In this document: piece by piece, positions 1-64,000 of the stretch | Layout of the letters: every line of letters starts with the position of its first letter | Numbering within the stretch: the stretch's first letter is position 1 | Translations under genes and position numbers: made by a program | Source: Nitrospira sp. | Lineage (GTDB): Bacteria > Nitrospirota > Nitrospiria > Nitrospirales > Nitrospiraceae | NCBI GenBank assembly: GCA_030123625.1 | Contig: CP126121.1 | Span: forward strand, 3,636,179 to 3,700,178 | DNA length: 64,000 bases | Direction of reading: 5' to 3' | The notes under the pieces: generated by a model | The model's database searches: none | What the model saw: the letters and a program-made list of their open reading frames with translations, nothing else | Told to the model about the DNA's origin: nothing

Positions 1-13
1 GCAACTTAGTGGG

Positions 14-724
14 TCAGTGGATGGCCTTGCTGACTTCGTTGGATTGGCTGCTCTCGCCTGCGCTGTTGTACGCCGTGACGGCGAAATAGTACATCCTGCC
101 GACGGTCAAACTGTTCACGGTCGATGTTGTGGCCTTGCCGACATTAATGGTTCGGGTATAGCGGCGAGGTGCTTCCCCCACGTATATTTTATAGCCACAG
201 ACGGTGCCGGTGACCGCGTTCCACCTGAGAGTGGCGGTAGATGCTGCGGGTGGCGGGGATGAGGAGGGCGACGAGGTAGCGGGCGAGACAATCAACGTCA
301 CAGGGATACTTTGGGTGAACCAGGTACCCTCCTTGACTGTGATGGTGGCTCTGTATGTCCCCGCTGCACGTCCGCTGGTATTGACGGCGACCGTGAGAGT
401 CGCACGTGTGGTCTCAGATTGGCTGGCGGGTGACACTGTGAGCCAAGTCGCATTGTCTGAGGCCGTGAGCGTAGCCTTGTACGTAGGGGTTTTTGTGAAG
501 GTTAGTGTCTGCTTCGGTGGGTTTGTCGCACCCTGCACAGCATGGTAGGTCAGTGAGCTCGGACGAACAGTGTGGGACGCCAAGCCCTCTGAAGCGAGCC
601 CCAGGCAAAGGAATGCCGTGATTCCGATCACCTGCCGGAACCAGGGTGTGGCCGAAGTCGTACGATGAGACCGAGTCGTTTGGTTAGTGTGTGCCATTAT
701 TAAGGATTGTTGCATCAGTGTCAT
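14..724 (-). CDS. Exported BACON-like / fibronectin type III protein
   Basis: This gene encodes 236 residues. A hydrophobic stretch at about residues 32-49 ending near SEGLASHT looks like a signal peptide behind a long polar N-terminus, so an internal start at Met10 is possible. Residues 55-148 form a beta-rich domain with Trp-Leu-Thr-Val-Ser-Pro, as in BACON or Ig-like domains. A Ser/Pro/Ala linker follows, then a fibronectin type III domain to the end (LRWNAV, YYFAVTAYN, SNEVS). It most likely acts in the periplasm or at the cell surface in adhesion or carbohydrate binding. That role is inferred. The next gene on the same strand has the same C-terminal domain type, which suggests a related pair. 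Confidence 0.75.
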   Translation of the reverse strand: MTLMQQSLIMAHTNQTTRSHRTTSATPWFRQVIGITAFLCLGLASEGLASHTVRPSSLTYHAVQGATNPPKQTLTFTKTPTYKATLTASDNATWLTVSPASQSETTRATLTVAVNTSGRAAGTYRATITVKEGTWFTQSIPVTLIVSPATSSPSSSPPPAASTATLRWNAVTGTVCGYKIYVGEAPRRYTRTINVGKATTSTVNSLTVGRMYYFAVTAYNSAGESSQSNEVSKAIH

Positions 725-833
725 GGCCTTTCTTCGAGGTGTGAAAAAAATCAGTTTCTCGCATGGTTAATTCTCTTGTTGCTGGAGAAGGGGGCCTGGA
801 TCAGGCAGTCCCCCTCGTGCAAGAGGTGTACGT

Positions 834-1424
834 TTAAGATTGAGCTGAAGGCGTCATCACCGTGATCTCATTTGAGCAGAGACTCTCCGACTCGTTGAAC
901 GCACGAATAGCGAAAGAATATCGGGTGTTGGGTTCCAGCCCGGTAATCGTTGCGGCTGGAGCCTCGACGGTCTGGCTTTCGCCGGACGAACATGAGCTTT
1001 GTTCTTCTGAATCGAACTCACCTGAAGCGAGCTCTTCTGAAGCAGGCTCTTCCGAACTTGACTCTGCTGAGCTTGGTTCCGCTGCTGGTTGCTTTCGATA
1101 ATAAATGTCGTAACCAGCCACGCTCATACCTGGAGGGTGAACCCAGGTCACATGCGCGATTACTCCCGCTGGAGTCGGGGTCATGGTAATCGTGGGGTCT
1201 TCTTCTCCGTCGGCATCTGTCGCCCCTGAATGGTGTGCTTGATCCGAATCCGAACCCGCCGAAGCATCCGCCGGCGTAGAAAGGCTCGAAATTACCGGTC
1301 CCCCCGCTCCATCGTTTGAGCAACCAGCCAGTGGCATAAGCAAGGGAATGACAAATAGAAGATGAGACATCGAAAAGCCCGATTTCCCAAAAGGAATGCC
1401 GGTCGAAGTCCTAACCGGAGACAT
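834..1424 (-). CDS. Fibronectin type III lipoprotein with Ser/Glu-rich insert
   Basis: The product has 196 residues. The N-terminus is a signal peptide with the lipobox PLAGC near residue 35, so the mature protein should be a lipoprotein. The start at 1424 is supported by an AAGGAG about 7 bases upstream; Met19 is an alternative. A fibronectin type III fold is recognisable (VIAHVTWVHPPG, YDIYYRK, TRYSFAIRAFNES). It is interrupted by about 35 residues of low-complexity Ser-Glu repeats, an expansion likely to vary between strains. It lies upstream of the other FnIII gene at 14-724 in the same direction. The function is unknown; surface interaction is only inferred from the domain. Confidence 0.7.
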   Translation of the reverse strand: MSPVRTSTGIPFGKSGFSMSHLLFVIPLLMPLAGCSNDGAGGPVISSLSTPADASAGSDSDQAHHSGATDADGEEDPTITMTPTPAGVIAHVTWVHPPGMSVAGYDIYYRKQPAAEPSSAESSSEEPASEELASGEFDSEEQSSCSSGESQTVEAPAATITGLEPNTRYSFAIRAFNESESLCSNEITVMTPSAQS

Positions 1425-1957
1425 AGATATACTCCTTTAGCGGTTTGTATTAAGGTGTAACGACATTATGGTCTGCACCTAGTAAAACGTAGTGCATCAC
1501 CACAAATTTTGGCTTTCTCGAAGGAAAGGAGGTACAGCAAAAGTGATGCCGAGAGGAAATGATCGATAAGCTTAATTTTTAAATGCCTTTGAGCGGTAGT
1601 CGAGGTGTGGAGGTGTAGGTGTGAAGGGTTCAACCTTCACAAAGATCAAGAATAAACAATAAATTGTTTCAGCATATGAGGCAGGAGAACGATAATGCCG
1701 GCTGTTCGGATCGTGACAGGAGAGTGCGTACCTTCGCGCTCATGACCGTACACACGTCTGATACGAAAGCCTGGACTCTATCCGGTGACTGTGGTACTGC
1801 TCGCAATGATCGGCACATGGCTGATCTGGTTCTAGGCGCGTAATCAGCGGACTCTTCTACAGGAAGATATGCGAGCAAGTTTGCGGATGAGTCATGCTGG
1901 AAACGGCTCATCGGTGCTTTGATACAGTGGTCACGCAGGAGAAAGGATACGGCATTG
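1425..1957. other. Intergenic region without a convincing gene
   Basis: About 530 bases separate two divergently transcribed exported-protein genes, so both promoters should lie here. An antisense open frame covers the right side but has no recognisable protein features and overlaps the barrel gene. I see no strong terminator or RNA gene. Confidence 0.4.
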
Positions 1958-2938
1958 ATGGGCATACGGCAGATACAGACGAAGTTGTGTTTAGTCATTG
2001 CTCTTCTGTTGCTGATTACTTCGTCCGCTCCGAGCTGGGGACAAGAGCCTGAACTTCGAGCGCGGCCGCGAGTGGAATTGTCTCTCAGATCATGGCTGTT
2101 CACGGCCGGCGAAACTCAATGGAGTCAGGACGCATCTGGGCTTGATTCTAGATTGGGCGATCCAACGTCGAAGCTGAAGTACAAGGACAACGATACCCAC
2201 CTTGTTGGGCTAGGCGCCAACGTGCATCTCAATCGGCGGTTGTTTCTGGATGGGGAATTCGCCTTTTCCGTTGATTTCGATCGTGGCTCGTTGATCGATG
2301 ATGATTATTTGGCCGGACAGCGATTGTACTCTCGAACAAGGAGCGACATCACTGGGAAGGGGACATGGTATGTTAGCGGGCATGTAGGGTACCGGGCGGT
2401 CGAGTTTGACGATAATCGTGGACATTTCGATGTACTCGCCGGCTTTCAGTACTGGCGGTCGACATACGAGGCGACAGGAATTAATTTACTCGTGTGCGAT
2501 TCATCCGTTATCATATGCCCGACACCCTCTCCAACCTTACCGGCGATTAAGAACACGACACATTGGATAACTCCCTTACAGGTCGGCGGACAGCTCGAAT
2601 ATCGAATTATGCCGAGGGTAAGCGCAAATATAAAAATGCTGTTTTCACCGGCCAGTGTTCTGTACAACAGAGACATCCATTTTCAGCGGAGCGATTTGGA
2701 ACAGGATCCAAGCTTCTCAATGTGGGGAGTAGGAGTAAGCGGTACGGTTGAGCCGACTCTTCGAATTATGCTGACTCGTCATCTCGCGCTCATGGGAGGA
2801 TATCGGGTCATGTGGAACAGGACTTATTGGGGCAGATTGGAAAGTCATCCCATCGGAGGCGGGTCCGCGACCGTTCCTCTCACTGAGCTTCAAACTATCC
2901 GCCACGGTGTCATCGTTGGGCTGACCGGGTCCTTTTAG
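1958..2938 (+). CDS. Outer-membrane beta-barrel protein of unknown role
   Basis: From the ATG at 1958 the product has 326 residues. An in-frame start 39 bases upstream adds only a basic leader. A signal peptide (VIALLLLITSSAPSWG) is followed by QEPELRARPRVE. The rest consists of alternating amphipathic strands with aromatic girdles (YVSGHVGYRAVEF, FDVLAGFQYW, LALMGGYRVMWN). The C-terminus is HGVIVGLTGSF, with the terminal Phe typical of BAM substrates. The spacing fits a barrel of roughly 10-12 strands. I cannot assign a transport or enzyme role. The preceding pair of exported FnIII proteins is divergent, so this is probably a separate transcription unit. Confidence 0.7.
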   Translation: MGIRQIQTKLCLVIALLLLITSSAPSWGQEPELRARPRVELSLRSWLFTAGETQWSQDASGLDSRLGDPTSKLKYKDNDTHLVGLGANVHLNRRLFLDGEFAFSVDFDRGSLIDDDYLAGQRLYSRTRSDITGKGTWYVSGHVGYRAVEFDDNRGHFDVLAGFQYWRSTYEATGINLLVCDSSVIICPTPSPTLPAIKNTTHWITPLQVGGQLEYRIMPRVSANIKMLFSPASVLYNRDIHFQRSDLEQDPSFSMWGVGVSGTVEPTLRIMLTRHLALMGGYRVMWNRTYWGRLESHPIGGGSATVPLTELQTIRHGVIVGLTGSF

Positions 2939-2959
2939 ATTGTTCAAATGGCAGACGAG

Positions 2960-4090
2960 CTATCGTCTCGGGCGGCCTGCCGGTAGAGTTTCTTCTTCAT
3001 ACTCAAGGAAGAGTCGCTTGGCCTCTGGATGGAGTTGACTTGGGTGGCCGTAGGGAATCCCAAGCGTCCTGAACAGCGGCGTCAATTTTCCGTTCGGATG
3101 CAGGTAACCGGCTCTGAGGGGCACGGTGCGCTTGCTGTGACGTACGAGCCTGCAGACAGTGGATCGGATTGATGTCAGCCAATCGGCGATGTCCTGTGGG
3201 TTGCCGATCGAAGCGGAAAGTAAAAGGAGTCGAGCCTGTCCAGGGCAAAAGATGATGGTTTCTTCCCACACCACTCCTCGCTCCGGATCGGCGAGGTATT
3301 GCGATTCGTCCAGAATCACCAGTCCCAATGTATCCAATCTAACATCGATTTCTCCGCTTGCAGCGTCATAGAGCAGGTTTCGCAGGATTTCCGTCGTCAT
3401 GATGAGCAACGGCGCTTGCCCGTTCTCTTGGCGATCTCCCGTAAGAATGCCGACTTTGTCAGGGCCGAAGATTCGAGAAAACTCCGTATATTTCGTGTTG
3501 GATAAGGCTTTGAGCGGTGAGGTGTAAATGACACTGCGATTGTCTTCCATCGCCCGGCGGGCCGCTTCAACGGCCACATACGTCTTCCCGCTGCCGGTGG
3601 GAACGCTGATCACGACGTCGGTCTCACTCAGAGCGGATAAAGCTTCGCTCTGCCAGGGGTCCGGCACAAACGGTTGAGGAGAGGGAACGCCGAGGCCTTC
3701 CAGCCAGGCCGATAGCGAGACGGCGGTTTCAACAGAATCCGGCTCTGCTCCACGTGGGGGTGCTTTCTTATGAACAATCGCCGGCGGACGATGGATGCGG
3801 GACGACCCGGATTCTGATCGAGAATGCCGCTCCCCGATCAAGGCCTGGAGATCGGATTCGAGGCCGGCGCGATTCTGGCTTGAACGCTGAAGAAGCAGCT
3901 CGATCAGTCGCCTTTTGCCGGCACGGAAGTGCCGATGGACACGTCCACGAGCCAGGCGATGCAAGAGGGCGACAGGTTGCTGCGCGAGAAGTTTTTCCAG
4001 TTCTTCGGTGGTCATAACGAAGGCACGTTGCCGCGAGACTGGCAGGACTCGCGCGAAACGCGAGACGACCATTTCTCGAGCTTCCCGCAC
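2960..4090 (-). CDS. Ski2-like helicase, RecA1 (N-terminal) half
   Basis: This 376-residue protein is the ATP-binding half of a superfamily 2 helicase. Residues 26-100 are a basic N-terminal region. Walker A is PTGSGKT at about 164-170, motif Ia follows (TSPLKALSNTKY), motif II is DESQ at 261-264 and motif III is SAS at 292-294. The protein stops at about 375, just where the RecA1-RecA2 linker of Ski2/Hel308-type enzymes begins, and has no motifs IV-VI. Those motifs sit in the gene immediately upstream. The GTG start at 4090 is uncertain: ATG at 4015 (MTTEELEK) overlaps the stop of a 34-codon frame. The two products presumably assemble into one RNA or DNA helicase. Confidence 0.85.
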   Translation of the reverse strand: MREAREMVVSRFARVLPVSRQRAFVMTTEELEKLLAQQPVALLHRLARGRVHRHFRAGKRRLIELLLQRSSQNRAGLESDLQALIGERHSRSESGSSRIHRPPAIVHKKAPPRGAEPDSVETAVSLSAWLEGLGVPSPQPFVPDPWQSEALSALSETDVVISVPTGSGKTYVAVEAARRAMEDNRSVIYTSPLKALSNTKYTEFSRIFGPDKVGILTGDRQENGQAPLLIMTTEILRNLLYDAASGEIDVRLDTLGLVILDESQYLADPERGVVWEETIIFCPGQARLLLLSASIGNPQDIADWLTSIRSTVCRLVRHSKRTVPLRAGYLHPNGKLTPLFRTLGIPYGHPSQLHPEAKRLFLEYEEETLPAGRPRR

Positions 4091-4112
4091 ATCGCGCTTT
4101 TCTCGCGTCCGT

Positions 4113-5972
4113 TCATGGCAGTTCCTCCAACACTCCTCGTCGGATTAATGTGATCGCTTGCGAAGCGGATTCAGTAAGGCCGGGATGCGTAGCTTTTAAA
4201 GCCTGCACCTGCGACAGGAACTCCAAGGTCCTGGCCAATAGTCGGTAAATGTCGCCTTCTGCCATCGTGGTCAGCCGACAGAGCCCGATCCATGTGAGGG
4301 TTGGGTCGGCGACCCAGCGCTCAACCAAGGCCGCCACATCGGCACGCAGGAGGGGAGGATCTTCGTAGGGAGATAAGCTCTCCGCCAACTTGCGAACCTG
4401 TCCGAGGAGGGAACTGAGTCCAGGACTGATGCGCGGAAACGCCCCGGGACGGTCATCATCGTGGGCCAGACTGGCTAAGACGCCCGCGAGGAGGGACGGA
4501 TCGGCTCCTGTAAAAGCTTCAGCGCGGATCAGTTCGGTAATCAGCAGCGAATGATCGATTCGGATAAGCCTCGCCCATTCTCCCTCGGTCGTCAATTGTG
4601 TCGCCGGGCTGAGATACCCGAATGTCTGCAGCACTTCCACGCGCTCTTGGAAGCGATGCCACAAACTGGTGCGCAGCGCTTGTATGGATTTCGTATGGCG
4701 CTGTTGTTCCTGGCGAAGCCGCGACGCAGTCATGAAGTCTTTCTGACAGGCTGGTCGCGAGGGACAGGTCGGGCAGGGAAAGTCGCCGAACGATTGCACG
4801 ACGGCATCAGGCAGCGGCTCGGTATTGCTGGGAAGGAGTATGGGAAGCAGGGGCAAACGCGGCGGAAGTTCCTCTAATTGATGGCTGAGTCGATCGAATG
4901 TTTCGGTGGAACACCAAGGATAGGTCGGCGTCTCCGCGAAGTCATACGTGCGATCGTAAATTTCTTTCACGCTGGTGACAGGGCATTCGGTGACGGCGTT
5001 GTCCGGTCGTAAGACGGTGAGCATGGAATTCTTTTGGCCCTTGCTCCGATATTGCCGGAGCACAATCCCCCGGCCTCTGCTGAGTCCTACGACACGCCCC
5101 GGCGTGAGAAACGGCAATCGGGCTGAAATTTCCGGTGATTCCGACCGGTGCACCTGATGCCGCGTGTGGCGGTGTCTTCGGGCATGGTCGAACGTCTGCC
5201 ATTGCGTGATCCAATCCGTGCAGACGCGGGGGCCGAACGGCTCCAGCTGCACATGGAGTGCGTCCAGTTTTTGCTCGAGGAGTTCGGCGCGCTGATTCAG
5301 TTGGAATTGGGCGAAGCTCTTGGCCAAAATTCCTTGAATCTGCTCATGGGGATGAGCCTTCAAGAGATTCAAAACCATCGGGTAACTGATGGTAAATTGG
5401 CTGTCGATGGCTTCAGGGTGGCCGGTCAGCCCTTTGGTCAGAACCGTCAGGTCTATATACGGAGATGGAGTTATGATCGCAAATCCCACATGATCTTTCC
5501 CGCGGCGCCCCGCTCGCCCGGCGATCTGCTGGACTTCACCGATCGTCAGGTCGGTGAAGTCCCGGGACTTGCGAATGCTCGATTGAGTGATGATGACCGT
5601 GCGGGCGGGAAAATCGACTCCCGCCGCCAAGGTCGTCGTTGCGAATACCGCATCGAGATGACCTTGTCGCATCAGCTCCTCGATGGCGATTTTCCACGAA
5701 GGCAAATGCCCGGCATGATGGGCGGCAACCCCGACCCGCCTCACGATGGGAATCAAGGGGTGTTCGGCAATGCTGGGATGCTGAACTGTTATTCGTTCAA
5801 GCGCGACGGCGATGGCCTCCTGTCGTGCCGGAGGGAGCATGAGATCGGCATGGTCGAAGGTCTCCATGGCCTCGTCACAGGCCCGGCGCGAGGTGAGAAA
5901 CACGATGGCCGGCGTGAGCTGCTTGTGACGGAGCGCAGTGATGAGATCAACCGGATGGATCGACGGCGGCAT
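4113..5972 (-). CDS. Ski2-like helicase, RecA2 and C-terminal half
   Basis: This 619-residue protein begins directly at the second RecA domain (LTPAIVFLTSRRACDEA, residues 19-35). It carries motif V (TTLAAGVDFPAR, about 113-124) and motif VI (QQIAGRAGRRG, 148-158), then a long helical C-terminal region with a small Cys cluster (CPTCPSRPAC). It has no Walker A or B motif and cannot hydrolyse ATP alone. Its partner half is the next gene downstream. Its start overlaps the end of glgC by 26 bases, so it is probably co-transcribed with glgC. The order RecA2-then-RecA1 is the reverse of the normal protein order. Recognition of the family is firm; the biological substrate is unknown. Confidence 0.85.
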   Translation of the reverse strand: MPPSIHPVDLITALRHKQLTPAIVFLTSRRACDEAMETFDHADLMLPPARQEAIAVALERITVQHPSIAEHPLIPIVRRVGVAAHHAGHLPSWKIAIEELMRQGHLDAVFATTTLAAGVDFPARTVIITQSSIRKSRDFTDLTIGEVQQIAGRAGRRGKDHVGFAIITPSPYIDLTVLTKGLTGHPEAIDSQFTISYPMVLNLLKAHPHEQIQGILAKSFAQFQLNQRAELLEQKLDALHVQLEPFGPRVCTDWITQWQTFDHARRHRHTRHQVHRSESPEISARLPFLTPGRVVGLSRGRGIVLRQYRSKGQKNSMLTVLRPDNAVTECPVTSVKEIYDRTYDFAETPTYPWCSTETFDRLSHQLEELPPRLPLLPILLPSNTEPLPDAVVQSFGDFPCPTCPSRPACQKDFMTASRLRQEQQRHTKSIQALRTSLWHRFQERVEVLQTFGYLSPATQLTTEGEWARLIRIDHSLLITELIRAEAFTGADPSLLAGVLASLAHDDDRPGAFPRISPGLSSLLGQVRKLAESLSPYEDPPLLRADVAALVERWVADPTLTWIGLCRLTTMAEGDIYRLLARTLEFLSQVQALKATHPGLTESASQAITLIRRGVLEELP

Positions 5973-7185
5973 GCAGCTTCATTCCCTTTGAGATGACCAC
6001 GAGGCCTGATTCAGTGACGGTAAACCGTTGCATGTCGGCCTCTCGGTTGTACCCGATTTCCGTCTGAGGAGGGATCGTCACATCCTTGTCGATGATGGCG
6101 CGCCTGATGCGGCTCTGCGCGCCGATGATCACATTTTCCATGATAATGGATTCCCGGACATCCGCATGGTCTTGCACGCGGACATTGGGGGATAAAACCG
6201 AATTCTGGACCCGTCCGCCCGACACGATGCAGCCGCCGCAGACGATGGAATCGAGGGCGACTCCCATTCGCCCTCCCTGAAAATCCTGCGCGAAGACGAA
6301 TTTGGCCGGCGGAAACTGGCCTTGATAGGTTCGGATCGGCCATTCGGAGTCGTACAGGTTGAATTGAGGATCGACGGCGACCAAATCCATGTTCGCTTCC
6401 CAGTAGGCGTCGAGCGTCCCGATATCGCGCCAGTACTGCACGGCCTTTTTGTTGGCATCTTGAAATTTGAAGGCATAGACACGCCCCTGTTCGATCATTC
6501 TGGGAATGATATTTTTTCCGAAGTCATGCGCGCTGCCCTCTCGTGCGTCGGCGATCAGGTGTTCGCGGAGCGCTTTTGTGCGGAACAGGTAGATGCCCAT
6601 CGACGCAAAGGCATGAGCGGGATCGTTGGGGAGTGGAATGGGATGCGCCGGCTTTTCATCGAAGCGGGTAATCCGGTAGTCTTCGTCCACCGCAATGACT
6701 CCGAAGCGGGTGGCTTCCTGGACGGGAATGTCGAGGGCACCGACGACCGCATCCGCGCTCTTGACGATGAGCCAGTGGTACATCTCCGCATAGTTCATCT
6801 TGTAAATGTGATCGCCGGCGAGGATCAGCAGGAACTCCGGCTGTTCTCCGTCGATCAAGAACAGATTCTGATACACGGCGTCGGCGGTGCCACGGTACCA
6901 ATCTTCGCTGATGCGCTGTTGAGGAGGGACCGAGGCGATGTATTCGCCCAGTTCCGCGTTGAGAATATTCCAGCCGGTCCGGATATGGCGATCGAGCGAC
7001 TGCGATTTGTATTGAATGAGAACGGCGATCTTGCGGAACCCGGAGTTGAGACAATTGCTCAGAGTAAAGTCGATGATGCGATACTTTCCGCCGAAAGGAA
7101 CAGCCGGCTTCGCACGTTGGTCCGTCAGCGGAAAGAGTCGTTCGCCTTTCCCGCCCGCCAATACCATCGTGAAAATGTTCTTCAT
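5947..7185 (-). CDS. glgC: Glucose-1-phosphate adenylyltransferase
   Basis: GlgC makes ADP-glucose from ATP and glucose-1-phosphate, the committed step of bacterial glycogen synthesis. From the ATG at 7185 the protein has 412 residues, normal for the family. The frame is open further upstream but that extension has no family similarity. The N-terminus shows the nucleotidyl-transferase signature (VLAGGKGERLFPLT) and KPAVPFGGKYRIIDF. The substrate-binding segments (WYRGTADAVYQN, AGDHIYKMNY, FDEKP) follow. The C-terminal left-handed beta-helix runs from about 300 (hexapeptide turns GVALDSIVCGGCIVSGG). It is the first gene of an apparent unit with the split helicase. Confidence 0.93.
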   Translation of the reverse strand: MKNIFTMVLAGGKGERLFPLTDQRAKPAVPFGGKYRIIDFTLSNCLNSGFRKIAVLIQYKSQSLDRHIRTGWNILNAELGEYIASVPPQQRISEDWYRGTADAVYQNLFLIDGEQPEFLLILAGDHIYKMNYAEMYHWLIVKSADAVVGALDIPVQEATRFGVIAVDEDYRITRFDEKPAHPIPLPNDPAHAFASMGIYLFRTKALREHLIADAREGSAHDFGKNIIPRMIEQGRVYAFKFQDANKKAVQYWRDIGTLDAYWEANMDLVAVDPQFNLYDSEWPIRTYQGQFPPAKFVFAQDFQGGRMGVALDSIVCGGCIVSGGRVQNSVLSPNVRVQDHADVRESIIMENVIIGAQSRIRRAIIDKDVTIPPQTEIGYNREADMQRFTVTESGLVVISKGMKLHAAVDPSG

Positions 7186-7321
7186 GGGCCGAATTCTAGC
7201 AGGACCTCCATGGAAATAGAAAGGAAGCGGAATCGTTGACTTCCCGTTCCATGCGGATAATACTAGGCCCAGCCCCGGTTGTGCTTGTCGGCTCGAAAGG
7301 AGCTGAGGTAAAGGAGTCAGC

Positions 7322-7621
7322 ATGAAGCGAGATGTCGTTGTCGCCGCGCTCCCTCGAAGCACCAACAGACGAGTGACGAAGCTTCGGACGAAGTCCTCCG
7401 TCAGGTCCTTGGGCGATGTCACATGGCGTCTGGAGAGGTTGGAAGGACAGATGCAAAAACTGTCCGAACTTGTTCGGGATCATGCTGAAGATATGGATCG
7501 TCTGGTGAAGATTGTCGCAGAAAATAGCGACATCATCCGCCGGCAGCTGCTTCGGAAGCATCATGAGAAAGTTCGGGTGAGGAAACATTTGCGGGAGGTT
7601 GACGCTTCCACGGAACGTTGA
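7322..7621 (+). CDS. Small coiled-coil protein
   Basis: This 99-residue basic protein has an excellent ribosome-binding site (AAAGGAG, 5 bases from the ATG). Residues 30-80 form a heptad-patterned helix (VTWRLERLEGQMQKLSELV, then RLVKIVAENSDIIRRQLL). Both ends are rich in Arg and Lys. There is no signal peptide or membrane segment. It lies between divergent glgC and the efflux operon. An opposite-strand frame covers the same DNA but has no protein-like features. The function is unknown; a DNA-associated or scaffold role is possible. Confidence 0.6.
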   Translation: MKRDVVVAALPRSTNRRVTKLRTKSSVRSLGDVTWRLERLEGQMQKLSELVRDHAEDMDRLVKIVAENSDIIRRQLLRKHHEKVRVRKHLREVDASTER

Positions 7622-7798
7622 CGATAGATCGACGCCCTGCCGGCTACTCCGCAGCTTTCTATTTTCAGCCTCGTAAACCAGAATTTTGGAAGCTCTTTTC
7701 ATTGCCCTCTCGATGGGTGCATCGAGTATAATTTGCCGGGTCTTTTACGGGGGAGAAGGTACGCCTTCGCCTATACACGTATATCGCGTGATGAGAGA

Positions 7799-9109
7799 AT
7801 GGTCCGACGACGTATTGCCTCCCTCTGCCTCGCCGTCTCAATCGGCAGTTCCGGTGGCGGTGAGTCTCTGTCAGCCGGGCCGTTGATGAACGAAGCACCA
7901 TCGGTTGCCATATCTTCAGCACACACTCTACGCCTGAGTCTCGAAGAGGCGATCGGGCTCTTTTTACGTCAGAACCTCGATCTATTCATCGTGAAATACG
8001 GGATTGCGTTTAGCAAGGGACAGCAAATTACCGCCCGACTGTTTCCGAATCCCGTTGCCTCAATGGGACTGCAGAGCTCACCGGTCCAGGGCCGCACGCT
8101 GGGGAATAGCGGAGAGATCGCTCCGCAGATCCAGCAGTTGTTCGAATTGGCGGGTAAGCGAGGCTATCGGATTGAGAGCGCGGAATACGGTCTTCAGTCT
8201 GCGGAGGCCGCCTTTGAAGATGCGGTTCGGCAACTGAGTTTCGCCGTCAAAGATGCCTACTACCGTGTCCAATTAGCGCGGAGACGGCTGGTTTTAGCGG
8301 AAGAAAATAGGGATCGTTTCTCACGGATCCTCGAAGTCAATACGATTCGATTCAAGAAGGGCTATATTGCCGAGGTCGATTTGATCCGTATCCGGTTGCA
8401 GTTTATCGATTTCCACTCCCAGGTGATTCAGGCTATTCAAGCAGTGCAGTCGGCCCAATCGGATCTTCGACAATTGTTACAAGTCTCGCCGGCGAGCGAG
8501 TTGGATCTCACGACCGAACTGGAGTACAGGCGTGTGGATCCCGACATCGTCAAGCTCCGTGTCATCGCCCTCGACGGACGACCTGATGTTCGTGCGAAGC
8601 GGTCTACGCTGTCACAGCGCGAAGCCGAACTGAAACTGGCCAAAGCATACCGGGTGCCGGATGTCACCGTCGGCGCGGGCTATGGCACCCAAGGCTCGCA
8701 TGGCCCCGACAACCCTAATCAGATGACGTTCAGTCTCGGCATGCCGCTGCCATTGTTCAATCGCAACCAAGGCGGTATCATGCAGGCGGAAGCCGCGATG
8801 CGGGCTGCGGAAGCGGACCTCGGCAAGACGCTGAATCAAATCGAAAATCAAGTGGATGTCGCCTATCGCAACTTGATCGAAAGTCGTCGATTAGTCGAAG
8901 CGTTCCGGGGAGGGGTGCTTGATGATGCGCGGTCGACGATTGCGATCGTGGAGCGAGCCTATGAACGGGGCGGGGTGACTCTGCTTGATTTGCTCGATGC
9001 GGCCAGGACGTCGAGGACGATTCAGCAAAGTTATATTGACGCGTTGTTCAATTACCAACGGGCTGTGATTCAACTGGAGAGTGCTGTCGGACGGGAAATC
9101 CCATCATGA
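7799..9109 (+). CDS. TolC/CzcC-family outer-membrane efflux protein
   Basis: This is the outer-membrane channel of a tripartite efflux pump. The chosen ATG at 7799 gives 436 residues beginning with a weak signal peptide (VRRRIASLCLAVSIGSS); an upstream start adds 22 residues. The mature protein shows the duplicated TolC-type helical repeats (LSLEEAIGLFLRQNLDL, ARLFPNPVASMG, LEVNTIRFKKGYIAEVDL) and a late AYERGGVTLLDLLDA motif typical of CzcC. The adaptor and inner-membrane pump genes follow immediately, giving the order C-B-A. The metal specificity cannot be read from this subunit. Confidence 0.88.
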   Translation: MVRRRIASLCLAVSIGSSGGGESLSAGPLMNEAPSVAISSAHTLRLSLEEAIGLFLRQNLDLFIVKYGIAFSKGQQITARLFPNPVASMGLQSSPVQGRTLGNSGEIAPQIQQLFELAGKRGYRIESAEYGLQSAEAAFEDAVRQLSFAVKDAYYRVQLARRRLVLAEENRDRFSRILEVNTIRFKKGYIAEVDLIRIRLQFIDFHSQVIQAIQAVQSAQSDLRQLLQVSPASELDLTTELEYRRVDPDIVKLRVIALDGRPDVRAKRSTLSQREAELKLAKAYRVPDVTVGAGYGTQGSHGPDNPNQMTFSLGMPLPLFNRNQGGIMQAEAAMRAAEADLGKTLNQIENQVDVAYRNLIESRRLVEAFRGGVLDDARSTIAIVERAYERGGVTLLDLLDAARTSRTIQQSYIDALFNYQRAVIQLESAVGREIPS

Positions 9110-9149
9110 TGCAGCCGGCAAGAGTCGGATTGAGGTCTCAGATCCACAG

Positions 9150-10319
9150 ATGAAAGTCTTTCCGGGGTATTCTGGCAATCGTTTCTTCCGTCTTTCCTCA
9201 GCATTTTCTTTAATCTGGACCGTACTCTTTCTCTCCACATGCGGCCAAAGCGATCAGCCTCCAAGACTCGATGCGGCGACACACCAGCCTGCCGAGAATG
9301 GGCCGCAGTCACATATTGAGACGATGATCGTCGAGTTCGGCTCATTTCGACAAGGCGTAACCCTGTCTGGCAAGATCGCCTACGGCGAAGACCGGTATTC
9401 GCGGATTTCTTCGCCGTTACAAGGGCGAGTCGTGGAAGTGCGGGCGCATCTGGGGGGAAAGGTGAAAGCCGGAGATACCTTACTCATCGTGGATAGTCCG
9501 GATATTGCGCAGGCATATTCGGAATATGTCAAGGAAGTCTCTGATTTGCAATATGCCACGAGAGCGTATGAATTAGCCAAGGATCTCTATGGGGACAAGG
9601 CGCTTCCACTGAAGGATTTGAAACTGGCCGAAAATGAATTGGTCAAGGCGCGAGCGGAGTTTCGCCGGGCGAAAGAACGGTTGCTTTCGCTGAGGGTTGC
9701 GCCGGAAGAGCTGAGCAAGCCGCTGGATAAGCAACGGATCACGTCACGATTCGAGATGAAGAGTCCGTTGACGGGGGTCGTCGTCGAACGTACCGTCACG
9801 CCTGGTCAGTCGGTGACCGGAGATGCCGACCATGTGCTGTTCACGATCGCCGATCTCGATGTGCTGCAGGTTGTGGCCGATGTCTACGAGCGGGACCTCG
9901 CGCTCGTACGGGAAGGCCAGTCGGCTGTCGTGAAGGTTGAAGCGTATCCTGATGTTGATTTTCCGGCCAAAGTTATCGCGGTAGGAGACGTGGTCGATCC
10001 TTCGACACGAACGATCAAGGTTCGTGCTCTCGTCAAGAATCAGTCGCACGAACTGAAACCGGAAATGTTTGCTCGGCTGCAACTCGACGTCAGCGGTATC
10101 GGACCATTCCTCACCGTACCCCGCGAAGCGGTCCTGGAAGCAGACGGCAAGCAGTTTGTCTACGTGGTTGAAGAAGGAAACCGCTATGTAAGGCGGGACG
10201 TGAAGACCGCGAATATCTCGCCGGATCAGGCTCGCATTCTCGAAGGATTGGCGCAAGGAGAGCGGATCGTCACCAAAGGCGCAGTGTTGATAAAAGGGCA
10301 GCAGGTCAAGGGCACCTAA
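9150..10319 (+). CDS. CzcB-like membrane-fusion protein (RND adaptor)
   Basis: This periplasmic adaptor joins the RND pump to the TolC-like channel. The start at 9150 gives 389 residues with a lipoprotein-type signal (TVLFLSTC), so it is probably lipid-anchored; a GTG at 9081 would overlap the previous gene. The domain order is standard: a barrel-sandwich lipoyl half (SSPLQGRVVEVRAHLGGKV), a helical hairpin (residues about 140-200), the second lipoyl half (KSPLTGVVVERTVTPGQSV), then a beta-barrel and membrane-proximal domain (VPREAVLEADGKQFVYV). I see no His-rich metal-binding extension like that of classical CzcB. It forms an operon with its neighbours. Confidence 0.88.
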   Translation: MKVFPGYSGNRFFRLSSAFSLIWTVLFLSTCGQSDQPPRLDAATHQPAENGPQSHIETMIVEFGSFRQGVTLSGKIAYGEDRYSRISSPLQGRVVEVRAHLGGKVKAGDTLLIVDSPDIAQAYSEYVKEVSDLQYATRAYELAKDLYGDKALPLKDLKLAENELVKARAEFRRAKERLLSLRVAPEELSKPLDKQRITSRFEMKSPLTGVVVERTVTPGQSVTGDADHVLFTIADLDVLQVVADVYERDLALVREGQSAVVKVEAYPDVDFPAKVIAVGDVVDPSTRTIKVRALVKNQSHELKPEMFARLQLDVSGIGPFLTVPREAVLEADGKQFVYVVEEGNRYVRRDVKTANISPDQARILEGLAQGERIVTKGAVLIKGQQVKGT

Positions 10320-10367
10320 TCGACGAGTCTATCCGGTCTCAGCAACTCTGCCGAGTGCAATGAATCC

Positions 10368-13300
10368 ATGATCGACAGAATCGTTGAGATCTCACTGGTA
10401 CAGCGGTTCTTGGTCTGCATCCTTGGGTTTTTGCTCTTGTTCGGGGGGCTCTATGCATTTCATCTCCTCGACATTGTCGCCTATCCGGATCCTTCCCCTC
10501 CGATGGTGGAGTTGATCACCCAACTTCCCGGATATTCCGCCGAGGAAATTGAGAGGCAAATTACCATTCCCATTGAAGTCGCCTTGAGCGGGACTCCAGG
10601 CTTAACCGATATCCGGTCGCTTTCGATTTTCGGCCTCAGTGACGTCAAGGTGTACTTCGATTTCGACACCGGCATCTTTCAAGATCGCCAGGAAGTGTTG
10701 AATCGGCTCTACGCCGTTCAACTGCCTCAAGGGGTGCAGCCCATGCTTTCTCCATGGTGGACCATCGCCGAGATCTATCGGTATGAATTGACCGGTCAGG
10801 ATGCGAGTGTAACCGAACTAAAAACCATTCAGGACTGGCAGGTCAGACAGGCGTTCAAACGTGTGTCGGGTGTCATCGACGTGACGACGTTCGGCGGCAC
10901 CACGAAAGAATATCATGTCGATATTGACCCGGGAAAACTGATTAATTACGGCGTCAATCTTTCGCAAGTCATGGCCGCCTTGGCGAACAGCAACGCCAAT
11001 GTCGGCGGCAACTATTTGACCCTCGGCGCGCAGAGCTACAACATTAGGGGGCTGGGCCTCATCAATGATCTCGATGACATTGAGAACGTGATGGTGGCTG
11101 AAAAAGATGGAACGCCGATCTTCGTCAAGACCTTGGGAAAGGTGACCGTCGGGCATCGCGTGCGTCTCGGAAAAGTAGGAATCGATGATCGAGATGACGT
11201 GGTGGAAGGGGTCGTGCTGCAGCAACGCGGTTATAAGGCCTTACCGGTCCTCGATAAAGTACGAGCCAAGGTCGAGGAGTTGAATGGGCTGAAATTGCCG
11301 CCCGGGGTCAAGATCAAGGCGTTCTACGATCGAACAGCCTTGATCAACACGACCGTGAAGACGGTCACGGACATCCTTATCACCGGCATGGTGCTCGTGT
11401 TTCTCATCTTGGTCGTATTTCTCGGCGATCTCCGCGCGGCCTTTATTGTCGCACTGACCATCCCGCTCTCGCTGTTATTTACCTTTACGATGATGGTGTT
11501 CGTCGGGGAGTCGGCGAACTTGATCTCCCTGGGCGCGATCGACTTCGGGATTATTGTGGACGCGGCGTTGGTGATGGTCGAAAGCATCTTTGTCCAGCTC
11601 GCGCACCGGAAGCCGCATGGGCTCGCGATCCACCAATACATCATACGAGCCGCCGGCCAGGTCGGAAGGCCTATTGTCTTTTCCACGGCGATCATCGTGG
11701 TGGCTTTTGTACCGCTTTTTACGATGACCGGAGTCCCTGGGAAGATCTTCGCGCCCATGTCCATTACCTATGGGTTTGCTCTGTTCGGCGCGCTCTTGAT
11801 GGCCTGTACGCTCGCGCCCGTGCTGTGTTCATTTCTCTTGCGATCCTCGATCAGAGAAACCGATACGGCCGTGGTCGCTGCCGTACGCAAAGCCAATGCA
11901 AGGATTGTCGTATGGGCGTTGGAGCATAGGATCATGGTGGTCGGTGTCGCGACAGGCCTGGTGCTTCTCGCGTTTCTGGCATTCCACTCGTTGGGTGGTG
12001 AATTCATGCCGCCTCTGGAGGAAGGCAACCTGTGGGTTCGAGCCACGATGCCGGTCGATATTTCTTTCGATCAGGCCGACCGACTGACCAATGAAATCCG
12101 TCGCGCGTTCCGGGAATCGCCCGAGGTGGTAACGGTCGTTTCACAGCTGGGACGGCCCGATGATGGAACGGACCCGACCAGCTTTTTCAACGGAGAATTT
12201 TTGGCGAGTCTTAAGCCTGCATCGGAATGGCGCCGAGGATTGAGCAAACAAGATCTTATCGGAGAAATCGAGCATCGGCTGAACGCCATCCCCGGCGTGA
12301 TTTTCAATTTTTCTCAGGTCATCGAAGATAATGTGGAGGAAGCGATGTCCGGTGTGAAAGGTGAGAACTCGATCAAATTATTCGGTTCCGATCTCAAAAT
12401 CATGGATGAGCGGGCGGTCGAGATCGAATCAGTGATGAAAACGGTTTTCGGCGTGAAGGACTTGGGCATCTTCCGGCTGACCGGTCAACCGAATTTGCTG
12501 ATTCAAGTCGACCGCGAAGCGAGCGCCCGTTATGGATTGCGGGTCTCAGATGTGAATGCGGTCGTTCAGGCCGCCATCGGCGGTCAAGCAGTGACCCAGG
12601 TGTACGAGGGAGAAAAGCTGTTCGATTTGGTCGTCAGATTTCTTCCGGAGTATCGCCAGGATATCGATGCCATCGGCAATATTCTGGTGAGCACGCCGGA
12701 TGGGGCGCGCATTCCGCTCAAACAGGTGGCGGCCATTACCATGCAGACCGGAGCCTTCATCATCTATCGCGAAAACAACCAACGGTATATCCCGATCAAA
12801 TTCAGTGTGCGGGATCGCGATCTGCAGAGTACGGTAGAGGAAGCTCAGGAGAAATTGGCGCAGCACGTCACGCTGCCCGAGGGCTACCACATGGAATGGG
12901 CCGGGCAGTACGATCAACTGAAGGACGAGCAGAAGCGGCTGACTACGATCGTTCCCGTGAGCTTCGCCATCATGCTGTTGTTGCTCTATACGACATTCGA
13001 CTCATTGAAGAATGCGCTGCTGGTGTTGGCGGCTGTTCCCTTTGCGTTGGTGGGCGGCGTCCTGTCGTTGGTGATCACTCATACTCATTTTAGTATTTCA
13101 GCCGCCGTGGGAATGATTTCGACCTTGGGTGTCGCGATATTGGGCGGCGTATTGCTCATCTCGCGCATTGAAGAGTTCCGAAGGGAAGGGGTTGAGTTGC
13201 GGCAAGCCGTGATGCGCGGCGTCGAGGTCCAGATGCGTCCCATTCTGATGGCAACTTTGAGCGCGGCTATCGGACTATTGCCCGCTTCTTTGGCGACCGG

Positions 13301-13439
13301 CATCGGCGCTCAAGCGCAGCAGCCGTTGGCACGCGTGGTGGTGGGAGGGATGCTGACGGCGGCTTTCTTGATTCTCGTGGTGTTGCCGGTTCTCTACGAA
13401 ATCGTGCATCAGCGTGATAATCTGAACGGGCAGGAATAG
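10368..13439 (+). CDS. CzcA-family heavy-metal RND efflux pump
   Basis: This 1023-residue inner-membrane proton antiporter is the pump of the preceding channel and adaptor. It has the RND plan: TM1 at residues 12-32, a large periplasmic loop, TM2-6, a second periplasmic loop and TM8-12 ending near 1010. The TM4 proton-relay motif is DFGIIVDAALVMVE, which keeps the two Asp and the Glu of the heavy-metal subfamily. The start IDRIVEISLVQRFLV and the YPDPSPPMVEL segment also fit CzcA/CusA. Copper-type methionine clusters are not obvious, so a divalent cation substrate (Co/Zn/Cd/Ni) is more likely than Cu/Ag. That substrate is inferred. Confidence 0.92.
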   Translation: MIDRIVEISLVQRFLVCILGFLLLFGGLYAFHLLDIVAYPDPSPPMVELITQLPGYSAEEIERQITIPIEVALSGTPGLTDIRSLSIFGLSDVKVYFDFDTGIFQDRQEVLNRLYAVQLPQGVQPMLSPWWTIAEIYRYELTGQDASVTELKTIQDWQVRQAFKRVSGVIDVTTFGGTTKEYHVDIDPGKLINYGVNLSQVMAALANSNANVGGNYLTLGAQSYNIRGLGLINDLDDIENVMVAEKDGTPIFVKTLGKVTVGHRVRLGKVGIDDRDDVVEGVVLQQRGYKALPVLDKVRAKVEELNGLKLPPGVKIKAFYDRTALINTTVKTVTDILITGMVLVFLILVVFLGDLRAAFIVALTIPLSLLFTFTMMVFVGESANLISLGAIDFGIIVDAALVMVESIFVQLAHRKPHGLAIHQYIIRAAGQVGRPIVFSTAIIVVAFVPLFTMTGVPGKIFAPMSITYGFALFGALLMACTLAPVLCSFLLRSSIRETDTAVVAAVRKANARIVVWALEHRIMVVGVATGLVLLAFLAFHSLGGEFMPPLEEGNLWVRATMPVDISFDQADRLTNEIRRAFRESPEVVTVVSQLGRPDDGTDPTSFFNGEFLASLKPASEWRRGLSKQDLIGEIEHRLNAIPGVIFNFSQVIEDNVEEAMSGVKGENSIKLFGSDLKIMDERAVEIESVMKTVFGVKDLGIFRLTGQPNLLIQVDREASARYGLRVSDVNAVVQAAIGGQAVTQVYEGEKLFDLVVRFLPEYRQDIDAIGNILVSTPDGARIPLKQVAAITMQTGAFIIYRENNQRYIPIKFSVRDRDLQSTVEEAQEKLAQHVTLPEGYHMEWAGQYDQLKDEQKRLTTIVPVSFAIMLLLLYTTFDSLKNALLVLAAVPFALVGGVLSLVITHTHFSISAAVGMISTLGVAILGGVLLISRIEEFRREGVELRQAVMRGVEVQMRPILMATLSAAIGLLPASLATGIGAQAQQPLARVVVGGMLTAAFLILVVLPVLYEIVHQRDNLNGQE

Positions 13440-13485
13440 GCGGTTGACGGATGCATTGGACAACCAAGAAAGGAGCGCCATCATC

Positions 13486-14280
13486 GTGAGGCAATTTTTC
13501 CTATTCAGACTGGGAATGATCTGGATGCTTGGCCTGATGGGTGGAGGGGAACCATCGTACGCATGGGCGGATCACATCCAGGTCTGGCCAATTCAAACGC
13601 CCTATGAAGCGCCGCCGAAGAGCCAGGATGCGCCGGATGTCTCGATTCCCGTCAATAAGAACCCGCTTAGCCCTGAAGAACTCAAACGCACGGAAGCCTT
13701 GCTGCCGTTGCTTGAAGGCAAACAGGAGTTTTGGGCCATAGGAGAATTCGTGCATTTGGGGGAGCCGGCTGTTCCCGTTCTTGTTCAGGCCTTGTCCATG
13801 CCGAGCCCGCGGATTCGGTACAACGCAATCGAAACCTTGCTGATGATGAAGGGAGTCGCCGGGGTACCCGCCCTTATCTCCACCGCAAAGGAGCCCGGCG
13901 AAATTCCTCGGGTGCGGGAACATGCCCTGCGGGTTGCTGTCCGTCTGGATTCGACGAAAGCGCCCGAGGCGATTGAAGCCATGGCAAAAGATCCCAATCC
14001 ATCCATCAGAAAAGCTGCGGTATTCGAAGCGCGGTACGTCCGGCAGAAGACTATCATTCCTATCTTGATTCCGATGGTGAGCGACGACGAGCGATTCGTC
14101 GCGCTATCGGCATTGCAATCACTCTGGATTCTGACCCGCCATGAGACCGAGTTCCACGATTGGGACACATCGACCAAGCAGGATCGTGCGGCGTGGTCGA
14201 GCGAATGGACGGAGTGGTGGGACACCAACAAAGAGACCTTCGAGATTCCCGAACCGCAACGGCCGAAGCGGAGTTCTTAG
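13486..14280 (+). CDS. Exported HEAT-repeat protein
   Basis: From the GTG at 13486, which has GGAG 10 bases upstream, the product has 264 residues with a signal peptide (FFLFRLGMIWMLGLMGGG). Residues 70-230 carry consecutive HEAT-like helical pairs (VPVLVQALSMPSPRIRYNAI, REHALRVAVRLDSTKAPEAI, PILIPMVSDDERFVALSAL). Such repeats are protein-binding scaffolds. The C-terminus is Trp-rich and acidic (WSSEWTEWWDTN). It lies 46 bases downstream of the RND pump and may be co-transcribed with it. A role with the pump is only suggested by position. Confidence 0.7.
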   Translation: MRQFFLFRLGMIWMLGLMGGGEPSYAWADHIQVWPIQTPYEAPPKSQDAPDVSIPVNKNPLSPEELKRTEALLPLLEGKQEFWAIGEFVHLGEPAVPVLVQALSMPSPRIRYNAIETLLMMKGVAGVPALISTAKEPGEIPRVREHALRVAVRLDSTKAPEAIEAMAKDPNPSIRKAAVFEARYVRQKTIIPILIPMVSDDERFVALSALQSLWILTRHETEFHDWDTSTKQDRAAWSSEWTEWWDTNKETFEIPEPQRPKRSS

Positions 14281-14348
14281 CCGGGAACTTGCGAGCCCGG
14301 AGATTCCTGTGTTACGTATAATGAGATATGAGGCTCAATGGCTGAACG

Positions 14349-14873
14349 ATGCTGAAGATCGCCAAGCTGGGTAATCCAATCCTTCGTAAAGTTGCCGCTC
14401 CGATCGATCCGCGTGAGATCAAAACGGCCGAAATCCAGCGGCTGATCGACGATATGTTTGAAACGATGTATGACGAGCCGGGCATCGGGTTGGCCGCTCC
14501 CCAGGTCTCACGTTCGATTCAATTGGCCGTCATGGGGTGCAAAGGGGAGGGCGGGTTTCCCGAAACGGTCCTCATCAACCCGTCGATTGTGTATTATGGG
14601 CCGGAACAGGTGGAAAACTGGGAAGGTTGTCTGAGCGTCGATGGATTGAGGGGCAAGGTAACCAGACCTTCGCTGGTGCGGGTCAAGGGGCTGGATCGGA
14701 AGGGGAAGGCCCTGGATTTTGAAGCGACCGGTCTCTATGCCGTGTGCATTCAACATGAGCTTGATCACTTGATCGGTAAAGTGTTTCTTGATCGCATGGC
14801 GGATATGTCTACTCTTACTCAGCTGCACGAATTCTCGCAGTATTGGCAGAAAGAACCGACGAGCGTGATTTAA
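14349..14873 (+). CDS. def: Peptide deformylase
   Basis: This 174-residue enzyme removes the formyl group from the N-terminal Met of new proteins. All three metalloenzyme motifs are present: GIGLAAPQ at 45-52, EGCLS at 92-96 with the metal-binding Cys94, and QHELDH at 135-140 with two metal His and the catalytic Glu. The length is normal for type I deformylase. A transporter gene follows 22 bases later on the same strand. No fmt gene is adjacent in this window, although the two are often neighbours elsewhere. Confidence 0.96.
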   Translation: MLKIAKLGNPILRKVAAPIDPREIKTAEIQRLIDDMFETMYDEPGIGLAAPQVSRSIQLAVMGCKGEGGFPETVLINPSIVYYGPEQVENWEGCLSVDGLRGKVTRPSLVRVKGLDRKGKALDFEATGLYAVCIQHELDHLIGKVFLDRMADMSTLTQLHEFSQYWQKEPTSVI

Positions 14874-14895
14874 TGCCTGCCGTGCTGAATCGATT

Positions 14896-16620
14896 GTGAA
14901 GTCCCTTTTTCGTGTTCTGCAATATCTTCGTCCTCACCGCACTCTTGCGGTCGCGACCCTCGTCTGCGCCGCATGCGCGACGGCGATGGAGCTGGTGCCT
15001 CCCTGGGTCGTCAAGATCATCATCGACGATGTGATTCAGGCGAAGCAGGCATCATTGTTGCCATGGGCGATCGGTCTTCTGGTCGGCGCTCACGTGCTCA
15101 AGAACCTGTTTGCTTCACTCAGAATCCGGCTAAACAATCAACTTGAGCAGACCGTCGTCCACGACCTCCGCCGGCATATCTTCTCCGCCCTCCAACGTCT
15201 GTCCATCACGTATTTTGAGAATCGCTCGACGGGAGAGATCATGTCCCGGGTGACCAACGACACGGAGCATGTCGAGCGGATTTTCATTGACGGGGTCGAA
15301 GGCATGCTGACGGCGTCGCTGACTCTTATCGGGATCACGGGACTCTTGTTCATGCTCAATTGGAAGCTGGCGGCGCTTTCCTTCTTGCCGATCCCATTGC
15401 TTGCCTTATCCGCGAGCTGGTTTACGTCGAAGGTCCATGGGTATTATCGGGAGACCCGTCAGAGCGCCGCCGAACTGAACGGCTATCTACAAGACGCCTT
15501 GTCCGGTATCAGGGAGACGATGGGGTTCGGACGGCAGAGGCACGAACAAGTACGTTTCGACCGGCTGAGCCGGGCGTATAGCGAGAAGAACCTCAAGGCG
15601 ATGGTCTTGTGGTCGATGTATTCGCCGGGAATGATTCTGGTTGCCGCTTTTGGGACTGTCTTGATCCTTTGGTACGGTGCGGGGGAGGTCATGGAAGGCC
15701 AGCTCACACTCGGCGAGTTGGTGTTGTTTCTATCCTACCTGGCGATGTTCTATGTCCCCATCAATCAGATTCATTCCGTCAATCATATGTTGCAGCATGC
15801 ATTGGCGGCGAGCGAGCGGGTCTTTGATGTGCTGGATACGATCCCGGAAGTCGCCGATCGTCCAGGAGTGGTTGCTCCGGTCCATCGCGCTCATGGAGCA
15901 GTTCGATTCGACCGAGTCCGATTCCACTATCGAGCCGACGTTCCGGTGCTGAGAGGGTTTTCAACAGCTGTACCGGCAGGAGAGCGTGTGGCACTGGTCG
16001 GGATGAGCGGGGCAGGGAAGAGTACCCTCCTGAAGCTGTTGATGCGGTTTTACGACGTCACCGATGGCGCGATCTGTATCGATGGGAAGGATATCCGCGA
16101 TCTCCCCATTGCGTACCTACGGCAGCAGATCGGATTTGTCCAACAAGAGCCGTTCTTGTTCAACGGGACGGTTCGAGACAATCTTTTGTACGGCGATTTG
16201 CACGCAGATCAGGCTCGACTGGAAGCAGCGGCACGCGCTGCTCGGGCGCATGAATTCATCACGGCGTTGCCTGAAGGGTATGACACCTGGATCGGAGAAC
16301 GAGGCGTCAAACTGTCGGTCGGGCAAAAACAGCGAGTTTCCATCGCCCGGGTGCTGTTGAAAGATCCGCCCATCGTCATTTTCGACGAGGCCACATCCAA
16401 TATTGATACGGAGACCGAGGTGAAAATCCGCGAAGCATTGGCCGAGCTCACCATGGGCCGAACCACGTTCATCATCGCCCATCGTTTATCCACGCTTCAC
16501 GATGTGGACCGAATTTTGGTGCTCGATAAAGGCCGATTAGTGGAGGAAGGCCGGCATGACGAACTGCTGAGCCGAGGAGGAGTCTACGCAGGCCTGTATG
16601 AAGCGCAGTTTCAGGTGTAG
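14896..16620 (+). CDS. MsbA-type ABC exporter (fused TMD-NBD)
   Basis: This 574-residue half-transporter has an N-terminal six-helix membrane domain (residues 15-310) and a C-terminal ATPase. The NBD carries Walker A GMSGAGKST, a signature sequence read as LSVGQKQR (Val in place of the usual Gly), Walker B IVIFDEATSNID and the switch His in IIAHRLST. It probably works as a homodimer exporting a lipid or lipid-linked substrate, as in the MsbA family. The substrate is not fixed by sequence. The start is a GTG 22 bases after def without a strong ribosome-binding site, so coupling to def is possible. Confidence 0.9.
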   Translation: MKSLFRVLQYLRPHRTLAVATLVCAACATAMELVPPWVVKIIIDDVIQAKQASLLPWAIGLLVGAHVLKNLFASLRIRLNNQLEQTVVHDLRRHIFSALQRLSITYFENRSTGEIMSRVTNDTEHVERIFIDGVEGMLTASLTLIGITGLLFMLNWKLAALSFLPIPLLALSASWFTSKVHGYYRETRQSAAELNGYLQDALSGIRETMGFGRQRHEQVRFDRLSRAYSEKNLKAMVLWSMYSPGMILVAAFGTVLILWYGAGEVMEGQLTLGELVLFLSYLAMFYVPINQIHSVNHMLQHALAASERVFDVLDTIPEVADRPGVVAPVHRAHGAVRFDRVRFHYRADVPVLRGFSTAVPAGERVALVGMSGAGKSTLLKLLMRFYDVTDGAICIDGKDIRDLPIAYLRQQIGFVQQEPFLFNGTVRDNLLYGDLHADQARLEAAARAARAHEFITALPEGYDTWIGERGVKLSVGQKQRVSIARVLLKDPPIVIFDEATSNIDTETEVKIREALAELTMGRTTFIIAHRLSTLHDVDRILVLDKGRLVEEGRHDELLSRGGVYAGLYEAQFQV

Positions 16621-16631
16621 CGGGGGGCCAC

Positions 16632-16711
16632 AGGTTAAGGTTAAGGCTGAGGTTAAGGGCGAAGAGGGCGATTCATGTTCTTCCTTAGCCTCAACCTAAG
16701 CCTCGGCCTTC
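16632..16711. repeat. Imperfect palindrome, repeat family A, copy 1
   Basis: A GA-rich left arm (AGGTTAAGGTTAAGGCTGAG) is followed by a CT-rich right arm (CCTTAGCCTCAACCTAAGCC) that pairs with it imperfectly. Related copies lie at about 20088-20160 and 26050-26157, always between genes. It may fold into a long hairpin on either strand and act as a terminator or be a mobile palindrome. Confidence 0.7.
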
Positions 16712-16786
16712 GAGGTAGGGCAGCGGTTGCGGTTGCAGATCAAGGCTCGTTATACTTCCACAGACGAATGAGGAAATGGGAATGCC

Positions 16787-16981
16787 ATGGTACTGCTGTA
16801 CGAGAGCGATCCGCTGGATGACGAACATGCGCGCGGGCGTTTCTACCATGTCTGCAGAGGTCGAATCGATCGGACTCCCTTGAATGTTCCGGAACCCGAT
16901 CGTCCGTACGAATGCTCACAGTGCGGAATCGATCTCGAAGCTGAGGATTTCTTCGTGGCCCTTCAGAAAGGATCGGTGTAG
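16787..16981 (+). CDS. Small Cys-pair protein
   Basis: This 64-residue protein starts at ATG 16787. It contains YECSQCGID near residue 42 and a separate HVCRGR near 21, so it could bind zinc through Cys and His. The DPLDDEHARGRFYHVCRG segment resembles small conserved proteins of the same genus as I recall them, but I cannot name a family. It is followed six bases later by another small Cys-pair protein, so the two are probably translated from one message. The function is unknown. Confidence 0.6.
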   Translation: MVLLYESDPLDDEHARGRFYHVCRGRIDRTPLNVPEPDRPYECSQCGIDLEAEDFFVALQKGSV

Positions 16982-16986
16982 GAACA

Positions 16987-17196
16987 ATGACCGGCAGTGC
17001 AGGGAGAAAAACGGTAGGGGTTTCGCGAGGCCTGATGATGCTGTGCGAGACCTGTTATGCTCAAGTCGTCAACGAAAAACTTCCGGACGGAAAGAACTTC
17101 GTGGCCGACTTCGAAGCCTTGCTGGATAGGATCTGTCCCGGTTGCACCGACATCAATCGGCCTCTCATCGACGACATGGCCGGCAGCGGGGAATAG
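16987..17196 (+). CDS. Small double CxxC protein
   Basis: This 69-residue protein carries MLCETCYA at about residues 18-25 and ICPGCTD at about 49-55, an arrangement typical of a zinc ribbon or rubredoxin-like knuckle. It is probably co-expressed with the preceding Cys-pair protein. Its last 65 or so bases are repeated at 17664-17730 behind the DUF4258/DUF2283 pair. That suggests the pair was inserted at, or duplicated with, the end of this gene. Confidence 0.6.
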   Translation: MTGSAGRKTVGVSRGLMMLCETCYAQVVNEKLPDGKNFVADFEALLDRICPGCTDINRPLIDDMAGSGE

Positions 17197-17218
17197 GACT
17201 TCTTGCGGATCTACCCTG

Positions 17219-17455
17219 TTGAAAACGACACGCTATTTCCAAGCAACAAGAAGTAGGCCTGACAGAGAGGGAATCAAGGGTGAATGGATCGAGTATGTTA
17301 TTAGCCATCCGGAAAAGGAATACATACAGGCGGATGGCCGAATCAGGCGATGGGCGAGAATAGAAGAAGCTAACAGCCGATATCTGCGAGTCATCCTATT
17401 GCGGGATGGCAAGGCTGTTCACAATGCGTTTTTTGATAGAAGGTATGAGCCATGA
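17219..17455 (+). CDS. DUF4258-like protein, possible toxin
   Basis: The TTG at 17219 gives 78 residues starting MKTTRYFQATRSRPDREGIK. The core (EWIEYVISHPEKEYIQADGR, then IRRWARI and HNAFFDRRYEP) matches what I know of the DUF4258 family, a compact BECR-like fold considered a possible RNase toxin. The frame is open further upstream, but that part overlaps the preceding gene and lacks family features. Its stop overlaps the next start by 4 bases (ATGA). DUF4258 genes often pair with DUF2283 genes, as here. The toxin role is inferred from family context. Confidence 0.7.
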   Translation: MKTTRYFQATRSRPDREGIKGEWIEYVISHPEKEYIQADGRIRRWARIEEANSRYLRVILLRDGKAVHNAFFDRRYEP

Positions 17456-17649
17456 AAATCAGTTATTTCCAAGATACTGACACCTTATATATTGAGTTCC
17501 GCGCCGGTGATATCACGGAGTCAAAAGATCTCGACGAAAATACCATTCTTGATGTAGATGCGAAAGGCAATGTCTGTGCAATTACTTTTGAGCATGCAAG
17601 CCAGCGCACGGATGTCAGTCATTTGACCGTGGAAGGCATTGCGGCCTAA
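17452..17649 (+). CDS. DUF2283 protein, possible antitoxin partner
   Basis: This 65-residue protein (MKISYFQDTDTLYIEF, LDVDAKGNVCAITFEHAS) is a typical DUF2283 member. It overlaps the DUF4258-like gene by 4 bases, so the two are translationally coupled. The family is small and all-beta without a DNA-binding motif. If the pair is a toxin-antitoxin module, this would be the neutralising partner. That is an inference from the recurrent pairing, not demonstrated by the sequence. Confidence 0.75.
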   Translation: MKISYFQDTDTLYIEFRAGDITESKDLDENTILDVDAKGNVCAITFEHASQRTDVSHLTVEGIAA

Positions 17650-17663
17650 CAATGGATCCAAGT

Positions 17664-17730
17664 ATCTGTTTGCGCTGCACCGACATCAATCACTCTCCTC
17701 ATCGACGACATGGCCGGCTGCGGTGAGTAG
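17664..17730 (+). repeat. Direct repeat of the end of the double-CxxC gene
   Basis: This segment copies 17130-17196, the 3' end of the small CxxC gene including its stop region, with about 85 percent identity by eye (shared GCACCGACATCAATC and TCATCGACGACATGGCCGGC). The DUF4258/DUF2283 pair lies exactly between the two copies. It looks like a footprint of insertion or of a tandem duplication that trapped the pair. Confidence 0.8.
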
Positions 17731-17899
17731 CTTCCCTGATCACGCGTTTGTCGTGACCTGCTAATACATGGCTCGCTAGTGAGCCCGACGTGCTGTCTAG
17801 CCAAATCATGTTTGGTTGGTATGGAGCCATGCCCTTAGTGTCATGGAGACGCGCGCACCCAAGTGACATGACCTATTTCCCTGCTGATTCCCGCAAGCG

Positions 17900-18886
17900 C
17901 TATCGATCCTTGGCAAGGACTCTCACGCTCCTCCAGCCACTATCGGGATTGAAGGCGGTTATCTTGGACGCAATCGCGAAGGTATTCTTCCCCAGATCCT
18001 GTTCGTAGACCGACCCGTCCTGATTGACCAGAAAACTCATGTTGCCGGAGACGCCGTGCTCCGCCGGATAAGCAAGCAGGGCAAACCCGCCGATCATGAT
18101 GCCTTTAATCACATAGTCGTATGCCCCACCTGGCGCAGCCTCGCCCTGCTCCATGAGAATTCGGTAGAAATATCCATGGTAGGGGGCCAGCGGTTTGGAG
18201 GTCGCGTCGCTATAGCCTTCGCTCATTGCGGCAGCCAACAGCGGGCTCAGGGGACTCGACGGCTCGCCCGCCTTCGCCGGCCAATACAGGCCATCTCGGG
18301 TCCCAGGCGTGCTCACGAATCGTGGGGCATAGTCGGGTATGCCGTTGCTATTCATATCGAGCGTGGCATATTCGTTCGCGGCATCCACAATGGCGAAGCA
18401 GGTTTGCATCGCCGCCCATTCGTTACGTCGGATGCGGCGAGCCAAGATTTCCTGTTCGCCTTGGGGGGTGTCAAACCGCCAGCCGTTGGAGGATTGCACG
18501 AGCGGAATGGGTATGGGCCAAGCGCTACGACCAATCACGAGGACCGCGCGCTGATCTCCTTCGACTATCAGTGAGTGTGTCTCGCCGTAGGCCTTGAGAA
18601 ACGTTTCGCGGTAGTGCTGGTCGGCCACTGTGTCTCCGGAACGGAATAATTCATGACCGTGCCGGCCAAGTATGGTCTGTAGCCTCGCAGAATCGTCCGC
18701 TCGAATCGCTTCTACCAGTGCGACTTGGCCTTCTTCCGGTGAGGAGAAGGTCCGTTGTGAAGCACAACCTACCAGCCCTCCTGCCGCCAGCGTGAAGAAC
18801 GTAACTGCTGCGAGGGTCCTGTTCCATGATTCAAGCTGATTCTGCATACCCACTCCCACCGTGCGGCGGCTCATAGCTTCATCCAT
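17900..18886 (-). CDS. DUF2950 lipoprotein
   Basis: The product has up to 328 residues. A lipoprotein signal ends at LAAGGLVGC near residue 41. The body matches the DUF2950 family throughout: FSSPEEGQVALVEAIRADD, HELFRSGDTVADQHYRETFL, WPIPIPLVQSSNGWRFDT, ARRIRRNEWAAMQTCFAIVD, PYHGYFYRIL and the closing FNPDSGWR. DUF2950 proteins are exported and of unknown biochemical function. Internal starts at Met5 or Met14 would still leave a complete signal. It is transcribed toward the DUF4258/DUF2283 unit and has no obvious operon partner. Confidence 0.85.
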   Translation of the reverse strand: MDEAMSRRTVGVGMQNQLESWNRTLAAVTFFTLAAGGLVGCASQRTFSSPEEGQVALVEAIRADDSARLQTILGRHGHELFRSGDTVADQHYRETFLKAYGETHSLIVEGDQRAVLVIGRSAWPIPIPLVQSSNGWRFDTPQGEQEILARRIRRNEWAAMQTCFAIVDAANEYATLDMNSNGIPDYAPRFVSTPGTRDGLYWPAKAGEPSSPLSPLLAAAMSEGYSDATSKPLAPYHGYFYRILMEQGEAAPGGAYDYVIKGIMIGGFALLAYPAEHGVSGNMSFLVNQDGSVYEQDLGKNTFAIASKITAFNPDSGWRSVRVLAKDR

Positions 18887-19153
18887 GACGGAATCGTTGG
18901 GCGGTTAGCGACGGCGTTCGCCATCGTAACCGCCATGAGAGCTTCGTAGTCATCTACCCATTCATACCATCACGTCATACTATCAAGCAGAACGACTCTC
19001 TTCATAGAGACTGCCACCGGGAATTGCCTGGGGTGGCGACTTCGGAATTGCCGGACGAGTAACCCGGAATAGAAGCTCGATATCAGGAGAGATGGAGGGG
19101 AATGTCTATTATGATCCGAGACAGAGTAAAAGCCGGAGAGGGACGTCCTTCAG

Positions 19154-19483
19154 CTATTTGCATTCCTTCCCATCGAAGTACATGCAGGTCGATTCGCCTG
19201 ATTTGACCTTCCAGGTTTTGATCAGCGGACGTTGATCATCACCGCGCATCTCCACGACGAAATCCACAAGGCCGGATACGGGAAGTTTCTCCATATGAGG
19301 CTTTGCGGCATCCGGCACTTCGATATAAAACACACTGGCACTCGTGGAAATGAGGATCTGATTTTGTTCCGTATCGATGTAAATCACCGGACTGTAAAAA
19401 CTGCGGTCCTCCGCAAATAATGGTACAGGTATTGAGGCCAATGCCAACAACAGCAGAGGAAGGCCGTATTTGATCAATCTCAT
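19154..19483 (-). CDS. Small exported protein
   Basis: This 109-residue protein has a clear signal peptide (LIKYGLPLLLLALASIPVPLFAE) followed by an all-beta region (YSPVIYIDTEQNQILISTSA) and two Cys at the end (STCMYFDGKECK) that could form a disulfide in the periplasm. I do not recognise a family. It lies just downstream of the JAMM-protease gene on the same strand and might be the last gene of the sulfur-carrier locus. Nothing in the sequence links it to that pathway. Confidence 0.6.
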   Translation of the reverse strand: MRLIKYGLPLLLLALASIPVPLFAEDRSFYSPVIYIDTEQNQILISTSASVFYIEVPDAAKPHMEKLPVSGLVDFVVEMRGDDQRPLIKTWKVKSGESTCMYFDGKECK

Positions 19484-19559
19484 GAGCCATGCTCCTCATC
19501 CAAGCGTCGTAGAGGAACATTAGTACATTCCACGAAAGATGTGAACTGCAAAAAACGGG

Positions 19560-20081
19560 TCAACGGATGAGCACATCGACGGGAGTGACGCGACCGGATT
19601 TGATCCAATAGGTCTTCACGTCCGGCTCCGAATTCATGAGCGAGACGAGGAGATAGGCGGGAAGAGGAAGATTGATCTTGGGCCAAATTTCTTCATAGTC
19701 GGTGGCGATTTTGATATCGGTGATCGACGGCCGCGCGGGATCGTGCGGGTGCGAGTGATAGACGACTTGTAGATTGAGTCCGTTATTGCGCATATCCTTC
19801 TTGGCCGCTGAGAAATCATGCATGTCCATGACAAAAGCGATTTCCGCTCGTTCGGCAGGCGAGAGCCGCTCAAGATGCGCGGCTTTTGCGGAATCGAAAG
19901 ACGAGAGGTTGTGTGCGCCTTCCATCGCGACGATGTTCTTGATGCGATAGAGACGGCTGACGACACCGTCGGTTCCGGCGAGCAGTCCGCAACATTCGTA
20001 GGGAGCGAGTTCCTTTGCGTGTTGAATGATGTCGTCGAGGATATGCCGTGGAATAACCAGGTCAGCCACGGTCAACCCCAT
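19560..20081 (-). CDS. JAMM/MPN+ metalloprotease (Mec-like)
   Basis: This 173-residue zinc isopeptidase-like protein has a complete JAMM motif: Glu29 (PYECCG), His109-Ser-His111 (YHSHPHDPARPSITD), Ser119 and Asp122. Bacterial members such as Mec of mycobacteria and QbsD of Pseudomonas act on ubiquitin-like sulfur carriers, releasing cysteine or trimming residues after the diglycine. Two such carriers and two E1-type enzymes are encoded just upstream on the same strand. It therefore probably processes one or both carriers. The exact substrate is inferred. Confidence 0.88.
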   Translation of the reverse strand: MGLTVADLVIPRHILDDIIQHAKELAPYECCGLLAGTDGVVSRLYRIKNIVAMEGAHNLSSFDSAKAAHLERLSPAERAEIAFVMDMHDFSAAKKDMRNNGLNLQVVYHSHPHDPARPSITDIKIATDYEEIWPKINLPLPAYLLVSLMNSEPDVKTYWIKSGRVTPVDVLIR

Positions 20082-20087
20082 GCAGAT

Positions 20088-20160
20088 TGAGGCCGAGGTT
20101 GAGGTTAAGAAAGAAACCGATCTGTGCTTTTCTTAGCCTCAACCTGAGCCTTAACCTTCC
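20088..20160. repeat. Imperfect palindrome, repeat family A, copy 2
   Basis: The left arm GAGGCCGAGGTTGAGGTTAA and the right arm CTTAGCCTCAACCTGAGCCT are near-complementary with a loop of about 15-20 bases. It fills the gap between the JAMM protease and the first E1-type gene and could form a hairpin within the transcript. It belongs to the same family as the copies at 16632 and 26050. Confidence 0.75.
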
Positions 20161-20167
20161 GCTATTG

Positions 20168-20971
20168 TTAGATCGTGCAGGTAACGGTGTAGTCCAGACT
20201 GAGGTCTTTGATCTTCGGATTGGGTCCGCACAGGGGACAGGCCGGATCTTTTGGACGACCGACTTTTCGGAATTTCATGTCGAGCGCATCGTAGATCAAC
20301 AGTTTATCGGCGATCGTCTCTCCGATGCCCAGGATTTCTTTGATGGCTTCCGACGCCTGGAGGATTCCCATCGTGCCGGCGAGGACGCCAAGCACACCGG
20401 CTTCTTGACAGTTCGGGACCAGCCCGGCCGGCGGAGGCTCGGGATAGAGACAGCGATAGCAAGGATAGCCTTCGTGCGGCTTGATCGCGGTCAACTGACC
20501 CTCAAACCGAAACATGCTGGCGGAGATCAATGTTTTCTTGGCAAAGAAGCAGGCGTCGTTCACCAGAAACCGCGTCGTGAAGTTGTCCGACCCGTCCAAC
20601 ACGATATCGTATTGCGAGACAAGGGGAAGGATATTCTCTGCGTCGACCAATTGGTGGTACGCATTGATCGCAATGTCAGGATTAATGGCCGACAAGGTTT
20701 TGCGGCCGGACTCAACCTTCGGTTGTCCGAGCGTCGCGGTCGAATGCATGATTTGCCGTTGCAGGTTCGAAAGATCAACGACATCCCCATCGACCAGGCC
20801 GATTGTTCCAATGCCGGCGGCAGCGAGATATAGACCGGCCGGCGAACCTAGACCGCCTGCGCCGATCAGCAGTACCTTGGCTTTATTCAGCTTCAGCTGG
20901 CCTTTCCCTCCGATGTCTTGGAGGATGATGTGCCGGCTGTAACGTTGGATTTGTTGCTCGGTGAGTTCCAT
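20168..20971 (-). CDS. moeB: ThiF/MoeB-type E1 adenylyltransferase (copy 1)
   Basis: This 267-residue enzyme activates the C-terminal glycine of a ubiquitin-like sulfur carrier by adenylation. It opens with QIQRYSRHIILQDIGGKGQ, then the nucleotide-binding loop GAGGLGSPAGLYLAAAG, DVVDLSNLQRQ and a DGSDNFTTRFLVNDAC segment. Zinc is held by CYRC and CPLC pairs. It lacks the C-terminal rhodanese domain found in some MoeB proteins. A second, similar gene lies at 22860-23678. Whether this copy serves molybdopterin, thiamine or cysteine synthesis cannot be told from sequence; its neighbours favour a carrier-dependent sulfur pathway. Confidence 0.92.
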   Translation of the reverse strand: MELTEQQIQRYSRHIILQDIGGKGQLKLNKAKVLLIGAGGLGSPAGLYLAAAGIGTIGLVDGDVVDLSNLQRQIMHSTATLGQPKVESGRKTLSAINPDIAINAYHQLVDAENILPLVSQYDIVLDGSDNFTTRFLVNDACFFAKKTLISASMFRFEGQLTAIKPHEGYPCYRCLYPEPPPAGLVPNCQEAGVLGVLAGTMGILQASEAIKEILGIGETIADKLLIYDALDMKFRKVGRPKDPACPLCGPNPKIKDLSLDYTVTCTI

Positions 20972-20978
20972 TGTCTGT

Positions 20979-21065
20979 CCCGTAAGGCGTGAAATGTTAG
21001 GCGTTAGGCGACGTGATTCTCAGCTGGTTTTATACTCCTTACGCCTCACCCCTTACCCCTAACGG
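20979..21065. repeat. Palindromic repeat family B, copy 1
   Basis: The left arm (CGTAAGGCGTGAAATGTTAG, then GCGTTAGGCG) and the right arm (CTCCTTACGCCTCACCCCTT, then ACCCCTAACG) are near-complementary. The second copy is at 23685-23764. Both copies lie directly upstream of an E1-type gene on the coding strand, so they may affect transcript stability within this operon. Confidence 0.7.
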
Positions 21066-21067
21066 AA

Positions 21068-21307
21068 TTATTCCACGACGTTCAATTCAATCGGATCAAC
21101 GACACAGCCCTTGGCTCGCAGACCGACGACGGCCCGTTCAATTTCCACTGTGTCACCGGAGAGCTCCACATCCGCCCAGCCTGTGGTGTCGCGAACATCG
21201 GCCCGTCGGACATCGGTCACGACGTTATATTCCCGCCCGATCTGATAGATAATCGGCTCTCGAATCTTGTCTTCAGGAAAACGAATATGGAAGCGCAGGT
21301 GTGCCAT
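21068..21307 (-). CDS. NIL-domain protein
   Basis: This 79-residue protein matches the NIL domain, a ferredoxin-like fold first seen at the end of methionine ABC-transporter ATPases (LRFHIRFPEDKIREPIIYQI, then AVVGLRAKGCVVDPIELNVV). Stand-alone NIL proteins often sit beside sulfur-assimilation genes and may bind a sulfur amino acid. Its ATG lies 2 bases after the stop of the carrier-protein gene, and the carrier's terminal glycine codons GGA GGG provide the ribosome-binding site. It is therefore tightly coupled to the carrier. Confidence 0.8.
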   Translation of the reverse strand: MAHLRFHIRFPEDKIREPIIYQIGREYNVVTDVRRADVRDTTGWADVELSGDTVEIERAVVGLRAKGCVVDPIELNVVE

Positions 21308-21309
21308 GG

Positions 21310-21582
21310 TTACCCTCCCGCGATCGCCGGAACGATGGAAACCTCATCGCCGTCCTTGAGAGCAGTGGCCTTTCCCTTAAGGAAACGTATGTCCTCTTCG
21401 TTGACATAAATGTTCACGAAGCGACGAAGCTCTCCTGTTTCATCGCACAAGCGATCTTTGATGCCCGGATGTGTACTGTTCAACACCTCGATCATCTCCA
21501 CCACGCTGTCGGCTTTAGTCTCGACCTCGCCCTGGCCTTTGGTCAGGGGACGAAGCGGAGTCGGAATACGAACTTTAATCAT
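21310..21582 (-). CDS. MoaD/CysO-like sulfur-carrier protein
   Basis: This 90-residue ubiquitin-fold protein ends in AIAGG, the diglycine that is adenylated and thiocarboxylated by an E1-type enzyme. The [14 protein letters not shown] opening, [20 protein letters not shown] and [14 protein letters not shown] are typical of MoaD and mycobacterial CysO. Its start overlaps the threonine synthase stop by 4 bases (ATGA). CysO-type carriers feed sulfide into cysteine synthesis, and a JAMM protease and cysteine synthase are close by. I favour CysO-like over MoaD because no other molybdopterin genes are present here. Confidence 0.88.
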
Positions 21583-22829
21583 GCGTCACCACCACCGTTC
21601 TTTCCCATTTTAAAGGTCTTTTCAAAGTCCACCAGGCTGGGCTGAATGCGTACGGGCCGACCGACTGAATCGATGACGGCCTCCTGGGTCTTCAATCCAT
21701 TGCCGGTGACATAGGCCACCGTCACCTCATCTTTTTTGATGATCCCTTGCTTGACGAGCTTTTTGAGCACCCCGATCGTGACGCCTCCGGCGGTTTCCGC
21801 GAAGATGCCTTCCGTTTGGGCCAGCAGTTGGATGCCTTCAACCACTTCTTCATCCGTCACCATGTCCATGGATCCATGGCTCTCGGCGGTCGCCTTGAGC
21901 GCATAGTACCCATCGGCGGGGTTGCCGATGGCAAGGGATTTGGCGATCGTCTGTGGTTTCACCGGTTTGAAAAAGTCGCGTCCCGCCTTGAAGGCGGTTG
22001 AGATCGGTGAGCAGCCTTCCGCTTGAGCGCCGTTGATCTTTGTGTGAACGGCGTCGATGAGGCCCAATGCCTTCATCTCATGCAGTCCCTTCCAAATCTT
22101 GGTCAACAGAGAGCCTGATGCCATCGGAATGACGACTTGATCGGGAGTCCTCCATCCGAGTTGCTCCACCGTCTCAAAGGCAAGTGTCTTTGAGCCTTCT
22201 GCATAATATGGACGGATATTGATATTCACGAATGCCCAACCATGTTCACCGGCGATCTCACTGCAGAGCCGGTTGACATCGTCGTAGTTACCTTCTATCT
22301 CGACGACATGCGGCTTATAGATCAGATTGCCGAGCACCTTCGCCGCTTCAAGATCTCCGGGAATAAACACATAGCAGTGCAGATTGGCGGAGGCAGCGTG
22401 AGCCGACACGGAGTTCGCCAAGTTGCCGGTCGACGCGCAGGCCACCGTTTCGAAGCCGAGCTCGCGCGCGCGTGTGAGGGCCACCGCGACGACGCGATCT
22501 TTAAACGACAGGGTCGGATGATTGACCGTGTCGTTTTTAATATAGAGCTCATCGAGCCCAAGATACGCGCCGAGGTTCTTCGCCCGTACGAGCGGGGTGA
22601 ATCCGGCGTGCGGTCCCACGAAGTTCGTCCCTTCGACCGGCAGCAGGTCCAAGTAGCGCCACATGCTGTGCGGGCCATCTTCGATTTTCTTACGCGAAAT
22701 AGTCTTCTTGATCTCGTCGTAGTTGTACTTCACCTCAAGGGGACCGAAGCACATTTCGCAGACGTGGATCGCTTTCGTCGGGTATTCCTTGCCGCACTCG
22801 CGACACACCAGCGCTTTCATTTTGCTCAT
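21579..22829 (-). CDS. thrC: Threonine synthase
   Basis: This 416-residue PLP enzyme converts O-phosphohomoserine to threonine. It has an N-terminal zinc ribbon (Cys9, Cys12, Cys24, Cys27), found in a subset of ThrC proteins. The PLP lysine is Lys110 in LSFKDR and the phosphate-binding loop is ASTGNLANS. The C-terminal segments (YVTGNGLK) are normal. It overlaps the carrier-protein gene by 4 bases and is therefore translationally coupled to it. That is a recurrent arrangement in this kind of sulfur-carrier locus, possibly because homoserine phosphate is shared by Thr and sulfur amino acid routes. Confidence 0.92.
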
Positions 22830-22859
22830 CGTCGCACCACCTTATCAAACCATCCAACC

Positions 22860-23678
22860 CTATGCTGATGGACGCATGGCGCATCCGGCATAGGGGTCCC
22901 CATCGTCGAACAGCTCGGTAATCGTCGGATGTTCCCCACAGAGCGCGCAATTCTGATTCCGGCGGACTTTGATTTCTCGAAATTGGGTTTTGCGCGCATC
23001 GAAGTCGAGCAGGCGGTCCGTCAGCGGCCGTCCGATACCCAGCACAAGCTTTAAGGCTTCCGTCGCCTGAATCGTTCCGATAATGCCTGCCAAGACCCCG
23101 ATGACTCCGGCTTCTTGGCAGGATGCAACCAAGCCGGGCGGCGGAGGCGTGTTGAACACGCAACGATAGCAGGCTGATTTCTTGGGGATGATCGTTGTCA
23201 CGCGTCCGTCGAAGCGAAGGATGCCGCCATGGATCAGCGGTTTCCCCGCGAAGAAACAGGCGTCATTGATCAAAAACTTCGCCGTGAAATTATCGACTCC
23301 ATCGATGACGATATCATAGTCACCGAAGATTTTGAGTGCGTTTCCGGCCGTGAGTCGTTCTTCGTACATCGACACGGAGACGTCGGGGTTCAGCGCCTGG
23401 ATCTTTTCTTTGCCCGAGAGGACCTTGGGGCGGCCCACATCGGGAGTATGGTGAAGGATCTGGCGTTGGAGATTGGTCAGGTCCACCACATCGCTGTCGA
23501 TCAACCCAATGGTGCCGACTCCTGCCGCGGCCAAGTACAATGCGGCAGGGGAACCGAGGCCACCGGCGCCGACGAGAAGAATCCTGGATTTGGCGATTTT
23601 CTTCTGTCCCTTGCCGCCGACTTCAGGCAGCAGGATGTGCCGGCTGTAGCGATTGATCTGTTCTTCCGTGAAATCCAT
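22860..23678 (-). CDS. moeB: ThiF/MoeB-type E1 adenylyltransferase (copy 2)
   Basis: This 272-residue protein is a paralogue of the enzyme at 20168-20971, with the same opening (QINRYSRHILLPEVGGKGQ), nucleotide loop (GAGGLGSPAALYLAAAG), DVVDLTNLQRQ and a zinc site built from CYRC and CALC. The C-terminal tail differs (DDGDPYAGCAMRPSA). It lies between cysteine synthase and threonine synthase in the same direction. Two E1 enzymes beside two carriers suggest that each activates its own partner. The assignment of pairs is not readable from the sequence. Confidence 0.92.
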   Translation of the reverse strand: MDFTEEQINRYSRHILLPEVGGKGQKKIAKSRILLVGAGGLGSPAALYLAAAGVGTIGLIDSDVVDLTNLQRQILHHTPDVGRPKVLSGKEKIQALNPDVSVSMYEERLTAGNALKIFGDYDIVIDGVDNFTAKFLINDACFFAGKPLIHGGILRFDGRVTTIIPKKSACYRCVFNTPPPPGLVASCQEAGVIGVLAGIIGTIQATEALKLVLGIGRPLTDRLLDFDARKTQFREIKVRRNQNCALCGEHPTITELFDDGDPYAGCAMRPSA

Positions 23679-23684
23679 CTCTCG

Positions 23685-23764
23685 TCGTTAGGCATGGAGC
23701 GTTAGGCGTAAGGCGAGATTTCTGTCGATATCTTCCCCTTACGCCTCACCCCTTACTCCTTACG
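23685..23764. repeat. Palindromic repeat family B, copy 2
   Basis: The arms GTTAGGCGTAAGGCG and CTTACGCCTCACCCCTTACT are complementary apart from small bulges. This matches copy 1 at 20979-21065 in sequence and in position, between the second E1-type gene and cysteine synthase. Confidence 0.75.
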
Positions 23765-24694
23765 TCAAATGTTGAAATACTTCTCGATGCTGATGTAGCG
23801 CTCGCCTGTGTCGCAGAGTATCGTGACGACATTCTTTCCGGGTCCCAGTTCATCAGCGATTTTTTGGGCGGCGAATACATTGGCGCCGGCTGAAATGCCC
23901 ACCAGCAGGCCTTCCTTCTTCGAGAGTTGTTTCGCGGTCTGATAGGCCTCATCGTCCGTCACGGTCATCACGCGGTCGAGAATTTTCCGGTTGAGGACTT
24001 TGGGAATAAAGCCCGCACCGATCCCTTGAATCTTATGCGGTCCCGGATCGCCGCCGGACAAGACCGGCGAGGTAGCCGGTTCGACGGCGATCACTGTGAT
24101 GTGCGGGTTCTTTTCTTTAAAGACTTCACCGCATCCCGTAATAGTTCCACCCGTTCCAACAGCCGCCACAAATGCATCGATCTTTCCTTCGAGGGCATCC
24201 CAAATTTCCGGAGCCGTCGTCATCCTATGCATGGCAGGGTTGGCAACATTCGAGAATTGATCCGGCATAAAATACGACGGATTTTGGGCTAAGATACTTT
24301 CCGCCTCCTTAATGGACCCTTTCATACCTTCCCAGGCCGGTGTCAACACCAACTGTGCGCCATACGACGACAGCAAGCTGGCCCGTTCCATGCTCATGCT
24401 TTCGGGCATCACGAGGATCAGTTTGTACCCACGCACGGCTGCGACTAAGGCCAGCCCGATTCCCGTGTTTCCGCTGGTCGGCTCAATGATGGTTCCGCCG
24501 GGCTTGAGCTTCCCCTGACGTTCCGCCTCATTGATCATATTGAGGCAGATTCGATCCTTGACGCTGCCGCCGGGATTGAAAAACTCGACCTTCCCGTAAA
24601 TCGTTGCCGAGCCCGATTTTGCCAGACGGTTCAATCGGACAAGCGGAGTCTTACCGATCAGTTCGGTAATGTCCTTGTGCACCGTCGTACTCAC
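23765..24694 (-). CDS. cysK: Cysteine synthase
   Basis: This 309-residue PLP enzyme is of the CysK/CysM type. The PLP lysine is Lys46 in GGSVKDR, the substrate loop is EPTSGNTGIGLA and the phosphate loop is GTGGTITG. It makes cysteine from an activated serine. Its GTG start overlaps the stop of the preceding ThiS-like carrier (GTGA). The glycine codons at the end of that carrier serve as its ribosome-binding site. Coupling to a carrier suggests it may take sulfur from a protein thiocarboxylate, as mycobacterial CysM does, instead of free sulfide. That donor is inferred. Confidence 0.93.
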   Translation of the reverse strand: MSTTVHKDITELIGKTPLVRLNRLAKSGSATIYGKVEFFNPGGSVKDRICLNMINEAERQGKLKPGGTIIEPTSGNTGIGLALVAAVRGYKLILVMPESMSMERASLLSSYGAQLVLTPAWEGMKGSIKEAESILAQNPSYFMPDQFSNVANPAMHRMTTAPEIWDALEGKIDAFVAAVGTGGTITGCGEVFKEKNPHITVIAVEPATSPVLSGGDPGPHKIQGIGAGFIPKVLNRKILDRVMTVTDDEAYQTAKQLSKKEGLLVGISAGANVFAAQKIADELGPGKNVVTILCDTGERYISIEKYFNI

Positions 24695-24903
24695 CGACCC
24701 CCTCCCATATAGAAGAGAAACTCCACGTGATCCCCATCATTGAGATGGGTTGTGGGAAAATCGTCACGCTCCAGCATCTTGTTGTTGATCTCGACGGCGA
24801 CCATCTGAGGCTCGATGTTCTTTGTCTTCAGCAACTCAAGGACGGTTCCGCTCTGGATCTCCTCTGATTTTCCATTGATCTTGACCAGCACGGATTCTCC
24901 CAA
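24691..24903 (-). CDS. ThiS-like sulfur-carrier protein with capped diglycine
   Basis: This 70-residue ubiquitin-fold carrier (VLVKINGKSEEIQSGTVLEL, then VAVEINNKMLERDDF and DGDHVEFLFYMGGGR) resembles ThiS. Unlike ThiS it ends in GGGR, so at least the terminal Arg must be removed before an E1 enzyme can use the diglycine. The JAMM protease encoded in the same locus is a candidate for this, by analogy with QbsD trimming QbsE. It is the first gene of the locus and is coupled to cysteine synthase. It therefore probably supplies sulfur for cysteine, not thiamine, as no thiamine genes are adjacent. Confidence 0.85.
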   Translation of the reverse strand: MGESVLVKINGKSEEIQSGTVLELLKTKNIEPQMVAVEINNKMLERDDFPTTHLNDGDHVEFLFYMGGGR

Positions 24904-25102
24904 GTTGGCTTAGAAATTAAAGAATTTGGAAGTTAGCAAAGGCATGCTCTACTTGTCAAGGCTACGTCATTCAGTGAGAGCCACCGACGGCTCAATAGGA
25001 TTCATGCTCAACGGTATCTGTTGAGGCAAGGAGATGGTCCTGAGGAGGTTGCTTGACTTTGATCCGGCTCGCCGCCACTATGCCGCCTGCAAGGATTCCA
25101 GG

Positions 25103-25480
25103 ATGTGGAAAAAGAACTTCCTCTTTCGCGCTGCTGAATCGACACCATTGACTGAGTCCGAGAACGAGCTGTTCCATGATACGGAACCGGCGCTGGATAG
25201 TGCGGGCCTTATCCTGGACAAGTTTCTCTCAGTGTGGGTACAGGGCGAAGGGACGGAAGAAAAGCCGTCGACCTTTACGAATCTCTATGTCCGAACCGCG
25301 ATGCTGGATGTGAGGAAGCACGTGAGTCTGCTCCAGCCGCTTCAAGGACGCTCACATCAGATCAAGCAATTGCTCACAAATGAGCAAAAACAGTTTCTCC
25401 GGCAATGGCTTCAGGCGCATGCCCCCCACGCCTGGGAATCGTCTGACGATCACTTCCGCGATCTCTTCGAGCTGGAATGA
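25103..25480 (+). CDS. Conserved hypothetical protein
   Basis: From the ATG at 25103, preceded by AAGGA at good spacing, the product has 125 residues; a start at 25034 adds 23 but has almost no gap to its GGAG. The protein is soluble, acidic and helical (LDSAGLILDKFLSVWVQGEG, QIKQLLTNEQKQFLRQWLQA). I do not recognise a family. Its stop overlaps the next gene by 4 bases, so it is coupled to the PLD-like exported protein. Confidence 0.55.
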   Translation: MWKKNFLFRAAESTPLTESENELFHDTEPALDSAGLILDKFLSVWVQGEGTEEKPSTFTNLYVRTAMLDVRKHVSLLQPLQGRSHQIKQLLTNEQKQFLRQWLQAHAPHAWESSDDHFRDLFELE

Positions 25481-26046
25481 TCCGGCTGTCGCTGTTCCAA
25501 TTATCCATGCAGTGTTGCAGAACGTTCATCATCATCTGGCTCCTTGCCGCAGTTCTGCTTGGGCAAGCCGTGGAGGTCTCAGCGGCATCGGTAGAAGTCT
25601 GGTATGGCCCGGAGGATAGGCCGCTTGAACATCTCGTGCGGATGTATGATCGTGCCAGACGATACATCTTCGTCGCCGTATATGGGTTGACGTCGCCGCT
25701 CACGGTGAAGGCGCTGATCGAGGCGAAACGACGCGGCGTGGATGTTCGTGTCCTGACGGATCGTGAGCGACTGGAGGATGTGAAGCAGCAGACGGCCCTC
25801 TCAACGTTGCGCGAAGCGGGGATTCCGATCAAGATCAATCGGCACGATGGTCTGATGCATTTGAAACAGGCGGTGATCGACGACGAGATCAACACGAACG
25901 GGTCCATGAATCAGACGACCAGTGGAAACCGCTACAATGATGAGCGGCTGGATATCATCAGGGACCATGCGATTGCCGTCAAAGCGCGTGAAAAGTTTCT
26001 TTCGCTCTGGAAGGATCACGAGCGGTTCCAGGAGTGGAAAAAGTAA
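25477..26046 (+). CDS. Exported phospholipase-D-like (Nuc-type) protein
   Basis: This 189-residue protein has a signal peptide (TFIIIWLLAAVLLGQAVEVSA) and one PLD catalytic motif: His128 and Lys130 (MHLKQAVIDD), Asp135, then NGSMN at 141-145. A single HKD motif with this length fits the Nuc endonuclease family, in which two chains form one active site. The substrate could be nucleic acid or phospholipid in the periplasm. The FVAVYGLTSPLTVKALIEAK segment matches the N-terminal half of the fold. It is coupled to the upstream unknown gene. Confidence 0.85.
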   Translation: MIRLSLFQLSMQCCRTFIIIWLLAAVLLGQAVEVSAASVEVWYGPEDRPLEHLVRMYDRARRYIFVAVYGLTSPLTVKALIEAKRRGVDVRVLTDRERLEDVKQQTALSTLREAGIPIKINRHDGLMHLKQAVIDDEINTNGSMNQTTSGNRYNDERLDIIRDHAIAVKAREKFLSLWKDHERFQEWKK

Positions 26047-26049
26047 GAA

Positions 26050-26157
26050 TGCTGAGGTTAAGGTTCAGGTTAAGGCCAAGGGTTGGGAAATCTGATGGAG
26101 AGTAAGAACACGTTTCATGTCCTTAGCCTCAGCCGTAACCTTGACCTGGGCCTATTG
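26050..26157. repeat. Imperfect palindrome, repeat family A, copy 3
   Basis: The left arm CTGAGGTTAAGGTTCAGGTT pairs imperfectly with the right arm CCTTAGCCTCAGCCGTAACC. It fills the whole gap between the PLD-like gene and the FAD monooxygenase. The loop is longer than in the other two copies (at 16632 and 20088). Confidence 0.7.
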
Positions 26158-26168
26158 GAGAGTTGCGT

Positions 26169-27437
26169 GTGACTGAAGAAACCGACATCGCCGTAGTCGG
26201 AGCCGGTGGAGGAGGGGCCGTGTTGGCCCTTGCACTGGCCCAGAAGGGGATCAAAACGATCGTCTTCGAACAGGCACCGGGACCACCGCAGGGATTGCGC
26301 GGAGAGATTCTGCAGCCGAACGGACAACACGTGCTCGATCGCTTGGGACTCCTGAGTCGATTGCCGGTGGAGTCTACCAGAACGGTGCATAAGTTTCATT
26401 TTTGCCGTGTCGGTGGCGAACGGCTGTGCACGGTGGATTATAGCGAACTGCCTCCACCGCACAATCGAGCCGTGGTCACACTACCGAATGTGGCGCACCA
26501 TGCCATTCTGAGCGCGATCGAGCGAGAATCCTCCGTCTCATTGCGGTATCGATCGGCATTCACGGGTCTGCTGCGAGAGAATGGGCGGGTCGTTGGACTG
26601 ACCGCGAAACAAGGGGAAGATAGCGTGACCGTGAAGGCGAAGGTGGTCGTTGGGGCCGATGGAGCATTTTCAAAAGTTCGGGAAGCCTTGCAGATCCCCG
26701 CCGATCTTCATCTCTACCCGCAGGGGTATTTAATTGCCATTGCGGAAGCGGCAGTCCCGATCTCGGAAGCGAAGTATTTTGTAGGCAAACGGACAATCCT
26801 CGGGATGTTTCCCGCTGCCGGGAACAAAGTCTACCTGTTCTACATGATCAAAGCCGGCTCGTATGAGCAGGTAAAAGAGAGAGGCATCGTTGCCCTACAG
26901 GACGCGTGGAGCGCGATCGATCCGTCCAGTGAGGTGATCTTCCGTACTTTGACCGACTGGAAGCAAACCGCCTTCATGCCGACCGGGCGTGTCCGTACCC
27001 CGACGTGGGTGGCTGATGGGGCGGTCCTGATCGGGGATGCGGCGCATGCGATGAATCCTCACGCGTCGCAGGGTCGCATGCAGGCGATGGTGGACGCGAT
27101 GACGCTGGCCGATCTTTTACCTGAATGTCTGGCAACGAATGATTACTCTGCCGCAATGCTCAGGCGCTATGAAGACTCGCGACGGCCTCACGTCAGAATG
27201 CTGCAAAAGTTGGCTGATGAACAAGTGCTGTTCTGGAACACAGCAAATCCGCTCATCGCCTTTTTTAGGGACCGTGTTTTCCGTACGTTGGACTGCAACC
27301 CACGACTGCGGTATCGCGTCTTATCGACGACAGCAGGACTCAGGAAGGAGCCCCCATTCGGCATAATGGATCGCTTCATGGCAGCCGGATTGTTGCCGGA
27401 CTATTCTGTACGCAACCGAGCAATCAGAGGCATGTAA
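26169..27437 (+). CDS. FAD-dependent monooxygenase (UbiH/kynurenine-hydroxylase type)
   Basis: This 422-residue flavoprotein starts at GTG 26169 with GGAG 8 bases upstream. The FAD-binding loop is VVGAGGGGAVLALALAQKG, followed by FEQAP. A second FAD motif is GDAAHAMNPHASQGRMQAMV. These identify the group A aromatic-ring hydroxylase fold. Members hydroxylate quinone precursors, kynurenine or other aromatics using NAD(P)H and O2. The DG motif (VVGADGAFSKVREAL) is intact. The C-terminal helix (MDRFMAAGLLPDYS) could touch the membrane. No quinone biosynthesis genes are adjacent, so the substrate is open. Confidence 0.85.
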   Translation: MTEETDIAVVGAGGGGAVLALALAQKGIKTIVFEQAPGPPQGLRGEILQPNGQHVLDRLGLLSRLPVESTRTVHKFHFCRVGGERLCTVDYSELPPPHNRAVVTLPNVAHHAILSAIERESSVSLRYRSAFTGLLRENGRVVGLTAKQGEDSVTVKAKVVVGADGAFSKVREALQIPADLHLYPQGYLIAIAEAAVPISEAKYFVGKRTILGMFPAAGNKVYLFYMIKAGSYEQVKERGIVALQDAWSAIDPSSEVIFRTLTDWKQTAFMPTGRVRTPTWVADGAVLIGDAAHAMNPHASQGRMQAMVDAMTLADLLPECLATNDYSAAMLRRYEDSRRPHVRMLQKLADEQVLFWNTANPLIAFFRDRVFRTLDCNPRLRYRVLSTTAGLRKEPPFGIMDRFMAAGLLPDYSVRNRAIRGM

Positions 27438-27445
27438 GAACCCCA

Positions 27446-28201
27446 ATGCAATCGGTAGACTGGACGATTGATGGATTACCGGAGGAGACGCAAAAGCTCT
27501 TAAAGTCATACGTGAAGGATGTATCGAAACTCTATGGAAATGAATTGGAAGGTATTCTGTTATATGGCAGTGCGGTGCGAGGAGAATTTTTGCCGGGCCG
27601 CTCCAATCTCAACCTATTGTTGGTGATGTCGTCCTATGACCTCTCAGTGCTGAAAAGATATGACAGTATTCATAAGCACTGGAGCAAGGAACAAGTGGTT
27701 GTTCCTCTGTTTTTGACGGCGGCTGATCTCCAATCCGCGTCGTTCGTCTTCCCTCTCGAATACCAAGACATCCATGAATGCCATCGACTGCTGTGGGGAC
27801 AAGATCCCTTCGTCGGACTCAAGATCGATGCCCGTTACTTGGCCGCAGAAGTGTTACAGGCGTTACGAGGGAATCTGCTCCGCCTGCGTCAGCGACTCGT
27901 GGAAGGGCAAAGCACCGAAGAAGCCATGACCATCCTCTTGTCGCTCTCCATCACCGCCCTCTTACCGGCACTTCGAGGTTTGCAACGGCTGTTGTCGCGA
28001 CCCGTGCTTGCGCATGGGGAGCCGCTCCTGAAAGATCTCGAATCTCACCTGGAAATCAACCTTGCCGGGCTTCGCGATGCGCTCTTGCTCAAGCGTGGGC
28101 GCATCTCCCCGGGGCAGAAAGAGATCCCGAGACTCATGGATCGATATCTTGAAAGTTTGACAAAGCTCGTAACTGTCGCCGAAGAGCGGATCACACGATG
28201 A
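27446..28201 (+). CDS. Degenerate Pol-beta-type nucleotidyltransferase
   Basis: This 251-residue protein shows the start of a minimal nucleotidyltransferase fold: LEGILLYGSAVRGEFLPGRS with Gly41-Ser42. The metal-binding Asp-x-Asp that should follow is Asn-x-Asn (Asn54, Asn56 in SNLNLLLV). Without these acids the transfer reaction is unlikely, so it may be a pseudoenzyme or bind nucleotide only. The C-terminal half is helical (ALRGNLLRLRQRLVEGQSTE) and may resemble HEPN-like partners. It lies 8 bases after the FAD gene and overlaps the next gene by 4 bases. Confidence 0.75.
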   Translation: MQSVDWTIDGLPEETQKLLKSYVKDVSKLYGNELEGILLYGSAVRGEFLPGRSNLNLLLVMSSYDLSVLKRYDSIHKHWSKEQVVVPLFLTAADLQSASFVFPLEYQDIHECHRLLWGQDPFVGLKIDARYLAAEVLQALRGNLLRLRQRLVEGQSTEEAMTILLSLSITALLPALRGLQRLLSRPVLAHGEPLLKDLESHLEINLAGLRDALLLKRGRISPGQKEIPRLMDRYLESLTKLVTVAEERITR

Positions 28202-28953
28202 TCCTTCGTCCGGTGAAACGAATCATCGGTGTGACGTCGCTAGGTTTGATCTTGATGTCGGGTGTGAATGCAGCGCAGGCCTCGTTATATGAGCGACCCA
28301 AAGAGCGCGTGCCGCTTCCCAACCCCATTGGATATGTCAGCGATCATGCCCACGTGGTAGAGCAGGAATGGAAAGACCGCATCAGGTCCGTCTGCATCGA
28401 TCTTGAGAAGAAAAGCGGTGTGGAAATGGTCATCGTGACGGTCCCCAGCATCAAACCGTATCCGTCGGCCAAGCACTATGCGGACGCATTGTATGAAAAG
28501 TGGCAAGTTGGATCGACCCAACAAGAACATGGGCTGATGGTCTTGGTGGCCGTGCAGGAACGGCAGGCGTCGATGGCGCTGGGGCGCAAAATGTTTCCGG
28601 TCATCACACCGACTGTCAGGAGCGAAGTCACTCGCGACTATCTTCAGCCTGCGATCGAACGGGGGCATTTCGGGGAAGGGTTGTATCGAACGGCGGTTGC
28701 ATTGGCGACACCGGCACAAGAGGTGAGGCTCAATACCCCCTCGCGGCCTCGGATCAAGGGACTTGGCATCTGGATTACACTCGGCACCACCATCGCCGTT
28801 ATGGTGTTTTTTTGGTGGATCAGCCGTCCCGATCTCCGACATCCCTATCGACGCATCCAGAAAGGTGAATATTGGGGAACCGGCCAAGGCGGCTTCGGGG
28901 GGAACTGGGGGGGCTTCGGCGGTTGCACGAGCGGGGAAGGATATAGGAGTTGA
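28198..28953 (+). CDS. Membrane-anchored TPM-domain protein
   Basis: This 251-residue protein has a signal peptide (VTSLGLILMSGVNAAQA), a periplasmic TPM domain (residues 40-180: VSDHAHVVEQEWKDRIRSVC, VEMVIVTVPSIKPYP, QEHGLMVLVAVQERQASMAL), a membrane helix at about 198-216 and a cytoplasmic Gly/Trp-rich tail. TPM domains (YgcG/TLP18.3) occur in photosystem repair factors and in many bacterial membrane proteins of unknown function. The topology fits the bacterial type. It overlaps the degenerate nucleotidyltransferase gene by 4 bases. Confidence 0.82.
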   Translation: MILRPVKRIIGVTSLGLILMSGVNAAQASLYERPKERVPLPNPIGYVSDHAHVVEQEWKDRIRSVCIDLEKKSGVEMVIVTVPSIKPYPSAKHYADALYEKWQVGSTQQEHGLMVLVAVQERQASMALGRKMFPVITPTVRSEVTRDYLQPAIERGHFGEGLYRTAVALATPAQEVRLNTPSRPRIKGLGIWITLGTTIAVMVFFWWISRPDLRHPYRRIQKGEYWGTGQGGFGGNWGGFGGCTSGEGYRS

Positions 28954-29045
28954 GTGGTGGTTCACGTCATGAACGCGGGAGCGTCAGGTTGCTTTCACCA
29001 AATTTCTCATTCGGCTATACTCACGGCATGAGAAAGGAGAGTGTC

Positions 29046-29300
29046 ATGACCAGGGTCAATAGCGCTGAAGCCAAGAAACAATTGGGACAAATTCTTGCGC
29101 GCACCGCTCGCACGAAGCGTCGAGTGATGGTCACAAGCCGAGGTAAAGATGTGGCGGCCGTTGTGCCGATTGAAGACGTGCAGCTCCTCGAAGAGATCGA
29201 AGACCGGCTGGACCTCGATGAGGCCCGTGCGGCATTGGCGAATGTCAAGCGAGAAGGCACGGTCGCCTGGAAGAAGATCAAACGGGATCTTGGTTTATGA
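29046..29300 (+). CDS. Phd/YefM-type antitoxin
   Basis: The ATG at 29046 has AAAGGAG 6 bases upstream and gives 84 residues; an upstream start at 29028 is less well placed. TRVNSAEAKKQLGQILARTA and VMVTSRGKDVAAVVPIEDVQ are the Phd/YefM DNA-binding fold that represses its own operon. The C-terminal helix (LDEARAALANVKREGTVAWK) is the toxin-neutralising part. A RelE-like toxin follows 8 bases downstream. The pair should form a type II toxin-antitoxin system with autoregulation at the promoter just upstream. Confidence 0.9.
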   Translation: MTRVNSAEAKKQLGQILARTARTKRRVMVTSRGKDVAAVVPIEDVQLLEEIEDRLDLDEARAALANVKREGTVAWKKIKRDLGL

Positions 29301-29308
29301 GTTGAACG

Positions 29309-29566
29309 GTGCTGTCTCAGATCGAGTTCTCTCGCCAAGCCGATCGTCAATTTCGCAATCTGCCATCACAGATTCAACAGCGGCTCAAATCCAAAATCGA
29401 CTCTCTCGCAACAACGCCTCGTCCTCATGGATCTGAAAAACTCAGTGGTACCGACCAATTCTACCGGATTCGGGTGGGAGACTATCGCATTGTCTATGCC
29501 GTTGAAGAGGATCGTCTGCTTATCCTCGTGGTAAAAGTGGGTTATCGTCGTGAAATCTATCGCTAG
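29309..29566 (+). CDS. RelE/ParE-type toxin
   Basis: This 85-residue protein starts with GTG. IEFSRQADRQFRNLPSQIQQ, then PRPHGSEKLSGTDQFYRIRV and DYRIVYAVEEDRLLILVVKV give the complete RelE/ParE fold. The C-terminal YRREIYR supplies the basic and tyrosine residues used by RelE ribonucleases, which cut mRNA in the ribosomal A site. A Phd/YefM antitoxin precedes it. RelE is more likely than the gyrase-targeting ParE because of the RxYRIVY and terminal Arg/Tyr residues, but the two are hard to separate. Confidence 0.9.
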   Translation: MLSQIEFSRQADRQFRNLPSQIQQRLKSKIDSLATTPRPHGSEKLSGTDQFYRIRVGDYRIVYAVEEDRLLILVVKVGYRREIYR

Positions 29567-29591
29567 AAGCATTCGTATGGGAGACTCATTT

Positions 29592-30365
29592 ATGAACAGT
29601 ACTTGTTTTTTGAACCGCTTCCCGTTTTCGCTGAGTGTCCTGGCCACCCTCGTAGTATTCGTGTCCGGGTGCTCTGCGCCGGCTAAAGAAGTCAAGAGTG
29701 CATCGACCATTTCTCAAGATCTCACCGATGCCGCGATAGAGCGCTACATTCGTACCCATCCGGAAGTGATCGAACAATCGCTGCAGGGATTGCTGGCCAA
29801 ACGGGAAGCGGAACAGAAGGAACGTCAAAAAGCTGCCCTTGCGACGAAGCAGCAGGAACTGCTGTACGATCCCTTATCGCCGGTGAGCGGTAATCTGAAG
29901 GGCGAAATCACTCTGGTCGAGTTCTATGACTACCGCTGCGGTTTCTGTAAGCGCGCGGCATCAGCCGTCACCGAACTTCAGAAAGAAGACTCACGGGTAC
30001 GAGTGGTCTATAAGGATTTTCCAATTCTAGGCGAACCGTCAGAGTTAGCTGCCAAGGCTGCACTCGCGTCTCAGACACAAGGCAAGCACCAAGCCTTCCA
30101 CGAAGCGCTGCTCGCTTCCCATGCCGACATGACCAAAGAAGCCATCTTGAAGATTGCCGCTAAGGTTGGTCTCGATGCCAAGCGCCTGGAAGCCGACATG
30201 GCCAATCCTAAATGGCAGGTCGTCATCGCGAAGAATCGGGCCCTCGCACACGAACTCGGTATCTCAGGAACTCCAGGTTTTATCGTCGGTAACGAGCTAG
30301 TGCCTGGTGCATTGGATTTGAATGGGCTAAAGGAACTCATTGCCCAGGCGGGACATGGGAAATAA
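29592..30365 (+). CDS. DsbA/ScsC-like thiol-disulfide lipoprotein
   Basis: From the ATG at 29592, preceded by GGGAG, the product has 257 residues. A lipoprotein signal ends in VFVSGC. A helical region (residues 35-90, rich in Glu/Lys/Gln) precedes a thioredoxin-fold domain with the catalytic pair CGFC (YDYRCGFCKRA) and the cis-proline loop SGTPGFIVG. The N-terminal extension and CGFC/TP combination resemble ScsC/BdbD-type periplasmic oxidoreductases. It probably catalyses disulfide formation or isomerisation in exported proteins. No DsbB or DsbD partner is adjacent. Confidence 0.87.
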   Translation: MNSTCFLNRFPFSLSVLATLVVFVSGCSAPAKEVKSASTISQDLTDAAIERYIRTHPEVIEQSLQGLLAKREAEQKERQKAALATKQQELLYDPLSPVSGNLKGEITLVEFYDYRCGFCKRAASAVTELQKEDSRVRVVYKDFPILGEPSELAAKAALASQTQGKHQAFHEALLASHADMTKEAILKIAAKVGLDAKRLEADMANPKWQVVIAKNRALAHELGISGTPGFIVGNELVPGALDLNGLKELIAQAGHGK

Positions 30366-30420
30366 CGGAGTTTTGCAGAGGCACCAACATAGTGCACTGT
30401 AGTTAAAACGTCAAAATAGT

Positions 30421-30692
30421 ATGCCGACGATTTCCATGTTTTACGGGATTCTCATTCGGATGTTCTTTCGAGACATCGAGAAACATCACATGCCACACAT
30501 ACATGCCGATTACCAAGGTAAAGTCGCAGTGTACTCAATTCCTGACGGAACGCTTTTGGCCGGTGATCTGCCTTGAATAAACACAAGCTAGTCGTCGCAT
30601 GGATCGAAATTCATCAAGAAGATCTGCTTGCAGACTGGGATTTGGCTGTCAACGGTAAGAAACTTTTTCCGATCAAAGGACTTGACCAATGA
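30421..30692 (+). pseudogene. DUF4160 gene with a frameshift
   Basis: The ATG at 30421 opens a DUF4160 protein (MPTISMFYGILIRMFFRDIE, HIHADYQGKVAVYSIPDG) that hits TGA at 30574 after 51 residues. The rest of the family sequence continues from 30576 in another frame (NKHKLVVAWIEIHQEDLLAD, LAVNGKKLFPIKGLDQ) and ends at 30692, overlapping the next ATG by 4 bases. One base appears to be lost near 30574. DUF4160 usually pairs with DUF2442 as a putative toxin-antitoxin module, which is the neighbour here. It is probably inactive unless frameshifting restores it. Confidence 0.8.
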
Positions 30693-30949
30693 GAATTATG
30701 GAACTGCAGGCAGAACCAAACTGGGTGCTATCCATCGTGACAGATGACGGTCGTATCGGCCGGTTTGATGTGAGCCCCTATCTTCAGTATGAGGCGTTCG
30801 AGGCGCTTCGAGACCAGAACGAATTTATGAAGGTAGTCAATGGTGGGTATTTTGTCGAATGGGATTGTGGTGCGGACTTGTCAGCCGACACGATTGAAGC
30901 GCGGTGGCAGGTTGTTGGAAACGTAGCCCGACAGCCAAGCTGGCTATGA
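30689..30949 (+). CDS. DUF2442 protein (intact copy)
   Basis: This 86-residue protein (MRIMELQAEPNWVLSIVTDD, FDVSPYLQYEAFEALRD, VVNGGYFVEWDCGADLSADT) is a full DUF2442 member. The family is small and often encoded directly after DUF4160, as here. It is thought to be an antitoxin or regulator. It overlaps the end of the broken DUF4160 gene by 4 bases. A second, damaged copy lies at 31545-31790, so the region has undergone a duplication. Confidence 0.82.
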   Translation: MRIMELQAEPNWVLSIVTDDGRIGRFDVSPYLQYEAFEALRDQNEFMKVVNGGYFVEWDCGADLSADTIEARWQVVGNVARQPSWL

Positions 30950-30980
30950 GCTGGGTAACGCCGCTCATCTCTTACGAGAC

Positions 30981-31175
30981 TTGCGCGATCAGATTCTGCC
31001 GCTAGACGCGATGCCGCTTGAGAGGAACCAGTTTGGGCAGTACTACGAAATTAGGGGCGCATTGAGCGGTCCCAATGGGATTATTCTGTCGGTTCGAACG
31101 ATTTGGATGACGGAACACTTGTCGGGAATCACGAAGTTTATTACACTGATACCAGATAGTCGGAGGGCAAAGTGA
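30981..31175 (+). pseudogene. DUF6883-like fragment
   Basis: A frame of 64 codons from TTG 30981 (GQYYEIRGALSGPNGIILSV, RTIWMTEHLSGITKFITLIP) resembles the C-terminal half of DUF6883 proteins, which are usually over 100 residues. The open frame extends upstream (YELGNAAHLLRDLRDQ) into the end of the DUF2442 gene without a plausible start. The N-terminal part seems lost. Its stop overlaps the next gene (GTGA), keeping the usual DUF6883-DUF4926 order. The family call is from memory and moderate. Confidence 0.5.
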
Positions 31176-31405
31176 GATTTGATTTCTATACCGATGTGGC
31201 GCTGGCTTGTGACTTGCCGGAGCATCGGCTCCGTCGAGGGGATATTGTCAAGATCGTTGAGCATCACGTGGCGCCTGATGGGACCGAAGGCTACTCTATC
31301 GAAGTCTTTACTGCTCTTGGAAGTACACTTACCGTGACGACCGTTCCCACAACCGCGCTCGAAGCGCTTCGGCAAGACGAAGTGCTCTGCGCCAGGACGC
31401 TGTAG
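31172..31405 (+). CDS. DUF4926-like protein
   Basis: This 77-residue protein (YTDVALACDLPEHRLRRGDI, VEHHVAPDGTEGYSIEVFTA) matches the small beta-barrel DUF4926 family. Members commonly follow DUF6883 genes as here and may form a toxin-antitoxin-like pair. The first gene of the pair is truncated, so this may be an orphan remainder. The start is GTG, overlapping the preceding stop. Confidence 0.65.
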   Translation: MRFDFYTDVALACDLPEHRLRRGDIVKIVEHHVAPDGTEGYSIEVFTALGSTLTVTTVPTTALEALRQDEVLCARTL

Positions 31406-31544
31406 GGAGCTTTCTTCCCATTTCTCCGAAGGATCTGTGCCCATGAGGTGGATGACCCTTGACGCAGTCTGCGAACCGTCGAAAAATGTGTGCGCATGAG
31501 CCTACTCTGGATCAGGGGGAGATAAAATCCGAACGATTTAAACA

Positions 31545-31790
31545 ATGAGAATTACGGAACTCCGGGCAACCAAATTGGGTGCTCTCCATTGTGGCAGACG
31601 ACGGTCGGATCGGCCGGTTTGACGTGAGCCCGTATCTTCAGTATGAAGCATTTGGGGCGCTTCGAGATCAAAGCGAATTTGTGAAGGTTGTTAATGGTGG
31701 GTACTTCGTCGAATGGGATTGCGGCGCCGACTTGTCAGCGGACACGATTGAGGCACGGTGGGGAGGTGGTTGGGAACGTGACCCAGCAGC
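31545..31790 (+). pseudogene. Second DUF2442 copy, frameshifted
   Basis: This segment copies 30689-30930 closely. It begins MRITELRA and then loses two bases, relative to the intact copy, near 31568. The family sequence resumes in another frame (LSIVADDGRIGRFDVSPYLQ, VEWDCGADLSADTIEARW) and its end is scrambled again after ARW. The gene is therefore broken at both ends. It marks a duplication of the DUF4160/DUF2442 region followed by decay. Confidence 0.8.
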
Positions 31791-32001
31791 GAACTGCCTA
31801 GCAAATCGTCAGCGCGCTCCATTCCTCTCTGCCAAAGCTTCAACGATATCAGTTTCGGCTTTGACGCCAATGCCTGAGTTGGTCTGGCATGCGTATAGAC
31901 TTGTTTAAGGGCGTTGGGTCTCCGATTTTCATAGCATCGAATAGCCTCATTGACTTCTCTTGTGTCGGCCCTCTAGACTTCGCCAGTATTTTCTAAAGGT
32001 C

Positions 32002-32318
32002 ATGGACGAAGAATCACTCGCACAAATCCAGCAACTCATCACCGTAGCGACCGACACTCTTCGGGGAGAACTCGCGGACTCCAAGCGGCACGCTGGTGTT
32101 CTGGCGGAAGGGCTTCGTCACGAACTCCGGTTTGTTGCCGAAGGATTTCAGATGCATCTCGACCGGCGTCATGCCGAAGATCGATCCTTCCTTGAAGAGC
32201 AATTCCGAGAAATACGCGCGCTCATCCACTCGCCTATGGACAGATTCAGGAACGTGTAGAGCGGTTGGAGCAGCGTGTCGGAACCATCGAACGGCATCTC
32301 GGCCTGACAATTCAATAG
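32002..32318 (+). pseudogene. Coiled-coil protein gene with a late frameshift
   Basis: The ATG at 32002 (MDEESLAQIQQLITVATDTL, GVLAEGLRHELRFVAEGFQM) opens a helical coiled-coil protein of a type I associate with Nitrospira-like genomes. It stops at 32259 after HSPMDRFRNV. From 32232 another frame continues the heptads (YGQIQERVERLEQRVGTIER) to a TAG at 32318, so a one-base change has split the gene. The function is unknown. Confidence 0.6.
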
Positions 32319-32461
32319 TTCCTGTCGACAAAGGTCGGACTCCATCAGGGCTCGTCTCAATACATGAGGCATTGCCTCACTCTCTCGTGCTGCTCTCTTC
32401 GTATTGCACCTTGTTCTGACGCGACGTATGATCGCATCCCTCCAATTCTTAAGGAGGATTT

Positions 32462-33196
32462 ATGGCAAAGATCACCGAGATCACTCCGGACCTGTTCCGC
32501 ATTACGACGTTCGTTGAACCGTTCAATATTCAGTTTAGTCAGTTCTTGGTGCGCGACGAGGAGCCGTTGCTGTTCCATACCGGTCCACGAGCCCTCTTTT
32601 CAGAGGTCAAAGCCGCCGTGGCGTCGCTCATCGATCCGCAAACTTTGCGATGGATTGGGTTCAGCCATTTTGAATCCGATGAATGCGCGACAGTGCCGGA
32701 GTGGCAGCGACTGGCTCCGCACTCCGAAGCGGTGTGCAGTCTAGTGGGCAAGATGGTGAGTGTCGATGATTGTCTGGCGCTTCGTCCCGCCAAAGGGATG
32801 GTCGACGGTGAGGTACTCCAGACCGGAAAATACCGATTTCGCTTTCTGGCGACGCCGCATGTTCCACATTGCTGGGAAGCGGGGCTGCTGTTTGAAGAAA
32901 CGGAACGGACGCTGCTCTCCTCGGATCTGTTTCACCAAGATGGGGACGTCGAGCCGATGACGGAATCGGATGTCATAGACAGGTGTCGCAAGACGCTGGT
33001 GCAGTATCAGCAAGGCCCATTGGCGAATTATGTGCCCTACTGTTCTTTAACAGAGGCGACGCTGAACCGGCTGGCAGCGCTACAACCTCAACGGCTGGCG
33101 ACCATGCATGGTTCGGTCTACGCTGGCGATGGAAGCAAAGCGCTTCAGGATCTTGCCGCTGTTTGGCGCGAGGTACTCGGTCCACCGTCACTGTGA
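32462..33196 (+). CDS. Metallo-beta-lactamase-fold protein (ODP type)
   Basis: This 244-residue protein has a perfect ribosome-binding site (AAGGAGGATTT before ATG). The metal motif reads HFESDE ([15 protein letters not shown]), the H-x-E-x-D form used by flavodiiron and ODP-type proteins instead of HxHxDH. Later ligands fit [20 protein letters not shown] and a final MHG ([10 protein letters not shown]). It lacks a flavodoxin domain, so it is not a full flavodiiron protein. ODP members bind a di-iron centre and can sense oxygen or act as oxidoreductases. The role here is unknown. Confidence 0.82.
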
Positions 33197-33408
33197 TGCA
33201 TCCGAAGCGACCATCGGGCTATCAATGATTACGATAAGCAAATGACTCCTTCCCAAAAAGAATTCCCGAACGGCTAAAGAGTTCCTGGAGAACTTGGTGG
33301 CGCTTGACCGGAGCCTACGAACAGGCTGAAAATGTGCTCAAGTTGAAGATTCGCTCCTCAAATCGTCCAGAGAAGCATTGTTGGACTCTAATAGAAAACA
33401 TAGGGAAT

Positions 33409-34035
33409 ATGAAAATCACCGTTATCGGAGCTTCGGCTGGTGTGGGACTCCAAGTCACGCGTCTTGCCCTTGAAAAAGGACATGAGGTCACCACCTTATC
33501 GCGCCGGATCGTTCCGCTTCCAGATCATGCCAAACTGAGAAGAGTGCAAGGAAGTGCGACAAATTCAAACGACGTAAGGGCCGCAGTCGAAGGAGCCGAG
33601 GCCATTCTGGTGACGCTCGGTGTGAGGAGTCCCTTTACCACCACTTTATTTTCCGACTCCGCGCGCATCTTGTTGCGCATCCTACAAGAAACCGGTTCCT
33701 CTGCAACCCTCATCGTGCTCACCGGGTTTGGCACAGGTGAAAGCTGGAGCTATAACTCTTTCCCGATGAGAATGTTGTTTACGCTGCTCCTCAAGAAGGT
33801 CTATGCAGACAAAAGCGAGCAGGAGCGGGTGATCACAAGCGGGTATCCCCGCTGGGAAATCGTGCGTCCTGGCCGGTTAACCAACGGTGCAATGACTAGC
33901 CGTTATCGTGTTCTGGACCACCTTGTGGAAGGAATGCGGGTAGGCGCCATTTCACGCTCGGATGTGGCGCATTTCATGCTGGCACAGGCGGAGCACCCGA
34001 CATACCTCGGCAAGTACGTGGCGCTGACCTACTGA
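33409..34035 (+). CDS. NAD(P)-binding atypical SDR protein
   Basis: The ATG at 33409 gives 208 residues. KITVIGASAGVGLQVTRLAL is the nucleotide-binding Gly-rich motif of atypical short-chain dehydrogenases (NmrA/NAD(P)H-binding type). ILVTLGV and VLTGFGTG follow the central strands, and YPRWEIVRPGRLT is the usual late motif. The catalytic Tyr-x-x-x-Lys of classical SDRs is not present in the standard place. Related proteins are flavin reductases or redox sensors. It converges with the DUF5069 gene, overlapping by 7 bases. Confidence 0.82.
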   Translation: MKITVIGASAGVGLQVTRLALEKGHEVTTLSRRIVPLPDHAKLRRVQGSATNSNDVRAAVEGAEAILVTLGVRSPFTTTLFSDSARILLRILQETGSSATLIVLTGFGTGESWSYNSFPMRMLFTLLLKKVYADKSEQERVITSGYPRWEIVRPGRLTNGAMTSRYRVLDHLVEGMRVGAISRSDVAHFMLAQAEHPTYLGKYVALTY

Positions 34036-34478
34036 CGTCGATGTGTTGGTTCTCGTCTTGGAACGGCCCGTCCTTCTTCGAGATCTTGAAGATCAGACCA
34101 AGCGGTAATATCGGTGCGTGACGGATCGATGGCGTCCAGGTATTTTTTGAACTTGGCCGCACTCTCAGGGGAACTCGGCCCGCGCGCCAACAGCTTCCGG
34201 TTCCATTCTTCCAGCTCGGCAGGCTCGTATGGTTTTGCCGTTTGCTCAAACCATTGCACGACTCCCTCATCGGTCGAATTGGCCTTCACGGCGGCCGTGA
34301 ATTGCTCGCTGGTGATTCCGACAAACTCCATCAGCCGTTCGTCCATCGGACACGGATAGATATATTCTCCTTCTGTTCCTGCGAGCACAGCCCGGCACTT
34401 GTCAATCATGCGGGCGAGATGAGCATAGCCCGCCATCTTGAATCGCATGCTGCGGGGGAAGTCTTTCCGTAAATCCAT
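34029..34478 (-). CDS. DUF5069 protein
   Basis: From the ATG at 34478 the product has 149 residues (MDLRKDFPRSMRFKMAGYAH, LARMIDKCRAVLAGTEGEYI, YPCPMDERLMEFVGITSEQF). This is the DUF5069 family, soluble proteins of unknown function. The frame is open 12 codons further upstream but without family similarity. The C-terminal 40 residues are charged and appear lineage-specific. Confidence 0.82.
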   Translation of the reverse strand: MDLRKDFPRSMRFKMAGYAHLARMIDKCRAVLAGTEGEYIYPCPMDERLMEFVGITSEQFTAAVKANSTDEGVVQWFEQTAKPYEPAELEEWNRKLLARGPSSPESAAKFKKYLDAIDPSRTDITAWSDLQDLEEGRAVPRREPTHRRQ

Positions 34479-34560
34479 CGTTAGAAGGCTGCTGAAAAAC
34501 TCGGTTGATGCCAATAATATGACCGGAATTTTCGGTGTGATGCTAACGTCAGAATAATCT

Positions 34561-34859
34561 CAGGATGCTCAAAAAGACCGTCCAGCAAGGCCGCAGCGAG
34601 GTCCGCGACGCGAAGAATAATGAGCGTCACGTTTGCGGACGGGCGCGAGTCGGTGAGCGCCCAGTGTCTTACCGGCGAGGCGTATACTTTTCCACCCACC
34701 CAGCCCCGAGCTGCTTGTGCAGCTCTTGCCCGGTGGTACGTTGAGCCTCTGAGGTTCACGCCGTGCCGAATAAGGCACGGCACGTTTGTGAACGCCGCCG
34801 AGATGGTGAGGCGGCAGTGTCCCGCGAGAACGACGCTGGCGGCCTTTTTCAGCATCCTG
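34561..34859. repeat. Inverted-repeat element, family C, copy 1
   Basis: The ends are inverted: CAGGATGCTCAAAAAGACCG on the left and the complement of CGGCCTTTTTCAGCATCCTG on the right. The interior of about 250 bases includes a perfect hairpin (CGTGCC-GAATAA-GGCACG near 34761-34778). Shorter relatives lie at 40574-40697 and 44219-44340. No coding capacity is evident. It looks like a miniature inverted-repeat element. Confidence 0.75.
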
Positions 34860-34860
34860 A

Positions 34861-35532
34861 TTAGAGCAACTTGTGGTTCTTAAAGGTCAAGTTCTTCACG
34901 ACGACCTGACCGTTTTCATAGGTGATGATCCGCCTGGTCGCGGGGAGGTCCGATGAGCCGACGCGGACATGGGTGTCGGTGAAACTTTCTACATTGGTCA
35001 GTTTGCCGTCGGTCGGCGAATAGTAGTAGACCGTGTACTTGGTCGTGAGATTCTTCTGGTCCTGCGTGATCGCGCTTTCCTCGACGTTGATCGTAAAGGC
35101 GAACGGATTCATGCCGGGATGGGCCATCTTGCGGTTGATCTGTGTGATCCGGTTGTCCTTGATCCGGTAAAAGGAATTGGACCCATGGATATTCAACTTG
35201 GTGCCGAACGGATGACCGTCTTCCTCCATCGTCAAGGCATACTTTCCATCGGACTCTTCGAAGCTCCGTGGTCCACGATGGACCGCAATCATGCCCAGTT
35301 GCTCTTGCACCCATTTTTGAGTCTCGCTATCGCCTAGTTGGACCGATACTTCGCGGGGACCTTTGACGCTGATGGGGCCGCTGGTTTCTTTCCCATTCAC
35401 ATTGACGGTGAGGTCAGCCGTGAACCCCTTAAAGTCTTTTTGCCACCGGGAGGTCTTTTCGAACGCTCGGCGCAGTAGATCTCGCGCTTGAGGATCATCG
35501 GTGACAGTCGAAGATTCGTGTGTGTGCTCCAT
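34861..35532 (-). CDS. DUF3386-like protein
   Basis: From the ATG at 35532 the product has 223 residues. ARDLLRRAFEKTSRWQKDFK, then GFTADLTVNVNGKETSGPIS and MNPFAFTINVEESAITQDQK fit the DUF3386 family known mainly from cyanobacteria. There is no signal peptide. The fold is probably a beta-rich lipoprotein-carrier-like sheet (RRIITYENGQVVVKNLTFKN), but the function is unknown. A longer upstream frame has no family similarity. The family C element follows its stop directly. Confidence 0.78.
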   Translation of the reverse strand: MEHTHESSTVTDDPQARDLLRRAFEKTSRWQKDFKGFTADLTVNVNGKETSGPISVKGPREVSVQLGDSETQKWVQEQLGMIAVHRGPRSFEESDGKYALTMEEDGHPFGTKLNIHGSNSFYRIKDNRITQINRKMAHPGMNPFAFTINVEESAITQDQKNLTTKYTVYYYSPTDGKLTNVESFTDTHVRVGSSDLPATRRIITYENGQVVVKNLTFKNHKLL

Positions 35533-35790
35533 GATGGATCTCCTCTTTAGGAAATGTATGGTCGACGTATACTTATACCGGTGCATGCGATCGCACTCAA
35601 TAGTGAAATCCCTGGGGAGGCGGCTGCTTATGTTTCGAGAGCCTTTATGAGGCATCGCACGGTCGCGCAACATTCGATATTCCCAAAATCATCATAATTC
35701 TGATATACTTCGCCGATTTTGGGGCTGGGATGTTGGACCGAAGAAGCTCCTGATCAGGCGGTCAGCCTGTGTGAAGGAAGGATGGGCATG

Positions 35791-36129
35791 GAACGACGAG
35801 CTGCTTCGCATACCGAAGAAGAAGAGATGAATCAACGCCGTAAACTTTTGAATGCGGCGAGACGGGGCGACACGAAAGCCATCAGCCGGCTGTTCGAACT
35901 CTATCAAGTACGGGTGCTCAGCGGAGACCAATTGGCCAAGGTCAACCGCACCGCTACCTACATGACCCCTGTGAAGCAGAGCAGCAAGTCAAAGTCTTCG
36001 CAGAAAATTGAAAAATCAAACGCTTCGAACGCAGCGAAAAAATCGGTCAAAGCCTCTAAGGTGACTCCCAATAAGGAGCCGGTAGGTCCAATCAAAAAAT
36101 CGGCCAAGAGCGCGCCCAAACGTAAATAA
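35791..36129 (+). CDS. Lys-rich tailed protein
   Basis: This roughly 112-residue protein starts at ATG 35791 (AAGGAAGG just upstream) or at 35827. The first 60 residues are a small helical domain (MNQRRKLLNAARRGDTKAIS, RLFELYQVRVLSGDQLAKVN). The last 50 are an unstructured tail of Lys, Ser, Ala and Pro (SKSSQKIEKSNASNAAKKSV) resembling histone H1-like bacterial proteins. It may bind nucleic acid non-specifically. The tail is a low-complexity sequence, so similarity to histone-like proteins could be convergent. Confidence 0.6.
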   Translation, partial: ERRAASHTEEEEMNQRRKLLNAARRGDTKAISRLFELYQVRVLSGDQLAKVNRTATYMTPVKQSSKSKSSQKIEKSNASNAAKKSVKASKVTPNKEPVGPIKKSAKSAPKRK

Positions 36130-36141
36130 AAGGAGTCGGGG

Positions 36142-36438
36142 TCACTGCACGGCCACTCTGAGCCCACCCCCCGCGAGTTTTGCTGCAATGTCATCCGCCT
36201 GTTCTGCCGATCCGGTGAAGACAATCGCTTCTCCGTCATGATCGATACGCCAGGCCAATTCGAATGCCTTGGTCGAAGTCATGCCGGGAATAAATCGACA
36301 AAACAGTTCGATCACTTGTTGATAGGTATGACAGTCGCAGTTGTACACCACGACGCGAGACTCGAACTCGGTTCCCGAACCGATTTGCACATCTTCGGTG
36401 GTTTCCGGGATGGTCTGTGGTGTGGAAGGTGTCGGCAT
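36142..36438 (-). CDS. clpS: ATP-dependent Clp protease adaptor
   Basis: This 98-residue protein has a variable polar N-terminus and a ClpS core: VVVYNCDCHTYQQVIELFCR, MTSTKAFELAWRIDHDGEAI and AAKLAGGGLRVAVQ. ClpS delivers N-degron substrates to ClpAP or ClpCP. The binding-pocket segment YNxDCHT is present with Cys where Asp is usual (NCDCHT). No clpA gene is adjacent in this window. It converges with the Lys-rich tailed gene. Confidence 0.88.
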   Translation of the reverse strand: MPTPSTPQTIPETTEDVQIGSGTEFESRVVVYNCDCHTYQQVIELFCRFIPGMTSTKAFELAWRIDHDGEAIVFTGSAEQADDIAAKLAGGGLRVAVQ

Positions 36439-36504
36439 GGAACGGGGTTTCTAACGGGCCTGGCAGAATAGTTCAGCTCTGAGTTATCGGATACCGTACA
36501 GGGT

Positions 36505-36717
36505 TTACACCTTGTCCATATCGATCACTTCCGTCGCATCCCATAAGTTTTTCAGCTCGGCCTCAGCCAAATCCTTTTCACGATCCGCTTCCGTTTCTTC
36601 TCCAAATGTCCGTCGCGGTGCGGTCGATGGGGCGTCCGTGCGTCTTTCCTCGGCTGCCGATGTGGCAGTCGTCAGAGGACGGCGCCGTTTCTTTAACGGA
36701 TCCATGTTGACCGGCAT
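36505..36717 (-). CDS. Small charged protein
   Basis: This 70-residue hydrophilic protein (PLKKRRRPLTTATSAAEERR, then EADREKDLAEAELKNLWDAT) has a basic N-terminus and an acidic helical C-terminus. The ATG at 36717 is preceded by TTGGAGGAACC, a strong ribosome-binding site. I recognise no family. Its position upstream of clpS on the same strand may reflect a shared transcript. Confidence 0.55.
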   Translation of the reverse strand: MPVNMDPLKKRRRPLTTATSAAEERRTDAPSTAPRRTFGEETEADREKDLAEAELKNLWDATEVIDMDKV

Positions 36718-36853
36718 GAGGTTCCTCCAATAAGTCTCTACTCTTCTCTCATTATGACTGTCTTGTCAATCGTCGAAAGACGCTTGCTGACAGGAACCGA
36801 AATGAGTTCTACCATCCTTGCTGGATGTTGATGTGCCGGTTTTTAGGGTCCGC

Positions 36854-37984
36854 TCAGAACAACTGCTCTGCCACTGTATCAGCGTAGCGACGACCCAAGG
36901 AAGTCAGTCGTACCAGATCGTGATCGACATCGAGCAGGCCATTCGCGATAAGCTCGTCGATCTGATGATCTCGTTCCGCGGCTGTAATGGCTTGTCGGGG
37001 GACACCACGAAGAAGACGCAAGCCGAACACAAGAGCATCTCGCTGACGCTCGGATGCCGAGAGGACTGTGCGCTCCGTTATCGGCAGACGGTTATCCTTC
37101 AAGCATGTAGCATAGATTTCGAGATCCGCTACATTTCCAAACCGAATTCCATGGAGATAGGACTGTGCGCTGGGGCCGAGTCCAAGATACTCGCCACCGG
37201 TCCAGTAGAGGAGATTATGGCGACAGGCATAGTCGGGTTTGGCATAGTTGGAAATTTCGTAGCGTGAAAATCCCGCATCGGTAAGGAAACGCTCTGCTGC
37301 GGATTCCATGTCGATCTGAAGCATGTCGTCGGGCGGCGGGACAACATTCCGAGCGATGTCCTGAGCAAGCCTGGTGTCCTTTTCAATAGTCAGGGCATAA
37401 CAGGAGATATGAGACGGGGCAAGCGCCATGAGCGATTCCAAGGTGCCTATCCAATCCTGCAACGATTGGCCCGGCAGACCATACATCAGATCGAGGTTGA
37501 TATTTCTGAATCCGGCGCGGCGTGCAGCCTGAACCGCAGTCGTCGTATCCTGCACTTTCCCAAAACGACCAATGGAGACGAAATCCTTGTCCGCCATGGA
37601 CTCCGCTCCAAAGCTGATCCGATTGAATCCCGCATCAGCCAAGATTGTGAGATCTCTTACGGTCATGGAAGATGGGTGTGCCTCCACTGTGACCTCGGCC
37701 GTGCCGGCGGTCGGCCAGGTGGATCGGATCAGCGCCAGAAGCACAGCCAACTGATCGGCTGGGAGGGACGTCGGCGTTCCGCCCCCGAAATAGATGCTCT
37801 GTAGGGTGCGGCCATTCAGGGACTCTTGCCGTCGATAGAGTGAAATTTCTTGGACAAGGGCGGAGTGAAACAGCGCCATGCGATCGGATCGAGCGATTTC
37901 CAGGTAGAACGCGCAGAAGTGGCATCGGCGGCGACAAAATGGGATATGAACATACAGACCGAGATCTTCGTCCGAAGGGCTCAT
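36854..37984 (-). CDS. hemW: Radical SAM heme chaperone HemW
   Basis: From the ATG at 37984 the protein has 376 residues. YVHIPFCRRRCHFCAF carries the radical-SAM cysteines Cys17, Cys21 and Cys24. IYFGGGTPTSLPADQL, NRISFGAESMADKDF and NLDLMYGLPGQSLQDWIGTL complete the HemW/HemN-like fold, and the C-terminal HemN_C domain follows (EYLGLGPSAQSYL). The extra aromatic motif expected for true oxygen-independent coproporphyrinogen oxidase is missing, favouring HemW, which delivers heme to respiratory enzymes. A longer upstream frame is not supported. Confidence 0.9.
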   Translation of the reverse strand: MSPSDEDLGLYVHIPFCRRRCHFCAFYLEIARSDRMALFHSALVQEISLYRRQESLNGRTLQSIYFGGGTPTSLPADQLAVLLALIRSTWPTAGTAEVTVEAHPSSMTVRDLTILADAGFNRISFGAESMADKDFVSIGRFGKVQDTTTAVQAARRAGFRNINLDLMYGLPGQSLQDWIGTLESLMALAPSHISCYALTIEKDTRLAQDIARNVVPPPDDMLQIDMESAAERFLTDAGFSRYEISNYAKPDYACRHNLLYWTGGEYLGLGPSAQSYLHGIRFGNVADLEIYATCLKDNRLPITERTVLSASERQRDALVFGLRLLRGVPRQAITAAERDHQIDELIANGLLDVDHDLVRLTSLGRRYADTVAEQLF

Positions 37985-37988
37985 CGTT

Positions 37989-38252
37989 TCAGGGGAAGGG
38001 AAGAGGCTGTGAGAAATTTTTAGCCACGACGATTTCGATTTCGTCGGCCGGCGATATCCCTCGGTTGCGGATGTGCGATGCCCATCCGTCATGCCTGCGG
38101 AGCGACTCGAAGACGGATTTCAGCAATTGCGGTTTGATCCGGGCTTCCCACTCGTGCAGCCAATGGCGTTCATCCTCGTCCCCGGTATAGTCGTCCGGAA
38201 ACGAGGCTTCCAGCGTGAAGCGAATGGTAAACGTTTTGTCTTCCTGGTACAT
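37989..38252 (-). CDS. Conserved small protein upstream of hemW
   Basis: This 87-residue acidic protein (MYQEDKTFTIRFTLEASFPD, DYTGDEDERHWLHEWEARIK, IEIVVAKNF) sits 4 bases upstream of hemW on the same strand and is almost certainly co-transcribed. I recognise no domain. The RHDGWASHIRNRGISPADEI segment suggests a small alpha-beta fold. Confidence 0.6.
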   Translation of the reverse strand: MYQEDKTFTIRFTLEASFPDDYTGDEDERHWLHEWEARIKPQLLKSVFESLRRHDGWASHIRNRGISPADEIEIVVAKNFSQPLPFP

Positions 38253-38322
38253 AAAATCCTATCGTTGCGATTCAGTCGGTGTGATTTTATAATGCTCTTG
38301 GCAGCCGAAGGAGTCTTCAACT

Positions 38323-38547
38323 ATGCCTATCTTCGAATATGTGTGTCGCGAATGCAACCACCGTTTTGAGCTGCTGGTCCAAGGATCGGCGGAGGCGGCT
38401 TGCCCCCAGTGCAAGACGACCAAGCTTGATAAACAGTTCTCCCCCTTTGGAGTCGGGGCTACGACCAGTTGGGCGTCCTCAGCCGGACCAGGCGCCTGCG
38501 GCAGTTGCGGCGATCCCCGTGGACCTGGCGCCTGCTCGATGAATTAA
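38323..38547 (+). CDS. FmdB-type zinc ribbon protein
   Basis: This 74-residue protein has the family opening MPIFEYVCRECNHRFELLVQ and a second knuckle CPQCKTTK. Together the four Cys bind one zinc. The tail is Gly/Ala/Ser-rich with CGSCGDPRGPGACS. FmdB-like proteins are thought to be regulatory but lack proven function. It is divergent from hemW and followed 7 bases later by a helical unknown. Confidence 0.85.
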   Translation: MPIFEYVCRECNHRFELLVQGSAEAACPQCKTTKLDKQFSPFGVGATTSWASSAGPGACGSCGDPRGPGACSMN

Positions 38548-38554
38548 GCAGGCA

Positions 38555-38881
38555 ATGGGCACGCAGGATGAACAGGCGGTGCAACGGGCGATCTCGGCTA
38601 TTTCGCAATCCGATCCGCTCATCAAGCTGCTGCAGCAAGTGCGATTGGGCCGCATGAAACCTACCGATATGGGCTTGCGCGCTGTGACGGAGTCTTGGCT
38701 GAATACCTACGAGAAAGCGTTGGCCATGGAAGGTCTGACTCAATTCGGCCTTCGTCGGCTGAATCCCGCCCCTCGTCTTACGGTTCTTATCGAGGCCGGA
38801 GTGCTCACCGACAATCACTCGGGCGTAAGGGCCCTGAGGGCCTCCTATGATGAACTCCTCGCTCGTGCCCCTGCCACATAG
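38555..38881 (+). CDS. Conserved hypothetical helical protein
   Basis: This 108-residue protein (AVQRAISAISQSDPLIKLLQ, VTESWLNTYEKALAMEGLTQ) is soluble and mostly helical. I recognise no family. It follows the FmdB-like gene by 7 bases and overlaps the next gene by 35, so the three probably form one operon. Confidence 0.5.
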   Translation: MGTQDEQAVQRAISAISQSDPLIKLLQQVRLGRMKPTDMGLRAVTESWLNTYEKALAMEGLTQFGLRRLNPAPRLTVLIEAGVLTDNHSGVRALRASYDELLARAPAT

Positions 38882-39560
38882 GCTGCTTGCATCCCTGCTT
38901 TTGCTCTTGTGCCTGTCTGCTCTCATCCTCTTACCGGCGCCGATACGATCGGAAGATGCCGCAGGGCTCCACCCTTTGAGAGCGATTCCTTTGATACAGA
39001 TTGATTCTCTTCTGCCCTCGGATACACGTCTCTTGTTCGAGCAGAGCGCCATCGAAGCATTTCTTACGACGCTGGAAGGGGCGCCTCCAGATTGGGCCAC
39101 CGTCTATGGTTACGGTCACCATGATCCCGGACATGATGAGCGGCTGTTCAACCTGAACCGGCAGCGGGATGCTGCACGCGAGGGGAACCCTGTTCTGAAC
39201 CGGCGTGTGGCATTCGTCTGGCCGGGAGAATTGTCGCAATTCGATCCTGAAACCAAGAGCTATGCGGTGGCGGTCGGGCCGGAGTTCAATTCAACACGTT
39301 GGGGGCTGGTACGCTTCAAGCCTGAGGAGGTTCCGAGCAATCTGCGCGTGAGGCCGGACAAGAAATCTGCCGCTCGGATCAGTCGGAGTCTCGCGAAACG
39401 TAAAAAAGTACACGTGTCGGTCGTGATGGCCGGTGTTCTGATCCCTTCCGAGTCGATCATCTATGATTTCTCGCACGAGGAGGAAGGGGTCGGTCTTATC
39501 ATGCCTGTGGTGCGGGTTGAACAGGTGGAAGTTCTTTTCAGAAAGCCGCAAGCGCCCTGA
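38847..39560 (+). CDS. Exported protein of unknown function
   Basis: This 237-residue protein has a strong signal peptide (LLASLLLLLCLSALILLPAP). The mature part includes WATVYGYGHHDPGHDERLFN, RVAFVWPGELSQFD and IYDFSHEEEGVGLIMPVVRV. I recognise no domain. It overlaps the previous gene, so it may be co-translated. A periplasmic location is likely because there is no outer-membrane C-terminal Phe and no lipobox Cys at the cleavage site. Confidence 0.6.
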   Translation: MMNSSLVPLPHRLLASLLLLLCLSALILLPAPIRSEDAAGLHPLRAIPLIQIDSLLPSDTRLLFEQSAIEAFLTTLEGAPPDWATVYGYGHHDPGHDERLFNLNRQRDAAREGNPVLNRRVAFVWPGELSQFDPETKSYAVAVGPEFNSTRWGLVRFKPEEVPSNLRVRPDKKSAARISRSLAKRKKVHVSVVMAGVLIPSESIIYDFSHEEEGVGLIMPVVRVEQVEVLFRKPQAP

Positions 39561-39608
39561 TTACACTGACGCGAGTTCGTGATGAGAGGCTGCTGTGGTT
39601 GCCACGAA

Positions 39609-40493
39609 TCAATAGGCGTCTTTTGCGCAGCGAAAGCCCGTACCACTGGGACGGCTGTCCATCGTGCCCCAATCGCGATCCGTTGTACGGAGGCTAGTGG
39701 CCGGTTTGAGCCATGATCCGCCACGCATAGCTTTGATCGCACCTCGAATCGGACCGGCAGGATCTGTGAGCGGGGCATGTTTATAATAATTCGGATCGTA
39801 CCAATCTTGTACCCATTCCGCCGCATTGCCGGCCATTCCAAATAGGCCATAAGGGCTTACTCCTTGTGGAAAGCTGTCAACCGCCATCGTCAGCACTTCT
39901 CCCTGTATTCCTCTCTCCTTGGCCAGACGAGCGCCCTCGCCTCTGACCCAGAAGGCATCCCAATCCGCTCCGTTGTTGAACTCGATCGTCCGTTGTGCCC
40001 AGTAACTGGCACTATTCGCCATGGTCAAGTCCCAGGTGTTTCCCCACGGATACCGTCTGCCGTCGGTTCCCCGTGCTGCCTTTTCCCATTCCGCTTCAGT
40101 CGGGAGGCGCTTTCCGGCCCAGCGGCAGTAGGCGTCGGCATCCTCCCAGCTCACATTGACGACAGGATGGTATTCGATGCCCGGGATGGGACGATTGTTC
40201 GCCCAGAGAGTCGCCCCTTGGCTTGCATTCGCCGGAGCACGATGACCCGTTGCTTGTACGAAGGCGGCATAGGCTTGATTGGTCACCTCAAAGCGGTCCA
40301 GGAAGTATCCACTGAGGTAGACACGTCGTTCCGGACGTTCGTCAGGGAAGCCATCACTTCCCTCGGGACTCCCCATCGTAAACTCTCCCGGAGCAACCAG
40401 AGCCATGTCTGTAGGAATGTCAGCCCAGGCATCCGAGGGATAATGGCTGAGGGCAAGGAAGAGGATGCACAAGGAGAGGAAGGGCCGGGCCAT
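39609..40493 (-). CDS. Exported formylglycine-generating-enzyme-like (SUMF1) protein
   Basis: From the ATG at 40493 the protein has 294 residues with a signal peptide (FLSLCILFLALSHYPSDAWA). The FGE-sulfatase fold is clear: MALVAPGEFTMGSPEGSD, VNVSWEDADAYCRWAGKRLP, TEAEWEKAARGTDGRRYPWG, GMAGNAAEWVQDWYD and the end RPSGTGFRCA. True FGE uses a Cys pair for copper binding; most exported bacterial members lack it, as appears to be so here. The role may be structural or enzymatic on a surface substrate and is not known. Confidence 0.87.
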   Translation of the reverse strand: MARPFLSLCILFLALSHYPSDAWADIPTDMALVAPGEFTMGSPEGSDGFPDERPERRVYLSGYFLDRFEVTNQAYAAFVQATGHRAPANASQGATLWANNRPIPGIEYHPVVNVSWEDADAYCRWAGKRLPTEAEWEKAARGTDGRRYPWGNTWDLTMANSASYWAQRTIEFNNGADWDAFWVRGEGARLAKERGIQGEVLTMAVDSFPQGVSPYGLFGMAGNAAEWVQDWYDPNYYKHAPLTDPAGPIRGAIKAMRGGSWLKPATSLRTTDRDWGTMDSRPSGTGFRCAKDAY

Positions 40494-40573
40494 TAGTAGG
40501 CCCTTGAAAAATAAATATGGCACTTGCAAATGCCGAAGTTTTCAGAGATCACGGACCGAATAAGAGTGGCCCG

Positions 40574-40697
40574 CAGGATGTTCAAAAAGGCCTTCCAGCA
40601 AGGCCGCAGCGAGCGAAGAGGCGAGGCATACTTTGTTTTGTATGTTGAGCCTCTGAGCGACGCGAGAACGAAGCTGGGGGACTTTTTCAACATCCTG
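40574..40697. repeat. Inverted-repeat element, family C, copy 2
   Basis: The ends CAGGATGTTCAAAAAGGCCT and CTTTTTCAACATCCTG are inverted. The interior includes a second inverted pair around TTTGTTTTGTATGTTGAGCC. At 124 bases it is the compact form of the element at 34561. It lies directly against the stop of the PqqC-like gene. Confidence 0.8.
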
Positions 40698-41444
40698 TTA
40701 GGGAGTCTTGATACCACAGGCGCGGGCGACCGCATCACGATAATTCAGCCACAGAGACAAGCTCTTTTTTACGCCTGTCAGAACCGATTGCCGCAGAGAG
40801 GGCTGTGTGTAATTAACGACCATATCATAGGCATCGTGCCGATGGCCTGCTTCGACTGTTTGATGGGCTCGAATCAGGTCCATCCGGCTCGGCGAAACCC
40901 CATGATACCGCACCAAGGGATGAAGGCTGATGATGGATTCGATATCTTCCGGGCGTTTCTTCTCAGGAGGCGCGAGAATTTCCTTCCGATCTTTCACGCT
41001 GCCTTCCACGAAGATGGTCAAGATCGCAGCGGCAATCTCCCAATGATGGTGGCTCGACATGCGTTCAAGCCAGCCACGATAGGTTCGGGCCGCAGGCAAC
41101 AGACGGACACGTTCGAAATCCTGCCGGCGGAAGCCCAGCCCTTCCATCATCGTGAGGAAGAGCTCCGGATGAGATTTTCCCAACGAGAGTCCTCCGGTTT
41201 CTTCCTCATAGATGTTCTGAGCCAACATCTGGCGGACTGAATGCGGAGGGTTGGTGCCAAGAATCCGTGATAAGAAGACGGGAAAGTCTCGAACGTAGAC
41301 GGCGTACTCGTGCTGAAAGTGAGTTTTGAGCTGAGCGTTGTTGAGTCGGCCGGAAGAAAAGTATTCCCAGGCCCAATGATGCTTGTCGTCCATGATCCGG
41401 AGGAGTGCTTCAAGAAATGCGGATTTCTTCATGTGAGCGGACAT
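40698..41444 (-). CDS. PqqC/CADD-like iron-dependent oxidase
   Basis: This 248-residue helical protein (AFLEALLRIMDDKHHWAWEY, LKTHFQHEYAVYVRDFPVFL, NIYEEETGGLSLGKSHPELF, YRGWLERMSSHHHWEIAAAI) belongs to the TenA/PqqC heme-oxygenase-like superfamily. The EEE and HHHW segments are candidate metal ligands of the diiron subgroup that includes Chlamydia CADD. CADD-type enzymes make para-aminobenzoate for folate. A pqq operon is absent, so PQQ synthesis is unlikely. Both a folate role and another oxidation are possible. Confidence 0.72.
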   Translation of the reverse strand: MSAHMKKSAFLEALLRIMDDKHHWAWEYFSSGRLNNAQLKTHFQHEYAVYVRDFPVFLSRILGTNPPHSVRQMLAQNIYEEETGGLSLGKSHPELFLTMMEGLGFRRQDFERVRLLPAARTYRGWLERMSSHHHWEIAAAILTIFVEGSVKDRKEILAPPEKKRPEDIESIISLHPLVRYHGVSPSRMDLIRAHQTVEAGHRHDAYDMVVNYTQPSLRQSVLTGVKKSLSLWLNYRDAVARACGIKTP

Positions 41445-41502
41445 GATGCCTTGCCTTCTCGGGTGGAGCCTCGCTACAATTCGGAATACAGAGGAACAGC
41501 CG

Positions 41503-41787
41503 ATGAATCCGATAACGATTCAGAATCCCGACGACATCCTCAATGTATTGGCCGACGTGACCCTTCGTGGGACGGGTTTTACGACCGAATCGTTACTCGA
41601 CTATGTGTTGGAAGAAGGATTTACCGAGCCGATCTTCCTCAATGCCAGCGGCGAGGATCCCACTGCCTTCTTTAAAGGCCAACCGAATGCATGGGCCATT
41701 TACCAGGTCCGTGAGTGGAAGCGCGTGCTTACCATCTCGGGTGGTCCGGGCCAGGAACGGCGTGCGCGAATCACGGAAACTCCGTAA
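41503..41787 (+). CDS. Small conserved hypothetical protein
   Basis: From the ATG at 41503 the product has 94 residues (MNPITIQNPDDILNVLADVT, LLDYVLEEGFTEPIFLNASG, WAIYQVREWKRVLTISGG). It is soluble. The ITETP tail is short. I recognise no family. It diverges from the PqqC-like gene. Confidence 0.55.
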   Translation: MNPITIQNPDDILNVLADVTLRGTGFTTESLLDYVLEEGFTEPIFLNASGEDPTAFFKGQPNAWAIYQVREWKRVLTISGGPGQERRARITETP

Positions 41788-41868
41788 CTGTGGAGTGTAA
41801 AACGATGGACGGCGAAGTGCAACCAATGGGAAAATTACACGCGTGAACGATCGACCGGTGAACGGCTT

Positions 41869-42099
41869 ATGCGGATGATTCATCTCACCAATGCACAAGA
41901 TGTCGGAGAGCTCGCGATGATCAAAAGCTTGCTTGACGGCAACCGCATCGCCTACGTCGTGCATGGCGAACATGTCAGCAGCCTCTATCCCGGTGTGCCT
42001 TTTTTTGTCAGCCGTATCATGGTGGACGCGTCCGACCAGGCTCGTGCGGAGGTCCTTCTCAGCCGGCTCAGGTTGTCCATCCGTGAGACGCCGACATGA
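41869..42099 (+). CDS. DUF2007-like putative signalling protein
   Basis: This 76-residue protein (HLTNAQDVGELAMIKSLLDG, NRIAYVVHGEHVSSLYPGVP, VMVDASDQARAEVLLSRL allowing for small differences) fits DUF2007, a PII-like ferredoxin fold called a putative signal-transducing protein. The start could also be Met at 41875. The AEVLLSRLRLSIRE tail is normal for the family. Confidence 0.78.
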   Translation: MRMIHLTNAQDVGELAMIKSLLDGNRIAYVVHGEHVSSLYPGVPFFVSRIMVDASDQARAEVLLSRLRLSIRETPT

Positions 42100-42199
42100 T
42101 CCATGATCAATGTCGAATATTCAATTTTCAATTGAACATTGGTCGTTTGCGGGCCGCATGCATGTCTTACGAACGTCTCATGACGAGTGACGGCCATCG

Positions 42200-42640
42200 T
42201 TACGGCTGAAGTCGGGGGTGAGGTTTATCCGCGGGAAAATTGCTTGAGCGGCGTTCCCGTGATCCTTCGTACCATCCTCCCATCAGGATCCCTTCCTCGA
42301 AATAGAGATAGCGGTGACGGACAACCGCCGAGCTTTCCCAATCCTCGAAAATCCATTCCTCCTGCCGTATGCCGTCTTTGGTGAATGTGGTGTTGATCGT
42401 CTGCGGTCCGCCCCACGATTGCAGAACCTGTTCTTTGGTCATCCCCACCATGACACGGTGTTGCTCGATGTGCTTTTGAAAGTCCGGATCGCTGAGCTGG
42501 ACGATCATCGGCCATACCACTGCCATGAGGATAAACAGCGCAAGCCCGGCATAAATAATGACCCTGACCGAACGGCGGCGAATAAACGACGGTTCTTCGG
42601 GTTGTGATTCGGACGAAGTCGGCTGAAGGTCGGTGGTCAT
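42200..42640 (-). CDS. Membrane-anchored SmpA/BamE-like protein
   Basis: This 146-residue protein has one membrane helix (RVIIYAGLALFILMAVVWPM) and a periplasmic domain with VMVGMTKEQVLQSWGGPQTI, EEWIFEDWE and HRYLYFEEGILMGG. The GMTKEQVLxxxGxP signature is the SmpA/OmlA-like fold found in BamE. It lacks a lipobox, so it is anchored by the helix instead. The function is probably envelope-related but not proven. Confidence 0.72.
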   Translation of the reverse strand: MTTDLQPTSSESQPEEPSFIRRRSVRVIIYAGLALFILMAVVWPMIVQLSDPDFQKHIEQHRVMVGMTKEQVLQSWGGPQTINTTFTKDGIRQEEWIFEDWESSAVVRHRYLYFEEGILMGGWYEGSRERRSSNFPADKPHPRLQP

Positions 42641-42749
42641 GATGTCACGCGGAAGCGGCGCATGCTAGCAACGGAGTGTGATGGAGTCAAGAATGGGCGG
42701 TTTTCAGCAATCAATTCCAAATAACAGGCGACGCGATATACTTGCAACC

Positions 42750-43310
42750 ATGTCATATCGAGGATGCCGGAGTGTCGTTCCGCTCTGTTTAATCGTCGGT
42801 GTTTTAGCCGTCTGGCACTGGGACGCCGTCGGCGCCTATGCTGTCACCGTCTATTCCTACATTGACGATCAAGGGAACCCTGTCTTTACCGACTCGCCGG
42901 AGACGATTCCTGAAAAGTATCGCGCCAAGGTCAAGACTCACGAGCGCCCCGACTCGGTGAAAAAGCCGCCCTCAGTGGTGGGCGCGGTGCGCGATACGGT
43001 CAAAGAACAGGTGAAAGGTTTCAGGTTTCAGGTGCCGTCGGTTCAGGTCGACCTGAAGAATTCCGGCTGGACCCAGTCACCCATTCTGACCTATGCCGGC
43101 GTCGCGGCGATTGTTCTGCTGCTGATTATGTATTTGAGCAAAAACAGTCCCATGATCCGGTTGTTGGCCATGGGCCTGCTGATTGTCCTTGCGATCGGGA
43201 CTCCGGTGCTCATGTATACGAGCGATGGCGGTCCCATGGATACCATGAAGAAAAAAGCCGCTGCATCGGGACAAGGTCAACAAGAACGCCTTCAGCAAGT
43301 TCCGCAGTGA
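42750..43310 (+). CDS. DUF4124-domain membrane protein
   Basis: From the ATG at 42750 the product has 186 residues. After a signal-like helix, VYSYIDDQGNPVFTDSPETI and PEKYRAKVKTHERP form a DUF4124 domain (the YxWxDxxGxxxysDxPP type). Two further helices follow (ILTYAGVAAIVLLLIMYLSK, LLAMGLLIVLAIGTPVLMYT). The tail is Lys/Gln-rich. DUF4124 proteins act in the envelope without known chemistry. An upstream start is possible but gives a non-signal leader. Confidence 0.75.
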   Translation: MSYRGCRSVVPLCLIVGVLAVWHWDAVGAYAVTVYSYIDDQGNPVFTDSPETIPEKYRAKVKTHERPDSVKKPPSVVGAVRDTVKEQVKGFRFQVPSVQVDLKNSGWTQSPILTYAGVAAIVLLLIMYLSKNSPMIRLLAMGLLIVLAIGTPVLMYTSDGGPMDTMKKKAAASGQGQQERLQQVPQ

Positions 43311-43339
43311 GCCTCGGTTTCTCACCAGGAATTCTTCAA

Positions 43340-44128
43340 TCACTCTGAATATTTTGGAACTGGAACGGTCCCGGCGCGTGGCTTGGTAGGAGCAGGTTGC
43401 CGGTTGAATTGCTCAGAGTAGGGATTGGTCATTGGTTCATGGGTGTGCCGCTGCCTGAGGGTCACTAACTGCAGACTCTGCGTGCTGATTTCCACACGGT
43501 CTATCAAGGCTTCGGTCGTCAAGCGATCGGGAAGCCCTTGCATCGAGAATAGTTGGTAGCAGAGAGTCCAATCGACTTGGTCTTTTCTATTCTCTCTCAC
43601 GATGAAACGGGCATCGGACGAAGGAGGACCCTTGAACAGCAGCACCCAAATGTTGGAGCGAAAGGCGGGGGCGGCGGGATCAGTTGAAGGCCGAAACTCC
43701 GGAATCAAATCCGGCAGCCGACTGATCGGCACGGCGTGGGAAAATTCGATGTCCACCAGCCGTACGGTCATCAGTCGGCTTTCACGTTGATCATTGGGGT
43801 CAACCGTGTAGCTGAAGGAGTAGCGGACATCGATGCCCTCACGCTTGAAGGTGTACACATCTTCGCCGTTTTCAGGCGACACAAGTTTACTGAAGTACTT
43901 CGACCACTCGGCGATCGGATAATAGGTGAAGACACGCAGAGCGGATTTTCGGTCCCGCACGGCCTGCGGCATGCCGAGTTTTTCATGCAGCTCTTTCTGA
44001 GAAAGCCCTAGAAAGCCGTCTTCGAAATAGGATGCGGCAACGGTGAGACAGGGGCTGGTGAAAAATAAGGTAATGCAGAGAAGAGGAATCACTGTCGTGA
44101 TTCGTAAGAGGACCGAGGTTTGTCTCAT
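43340..44128 (-). CDS. Exported hypothetical protein
   Basis: This 262-residue protein has a signal peptide (LRITTVIPLLCITLFFTSPC). LGLSQKELHEKLGMPQAVRD recalls the SmpA-like motif, followed by FTYYPIAEWSKYFSKLVSPE and a beta-rich body. No enzyme motif is visible. It converges with the DUF4124 gene, leaving 29 bases between stops. Confidence 0.6.
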   Translation of the reverse strand: MRQTSVLLRITTVIPLLCITLFFTSPCLTVAASYFEDGFLGLSQKELHEKLGMPQAVRDRKSALRVFTYYPIAEWSKYFSKLVSPENGEDVYTFKREGIDVRYSFSYTVDPNDQRESRLMTVRLVDIEFSHAVPISRLPDLIPEFRPSTDPAAPAFRSNIWVLLFKGPPSSDARFIVRENRKDQVDWTLCYQLFSMQGLPDRLTTEALIDRVEISTQSLQLVTLRQRHTHEPMTNPYSEQFNRQPAPTKPRAGTVPVPKYSE

Positions 44129-44218
44129 GTGTCATCGTAGCCAGTCCTCGAATTTTCTGTCAAGAAAAGGGTCGCCTGCTTGCCCGGCCTGAAGGCCTTC
44201 CAGTATGATCGCGAAACG

Positions 44219-44340
44219 AGGATGTTGCAAAAGCCCTCCAGCGTCGTTCTCGCGTCGCTCAAGGCCTCAACGTACCAACCGCGTACGCCTCAGCCTTTCG
44301 CTCACTGCGGCCTTCCTGGAGGAGCTTTTTCACCATCCTC
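44219..44340. repeat. Inverted-repeat element, family C, copy 3
   Basis: The ends AGGATGTTGCAAAAGCCCTC and the complement of GGAGCTTTTTCACCATCCTC are inverted repeats. The interior (TCGTTCTCGCGTCGCTCA) matches the complement of the interior of copy 2, so this copy lies in the opposite orientation. It lies about 100 bases before metH. Confidence 0.75.
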
Positions 44341-44435
44341 TGAGATTCGCATTTTTCTTCGGGCTCATGAAGCTGGGAGTGTGATGCTGTCAAATAACAG
44401 TTTTGCAACAGCATATAGATATAGATAAGGTGATC

Positions 44436-47400
44436 ATGTCCATATCGCATGAGAGTTCCATTGCGGCGCTGTTGCATGAGCGCATCCTTATCCTTGACGG
44501 TGCTATGGGGACGATGATCCAGCAGCGAAAGCTGGATGAGGCGGCCTTTCGGGGAGAGCAGTTCAAGGATTGGTCGAAGGATCTCAAAGGGCATAACGAT
44601 CTGTTGAATGTCACGCAGCCGTCTCTCATCGAAGAGATTCATCGGCAGTATCTTGAAGCCGGTGCCGACATCATCGAGACCAACACGTTCAATTCGCAGG
44701 CGATTTCGCTTGCCGATTACAAGATGGAGACGCTGGGCTATGAACTGTCCAAAGCCGGGGCCGAATGTGCCAAGCGGGCGGTGGCGGTGGTACAGCGGGC
44801 CCGACCAGGACGGCAATGTTTTGTAGCCGGAGCGATTGGACCTACAACTAAGACTTCGTCGATTTCTACAGATGTCAACAGCCCCGCGACTCGCGGGACG
44901 ACCTATGACGAGTTGGTGAACGCCTACGGCGAGCAAGTTCGGGGGCTGCTCGACGGCGGCGTCGATCTTCTGCTCGTGGAAACGATATTCGACACGTTGA
45001 ATGCGAAGGCTGCATTTTTTGCGATCCAGCAGGCATTCGCGTCCGGCGCGCGCCGGGTCCCGATCATGGCTTCCGTGACGTTCATTCAAGCCGGCAGCAA
45101 TCGCGGTGTGACCGGGCAGACCGTCGAAGCGTTCTGGAATTCCATCTCCCATGTGCCGCTGTTGAGCGTTGGGATGAACTGCGCGCTCGGCCCAAAAGAA
45201 ATGCGCCCGCTGATCGAAGAATTGTCGCAGATCGCGCCGATCTACATCAGCGCCCATCCCAATGCCGGCCTGCCGAATCCCTTGTTGCCGACCGGGTTTC
45301 CTGAGACGCCGGAAACTTTGGCGCCTCAACTGCGCGAATGGGCGGAAAACGGGTGGTTGAACATCGTCGGCGGCTGCTGCGGCACGACACCGGCTCATAT
45401 CAAGCGCATTGCCGAGGCCGTGCGCGGGGTGAAACCGCATGCGCTCTCGAATGTCGAGCCATACACGAGATTGAGCGGTCTTGAAGCCGTCACCATTCGG
45501 CCCGATTCGAATTTCGTCAATATCGGCGAACGAACGAACGTGACCGGTTCGCCGGCCTTCGCAAAACTGATTCTGGCCGGTGATTATGAGGCGGCTCTAT
45601 CGGTGGCGCGGCAACAAGTGGAGGGCGGAGCCCAGATCGTCGATATCAATATGGATGAAGGCATGCTGGACTCCAAGGCTGCGATGGAGACGTTCCTTCG
45701 CCTCGTTGCGTCCGAGCCGGATATCTGCAAAGTGCCCATCATGGTCGACAGTTCCAAGTGGGAGGTGCTGGAGACCGGTCTAAAGAACATCCAGGGCAAG
45801 GCCGTCGTCAACAGTATCAGTCTGAAGGAAGGCGAGCAGAAATTTATCGACCAGGCGACACTCGTCCGGCGCTATGGGGCGGCGGTTGTTGTCATGGCCT
45901 TTGACGAGAAAGGTCAGGCCGACACTCTGGAACGAAAGAAAGAGATCTGTGCACGCTCATACAAGATTCTCACCGAGCAAGTCGGTTTTCCTCCGCAAGA
46001 CATCATCTTTGATCCCAACATCCTGACTGTCGCAACGGGGATCGAGGAGCACAACAACTACGCCGTGAGTTTCATCGAAGCGGCGCGCTGGATCAAACAG
46101 AACCTTCCGGGTGCAAAGGTCAGCGGAGGCATCAGCAATATTTCTTTTTCATTCCGGGGTAACAACGTGGTTCGGGAAGCGATGCATGCGGCCTTCTTGT
46201 ATCATGCTATCAAGGCCGGTCTCGACATGGGCATTGTGAATGCAGGGCAGTTGGCAGTGTACGAGGAAGTCCCCAAAGATTTGCTCGAACTTGTCGAGGA
46301 TGTGTTGCTCAACCGACGGCCGGATGCCACCGAACGTCTGGTGAATTTTGCCGAAACAGTAAAGGCAAAAGGGAAAGCGGTCTCGAAGGACGATGAGTGG
46401 CGTAATGGGACGGTTGAGGAACGGTTATCTCATGCGCTCATCAAGGGTATCACGGACTATATCGACCAAGATACGGAGGAGGCGCGTCGGAAGTATTCCA
46501 AGCCTTTGGACGTGATCGAAGGACCGTTGATGGCCGGTATGAACGTCGTCGGTGACCTGTTCGGCTCAGGCAAAATGTTCCTGCCTCAGGTCGTCAAGAG
46601 CGCCCGCGTGATGAAGAAGGCTGTGGCTTATCTCATGCCCTTTATGGAAGAAGAGAAGAAGCGGTCCGGCAATTTCCAGGCGCAGGGGAAGGTTTTGCTC
46701 GCAACCGTCAAAGGTGATGTCCACGACATCGGGAAAAACATCGTCGGTGTCGTGCTCGGCTGCAATAACTATGAAGTCATTGATCTTGGCGTGATGGTGC
46801 CCTGTGAGAAGATTCTCGCCGCTGCGCGGGAGAACAAACCCGACATCATCGGCTTGAGCGGGCTTATCACTCCGTCGCTTGACGAAATGGTTCATGTGGC
46901 GAAGGAAATGACACGCGAGGGGTTCGATCTGCCTCTCTTGATCGGAGGTGCCACGACCAGCAAGGCTCACACGGCGGTCAAGATCGCACCCTCCTACCAG
47001 CCAGGCGTGGTCCATGTATTGGACGCCTCACGTGCAGTAGGCGTCGTGGGAAGTTTGGTCAGCCAAACGCAGAGGCAGGACTTTGTCAAGCAAGTGCGGG
47101 ACGACTATGAGCGTGTGAGACAATCGCATCACGATCGCGGCGCGAAGCCGCTTATCTCGATCGCCGGCGCGCGCGCCAATCGATTCATGCCGGACTGGGA
47201 GAAGGTTGATATTCCCACGCCGGCGACATTAGGCGTTCGGACGATTCCTGATCAATCATTGGTCGAACTGATTCCTTATATCGACTGGTCACCCTTCTTT
47301 CATACATGGGAATTAAGAGGGCGTTATCCGACGATTTTCGAGGATCCAACCGTTGGGCCAAAAGCCAAGGAACTGTATGACGATGCGCGACGCCTCCTCG

Positions 47401-48131
47401 ATGAAATTGTTCAGAAGGGGCGACTCAAGGCCAAGGGCGTCTATGGATTTTTCCCGGCAGCAAGCCATGGGGATGATATCGAGATCTATCAGGATGTATC
47501 TCGGGAAACGGTACTCATGACGATTCATTATCTTCGCCAGCAATCGGAGAAGCCGCCGGACCAGCCCAATCTTTCGCTGGCCGATTATGTTGCGCCGAGA
47601 GAATCAGGTCGGCAGGATTACATCGGGGCGTTCGCCGTCACAGCCGGTATCGGGTCGGATGAGCTCTGCAAGCAGTTTGATAAAGACCATGACGACTATA
47701 ATTCGATCATGGCCAAGGCCCTTGCCGACCGGCTGGCCGAAGCCTTCGCCGAGTTTCTCCATAAAAAGGTCAGAGAGGAATGGGGATACGGCAAGAATGA
47801 ACGGCTCACGAATGACGATCTGATCCGTGAACGATACCGTGGGATCCGCCCTGCGCCGGGCTATCCCGCTTGCCCGGACCACACGGAGAAAAAGCTGCTG
47901 TTTGATCTCTTGCAAGTTGAGAACAATACCGGCATCACATTGACGGAAAGCTTTGCCATGTTGCCGGCTGCGGCCGTGAGTGGATTCTATTTCGCCCATC
48001 CGGATGCCAAGTACTTTGCCGTCGGCAAAATCGGCAAAGACCAAGTGGAAGATTACGCTCGACGCAAGGGGATGGATCTACGAACGATCGAACGTTGGCT
48101 CTCACCGAATCTCAACTACGAAGTTGAATAG
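44436..48131 (+). CDS. metH: Cobalamin-dependent methionine synthase
   Basis: From the ATG at 44436 the protein has 1231 residues, full length. The homocysteine domain (1-330) has [24 protein letters not shown] and [11 protein letters not shown] with its zinc Cys residues. The pterin domain (about 340-640) includes [13 protein letters not shown]. The cap and cobalamin domain carries [20 protein letters not shown], with the cobalt-ligand His near residue 760. The activation domain follows ([19 protein letters not shown]). It transfers methyl from methyl-tetrahydrofolate to homocysteine. I find no cobalamin riboswitch in the 95 bases between the repeat and the start. Confidence 0.97.
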
Positions 48132-48329
48132 TATCGCCGAGTACGTACATCCGCCGAAACGACGAGTCTGCGGCATGACCCGATCCCGGACGGGAAGTTT
48201 GTGGTAATTGGAAATACGCTGTCGGGCACGATTACAATTATCGATACCAAGACCAAGCAGTATTGCGCGATCCCAAGAATCGGAATGCCGGCCTCTTGTC
48301 GGATTTTAACGACGATCTTGAGGAAGTAT

Positions 48330-48833
48330 TTAGATCGCCGTCAACAGGCCGTCCCCGAATTCCGTCATCTTGCTGCGCAAAGCATCCACAAGTCGTCTGT
48401 ACCGTTCCTCGGCCCAAGCATTGAACGATTCGGCGTCCGAGAACACGAGGTCCCATGCCTTGGCTGCATCCAGCATCAAGAGCTGCTGAGGTGTGTTGTG
48501 TCCCGGAAACAAGACGACAAGGATGGCGGAGTGACCGGTGAGGCTGATGTCGGTGAAAATATGCAGCATGGAGCCGGAGGGAAGCAGGATTTCCCTCGAA
48601 GCGGCTTCGACGAGCGGTTGGTAGAGACGATGCAGGAATTGCGCGGTGACCTCGTGCGGATTGACAGGTGTGAGAAGGCGAGGGTTTGGTTTTCCTCCGA
48701 ATAAGTTCTCTGTCAGGTAGGTGGCCGCTTCCCATGTCGGCATGGCGCCTGAGGCAACTAAGGATTCGCAAAGGTAGGCAATCCAGTTTCGGTTCCGAGG
48801 ACGTTTGCGAACCGCCGTCGATCTTTTCGCCAT
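48330..48833 (-). CDS. Hypothetical protein
   Basis: From the ATG at 48833 the product has 167 residues (NWIAYLCESLVASGAMPTWE, LTPVNPHEVTAQFLHRLYQP, ILLPSGSMLHIFTDISLTGH). It has a basic N-terminus and no signal peptide. I recognise no family. Two hundred bases separate it from the convergent metH stop, without other features. Confidence 0.5.
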   Translation of the reverse strand: MAKRSTAVRKRPRNRNWIAYLCESLVASGAMPTWEAATYLTENLFGGKPNPRLLTPVNPHEVTAQFLHRLYQPLVEAASREILLPSGSMLHIFTDISLTGHSAILVVLFPGHNTPQQLLMLDAAKAWDLVFSDAESFNAWAEERYRRLVDALRSKMTEFGDGLLTAI

Positions 48834-48975
48834 ACTCGGCAATCCCTTTTTATGGCCTGGTGATTGGAAACGAGTCAGGCTGTTCCGGCAGGCGAAAAAA
48901 GTATATCGGTGGCACCACAGTCGGTCAACGAATTGCCGACAATCGGGCAATGCACGGTTCAACGGAGCAGAGAGT

Positions 48976-50118
48976 TTACGCTTCTCGAAAGGTCGCGGAG
49001 TTCACACGGTCTGCGTATTGATCGTGGATGCGTGCCACTTCATCTGTCGATGCGACGAAGATATCCAGCAGCTCCGGATCGAAGTGTTCGCTACGATGTT
49101 TGAGCATGAGTTCAATCGCATGGCTGAGTTCGAAGGCCGGCTTGTAGACCCGTTGAGTCGTGAGTGCGTCAAACGCGTCGGCAATCGCGGCAATGCGGCC
49201 TTCGATAGGAATAGCCTCGCCTTGTAATCCGCGGGGATACCCGGTGCCGTCGAAGCGCTCGTGGTGGGTGTAGGCGATCACGGCTGCGACTTTCAGCAGC
49301 TCTGCATCCGACCCGCTGAGGATCTTGTATCCGATTTCGGCGTGCTGCGCGATGACCCCGAATTCCTCTTGTGTGAACTTGCCGGGTTTCAGCAGCACAT
49401 GATCAGGGGTGCCGATCTTGCCGATGTCATGCATGGGGCTGGCTGTGCGGATCAAGTCGCATCGTTCCGGGGACAGCCCGGCCTTGCGCGCGAGCAACTC
49501 ACAGTAATGGCTCATGCGTTGAATATGTCGGGCGGTCGCATGATCGCGGAATTCCGCGGCAATGGCAAGCCGTTGAATGGTTTCCTCGCGCGACAGGCGC
49601 AGCTCTTTTTCAGTGCGTTCCAGCCAATCCAACGCCTGCTGTAACGCGAGCGTTCTTGTTCGGACGATGTCCTCCAGGTTCTCACGATGGAGGCGATTTT
49701 CCATCTCAAGGCGTCGGCGACGGAGGGCATTGGCGACATTGATGAGCACTTCATTGGATTCGAACGGCTTGACGATGTAGCCGAATGCACCGACCTCCAA
49801 GGCCGCATTGGCGAGGACCGAGCTGTCGAGGCCTGTGACCATAATCGCCGCCGTGTGTGTGTGTTCCTTGAGAATGTGCCGCACGAGATCCATGCCGGAT
49901 TCTCCGGGCATGTTGACGTCGCAGAGCATCAATGCAATGGGCTGGTCGTTCAGCTTTTGCCGGGCCTCGCGAGCATCTGCGGCGCATTCGACCGGATATC
50001 CATGGGATTGAAGCAGGTAGGCGAGAAGGCGCCTGATCGGTTCCTCGTCATCGACCACCAGAATATTGCGATTATCGAGCAGAGCCTGATGAGTGGTCTG
50101 GTTCAGCAGTATCGCCAT
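48976..50118 (-). CDS. HD-GYP response regulator (RpfG type)
   Basis: This 380-residue protein has an N-terminal receiver (residues 18-130; phospho-acceptor Asp67 in LCDVNMPGE), a coiled helical linker (140-180) and an HD-GYP phosphodiesterase domain. The HD motif is HDIGK and the GYP motif is HHERFDGTGYP. Such proteins hydrolyse cyclic di-GMP when phosphorylated. No histidine kinase is adjacent, so the input is an orphan pathway. All catalytic metal ligands that I can recognise are kept. Confidence 0.93.
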   Translation of the reverse strand: MAILLNQTTHQALLDNRNILVVDDEEPIRRLLAYLLQSHGYPVECAADAREARQKLNDQPIALMLCDVNMPGESGMDLVRHILKEHTHTAAIMVTGLDSSVLANAALEVGAFGYIVKPFESNEVLINVANALRRRRLEMENRLHRENLEDIVRTRTLALQQALDWLERTEKELRLSREETIQRLAIAAEFRDHATARHIQRMSHYCELLARKAGLSPERCDLIRTASPMHDIGKIGTPDHVLLKPGKFTQEEFGVIAQHAEIGYKILSGSDAELLKVAAVIAYTHHERFDGTGYPRGLQGEAIPIEGRIAAIADAFDALTTQRVYKPAFELSHAIELMLKHRSEHFDPELLDIFVASTDEVARIHDQYADRVNSATFREA

Positions 50119-50574
50119 GAGTCGGAATGTATTCGGATCGTCGATGCCGGGTTTGTTTCGTTGCTTCCTTATCGGCTCATTGGCGTCCGACCTGAAGCTG
50201 TAGGAATGGCGCAGAAGTCTGCACTTTTTGTGCCAATTGGTGTTGCCTTGACGCCGTCATTTTCATATCGTCCTTTTTGATGATCTCAAGAGATCAAGGA
50301 TGGAATTTCCGCATCTGAAGAGGTTTTGGAAGATAGCTTGTCATAAGCTCTTACTGAGTCTCTACTCCGATGGAGGCCTATACCGTCAAAAGATTGTACA
50401 GAATTAGTCAAACTTGAGTTACTGCTTTTGTACAAATGAGGATGAGATGAGTGGAAGGGGAGGAACGACGCATCGATTCGCCGACGATGATCGGACGGAC
50501 TGGATAGTTGGTTTGCGCTTTCTGAAGGCCTTCACTATAATTTGAACCTCACTTTTGAGGAAGGGGGCGTAAGA
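50119..50574. other. Intergenic region before rph
   Basis: About 455 bases lie between the divergent HD-GYP gene and rph. The left 150 bases are the HD-GYP upstream region. The right part contains AT-rich stretches (GTCAAAAGATTGTACAGAATTA) suitable for a promoter. I see no gene or strong hairpin. Confidence 0.35.
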
Positions 50575-51318
50575 ATGAGCGGAATTTCCGGATTGGTTCG
50601 TTTCGATGGGCGTCGTAGAGATCAGGTCCGCCCCGTAAAAGTGACACGTAACTTTATCAAGCATGCCGAAGGCGCGGTGTTGATTGAAATGGGAGACACG
50701 AAGGTCATTTGTACGGCCTCCGTTGAGGAAAAGGTGCCGCCCTTTCTCAAAGGCAAGGGGACCGGATGGGTCACGGCGGAATATGCGATGTTGCCGCGTG
50801 CGACCCATGAGCGATCGCCGCGTGAGGCGGTCAAGGGAAAGCAAGGCGGCCGAACCTTGGAGATCCAACGTCTCGTCGGACGTGCGCTGCGTTCCGTGAC
50901 CGACATGTCTCAACTCGGAGAGCGGTCCATTTGGATCGACTGTGATGTGATCCAAGCGGATGGCGGCACCAGAACCGCTTCAATCACCGGTGCCTTTATC
51001 GCCTTGGCCGATGCCTGTGCCGTGCTGAAAAAAAGGGATCTGTTGAAGAAGATTCCCCTGACCGATTACCTTGCCGCGATCAGCGTCGGAAAAGTCGGTG
51101 GAGAAGTGATGGTGGATCTCGCTTATACCGAGGATTCAATGGCGGAAGTGGATATGAATGTCGTGATGACCGGCCGCGGCCGGTATGTCGAGGTTCAGGG
51201 TACGGCGGAACGTACGCCGTTCGCGAAGCAAGATATGGACGAGTTCCTGAATCTTGGTTGGCAGGCTATCCAACGATTGACCGCTATTCAGAAAGAGCTG
51301 ATCGGTGCGCTCGACTAA
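50575..51318 (+). CDS. rph: RNase PH
   Basis: This 247-residue phosphorolytic 3'-5' exoribonuclease trims tRNA 3' ends. The ATG at 50575 has GAGGAAGGGGG upstream. [56 protein letters not shown] and [20 protein letters not shown] are the hallmark segments; the last binds phosphate and catalyses. The C-terminus is normal. A tRNA-Pro gene lies 930 bases downstream, and rdgB follows immediately after a MITE-like element. The usual rph-rdgB operon order is kept. Confidence 0.96.
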
Positions 51319-51507
51319 CCCGCATTATTCATGAGCGTTTCTACTGCAATCGCGAATTCGCTGCTGCGACAAGCCTTCGGCGGGCAGGCTCGCCCCTCGC
51401 AACCTCGACATACTGTTTCAAGTATGCCTCGGTTCCTCGGGACTCCGCGTGCCCGTCTCGCCATGCGACTGCGCGATTTCGCCACGAACTGTCATGAATA
51501 ATGCGGG
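51319..51507. mobile_element. MITE-like element filling the rph-rdgB gap
   Basis: A 189-base segment is bounded by perfect 16-base inverted repeats CCCGCATTATTCATGA (51319-51334) and TCATGAATAATGCGGG (51492-51507). It starts directly after the rph stop and its right end overlaps the first codons of rdgB (ATG at 51501). The interior is without a gene and includes a hairpin-rich GC stretch. No target-site duplication is evident. A non-autonomous transposable element is the simplest reading. Confidence 0.75.
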
Positions 51508-52124
51508 CTATGAGACCGATTGACGAACTCCTCCTCGCAACCAGAAATTCGGACAAAGCCAGGGAGCTCGCCGTTCTTCTGGGAGATCTTGGAATCCGCA
51601 TCCGTACTTTGGCCGAGTTCCCCGCCGCCCCGGAAGTCGAAGAAGACGGCATAACGTGTGAAGCCAACGCGCGAAAAAAGGCCATAGAGATCGCCTCTGC
51701 GACAGGGATTCCGTCGGTCGCAGATGATACAGGACTCGAAGTTGATGCGTTGGGCGGAAGGCCGGGCGTATTTGCGGCCCGATATGCGGGGGAAAGTGCG
51801 ACCTACGAAGACAATTGTCGGAAGCTGCTCAAGGAGCTAGCCGGCGTGCCGTCGGAACGGAGGACTGCACGATTCGTGACGGCCGCCGCCTTGGCGATGC
51901 CTGGAGGATACACTCACGTGACGACGGGAGCGCTCGTCGGTGTCATCGCTGAAGAGTGCTCAGGTTCCCACGGGTTTGGTTATGACCCGGTGTTCTTCGT
52001 CCCGGAACTCGGTCGTACGTTGGCCGAGTTGACGGCTGAAGAAAAAAACCGTATCAGTCATCGAGCCAAGGCCTTCCGATCCATGGCCGACATTCTTCGG
52101 ACGCTTGCCGCTGGAAAACTTTGA
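51501..52124 (+). CDS. rdgB: dITP/XTP pyrophosphatase
   Basis: This 207-residue Ham1-type enzyme removes non-canonical purine nucleotides (ITP, XTP). LLLATRNSDKARELAVLL, SVADDTGLEVDALGGRPGVF and SHGFGYDPVFFVPELGRTLA are its signatures, complete and in order. The ATG at 51501 lies inside the terminal repeat of the MITE-like element; the next in-frame ATG is at 51510. No good ribosome-binding site lies upstream, so translation may depend on the element or on coupling from rph. Confidence 0.95.
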   Translation: MRAMRPIDELLLATRNSDKARELAVLLGDLGIRIRTLAEFPAAPEVEEDGITCEANARKKAIEIASATGIPSVADDTGLEVDALGGRPGVFAARYAGESATYEDNCRKLLKELAGVPSERRTARFVTAAALAMPGGYTHVTTGALVGVIAEECSGSHGFGYDPVFFVPELGRTLAELTAEEKNRISHRAKAFRSMADILRTLAAGKL

Positions 52125-52247
52125 GCCGTGTGGTGCCGACCCATTGTCCAAGTCAGACATTGCCTGGACACGAATTGGAACATTCTTGTATAAATGGTTT
52201 GCAGACCGTGGTGTGGTCTCACTCAGAATGCGAAGGTGACGAGCCGT

Positions 52248-52745
<498 letters not shown>

Positions 52746-52800
52746 CCTTTCATTTAACAGAATGCTGAAACAGTCTGCGTTCATAGGTCTGATGCAGAGT

Positions 52801-52890
52801 TCACGCCTTGCGCATGAACATCGCCAACATCAGCACGGCAAAAAATATCGCACCTGAAATCGTCAACATAGCTATCTCATCGCTCATCAT
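52801..52890 (-). CDS. Membrane microprotein 1 (29 residues)
   Basis: This tiny protein reads MMSDEIAMLTISGAIFFAVL then MLAMFMRKA. It is one hydrophobic helix with an acidic N-terminal patch and a basic C-terminus, suggesting the N-terminus is outside and the C-terminus in the cytoplasm. The ATG pair at 52890/52887 is preceded by AAAGGACGGGTACCAAT, almost the same as in front of microprotein 3. The shared pattern SD-x-x-MLTIS-x-AI...MLAM-x-x-R in microproteins 1 and 3 makes chance unlikely. A longer upstream frame (from 53013) also encodes this sequence but its N-terminal part overlaps the leader. Confidence 0.7.
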   Translation of the reverse strand: MMSDEIAMLTISGAIFFAVLMLAMFMRKA

Positions 52891-52993
52891 ATTGGTACCC
52901 GTCCTTTCTGTTCCTCCGTTGAAGTGTGAGCTGCCTCCCGCCCGCGGATCTACATAGTGGATCCTCCGGTCTCTGGGAATGAGAAGTACGACA

Positions 52994-53007
52994 GCCTTTT
53001 TCACGCC
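52994..53007 (-). promoter_or_regulatory. Paralogous sigma-54-like promoter before microprotein 1
   Basis: Read on the - strand GGCGTGAAAAAGGC has the GG-N10-GC spacing; the -12 element is weaker (GGC instead of TGC). The sequence around it aligns with the other promoter, including GTACTT and the CCGGAGGATCC motif 25 bases downstream (52959-52969). Confidence 0.45.
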
Positions 53008-53029
53008 GAACATTTCTCACGTCGGCGCA

Positions 53030-53140
53030 TTACCGACTCATGTGGAGCCCTACGGCAGTGAAGAGCATGGCCAACATCATGATTACGATGTATATGACGA
53101 TCCAGATCGCCAGTAGTGTTAGTTCTCCCCTCATACCCAT
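53030..53140 (-). CDS. Membrane microprotein 2 (36 residues)
   Basis: The product is MGMRGELTLLAIWIVIYIVI then MMLAMLFTAVGLHMSR. It is a single transmembrane helix with the same MLAM core as the other two but a different N-terminus and a longer C-terminus. AAAGGAAGGAGAC before the ATG at 53140 is a strong ribosome-binding site. It lies 40 bases after microprotein 3 on the same strand and is probably on the same message. The function is unknown. Confidence 0.7.
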   Translation of the reverse strand: MGMRGELTLLAIWIVIYIVIMMLAMLFTAVGLHMSR

Positions 53141-53180
53141 GTCTCCTTCCTTTCTGCATCAAAACCGTAGGGTGCACGTT

Positions 53181-53267
53181 TCATGTGTCGCGCAAGAGCA
53201 TCGCCAACATGATAATGGCAATGTTTATCGCGACTGAGATCGTCAACATTGTCAGATCACTCATCAT
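53181..53267 (-). CDS. Membrane microprotein 3 (28 residues)
   Basis: The product is MMSDLTMLTISVAINIAIIM then LAMLLRDT. It aligns without gaps to microprotein 1 over its length. The ribosome-binding site is AAAGGAAGGGTACGAAT before a double ATG. A 135-base leader with a GG-N10-GC promoter-like motif lies upstream. It is the first of the microprotein genes after the sigma-54 activator operon on the same strand. The function is unknown. Confidence 0.7.
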   Translation of the reverse strand: MMSDLTMLTISVAINIAIIMLAMLLRDT

Positions 53268-53638
53268 ATTCGTACCCTTCCTTTCTGTATCTCCATCGTG
53301 ATTCATTCACATGGAGGTCGAGGCTTGTGCTCAATCGGATCATGGAATCCATGTTCCACGTTGAACCGTTCTGCGTCGAGGATCCTCCGGCGTTTCTTCA
53401 TGGCAAGTACTAAGCATTTCTTACGCCACACAGGATCTGGACCTTAACCTGTGATATTTCCAGCACCTACACAGATGGACTCATAGCCGGGGCGGCTTGC
53501 CTCTGAATCTGAATGGATTCCGGGTTGAATCAAATTGGATGCGGAAATTTGAGAAAGGACAGTCGATGGGGGTCCGGCAGGTGTTCTGAGACACCGAACG
53601 ACGAGACGAAAACTCTTTGAGGGCTACCGCCTGTTCCT
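53268..53638. other. Leader and spacer upstream of the microproteins
   Basis: These 370 bases separate the frameshifted activator gene from microprotein 3. They contain the promoter-like motif at 53413, the CCGGAGGATCC motif and a potential long leader. Short frames are present but lack protein-like features. Confidence 0.4.
53413..53428 (-). promoter_or_regulatory. Sigma-54-like promoter before microproteins 3 and 2
   Basis: Read on the - strand the sequence is TGGCGTAAGAAATGCT, matching the sigma-54 consensus TGGC-N8-TGC(T/A) with GG and GC exactly 10 bases apart. It lies about 145 bases upstream of microprotein 3. A conserved CCGGAGGATCC motif follows 24 bases downstream (53380-53390). 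A sigma-54 activator gene is adjacent. Confidence 0.55.
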
Positions 53639-55074
53639 TCAGCCCGAGAACGTTGGCGGTTTGCCTGGAATTTGCTTCTGTCGGAGCAATTTGGTCAAGT
53701 AGGTCCGTTGCAGGCCGAGTTCCGCTGCCGCCTTTGTCTGATTCCATCCGTTCCGACGTAAGGCAGCTTCTGGCTATAGGCGTCCATGCTCTGATGATAG
53801 GAGAAAAACAGGAGGTCGCTGTTGGGCTCCTGAGTCACGGGGGACGTGGAAGAAACTGAAGTGGTTAAATCGGGCAATGAAAGGTGTTCCGGTTCGATCC
53901 TGTCGCCCGAGCAGAGGATCAAGGCACGAGTGAGGACGTTCTCCAATTCCCGCACGTTGCCCGGCCAGGGATAGTGTTGCAGCGCTTGGAATGCTTCGTC
54001 GCTGAGGGTCAAGCATTTACACAGGCCGATGTTGCTGGGCCGGTTGAGGAAATGGTCGACGAGGGTGGAAAGATCCTCCATCCGTTCACGCAACGGCGGC
54101 AGGGCGATGGTAATCACGGCAAGGCGAAAGTACAGATCTTCGCGGAACGTGCCTTGACGAATCGCTTGTTTCAGATCTTTGTTCGTGGCGGCGATAAACC
54201 GGACATTGGCTCGTACTTCTTGCGTTCCGCCGACACGATAGAAGGTTCGATCTTGAAGCACCCGCAAGAGATGGCTTTGCATGGTGAGCGGCATGTCGCC
54301 GATCTCGTCAAGAAACAGCGTGCCGCCCTCGGCGATCTCGATCTTGCCGGGCTCCCGCTTGAGGGCTCCGGTGAACGCCCCCTTTTCGTGCCCAAAGAGC
54401 TCGTTCTCCAGGAGGTTCTCAGGGAAGGCGGCGCAATTGACGGCAATAAACGGTTTCGTGGAGCGAGGACTCCACCGATGAATGGCGCGGGCGACCACTT
54501 CTTTCCCCGTCCCCGTTTCGCCGAGCAACAAGACGGTCACGGAGGAAGACGCCGCTTGTCTGGCCACAGTCAATTGATCGCTCATCTGCTTGCTGGTGGA
54601 GACGATCGGTTCGAACTGATCATCGACCTCCTTGCGAAGCGTCTCGACGTGGCGATGGAGGGCGACGGTGGCCAAGGCCTTGTTGATGACGACGGTGAGG
54701 TGGTCGGCGGTGAACGGCTTCGGCACAAAATCGAAGGCGCCCAGTTGCATGGCCTGGACTGCGAGTTCGATGGTTCCATATGCCGTGAGTATGACAATCA
54801 GCGGGCTGGTGTAAGGAGTTGTCTGGGTTGTCTCCTCGTCTTGAGATCGGCTCGGAGCTGATGCCGTACCGATCTGTTTCAACACCTCAATGCCGCTGAT
54901 ATCCGGAATTTTCAAGTCCAGCAAGACAAGATCCGGCTCCTCTTCCCCGATCAAGCGCAAGGCATCCTTGCCGTTCGTCGCCGTCAAGGGTTCGTGTCCC
55001 ATAAAACTGACACGATTCTGCAGGCCCAGGAGGATATCGGGGTCGTCATCGACAACAAGAATTTTAGCGCGCAT
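53639..55074 (-). pseudogene. NtrC-type sigma-54 response regulator with out-of-frame HTH
   Basis: From the ATG at 55074 (GGGAG upstream) the receiver domain shows Asp53 in LLDLKIPDIS. The AAA+ domain has GETGTGKE, the sigma-54 contact motif GAFTGA (GHEKGAFTGALKREPGK) and an intact Arg finger region. The open frame reads through the linker to AYSQKL and then leaves the family sequence, ending at 53695. The Fis-type helix-turn-helix continues in another frame (RNGWNQTKAAAELGLQRTYL, then TKLLRQKQI) to about 53639. Relative to the family about 7-10 bases seem lost near 53763. Without the HTH it could still activate sigma-54 but not bind DNA specifically. Confidence 0.85.
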
Positions 55075-55144
55075 AGCATGTCTCCCTTTTTCGGATATTC
55101 GGTTCTCCTCACACACGATCTGAAGCGATAAGCTCGTTATCTCG

Positions 55145-57463
55145 TTACATTATCCGACCTGGTTCATCCTGTGACCCGGCCACCGGCAGGGTGAAGTAAA
55201 AGCGAGATCCGGCCTCCGGTCGGCTTTCCACCCAAATCCGGCCCTGGTGCATAGTCACCAATGTCTTGGTGATGCACAGTCCAAGTTGAGCGCCTTGTGA
55301 TGTCGGCATGGCCGAGGGCACTCTCGAAAACTCCTCAAAAATGTTTGGGAGATGGGACGGATCGATCCCGCATCCGGTATCGGCGACGCAGGCTTGGACG
55401 AACCCAGGTGGTGATTCGCGAAACTCCACCGTGATGTGTCCACCAGGCGCTGTGAACTTGATTGCGTTCCCAAGGAGATTCACCAGAATCTGCTCCAACT
55501 TGTCGCGGTCGCCATGCACGAGCGGAAGCGACTCGATCGCGGCGATGCTGAGTGATACATTCTTCTCTGCAGCGATCGTCTGTAGGCTGTCCACGGCGAT
55601 TGTCGCAATCCGGCAGATGCAGACCTCTTCCATGCGGAGTTCGACTTTCTTGGTATCAAGACGCGACCAATCGAGCAGTTGGACGATGATTCTTCCAAGC
55701 CTGGAAACGTTATGTTTAATACGGGTGAGATAGGTGTGTTGCAGGTCGGTCAGGGGACCAGTGACGCCGTCGAGCATGTTTTCAGTAAAACTCCGAATCG
55801 CCGTCATGGGAGTCCGCAATTCGTGCGAGACGACGGAGAGAAACGTCGACCGTCGTTGGTCATGCTCTTGAAGTCGTGCGTTGGCTTGAGACAGTTCATC
55901 GGTACGCTGCACGATGCGCTCCTCGAGGTGCTGGGTCAGCTCGGCCAGATCAGAGTACGCCTTGGCATTGTCGATGGCCGCCGCAACGTGACCGGCAATC
56001 GTCAGGAGAATATGAAGATCATCTGTGCTACATCTCAGGGAACCTCGATCACCCGCTAAGTATCCCAGGATCTTGCCATGACTCTGGAGCGGCGCTGCGA
56101 CGAACGACTGTATCCCAGAATGGCGTACCAGCTCTAGCAATGGGGGGTAGAAGCGGTGGCTAAGTGTTTCGACATCATGGATCAAGACTGGTTTGCCGTG
56201 AAGGAGGAGTTCGGCTGTGATACCGCCGTTATTTTCGATGGGCACCTGAAGGCGCTGAACGGCCTGCTCAATTTCCGGTAATACTCCAATGATTCTGGCA
56301 ATGAAGGCGGAGTCCTGTCCTGGGGAATGAAGGACGACCATCATTTTCGAAAAGCCAAGATTTTCAACCATTAATTGGAGGACCGTATCGAGGAGCTGAT
56401 TCATGTCGAGCACGCTGGCGCTTGCGATCGCGGTGCTGGCCTGATGCACCGTGGTCAATTGCCTGATCTGCCGCCTGATTGTGTCGAGATTCTCGGTGAT
56501 CGCCTGGTTTCGATCGTGCAGGGACTGAGTCATCACATTGAACACCTGTGTTAACTGACCGACTTCGTCACTGGTGGTCACCACAAGCGGAATCGGTGCA
56601 TCGTTTCCCTTTGCGATTTGCCTGGCGGCGGAAGCCAGGCGTCGGAGCGGAATCGTAATGCGGGAAGTCAACAGAAGAGTGCTCAGGATGCCTGCCGCGA
56701 TGATGAGTGTCGTGAGGAACGCCACGTTTCGCACGATCTCCAACAAGATTTTTTTGGCTTGCGCATCCGTGATTCCAATCCGCACCAGGCCGACGATCGG
56801 AGAACTGTTCGTCGGCAGAGGGAAACTTCTCTCTTCCAATTCGACCGAAAGTTGCGGCAGGTCAACCTCTACCGAAGATTCACGGAGGACGGGCATGGCG
56901 AAGTCGTACAGAGTTTCATTCCCCATGAGAAAGGAGAGGAGCCAGTTCGACGAGTCGTCTTGAGGAATGAGAATCTGCTCTGAGGAAAACACGAGCTTGG
57001 TCATGAGCGGAGCAGTCAGCGGAGCTTGCAGCAGTGTTTCTGAAATTCGATCATTGGGAAAGATCGGCTGCAAGGTTGAATGAGGAGATCGATTGGACGG
57101 CTTCCGTGTTCGTTTGCTCTGCTGGTTCAGAATGCGACCATCGGAAGAGGCGATCACCACATAGACGACGTGATCGATGGCCATGAGGCTTTGCACGAAT
57201 TGATCGAGGGTGAGGCGATCTTCAAGCACGACGCCCGCAATGCGAAAATGGTCGTTTCGCACGGTGTTGGCCAATAAGATGGTTCCGACTTCTTTCAGGT
57301 TATCGGTCATGGCCCGGCGTCTTGTTTCGATGAAATACCAGCTCAAGGACGAACAGGCCATCACGAGAATGAGGCTGAACAAGATCACGAACTTCACGCG
57401 AAGTCCGAAGAACCGAGCCGCCGGCGGTAGTCCCTGATCCTGTCTTTCGTTCGCCACGTCCAC
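55145..57463 (-). CDS. Sensor histidine kinase (HAMP-GAF-HisKA-HATPase)
   Basis: This 772-residue protein has a first membrane helix (VKFVILFSLILVMACSSLSW), a large periplasmic sensor of about 200 residues, a second helix near 255-275, HAMP, a GAF domain (residues about 350-510), HisKA with SVVSHELRTPMTAI, and an ATPase domain with NLLGNAIKF, DTGCGI and LGLCITKTLV. It should phosphorylate the response regulator encoded 28 bases downstream. The substrate-binding protein encoded just upstream could present the signal. All catalytic motifs are intact. Confidence 0.92.
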   Translation of the reverse strand: MDVANERQDQGLPPAARFFGLRVKFVILFSLILVMACSSLSWYFIETRRRAMTDNLKEVGTILLANTVRNDHFRIAGVVLEDRLTLDQFVQSLMAIDHVVYVVIASSDGRILNQQSKRTRKPSNRSPHSTLQPIFPNDRISETLLQAPLTAPLMTKLVFSSEQILIPQDDSSNWLLSFLMGNETLYDFAMPVLRESSVEVDLPQLSVELEERSFPLPTNSSPIVGLVRIGITDAQAKKILLEIVRNVAFLTTLIIAAGILSTLLLTSRITIPLRRLASAARQIAKGNDAPIPLVVTTSDEVGQLTQVFNVMTQSLHDRNQAITENLDTIRRQIRQLTTVHQASTAIASASVLDMNQLLDTVLQLMVENLGFSKMMVVLHSPGQDSAFIARIIGVLPEIEQAVQRLQVPIENNGGITAELLLHGKPVLIHDVETLSHRFYPPLLELVRHSGIQSFVAAPLQSHGKILGYLAGDRGSLRCSTDDLHILLTIAGHVAAAIDNAKAYSDLAELTQHLEERIVQRTDELSQANARLQEHDQRRSTFLSVVSHELRTPMTAIRSFTENMLDGVTGPLTDLQHTYLTRIKHNVSRLGRIIVQLLDWSRLDTKKVELRMEEVCICRIATIAVDSLQTIAAEKNVSLSIAAIESLPLVHGDRDKLEQILVNLLGNAIKFTAPGGHITVEFRESPPGFVQACVADTGCGIDPSHLPNIFEEFSRVPSAMPTSQGAQLGLCITKTLVTMHQGRIWVESRPEAGSRFYFTLPVAGSQDEPGRIM

Positions 57464-57469
57464 GGCCTC

Positions 57470-58429
57470 TCAATAGGTCTCGTCGATCAGGTTGTCGAGC
57501 TCTTTAGAGATCGTGACCCCCAAATACCGCGCAGTCTTTTGGTTGAGGGTGATTCTGATCCGCTGAACCGAGACAGGCTTAAGCCGAGATGGTTGTTCGC
57601 CGTTCAAAATACGCCTCGCGAGCACGCCGGCCTCCCGGCCCACTTCACTGTAATCAATCGACATGCTGAGCAGCGCCCCGAGGCGCGTAAACTCGGATGA
57701 AAAGCCGACGACGGGGACCTGTTTGGCCACCGCCGATTCGAGGATAAAGCGGATCGACTCGTCCGTCAGCACGGTCGAGTCCGGAATGAGCCATAAGACT
57801 TCCGATTCGGACAAGAGCGCCCGTAGTTGCTGCGGAACGTCCTTCTCGTTCTCGACCGGAAATCCCTGCAATTGAAATTCATAGGCGGAAGCTCGAGATT
57901 CCGCCTCTTTCAGCTTGGGCGCAGTTTTGTCGGGATCGTACATCATACCGATCCGGCGCAGGGTGGGCAGGAACGTGCGCATGATCTTGAACTGACGGTC
58001 CGTCGGAATTTCCAGCAGGACGCCGGTCATATTGTCAGCGTTGAGGCGATGTTTCAAGGGGTCGAGGATCATCATGTAGAGAACCGGGACATCCACGATC
58101 TCCAACTTGGCCGCCAGTGCCGCTTTAAGGCCGACAGCGACCACGAGGGCGGAGTCGGAGGCGCGGATTTTTCTGGCGAGTTGCCTTCCCCGCTCGAGAT
58201 CGCCGCGCAGGTCGTATTCGATATAGGTGGCCCCGCTGGGCGCCGTCGTTTTGAAGCCTTCAACCGCTTCCGTGTAAGCTTTGAGGTCGGACGATTTGAG
58301 AACGGCAATCTCCATGCCGGCCGCCTGTGTGCGGCCAGAGAGCAAGCACGAAAGTGCGATGAGCGCGACAAACGTCGACCAGGCGCGAGCAAAGCGCTTC
58401 CATGTCTTTTCCTGGCCTCCTACAGTCAT
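57470..58429 (-). CDS. ABC-type substrate-binding protein (TrpX/COG2984-like)
   Basis: From the ATG at 58429 the product has 319 residues. A signal peptide (STFVALIALSCLLSGRTQA) leads a two-lobed periplasmic binding protein: MEIAVLKSSDLKAYTEAVEG, then VVAVGLKAALAAKLEIVDVP and GVLLEIPTDRQFKIMRTFLP. No ABC permease or ATPase is adjacent. With the histidine kinase immediately after it (6 bases), it may act as a periplasmic sensor, as in similar orphan cassettes. The start at 58516 overlaps the TonB fragment and is less likely. Confidence 0.88.
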   Translation of the reverse strand: MTVGGQEKTWKRFARAWSTFVALIALSCLLSGRTQAAGMEIAVLKSSDLKAYTEAVEGFKTTAPSGATYIEYDLRGDLERGRQLARKIRASDSALVVAVGLKAALAAKLEIVDVPVLYMMILDPLKHRLNADNMTGVLLEIPTDRQFKIMRTFLPTLRRIGMMYDPDKTAPKLKEAESRASAYEFQLQGFPVENEKDVPQQLRALLSESEVLWLIPDSTVLTDESIRFILESAVAKQVPVVGFSSEFTRLGALLSMSIDYSEVGREAGVLARRILNGEQPSRLKPVSVQRIRITLNQKTARYLGVTISKELDNLIDETY

Positions 58430-58493
58430 AGCATCATGAATGATGTTCGAGCAGAGCGCAGGGACTCCGTAATTTACTATAATGTTAGTGTAG

Positions 58494-58955
58494 CTAAGTA
58501 AAATGCATGCTAGCACATTTTCCCGACTGCACTAATATCGCACCATTAACCAACCCATAACGCCCATCGACCATTACCAGCAATTTGTTGGCATTTAATT
58601 GATTGTCTCCTCGAATGCTGACGTTGAAGTCGGCGCCGGTGACCTGCATGACCTCGATACCCGGCACACGAGGCAAGATCGTCGGGAGGTCTGTGGCGCC
58701 GGAATGGCGAATATCTTCGTCAGTGATCACATAAACGTTCGATGGAGACTGGGAAATCGGTTGCTCGTAGCGTGAGGCGATGCTGACCGTTTCTTCTTCT
58801 TTGAGCAGTTGGAGTTCGTCAGGGATGCCTTGGTCGGGTGGTGTGTCCCATGCATTCTTTTGATCTTCTGTCCGAGCAACAGAGGGATTCATCAAAAAGA
58901 CAACGACGACGAAGGAAAGACACGCAAGAGTGAGATTTTGCCGATGTCGGGCCAT
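58494..58955 (-). pseudogene. Truncated TonB-dependent receptor (plug only)
   Basis: From the ATG at 58955 the frame has a signal peptide (LACLSFVVVVFLMNPSVARTE), a TonB-box-like segment and the start of a plug domain (SNVYVITDEDIRHSGATDLP, TILPRVPGIEVMQVTGADFN, VSIRGDNQLNANKLLVMVDG). It ends soon after DGRYGLVNGAILV, where a full receptor continues for another 500 residues of barrel. No barrel is found downstream. It is a remnant, or a free plug if selected. Confidence 0.8.
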
Positions 58956-59586
58956 GTGCGTCCTATTGGTAAAGCTGCACAAGCGATAACAATGCCCTTC
59001 ATGTACCGTGCAAAAAGCGCATCATTCCATGGATCGGCACGTGAGAGCTTCGGCGCCAAGAGGCTGCCATCTGCCTCATGTGGTGACGATCGTAGAAGGT
59101 TAGGAACAAAAGAAAAAAACGAGGATCTCCCCGAGGCAGTTTCTCGACTTTACGGAACTCTAATCCGGCCGTGAACCGGCTGCCCTTAGCTTGCTCCCTT
59201 TCGGTCGTGGTACCTTCGATCAAGTCCCGATCAACCGAGAAAGGCTGAATTGCTGGCCCAGGAAATGAGATGAATTATCTCCAAGAGTAATGTTGACATC
59301 GTCAGTTCTTAAATCGTTTGAACTCTTCTCCAAGGTGCCCATTATGTGAGCAACATTTCACGCTTTGGGCCTTTAAGGGCTAGACCAATCCCTTCCAAAA
59401 GGCGAGGACGATCATCGCCTAAGTTGCCATAGTCCTTGTTGCACAGATGTGCGTGAGCCGACGTCAATAGAGTGCTCTAATCAACGCAAGGCAATGCACA
59501 TGCCATCCATAGGTTTACTGCCAGGGGGAGTAAACCTATAAAATTTCAAATTGTTAGAGGTATGTGTTTGTATTGAGAAATCAGAA
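58956..59586. other. Intergenic region with a perfect hairpin
   Basis: About 630 bases without a convincing gene. The outstanding feature is the inverted repeat at 59509-59539 (separate entry). AT-rich sequence on its right side fits a promoter or a terminator tail. GC content is visibly lower than in the flanking housekeeping regions. Confidence 0.4.
59509..59539. terminator. Perfect 11-bp inverted repeat, loop GCCAGGGGG
   Basis: ATAGGTTTACT and AGTAAACCTAT pair perfectly around a 9-base loop. AAAATTT follows. It could be a terminator for transcripts from either side or a protein-binding operator. It lies about 280 bases from the end of the YcaO-TfuA cassette. Confidence 0.6.
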
Positions 59587-59814
59587 ATGCAACTTGAGGT
59601 GAATCAAAAAGGATTCTTTACTGAATCTAATTTGATTACATGGCCCGGAAAGGCTAAATCTGTTTCTAGGGAAGGGCGGGCGCGACGATTACTTCAGCTT
59701 GACTCGACCGAATACTTCCTTTTTGTTGTCAAGTCACACCATCATGAGCCTACTAGGGGTCCGGGAAGGTGGACAAGAACCCTTTCAAGGTTAACTATCA
59801 TCCCTGATGCATAG
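59587..59814 (+). CDS. Unclear small open frame convergent to the amine oxidase
   Basis: Seventy-five codons from ATG 59587 (QLEVNQKGFFTESNLITWPG, RRLLQLDSTEYFLFVVKSHH) or 87 from TTG 59551. The tail is Arg/Gly/Pro-rich (TRGPGRWTRTL). No ribosome-binding site is strong. It could be a degraded gene or a substrate peptide of the neighbouring cassette, but it has no Cys or Ser/Thr-rich core. Confidence 0.25.
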   Translation: MQLEVNQKGFFTESNLITWPGKAKSVSREGRARRLLQLDSTEYFLFVVKSHHHEPTRGPGRWTRTLSRLTIIPDA

Positions 59815-59819
59815 TATGA

Positions 59820-61220
59820 CTACTTCGTGTTTGTGACTCGTTGATCGATTGTCGGGTCGATTTCACACGCTGCACGATGGCCGGATTCGATAGCGCCTTC
59901 AATCCATCCTGGTCGCGAAGAGGCATGATCTCCAGCAAAGTGCACTCTACCTTCCGGACGTGAGATCAAATCTAATTTGAATCGAAACATCTCCTTTGGC
60001 TTGCAAAACGGGTACGCTCCTCGTGCCCACGGATCTTCATCCCAACAATAATCAGCACCTCGCTCATAATACTTTACGATGTCTGGATGGGCTAGTTGTG
60101 CTTGTCCAAGAACAAAAGCAGCCCTGTCAGCTTTCCCTAACCCTGCGACGATCTGAGCCTGATCCCCGGATATATAAGAGTCCAGTATTTGCCGTCCCCC
60201 GCGGTGGAGGATAGTAGTGTTCAGAAGATTCTGAATCGGAAGATCCGTAAACGTAACGAGATCTTCAGGCCAAGCACGCGTGCTACATTGCAGATAGACT
60301 CTTGCAACTGATGCATAGGTCAATTGTTCAATCGCCTGACGCTTTTCTGGCGAGAAGTCAGGTTTTGTTTTTATCTTCCTGAGAAGCGAGAATGGAAGCG
60401 CACAAATGACCCTGGATGTGGTCAAGGTGCCTTGTTGTCCATTTTGAAGATACGTTACTTTCACGGAATTGGCGCTTTGCTGGATCTTCACGACAGGAGA
60501 CCGATAACGAACTTTTCCAGCGAGGCGCTTAGCAAATTCCTTAGGAAGTCTGTCCATCCCTCCACGGATTGTGTACAGATATTTTTGAGTAGGAAATCCG
60601 ATAACCAATTGCCGGAGCATCCACAAGGCTGATACTCTATTAAGGTTCTCTTGAGAACCCCACCAGAGAGTAGGACGAATCAAATCAATCGCGCCATGGG
60701 ACGGTGGGTGTGGCTGATTCAGCAGGAGCTGTATGAAACTCATATTATCGTACTTTTTGAGTGTTGGGCCAGGCCAGTCTGGAGCTGTAGGATCTCCGAT
60801 CTCCTTTAGGGCTGGCCCCACGTACTTGCTAATAATGCCATTGATACCTAAATGTTTTTCCTCCTCTGTAAGCGAGAGCGGAATCGGGCTGGGCCAAGGT
60901 TGATTAATCTTCTTGAGCACAGCATGCTGATCCATGCCACGGAAGTAATATCGCTGGCTCTCACCAGGTAGCATATCTGTAGTTAGTTTAAAATGTGTTG
61001 CGTATTCTAATGTTCGCTTATGAAGGTCAGGAATAAACCGCGCCCCGGCTTCCCCCAATAGCCCATGAGAAAACTCCTTTCGCAAGGTTTTGACTCGCCC
61101 TCCAGGGCGGTCCTGTGCTTCTAAGATCAAGACTTTATGCCCTGCACGGCTCAATTCATACGCGCTCACGAGGCCCGCAAGTCCTGCTCCCACTACGATC
61201 ACATCTAAGTCAGCTTTCAT
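59820..61220 (-). CDS. FAD-dependent amine oxidase of the YcaO cassette
   Basis: This 466-residue flavoprotein starts DLDVIVVGAGLAGLVSAYEL, continues with LEAQDRPGGRVKTLR and ends with the C-terminal FAD segment VHFAGDHASSRPGWIEGAIE. These are the marks of the monoamine/L-amino-acid oxidase family. It is 11 bases downstream of the TfuA gene and so likely co-transcribed with it. In RiPP clusters such an enzyme could oxidise a side-chain or terminal amine, or an azoline. The substrate is unknown. The catalytic Lys of the PAO group is not evident to me. Confidence 0.88.
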   Translation of the reverse strand: MKADLDVIVVGAGLAGLVSAYELSRAGHKVLILEAQDRPGGRVKTLRKEFSHGLLGEAGARFIPDLHKRTLEYATHFKLTTDMLPGESQRYYFRGMDQHAVLKKINQPWPSPIPLSLTEEEKHLGINGIISKYVGPALKEIGDPTAPDWPGPTLKKYDNMSFIQLLLNQPHPPSHGAIDLIRPTLWWGSQENLNRVSALWMLRQLVIGFPTQKYLYTIRGGMDRLPKEFAKRLAGKVRYRSPVVKIQQSANSVKVTYLQNGQQGTLTTSRVICALPFSLLRKIKTKPDFSPEKRQAIEQLTYASVARVYLQCSTRAWPEDLVTFTDLPIQNLLNTTILHRGGRQILDSYISGDQAQIVAGLGKADRAAFVLGQAQLAHPDIVKYYERGADYCWDEDPWARGAYPFCKPKEMFRFKLDLISRPEGRVHFAGDHASSRPGWIEGAIESGHRAACEIDPTIDQRVTNTK

Positions 61221-61231
61221 ATGGATTTCCT

Positions 61232-62620
61232 TTAAGCCACTGTTCGATTCGGTCTAGTTATTCCCTTAGTGGTGGTCATGCGTTTTGTATGATGCATGAC
61301 GTAACATCTCTCTCTTCTGACTGCTTCCAAGAAGTCGTTCTTGTCCTGGAATCCTTGGGCTTTGGCATAGAAATCAGGATCGTTCAAAGGTAATTGTGTC
61401 AACCGACTATGAAAGTACCATTCCAGAAGGGCGGTATCATCCATGCCGACATCTTGTTCTGTCGGGTTCTCCAGCCCAAGTTCGCTCAGCACCTGACGTT
61501 TATGAGCAGCGCGCTTTGCAAGATCACGATATTGACCGCTGAGCTTCAGATACCGCGGAAGCAGTCGTTCCGCTCCTTCACGAAGGCGCGCGCGTACTTT
61601 TTCTAACTTCTCTTCTTCATGCATGTACTGAAGAAACTCTTGCTTTTTTAGAGATTGGTCTTTCAGCCATCTGCGAATGTCTGACGCGCTGAATAGCTTC
61701 CGTGATTCTCGAAAAGCAACAGTAGTTTTAAGTATGGCGATATCGGTGCTCTTTTCATCATTGAGAAATAGTTTTTCATGAAGAAGAAGTCTGAGTAAGC
61801 AGTCGTCAGTTGCTCTTGTGTATGAGGGGCCGTCGAGCCTGAGTTCCTCTAGAACAGACCAAGTCAGGATAGATTCTGGTGAGGCTGTCTCCATCCTTAG
61901 TTCGCCGGCTTCATGCGTGAGCTGTTCCCACATGTAAGTATGCTCGAAAGCATAGTCGACTTCCTTAGGATGCGGTTTATTTGCCGTTAGTCTACGTATT
62001 GATCGCAGCATGGCAATGGCATCCTGAAGTTTCTGATCTACACGTCCCTTGGGTAACCAGTGTTCAAGGTTTGCGAGATCTTTCGTGGGCAAGCCTTCCG
62101 CACGCCCACGGGCGAGAACAGCATGGTAGGTTCGCTCGGGATAGAATAGTTGCTTGGCTATTCGTTCCAGTGTAGAGCGGGTCGTGGAACGAATGATGCT
62201 CTGGCGTTCAGCCTTTTCGAGTGTGTATCGGATATTCACCATGGCATCAGATGACGGAACATAGTCCTTACTATGTGTCACCGCTACTTCATCATCGTCC
62301 TCAAGCTCGCCATCACGAAACGCTTCATAAATTTTTCCAACGCCTTTCATCCCAAAAGCGTCCAACTCAGCCGCACGGAGCGCTCCCATACTCGCAGCTC
62401 CGAAAACATGGATGCCTTGAGCCATGGCCCAGAGAATTTCTTTGTGCCAAACTGCGGGAACTCGGTCAAAGTAGCCATCGATAATTCCGATGGCGAACGG
62501 TTTGAATGCAGCAACCCGATAGACATCTCCTTGAGAAACTGGTGGCAGATACGTGGCAGTCAGCTCTGATCGTGCCCTTTCAGGGCGAATGGTGGGGCCG
62601 GCAAAGACGTAGACACTCAT
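61232..62620 (-). CDS. TfuA-domain protein with long C-terminal extension
   Basis: This 462-residue protein begins with a TfuA core: SVYVFAGPTI, VYRVAAFKPFAIGIIDGYFD, WHKEILWAMAQGIHVFGAAS and MGALRAAELDAFGMKGVGKI. TfuA proteins partner YcaO enzymes to install thioamides, supplying sulfur in ways still debated. The 300-residue extension is helical and lacks obvious domains (LRRLLHE-like and KLSGQYRDLAKRAAHKRQVL). It overlaps the YcaO stop by 4 bases (ATGA). The combined length is greater than that of many TfuA proteins. Confidence 0.88.
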   Translation of the reverse strand: MSVYVFAGPTIRPERARSELTATYLPPVSQGDVYRVAAFKPFAIGIIDGYFDRVPAVWHKEILWAMAQGIHVFGAASMGALRAAELDAFGMKGVGKIYEAFRDGELEDDDEVAVTHSKDYVPSSDAMVNIRYTLEKAERQSIIRSTTRSTLERIAKQLFYPERTYHAVLARGRAEGLPTKDLANLEHWLPKGRVDQKLQDAIAMLRSIRRLTANKPHPKEVDYAFEHTYMWEQLTHEAGELRMETASPESILTWSVLEELRLDGPSYTRATDDCLLRLLLHEKLFLNDEKSTDIAILKTTVAFRESRKLFSASDIRRWLKDQSLKKQEFLQYMHEEEKLEKVRARLREGAERLLPRYLKLSGQYRDLAKRAAHKRQVLSELGLENPTEQDVGMDDTALLEWYFHSRLTQLPLNDPDFYAKAQGFQDKNDFLEAVRRERCYVMHHTKRMTTTKGITRPNRTVA

Positions 62621-63885
62621 TGTACTAACTTACTCATTCGGTGCGCTCTAGGACCGGGACAATACAAAGGATGGTCGTCATGGGCTTCCAGTCCTGGAAT
62701 AAGGACTTTGACGACTTGATACGGAAGTTCAGGACCCGTTAGAGGAATGACGATAACTTGCTCTATCCCAACGGTTTTCAATCTTCCTAGGATCAACTCA
62801 AGATCGGCGTTAAAAGTGTTGCCGTCCAGCGATGAGCTTGGCCGGCTGAATTTTTTCACTTTCCCACTTGCCCGAAGCGAGCAGTATTCAAGGAGGTCAG
62901 AATGTCGAAAACGTGAGGGCTCGTACTGGTCCCGGAACATATCGTCGCGGGCTCCCGCTATGAGAGTCAGCCGGCTTTGAGCTGCCTCAGTGATGGCGCG
63001 TAGGAGCGCAATGTCAGCAGAGAGATGACAACCCATGCCTGACGAAGTATAAACGAGTCGTGAGGGGTCGCTAGCTCCTTCATGAAGAAGACAAAAGAAA
63101 GTAGGAATGCCAACGTCTGACGTAATATTCCAGACTAGTGTTTGAATCCCTGATTTGTGAAATTGAGCAATTAGTTGCTTGATTTCCGGCTCTTTCCAGC
63201 TCTCAATGTCCACCCAACTGGATTTCGCTACCTGTAGATCACACAAAAACCAGAGAGTTGTGGCATCACGTTCCACCACTTCACAGATGGCATGGACAAT
63301 GGCTTCCAGAAGGTGGTTGCCGGAAGCCAAACCATTCGATGACATGCCAAAGCAGCTTTGACCTGGTAGGTGGTGGCTTACTGTGTCAGCAGTCACACAT
63401 TCGTACGGTATCCAGATCGGTTGGTCCCCAATAAGATCGTGACCCTCAACCCATAACAATTCTCGATCAGGCTTGTGCTGCAGCCAATTGACGTAGGGCA
63501 AACGTTCTATGCTCACAACATTGAAGCGAGTGGCTATATGATGGAATGACCCTTTCTGCATCGGAAGGGAGATATGTTCAGCATGATATAGCTCTATCGA
63601 TTCCATGAGGCCTGAAGCTTTCGCAGCATCCAGGGTCAGCCCCTTCCCTTGTGAGACTGACAGGGAACGCGAATTGGGCCGGCAAACCATCACAACCGGC
63701 AAACCAAGCCAATCAAGGCCTGTCACATTAGCGATGCGTGTTATGCCAAACTTCTTCGTCAACGGCATGATCTTGCGAACGGTAATGGCAGGCGGAATAG
63801 TCCGCTGCGTACCCTTCCAGTATTGTTTTAAGACACTAGTCTTGCGAGCAGAGGAGATACGGCGGGAAAGATTGGATAGTGCCAT
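62617..63885 (-). CDS. YcaO-domain cyclodehydratase/thioamidase
   Basis: From the ATG at 63885 the product has 422 residues; a GTG 45 bases upstream is possible. ATP-binding segments of YcaO are present: SVSQGKGLTLDAAKASGLME, SIELYHAEH, GNHLLEAIVHAICEVVERDA. A Pro-rich PxPxP C-terminus typical of azole cyclodehydratases is absent (it ends GPRAHRMSKLVQ), which fits TfuA-coupled thioamidation instead. YcaO activates a backbone amide with ATP. The precursor peptide is not encoded within the visible upstream 115 bases and probably lies beyond the window or elsewhere. Confidence 0.9.
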   Translation of the reverse strand: MALSNLSRRISSARKTSVLKQYWKGTQRTIPPAITVRKIMPLTKKFGITRIANVTGLDWLGLPVVMVCRPNSRSLSVSQGKGLTLDAAKASGLMESIELYHAEHISLPMQKGSFHHIATRFNVVSIERLPYVNWLQHKPDRELLWVEGHDLIGDQPIWIPYECVTADTVSHHLPGQSCFGMSSNGLASGNHLLEAIVHAICEVVERDATTLWFLCDLQVAKSSWVDIESWKEPEIKQLIAQFHKSGIQTLVWNITSDVGIPTFFCLLHEGASDPSRLVYTSSGMGCHLSADIALLRAITEAAQSRLTLIAGARDDMFRDQYEPSRFRHSDLLEYCSLRASGKVKKFSRPSSSLDGNTFNADLELILGRLKTVGIEQVIVIPLTGPELPYQVVKVLIPGLEAHDDHPLYCPGPRAHRMSKLVQ

Positions 63886-64000
63886 AGTCACAGCCCAATT
63901 TGCTGTCAAAACAGGAACGAGAACGAACACTGATAGATTGAGCGATACTAATTGAGTTTAGATAGAAACCTCTTAAGAGCTTCGTTCACGGAATGATACA

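Follow-up and report, generated by a model that had tools for sequence, protein, structure and literature searches.

A Nitrospira family of single-helix membrane microproteins probably controlled by an adjoining sigma-54 two-component system

The DNA analysed here (the window) is a stretch of 64,000 nucleotides from a Nitrospira genome that consists of a single contig of 4,691,675 bases. Three very short genes lie in tandem on its minus strand, next to an operon encoding a sensor system (Table 1). An initial annotation had placed three tandem frames here, and their coordinates were confirmed. It had also described a single hydrophobic helix with an MLAM core in each of them, which is borne out by the sequences: the core is common to copies 1, 2 and 3, and every frame contains one hydrophobic segment with a Kyte-Doolittle mean of 2.4–2.9 over 19 residues. 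Good ribosome-binding sites had been noted as well, matching almost base for base before copies 1 and 3; the 20 nt upstream of copy 1 (CAGAAAGGAAGGGTACGAAT) and of copy 3 (CAGAAAGGACGGGTACCAAT) are indeed identical at 18 positions. The MSD..MLTIS pattern ascribed to these two copies is shared, although the spacer of copy 3 is one residue longer, but the basic C-terminus ascribed to both cannot be upheld for copy 1, the end of which (LLRDT) is hardly basic. At least two of the frames had been regarded as paralogous. Copy 2 is also a family member, so that all three belong to one family.

Table 1. Genes and regulatory sites around the microgene array (positions in the window)
Feature	Position	Strand	Remarks
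Microprotein copy 3	52801..52890	-	29 aa, MMSDEIAMLTISGAIFFAVLMLAMFMRKA; subtype like the single copy of most relatives
Degenerate sigma-54-like site	52992..53008	-	CGGCGTGAAAAAGGCTG; before copy 3
Microprotein copy 2	53030..53140	-	36 aa, MGMRGELTLLAIWIVIYIVIMMLAMLFTAVGLHMSR; divergent subtype
Microprotein copy 1	53181..53267	-	28 aa, MMSDLTMLTISVAINIAIIMLAMLLRDT; possible second ATG at 53264
Putative sigma-54 -24/-12 promoter	53412..53428	-	TGGCGTAAGAAATGCTT; 161 nt before copy 1
Putative operator (upstream activating sequence)	53505..53520	-	GAATCCATTCAGATTC; inverted repeat GAATC-N6-GATTC
Second putative operator of the pair	53527..53542	-	GCATCCAATTTGATTC; 22 bp further upstream
Regulator helix-turn-helix remnant	53639..53767	-	out of frame; ends ...RNGWNQTKAAAELGLQRTYLTKLLRQKQIPGKPPTFSG
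NtrC-type response regulator	53695..55116	-	receiver and sigma-54 activator domain; frameshift around codon 451
Histidine kinase	55145..57463	-	HAMP, GAF, HisKA, HATPase
Periplasmic ABC-type substrate-binding protein	57470..58516	-	PF04392
Truncated TonB-dependent receptor	58494..58982	-	only ~131 N-terminal residues of 673
Putative sigma-54 promoter	59490..59505	-	TGGCATGTGCATTGCC; upstream of the receptor/sensor operon
Putative operator	59601..59616	-	GAATCCTTTTTGATTC; upstream of the receptor/sensor operon

With copy 3 as query, matches were obtained in ~20 genomes of the same genus, in line with the homology search proposed in the initial annotation; these orthologues show 64–86% identity, with E values down to 4e-10 per genome. 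An alignment-based search together with a six-frame profile search of the loci raised the count to 25 intact syntenic members among 79 Nitrospira genomes (genus by record titles). Most relatives carry a single copy of the copy 3 type, the sole syntenic copy of G006, G011 and G108 resembles copy 2, and no genome other than that of the window, G016 and G044 was found to carry the three-copy array, which keeps the same order in all three. Such orthologues, together with the shared array order, are well beyond what chance would produce. Frameshifts or stops in related genomes had been named as evidence that would speak against real genes: the microgene frame is broken in four genomes (G020, G099, G031 and G101), whereas the great majority of frames are intact. 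In a family scan of named genomes every matching record bore Nitrospira or Nitrospiraceae in its title, and a search of the phylum sample at E <= 0.001 gave no member in its 70 other genera. Profile searches gave no match in Pfam and only YtzI in NCBIfam (E 0.45, far below cut-off), matches in PHROGs and PDB were at chance level, and no account of such a Nitrospira family came up in literature searches. We describe a family without an earlier name, predicted to comprise single-helix membrane proteins of 28–50 residues.

The codon pattern indicates that purifying selection acts on the microprotein. Among 14 orthologues of equal length the counts of variable columns at codon positions 1, 2 and 3 are 14, 9 and 21, and the pooled pN/pS is 0.31; the length differences among the other orthologues are whole codons, which keeps the frame. 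Copy 3 of the window differs from its counterpart at locus L033 by 10 synonymous and 4 non-synonymous changes. The signal is strong for copy 1 (window, G016 and G044: pS 0.145, pN 0.011) and weaker for copies 2 and 3 in the three closest genomes (pS 0.112, pN 0.049 and pS 0.162, pN 0.087, respectively). The leader of the syntenic microgene, named A1, contains large indels and no conserved RNA fold, which speaks for the protein being the product, and the leader of an unlinked paralogue, A2, shows a four-pair hairpin only. In an Rfam search tRNA-Pro was the sole match above threshold. Together with the 25 intact syntenic loci and the conserved ribosome-binding site, these data strongly support the earlier proposal of a real gene family, and we regard it as nearly certain that copies 1–3 are genuine protein-coding genes of one family.

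At the intact loci, as far as the contigs extend, the microgene lies directly downstream of an operon for the PF04392 binding protein, the histidine kinase and the sigma-54 response regulator. Contigs that reach beyond the microgene usually encode RdgB and RNase PH there, on the opposite strand; these next conserved genes, with tRNA-Pro, are convergent to the microgene operon. Between the array and tRNA-Pro the window holds five repeat units (52321–52730) with start-to-start distances of 74–95 nt. An 86-nt probe of one unit matched the genome at a single additional site beyond that array, and similar units occur at the corresponding place in G055 (L090). On the far side, TfuA-related and YcaO proteins are encoded side by side at 61232–63930, with matches to McrA-glycine thioamidation profiles below or near cut-off. 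These genes (61–64 kb) were considered as a peptide-modification partner and rejected as a conserved one, since no TfuA, YcaO or amine oxidase homologue was found in the relatives' loci searched.

Two genes of the operon are damaged in the window species. The TonB receptor is a complete protein of 673 residues in relatives and stands complete before the operon in L036, L037 and L040. The regulator carries a 10-nt deletion at ~53763/53764, where AAGCTG is directly followed by CCTTACG and G044 reads AAGCTGATTGAGACTGCCTTACG; as a result the C-terminal helix-turn-helix is out of frame and the DNA-binding domain is lost. The receiver and AAA+ domains are present, but with the Fis-type helix-turn-helix out of frame the NtrC-type domain set is incomplete. 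In relatives the regulator orthologues can be aligned over their whole length, and no other one among the compared loci ends at the deletion of the window, while L049 is split elsewhere. Despite this damage to regulator and receptor, microgenes 1–3 are all intact. As the window regulator lacks its DNA-binding domain, the array there may depend on a different activator with the same site specificity or may be poorly expressed.

The initial annotation had remarked on the location next to a sigma-54 activator operon. The link appears stronger than claimed: a conserved promoter and operator stand directly before the array, making the microgenes the probable target of the operon beyond being a mere neighbour. 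It is this combination of sigma-54 site and operator, reported here for the first time, that ties the microgenes to the adjoining two-component system. A GG-N10-GC site lies between regulator gene and microgene in all 25 intact loci and is TGGYNNAAGAAATGCTT-like in most of them, and an inverted-repeat operator is found ~90–110 bp upstream of the sigma-54 site in nearly all. The pair of operator and sigma-54 site is present in none of 10 loci without a trace of the microgene, two of which hold an isolated motif match. Scored alone, the promoter of the window reaches p = 0.053; compared with shuffles, p <= 0.05 was obtained for the A1 site in 14 of 24 loci, and the top score fell on a different position in L040, L041 and L046. 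As significance at single loci is modest, the argument for the promoter rests on conservation. A genome-wide count of the sigma-54 consensus with two mismatches was uninformative (678 matches versus 703 in the control). RpoN is encoded in the window genome (PF04552, E 4.6e-58). Given the conserved sites, the microgenes are very probably under sigma-54 control, and all three copies of the array are probably transcribed from the promoter before copy 1. The degenerate site before copy 3 is deleted in G016 and is thus probably not needed. In L077 and L078 (genomes G116 and G057) operator and promoter are kept but the first gene is different: it encodes a secreted-looking lactonase-type beta-propeller protein (660 residues in L077, 4082–6064), followed by an A remnant and a frame of the B type, a second microprotein family described below. 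The initial stretch of a window frame at 48201–48704 resembles part of the L077 protein.

Allowing two mismatches at most, a search with the operator GAATCCATTCNGATTC gave 33 matches in the window genome versus 1 for a reversed-pattern control. Of 17 loci checked, 13 have the same operators before the sensor operon, several of them with a sigma-54 site, and this common operator suggests that the sensor operon is positively autoregulated. Two further places in the window genome (L184, 3859–5571, and L183, 4428–4600) hold operator pairs spaced by ~21 bp and, ~90 bp on, a sigma-54 site; one is before a small lipoprotein-like gene and one near a papain-family protease gene. The unlinked paralogue A2 (MFGDMAMITIWVSLNMAIMMLMMFMYHIGR and similar) occurs at 20 loci in 19 genomes (L050, L053, L054, L098–L113 and L115). 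In 19 of these loci a strong sigma-54 site stands ~112 nt ahead of the ATG, and L108 has one at 256 nt; an operator of a different type, GTATC-N6-GATAC, is present in 16 loci. By reading, the A2 neighbours appear to include metalloprotease-like and polyprenyl-synthase-like proteins. Family B (MMMLMLLNIGVLVIGAVFLMYGALGPDRK) comes after A in many relatives and was not found in the window.

Taken together, we propose with a probability of about 0.7 that the genes encode a Nitrospira-specific family of inner-membrane microproteins, induced by the adjoining sigma-54 two-component circuit and modulating a membrane partner. Gene content, selection, synteny and the conservation of promoter and operator can be read from the genomes compared; from these we infer transcription by the neighbouring regulator, membrane insertion, topology and the modulatory role. 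The periplasmic binding protein, with the TonB receptor in some species, would pass a signal to the neighbouring histidine kinase, which would phosphorylate the NtrC-type activator. The activator would then bind the paired GAATC-N6-GATTC operators and make sigma-54 RNA polymerase transcribe both the sensor operon and the microprotein operon. A membrane location is predicted because the proteins are hydrophobic. The positive-inside rule is an established basis for deriving topology from charge, and the acidic SDE start and the RK end make an N-out/C-in orientation in the inner membrane probable. There the microproteins may modulate a membrane partner of the circuit, a kinase or transporter; by analogy with MgrB, SafA, MgtS and AcrZ we put the odds of such a role at about even, while feedback specifically on the cognate kinase seems rather unlikely. 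The envelope-stress or transporter-regulating role suggested by the initial annotation likewise stands as inference.

Several other products and functions were weighed. Type I toxin-like peptides (TisB, Ibs and Ldr) are tandem hydrophobic peptides that depolarise the membrane when induced, and small size, a single hydrophobic helix and tandem paralogues are features they have in common with the microproteins; TisB has 29 amino acids and is also induced by a stress regulator. However, no antisense RNA signal was found, as a consensus scan of the region returned no sigma-70-like antisense promoter, and the mRNA leader lacks the conserved structure usual for type I toxins. A dedicated sigma-54 two-component system and strict genus-wide synteny would also be unusual for such toxins, and we consider this function improbable. 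Size and topology would also suit accessory subunits like CydX or KdpF, small proteins that a larger membrane complex would need in stoichiometric amounts under the induced condition, and the same promoter drives the beta-propeller protein, A remnants and B-type frame in G116 and G057. But the operon holds no conserved gene for a large complex and searches of Pfam, NCBIfam and PDB matched the family to no such subunit, which leaves this explanation unlikely.

The frames could also be incidental to a sigma-54-dependent regulatory RNA like Qrr of Vibrio, as binding protein, kinase, NtrC-type regulator and short transcripts in multiple copies resemble LuxPQ-LuxO-Qrr. Codon-level selection, in-frame length changes, conserved ribosome-binding sites and a leader that has large indels and lacks a consensus fold argue against it and make an RNA product hardly probable at all. 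Methionine makes up 14–27% of the non-initiator residues in most A1 members and 17–28% in A2, compared with ~3% in hydrophobic segments of window proteins, as might be expected if these membrane peptides bound copper(I) as part of a metal-sensing circuit. Yet syntenic members of the G006/G011/G108 type are almost free of methionine (0.03), and the TonB receptor is similar to receptors of the colicin I/BtuB/siderophore type, with no specific likeness to copper receptors; the chances of a copper function appear slim. We also give very little weight to the idea of a Gram-negative peptide autoinduction loop, in which whole microproteins or fragments of them would serve as the extracellular signal that their own circuit detects. 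The TonB receptor would import the hydrophobic peptide, the periplasmic binding protein would bind it, and the kinase would sense it and turn on receptor operon and peptide genes via the same operator.

The membrane microprotein reading is of interest since it concerns the bacteria responsible for nitrite oxidation and complete nitrification, and a family without a profile in the annotation libraries searched, tied to a specific regulatory circuit with defined operator and promoter and present at two unlinked loci. With circuit, operator and promoter defined, its function is directly testable: inducer, sigma-54 dependence and membrane partner can be sought from known coordinates.

Among known systems, the window regulator is related to PrsR of the PEP-CTERM system PrsK/PrsR (PMC1569441), with 399 bits, below the cut-off of 502.6. 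The Nitrospira operon differs in that the predicted target is a microprotein and no PEP-CTERM protein or exosortase was noted in it. Similar in size and build are MgrB, SafA, MgtS, AcrZ and KdpF, single-helix inner-membrane proteins of ~30–50 amino acids that are often under stress or two-component control and modulate a kinase or transporter. The Nitrospira proteins share the single helix, the size and the link to a two-component system but are set apart by the lack of a curated profile match, by putative sigma-54 control, by tandem copies and by a second paralogous locus. In Vibrio, a periplasmic binding protein, a kinase and a sigma-54 activator control several short sigma-54 transcripts, one of them beside the regulator gene. 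Compared with this LuxPQ-LuxO-Qrr quorum-sensing circuit (e.g. PMC2680268), the Nitrospira circuit has the same types of components and short, predicted sigma-54-dependent transcripts in multiple copies. However, its regulator scores 354.8 bits on the LuxO model against a cut-off of 800, its binding protein belongs to PF04392, and its product would be a conserved membrane microprotein in place of an sRNA.
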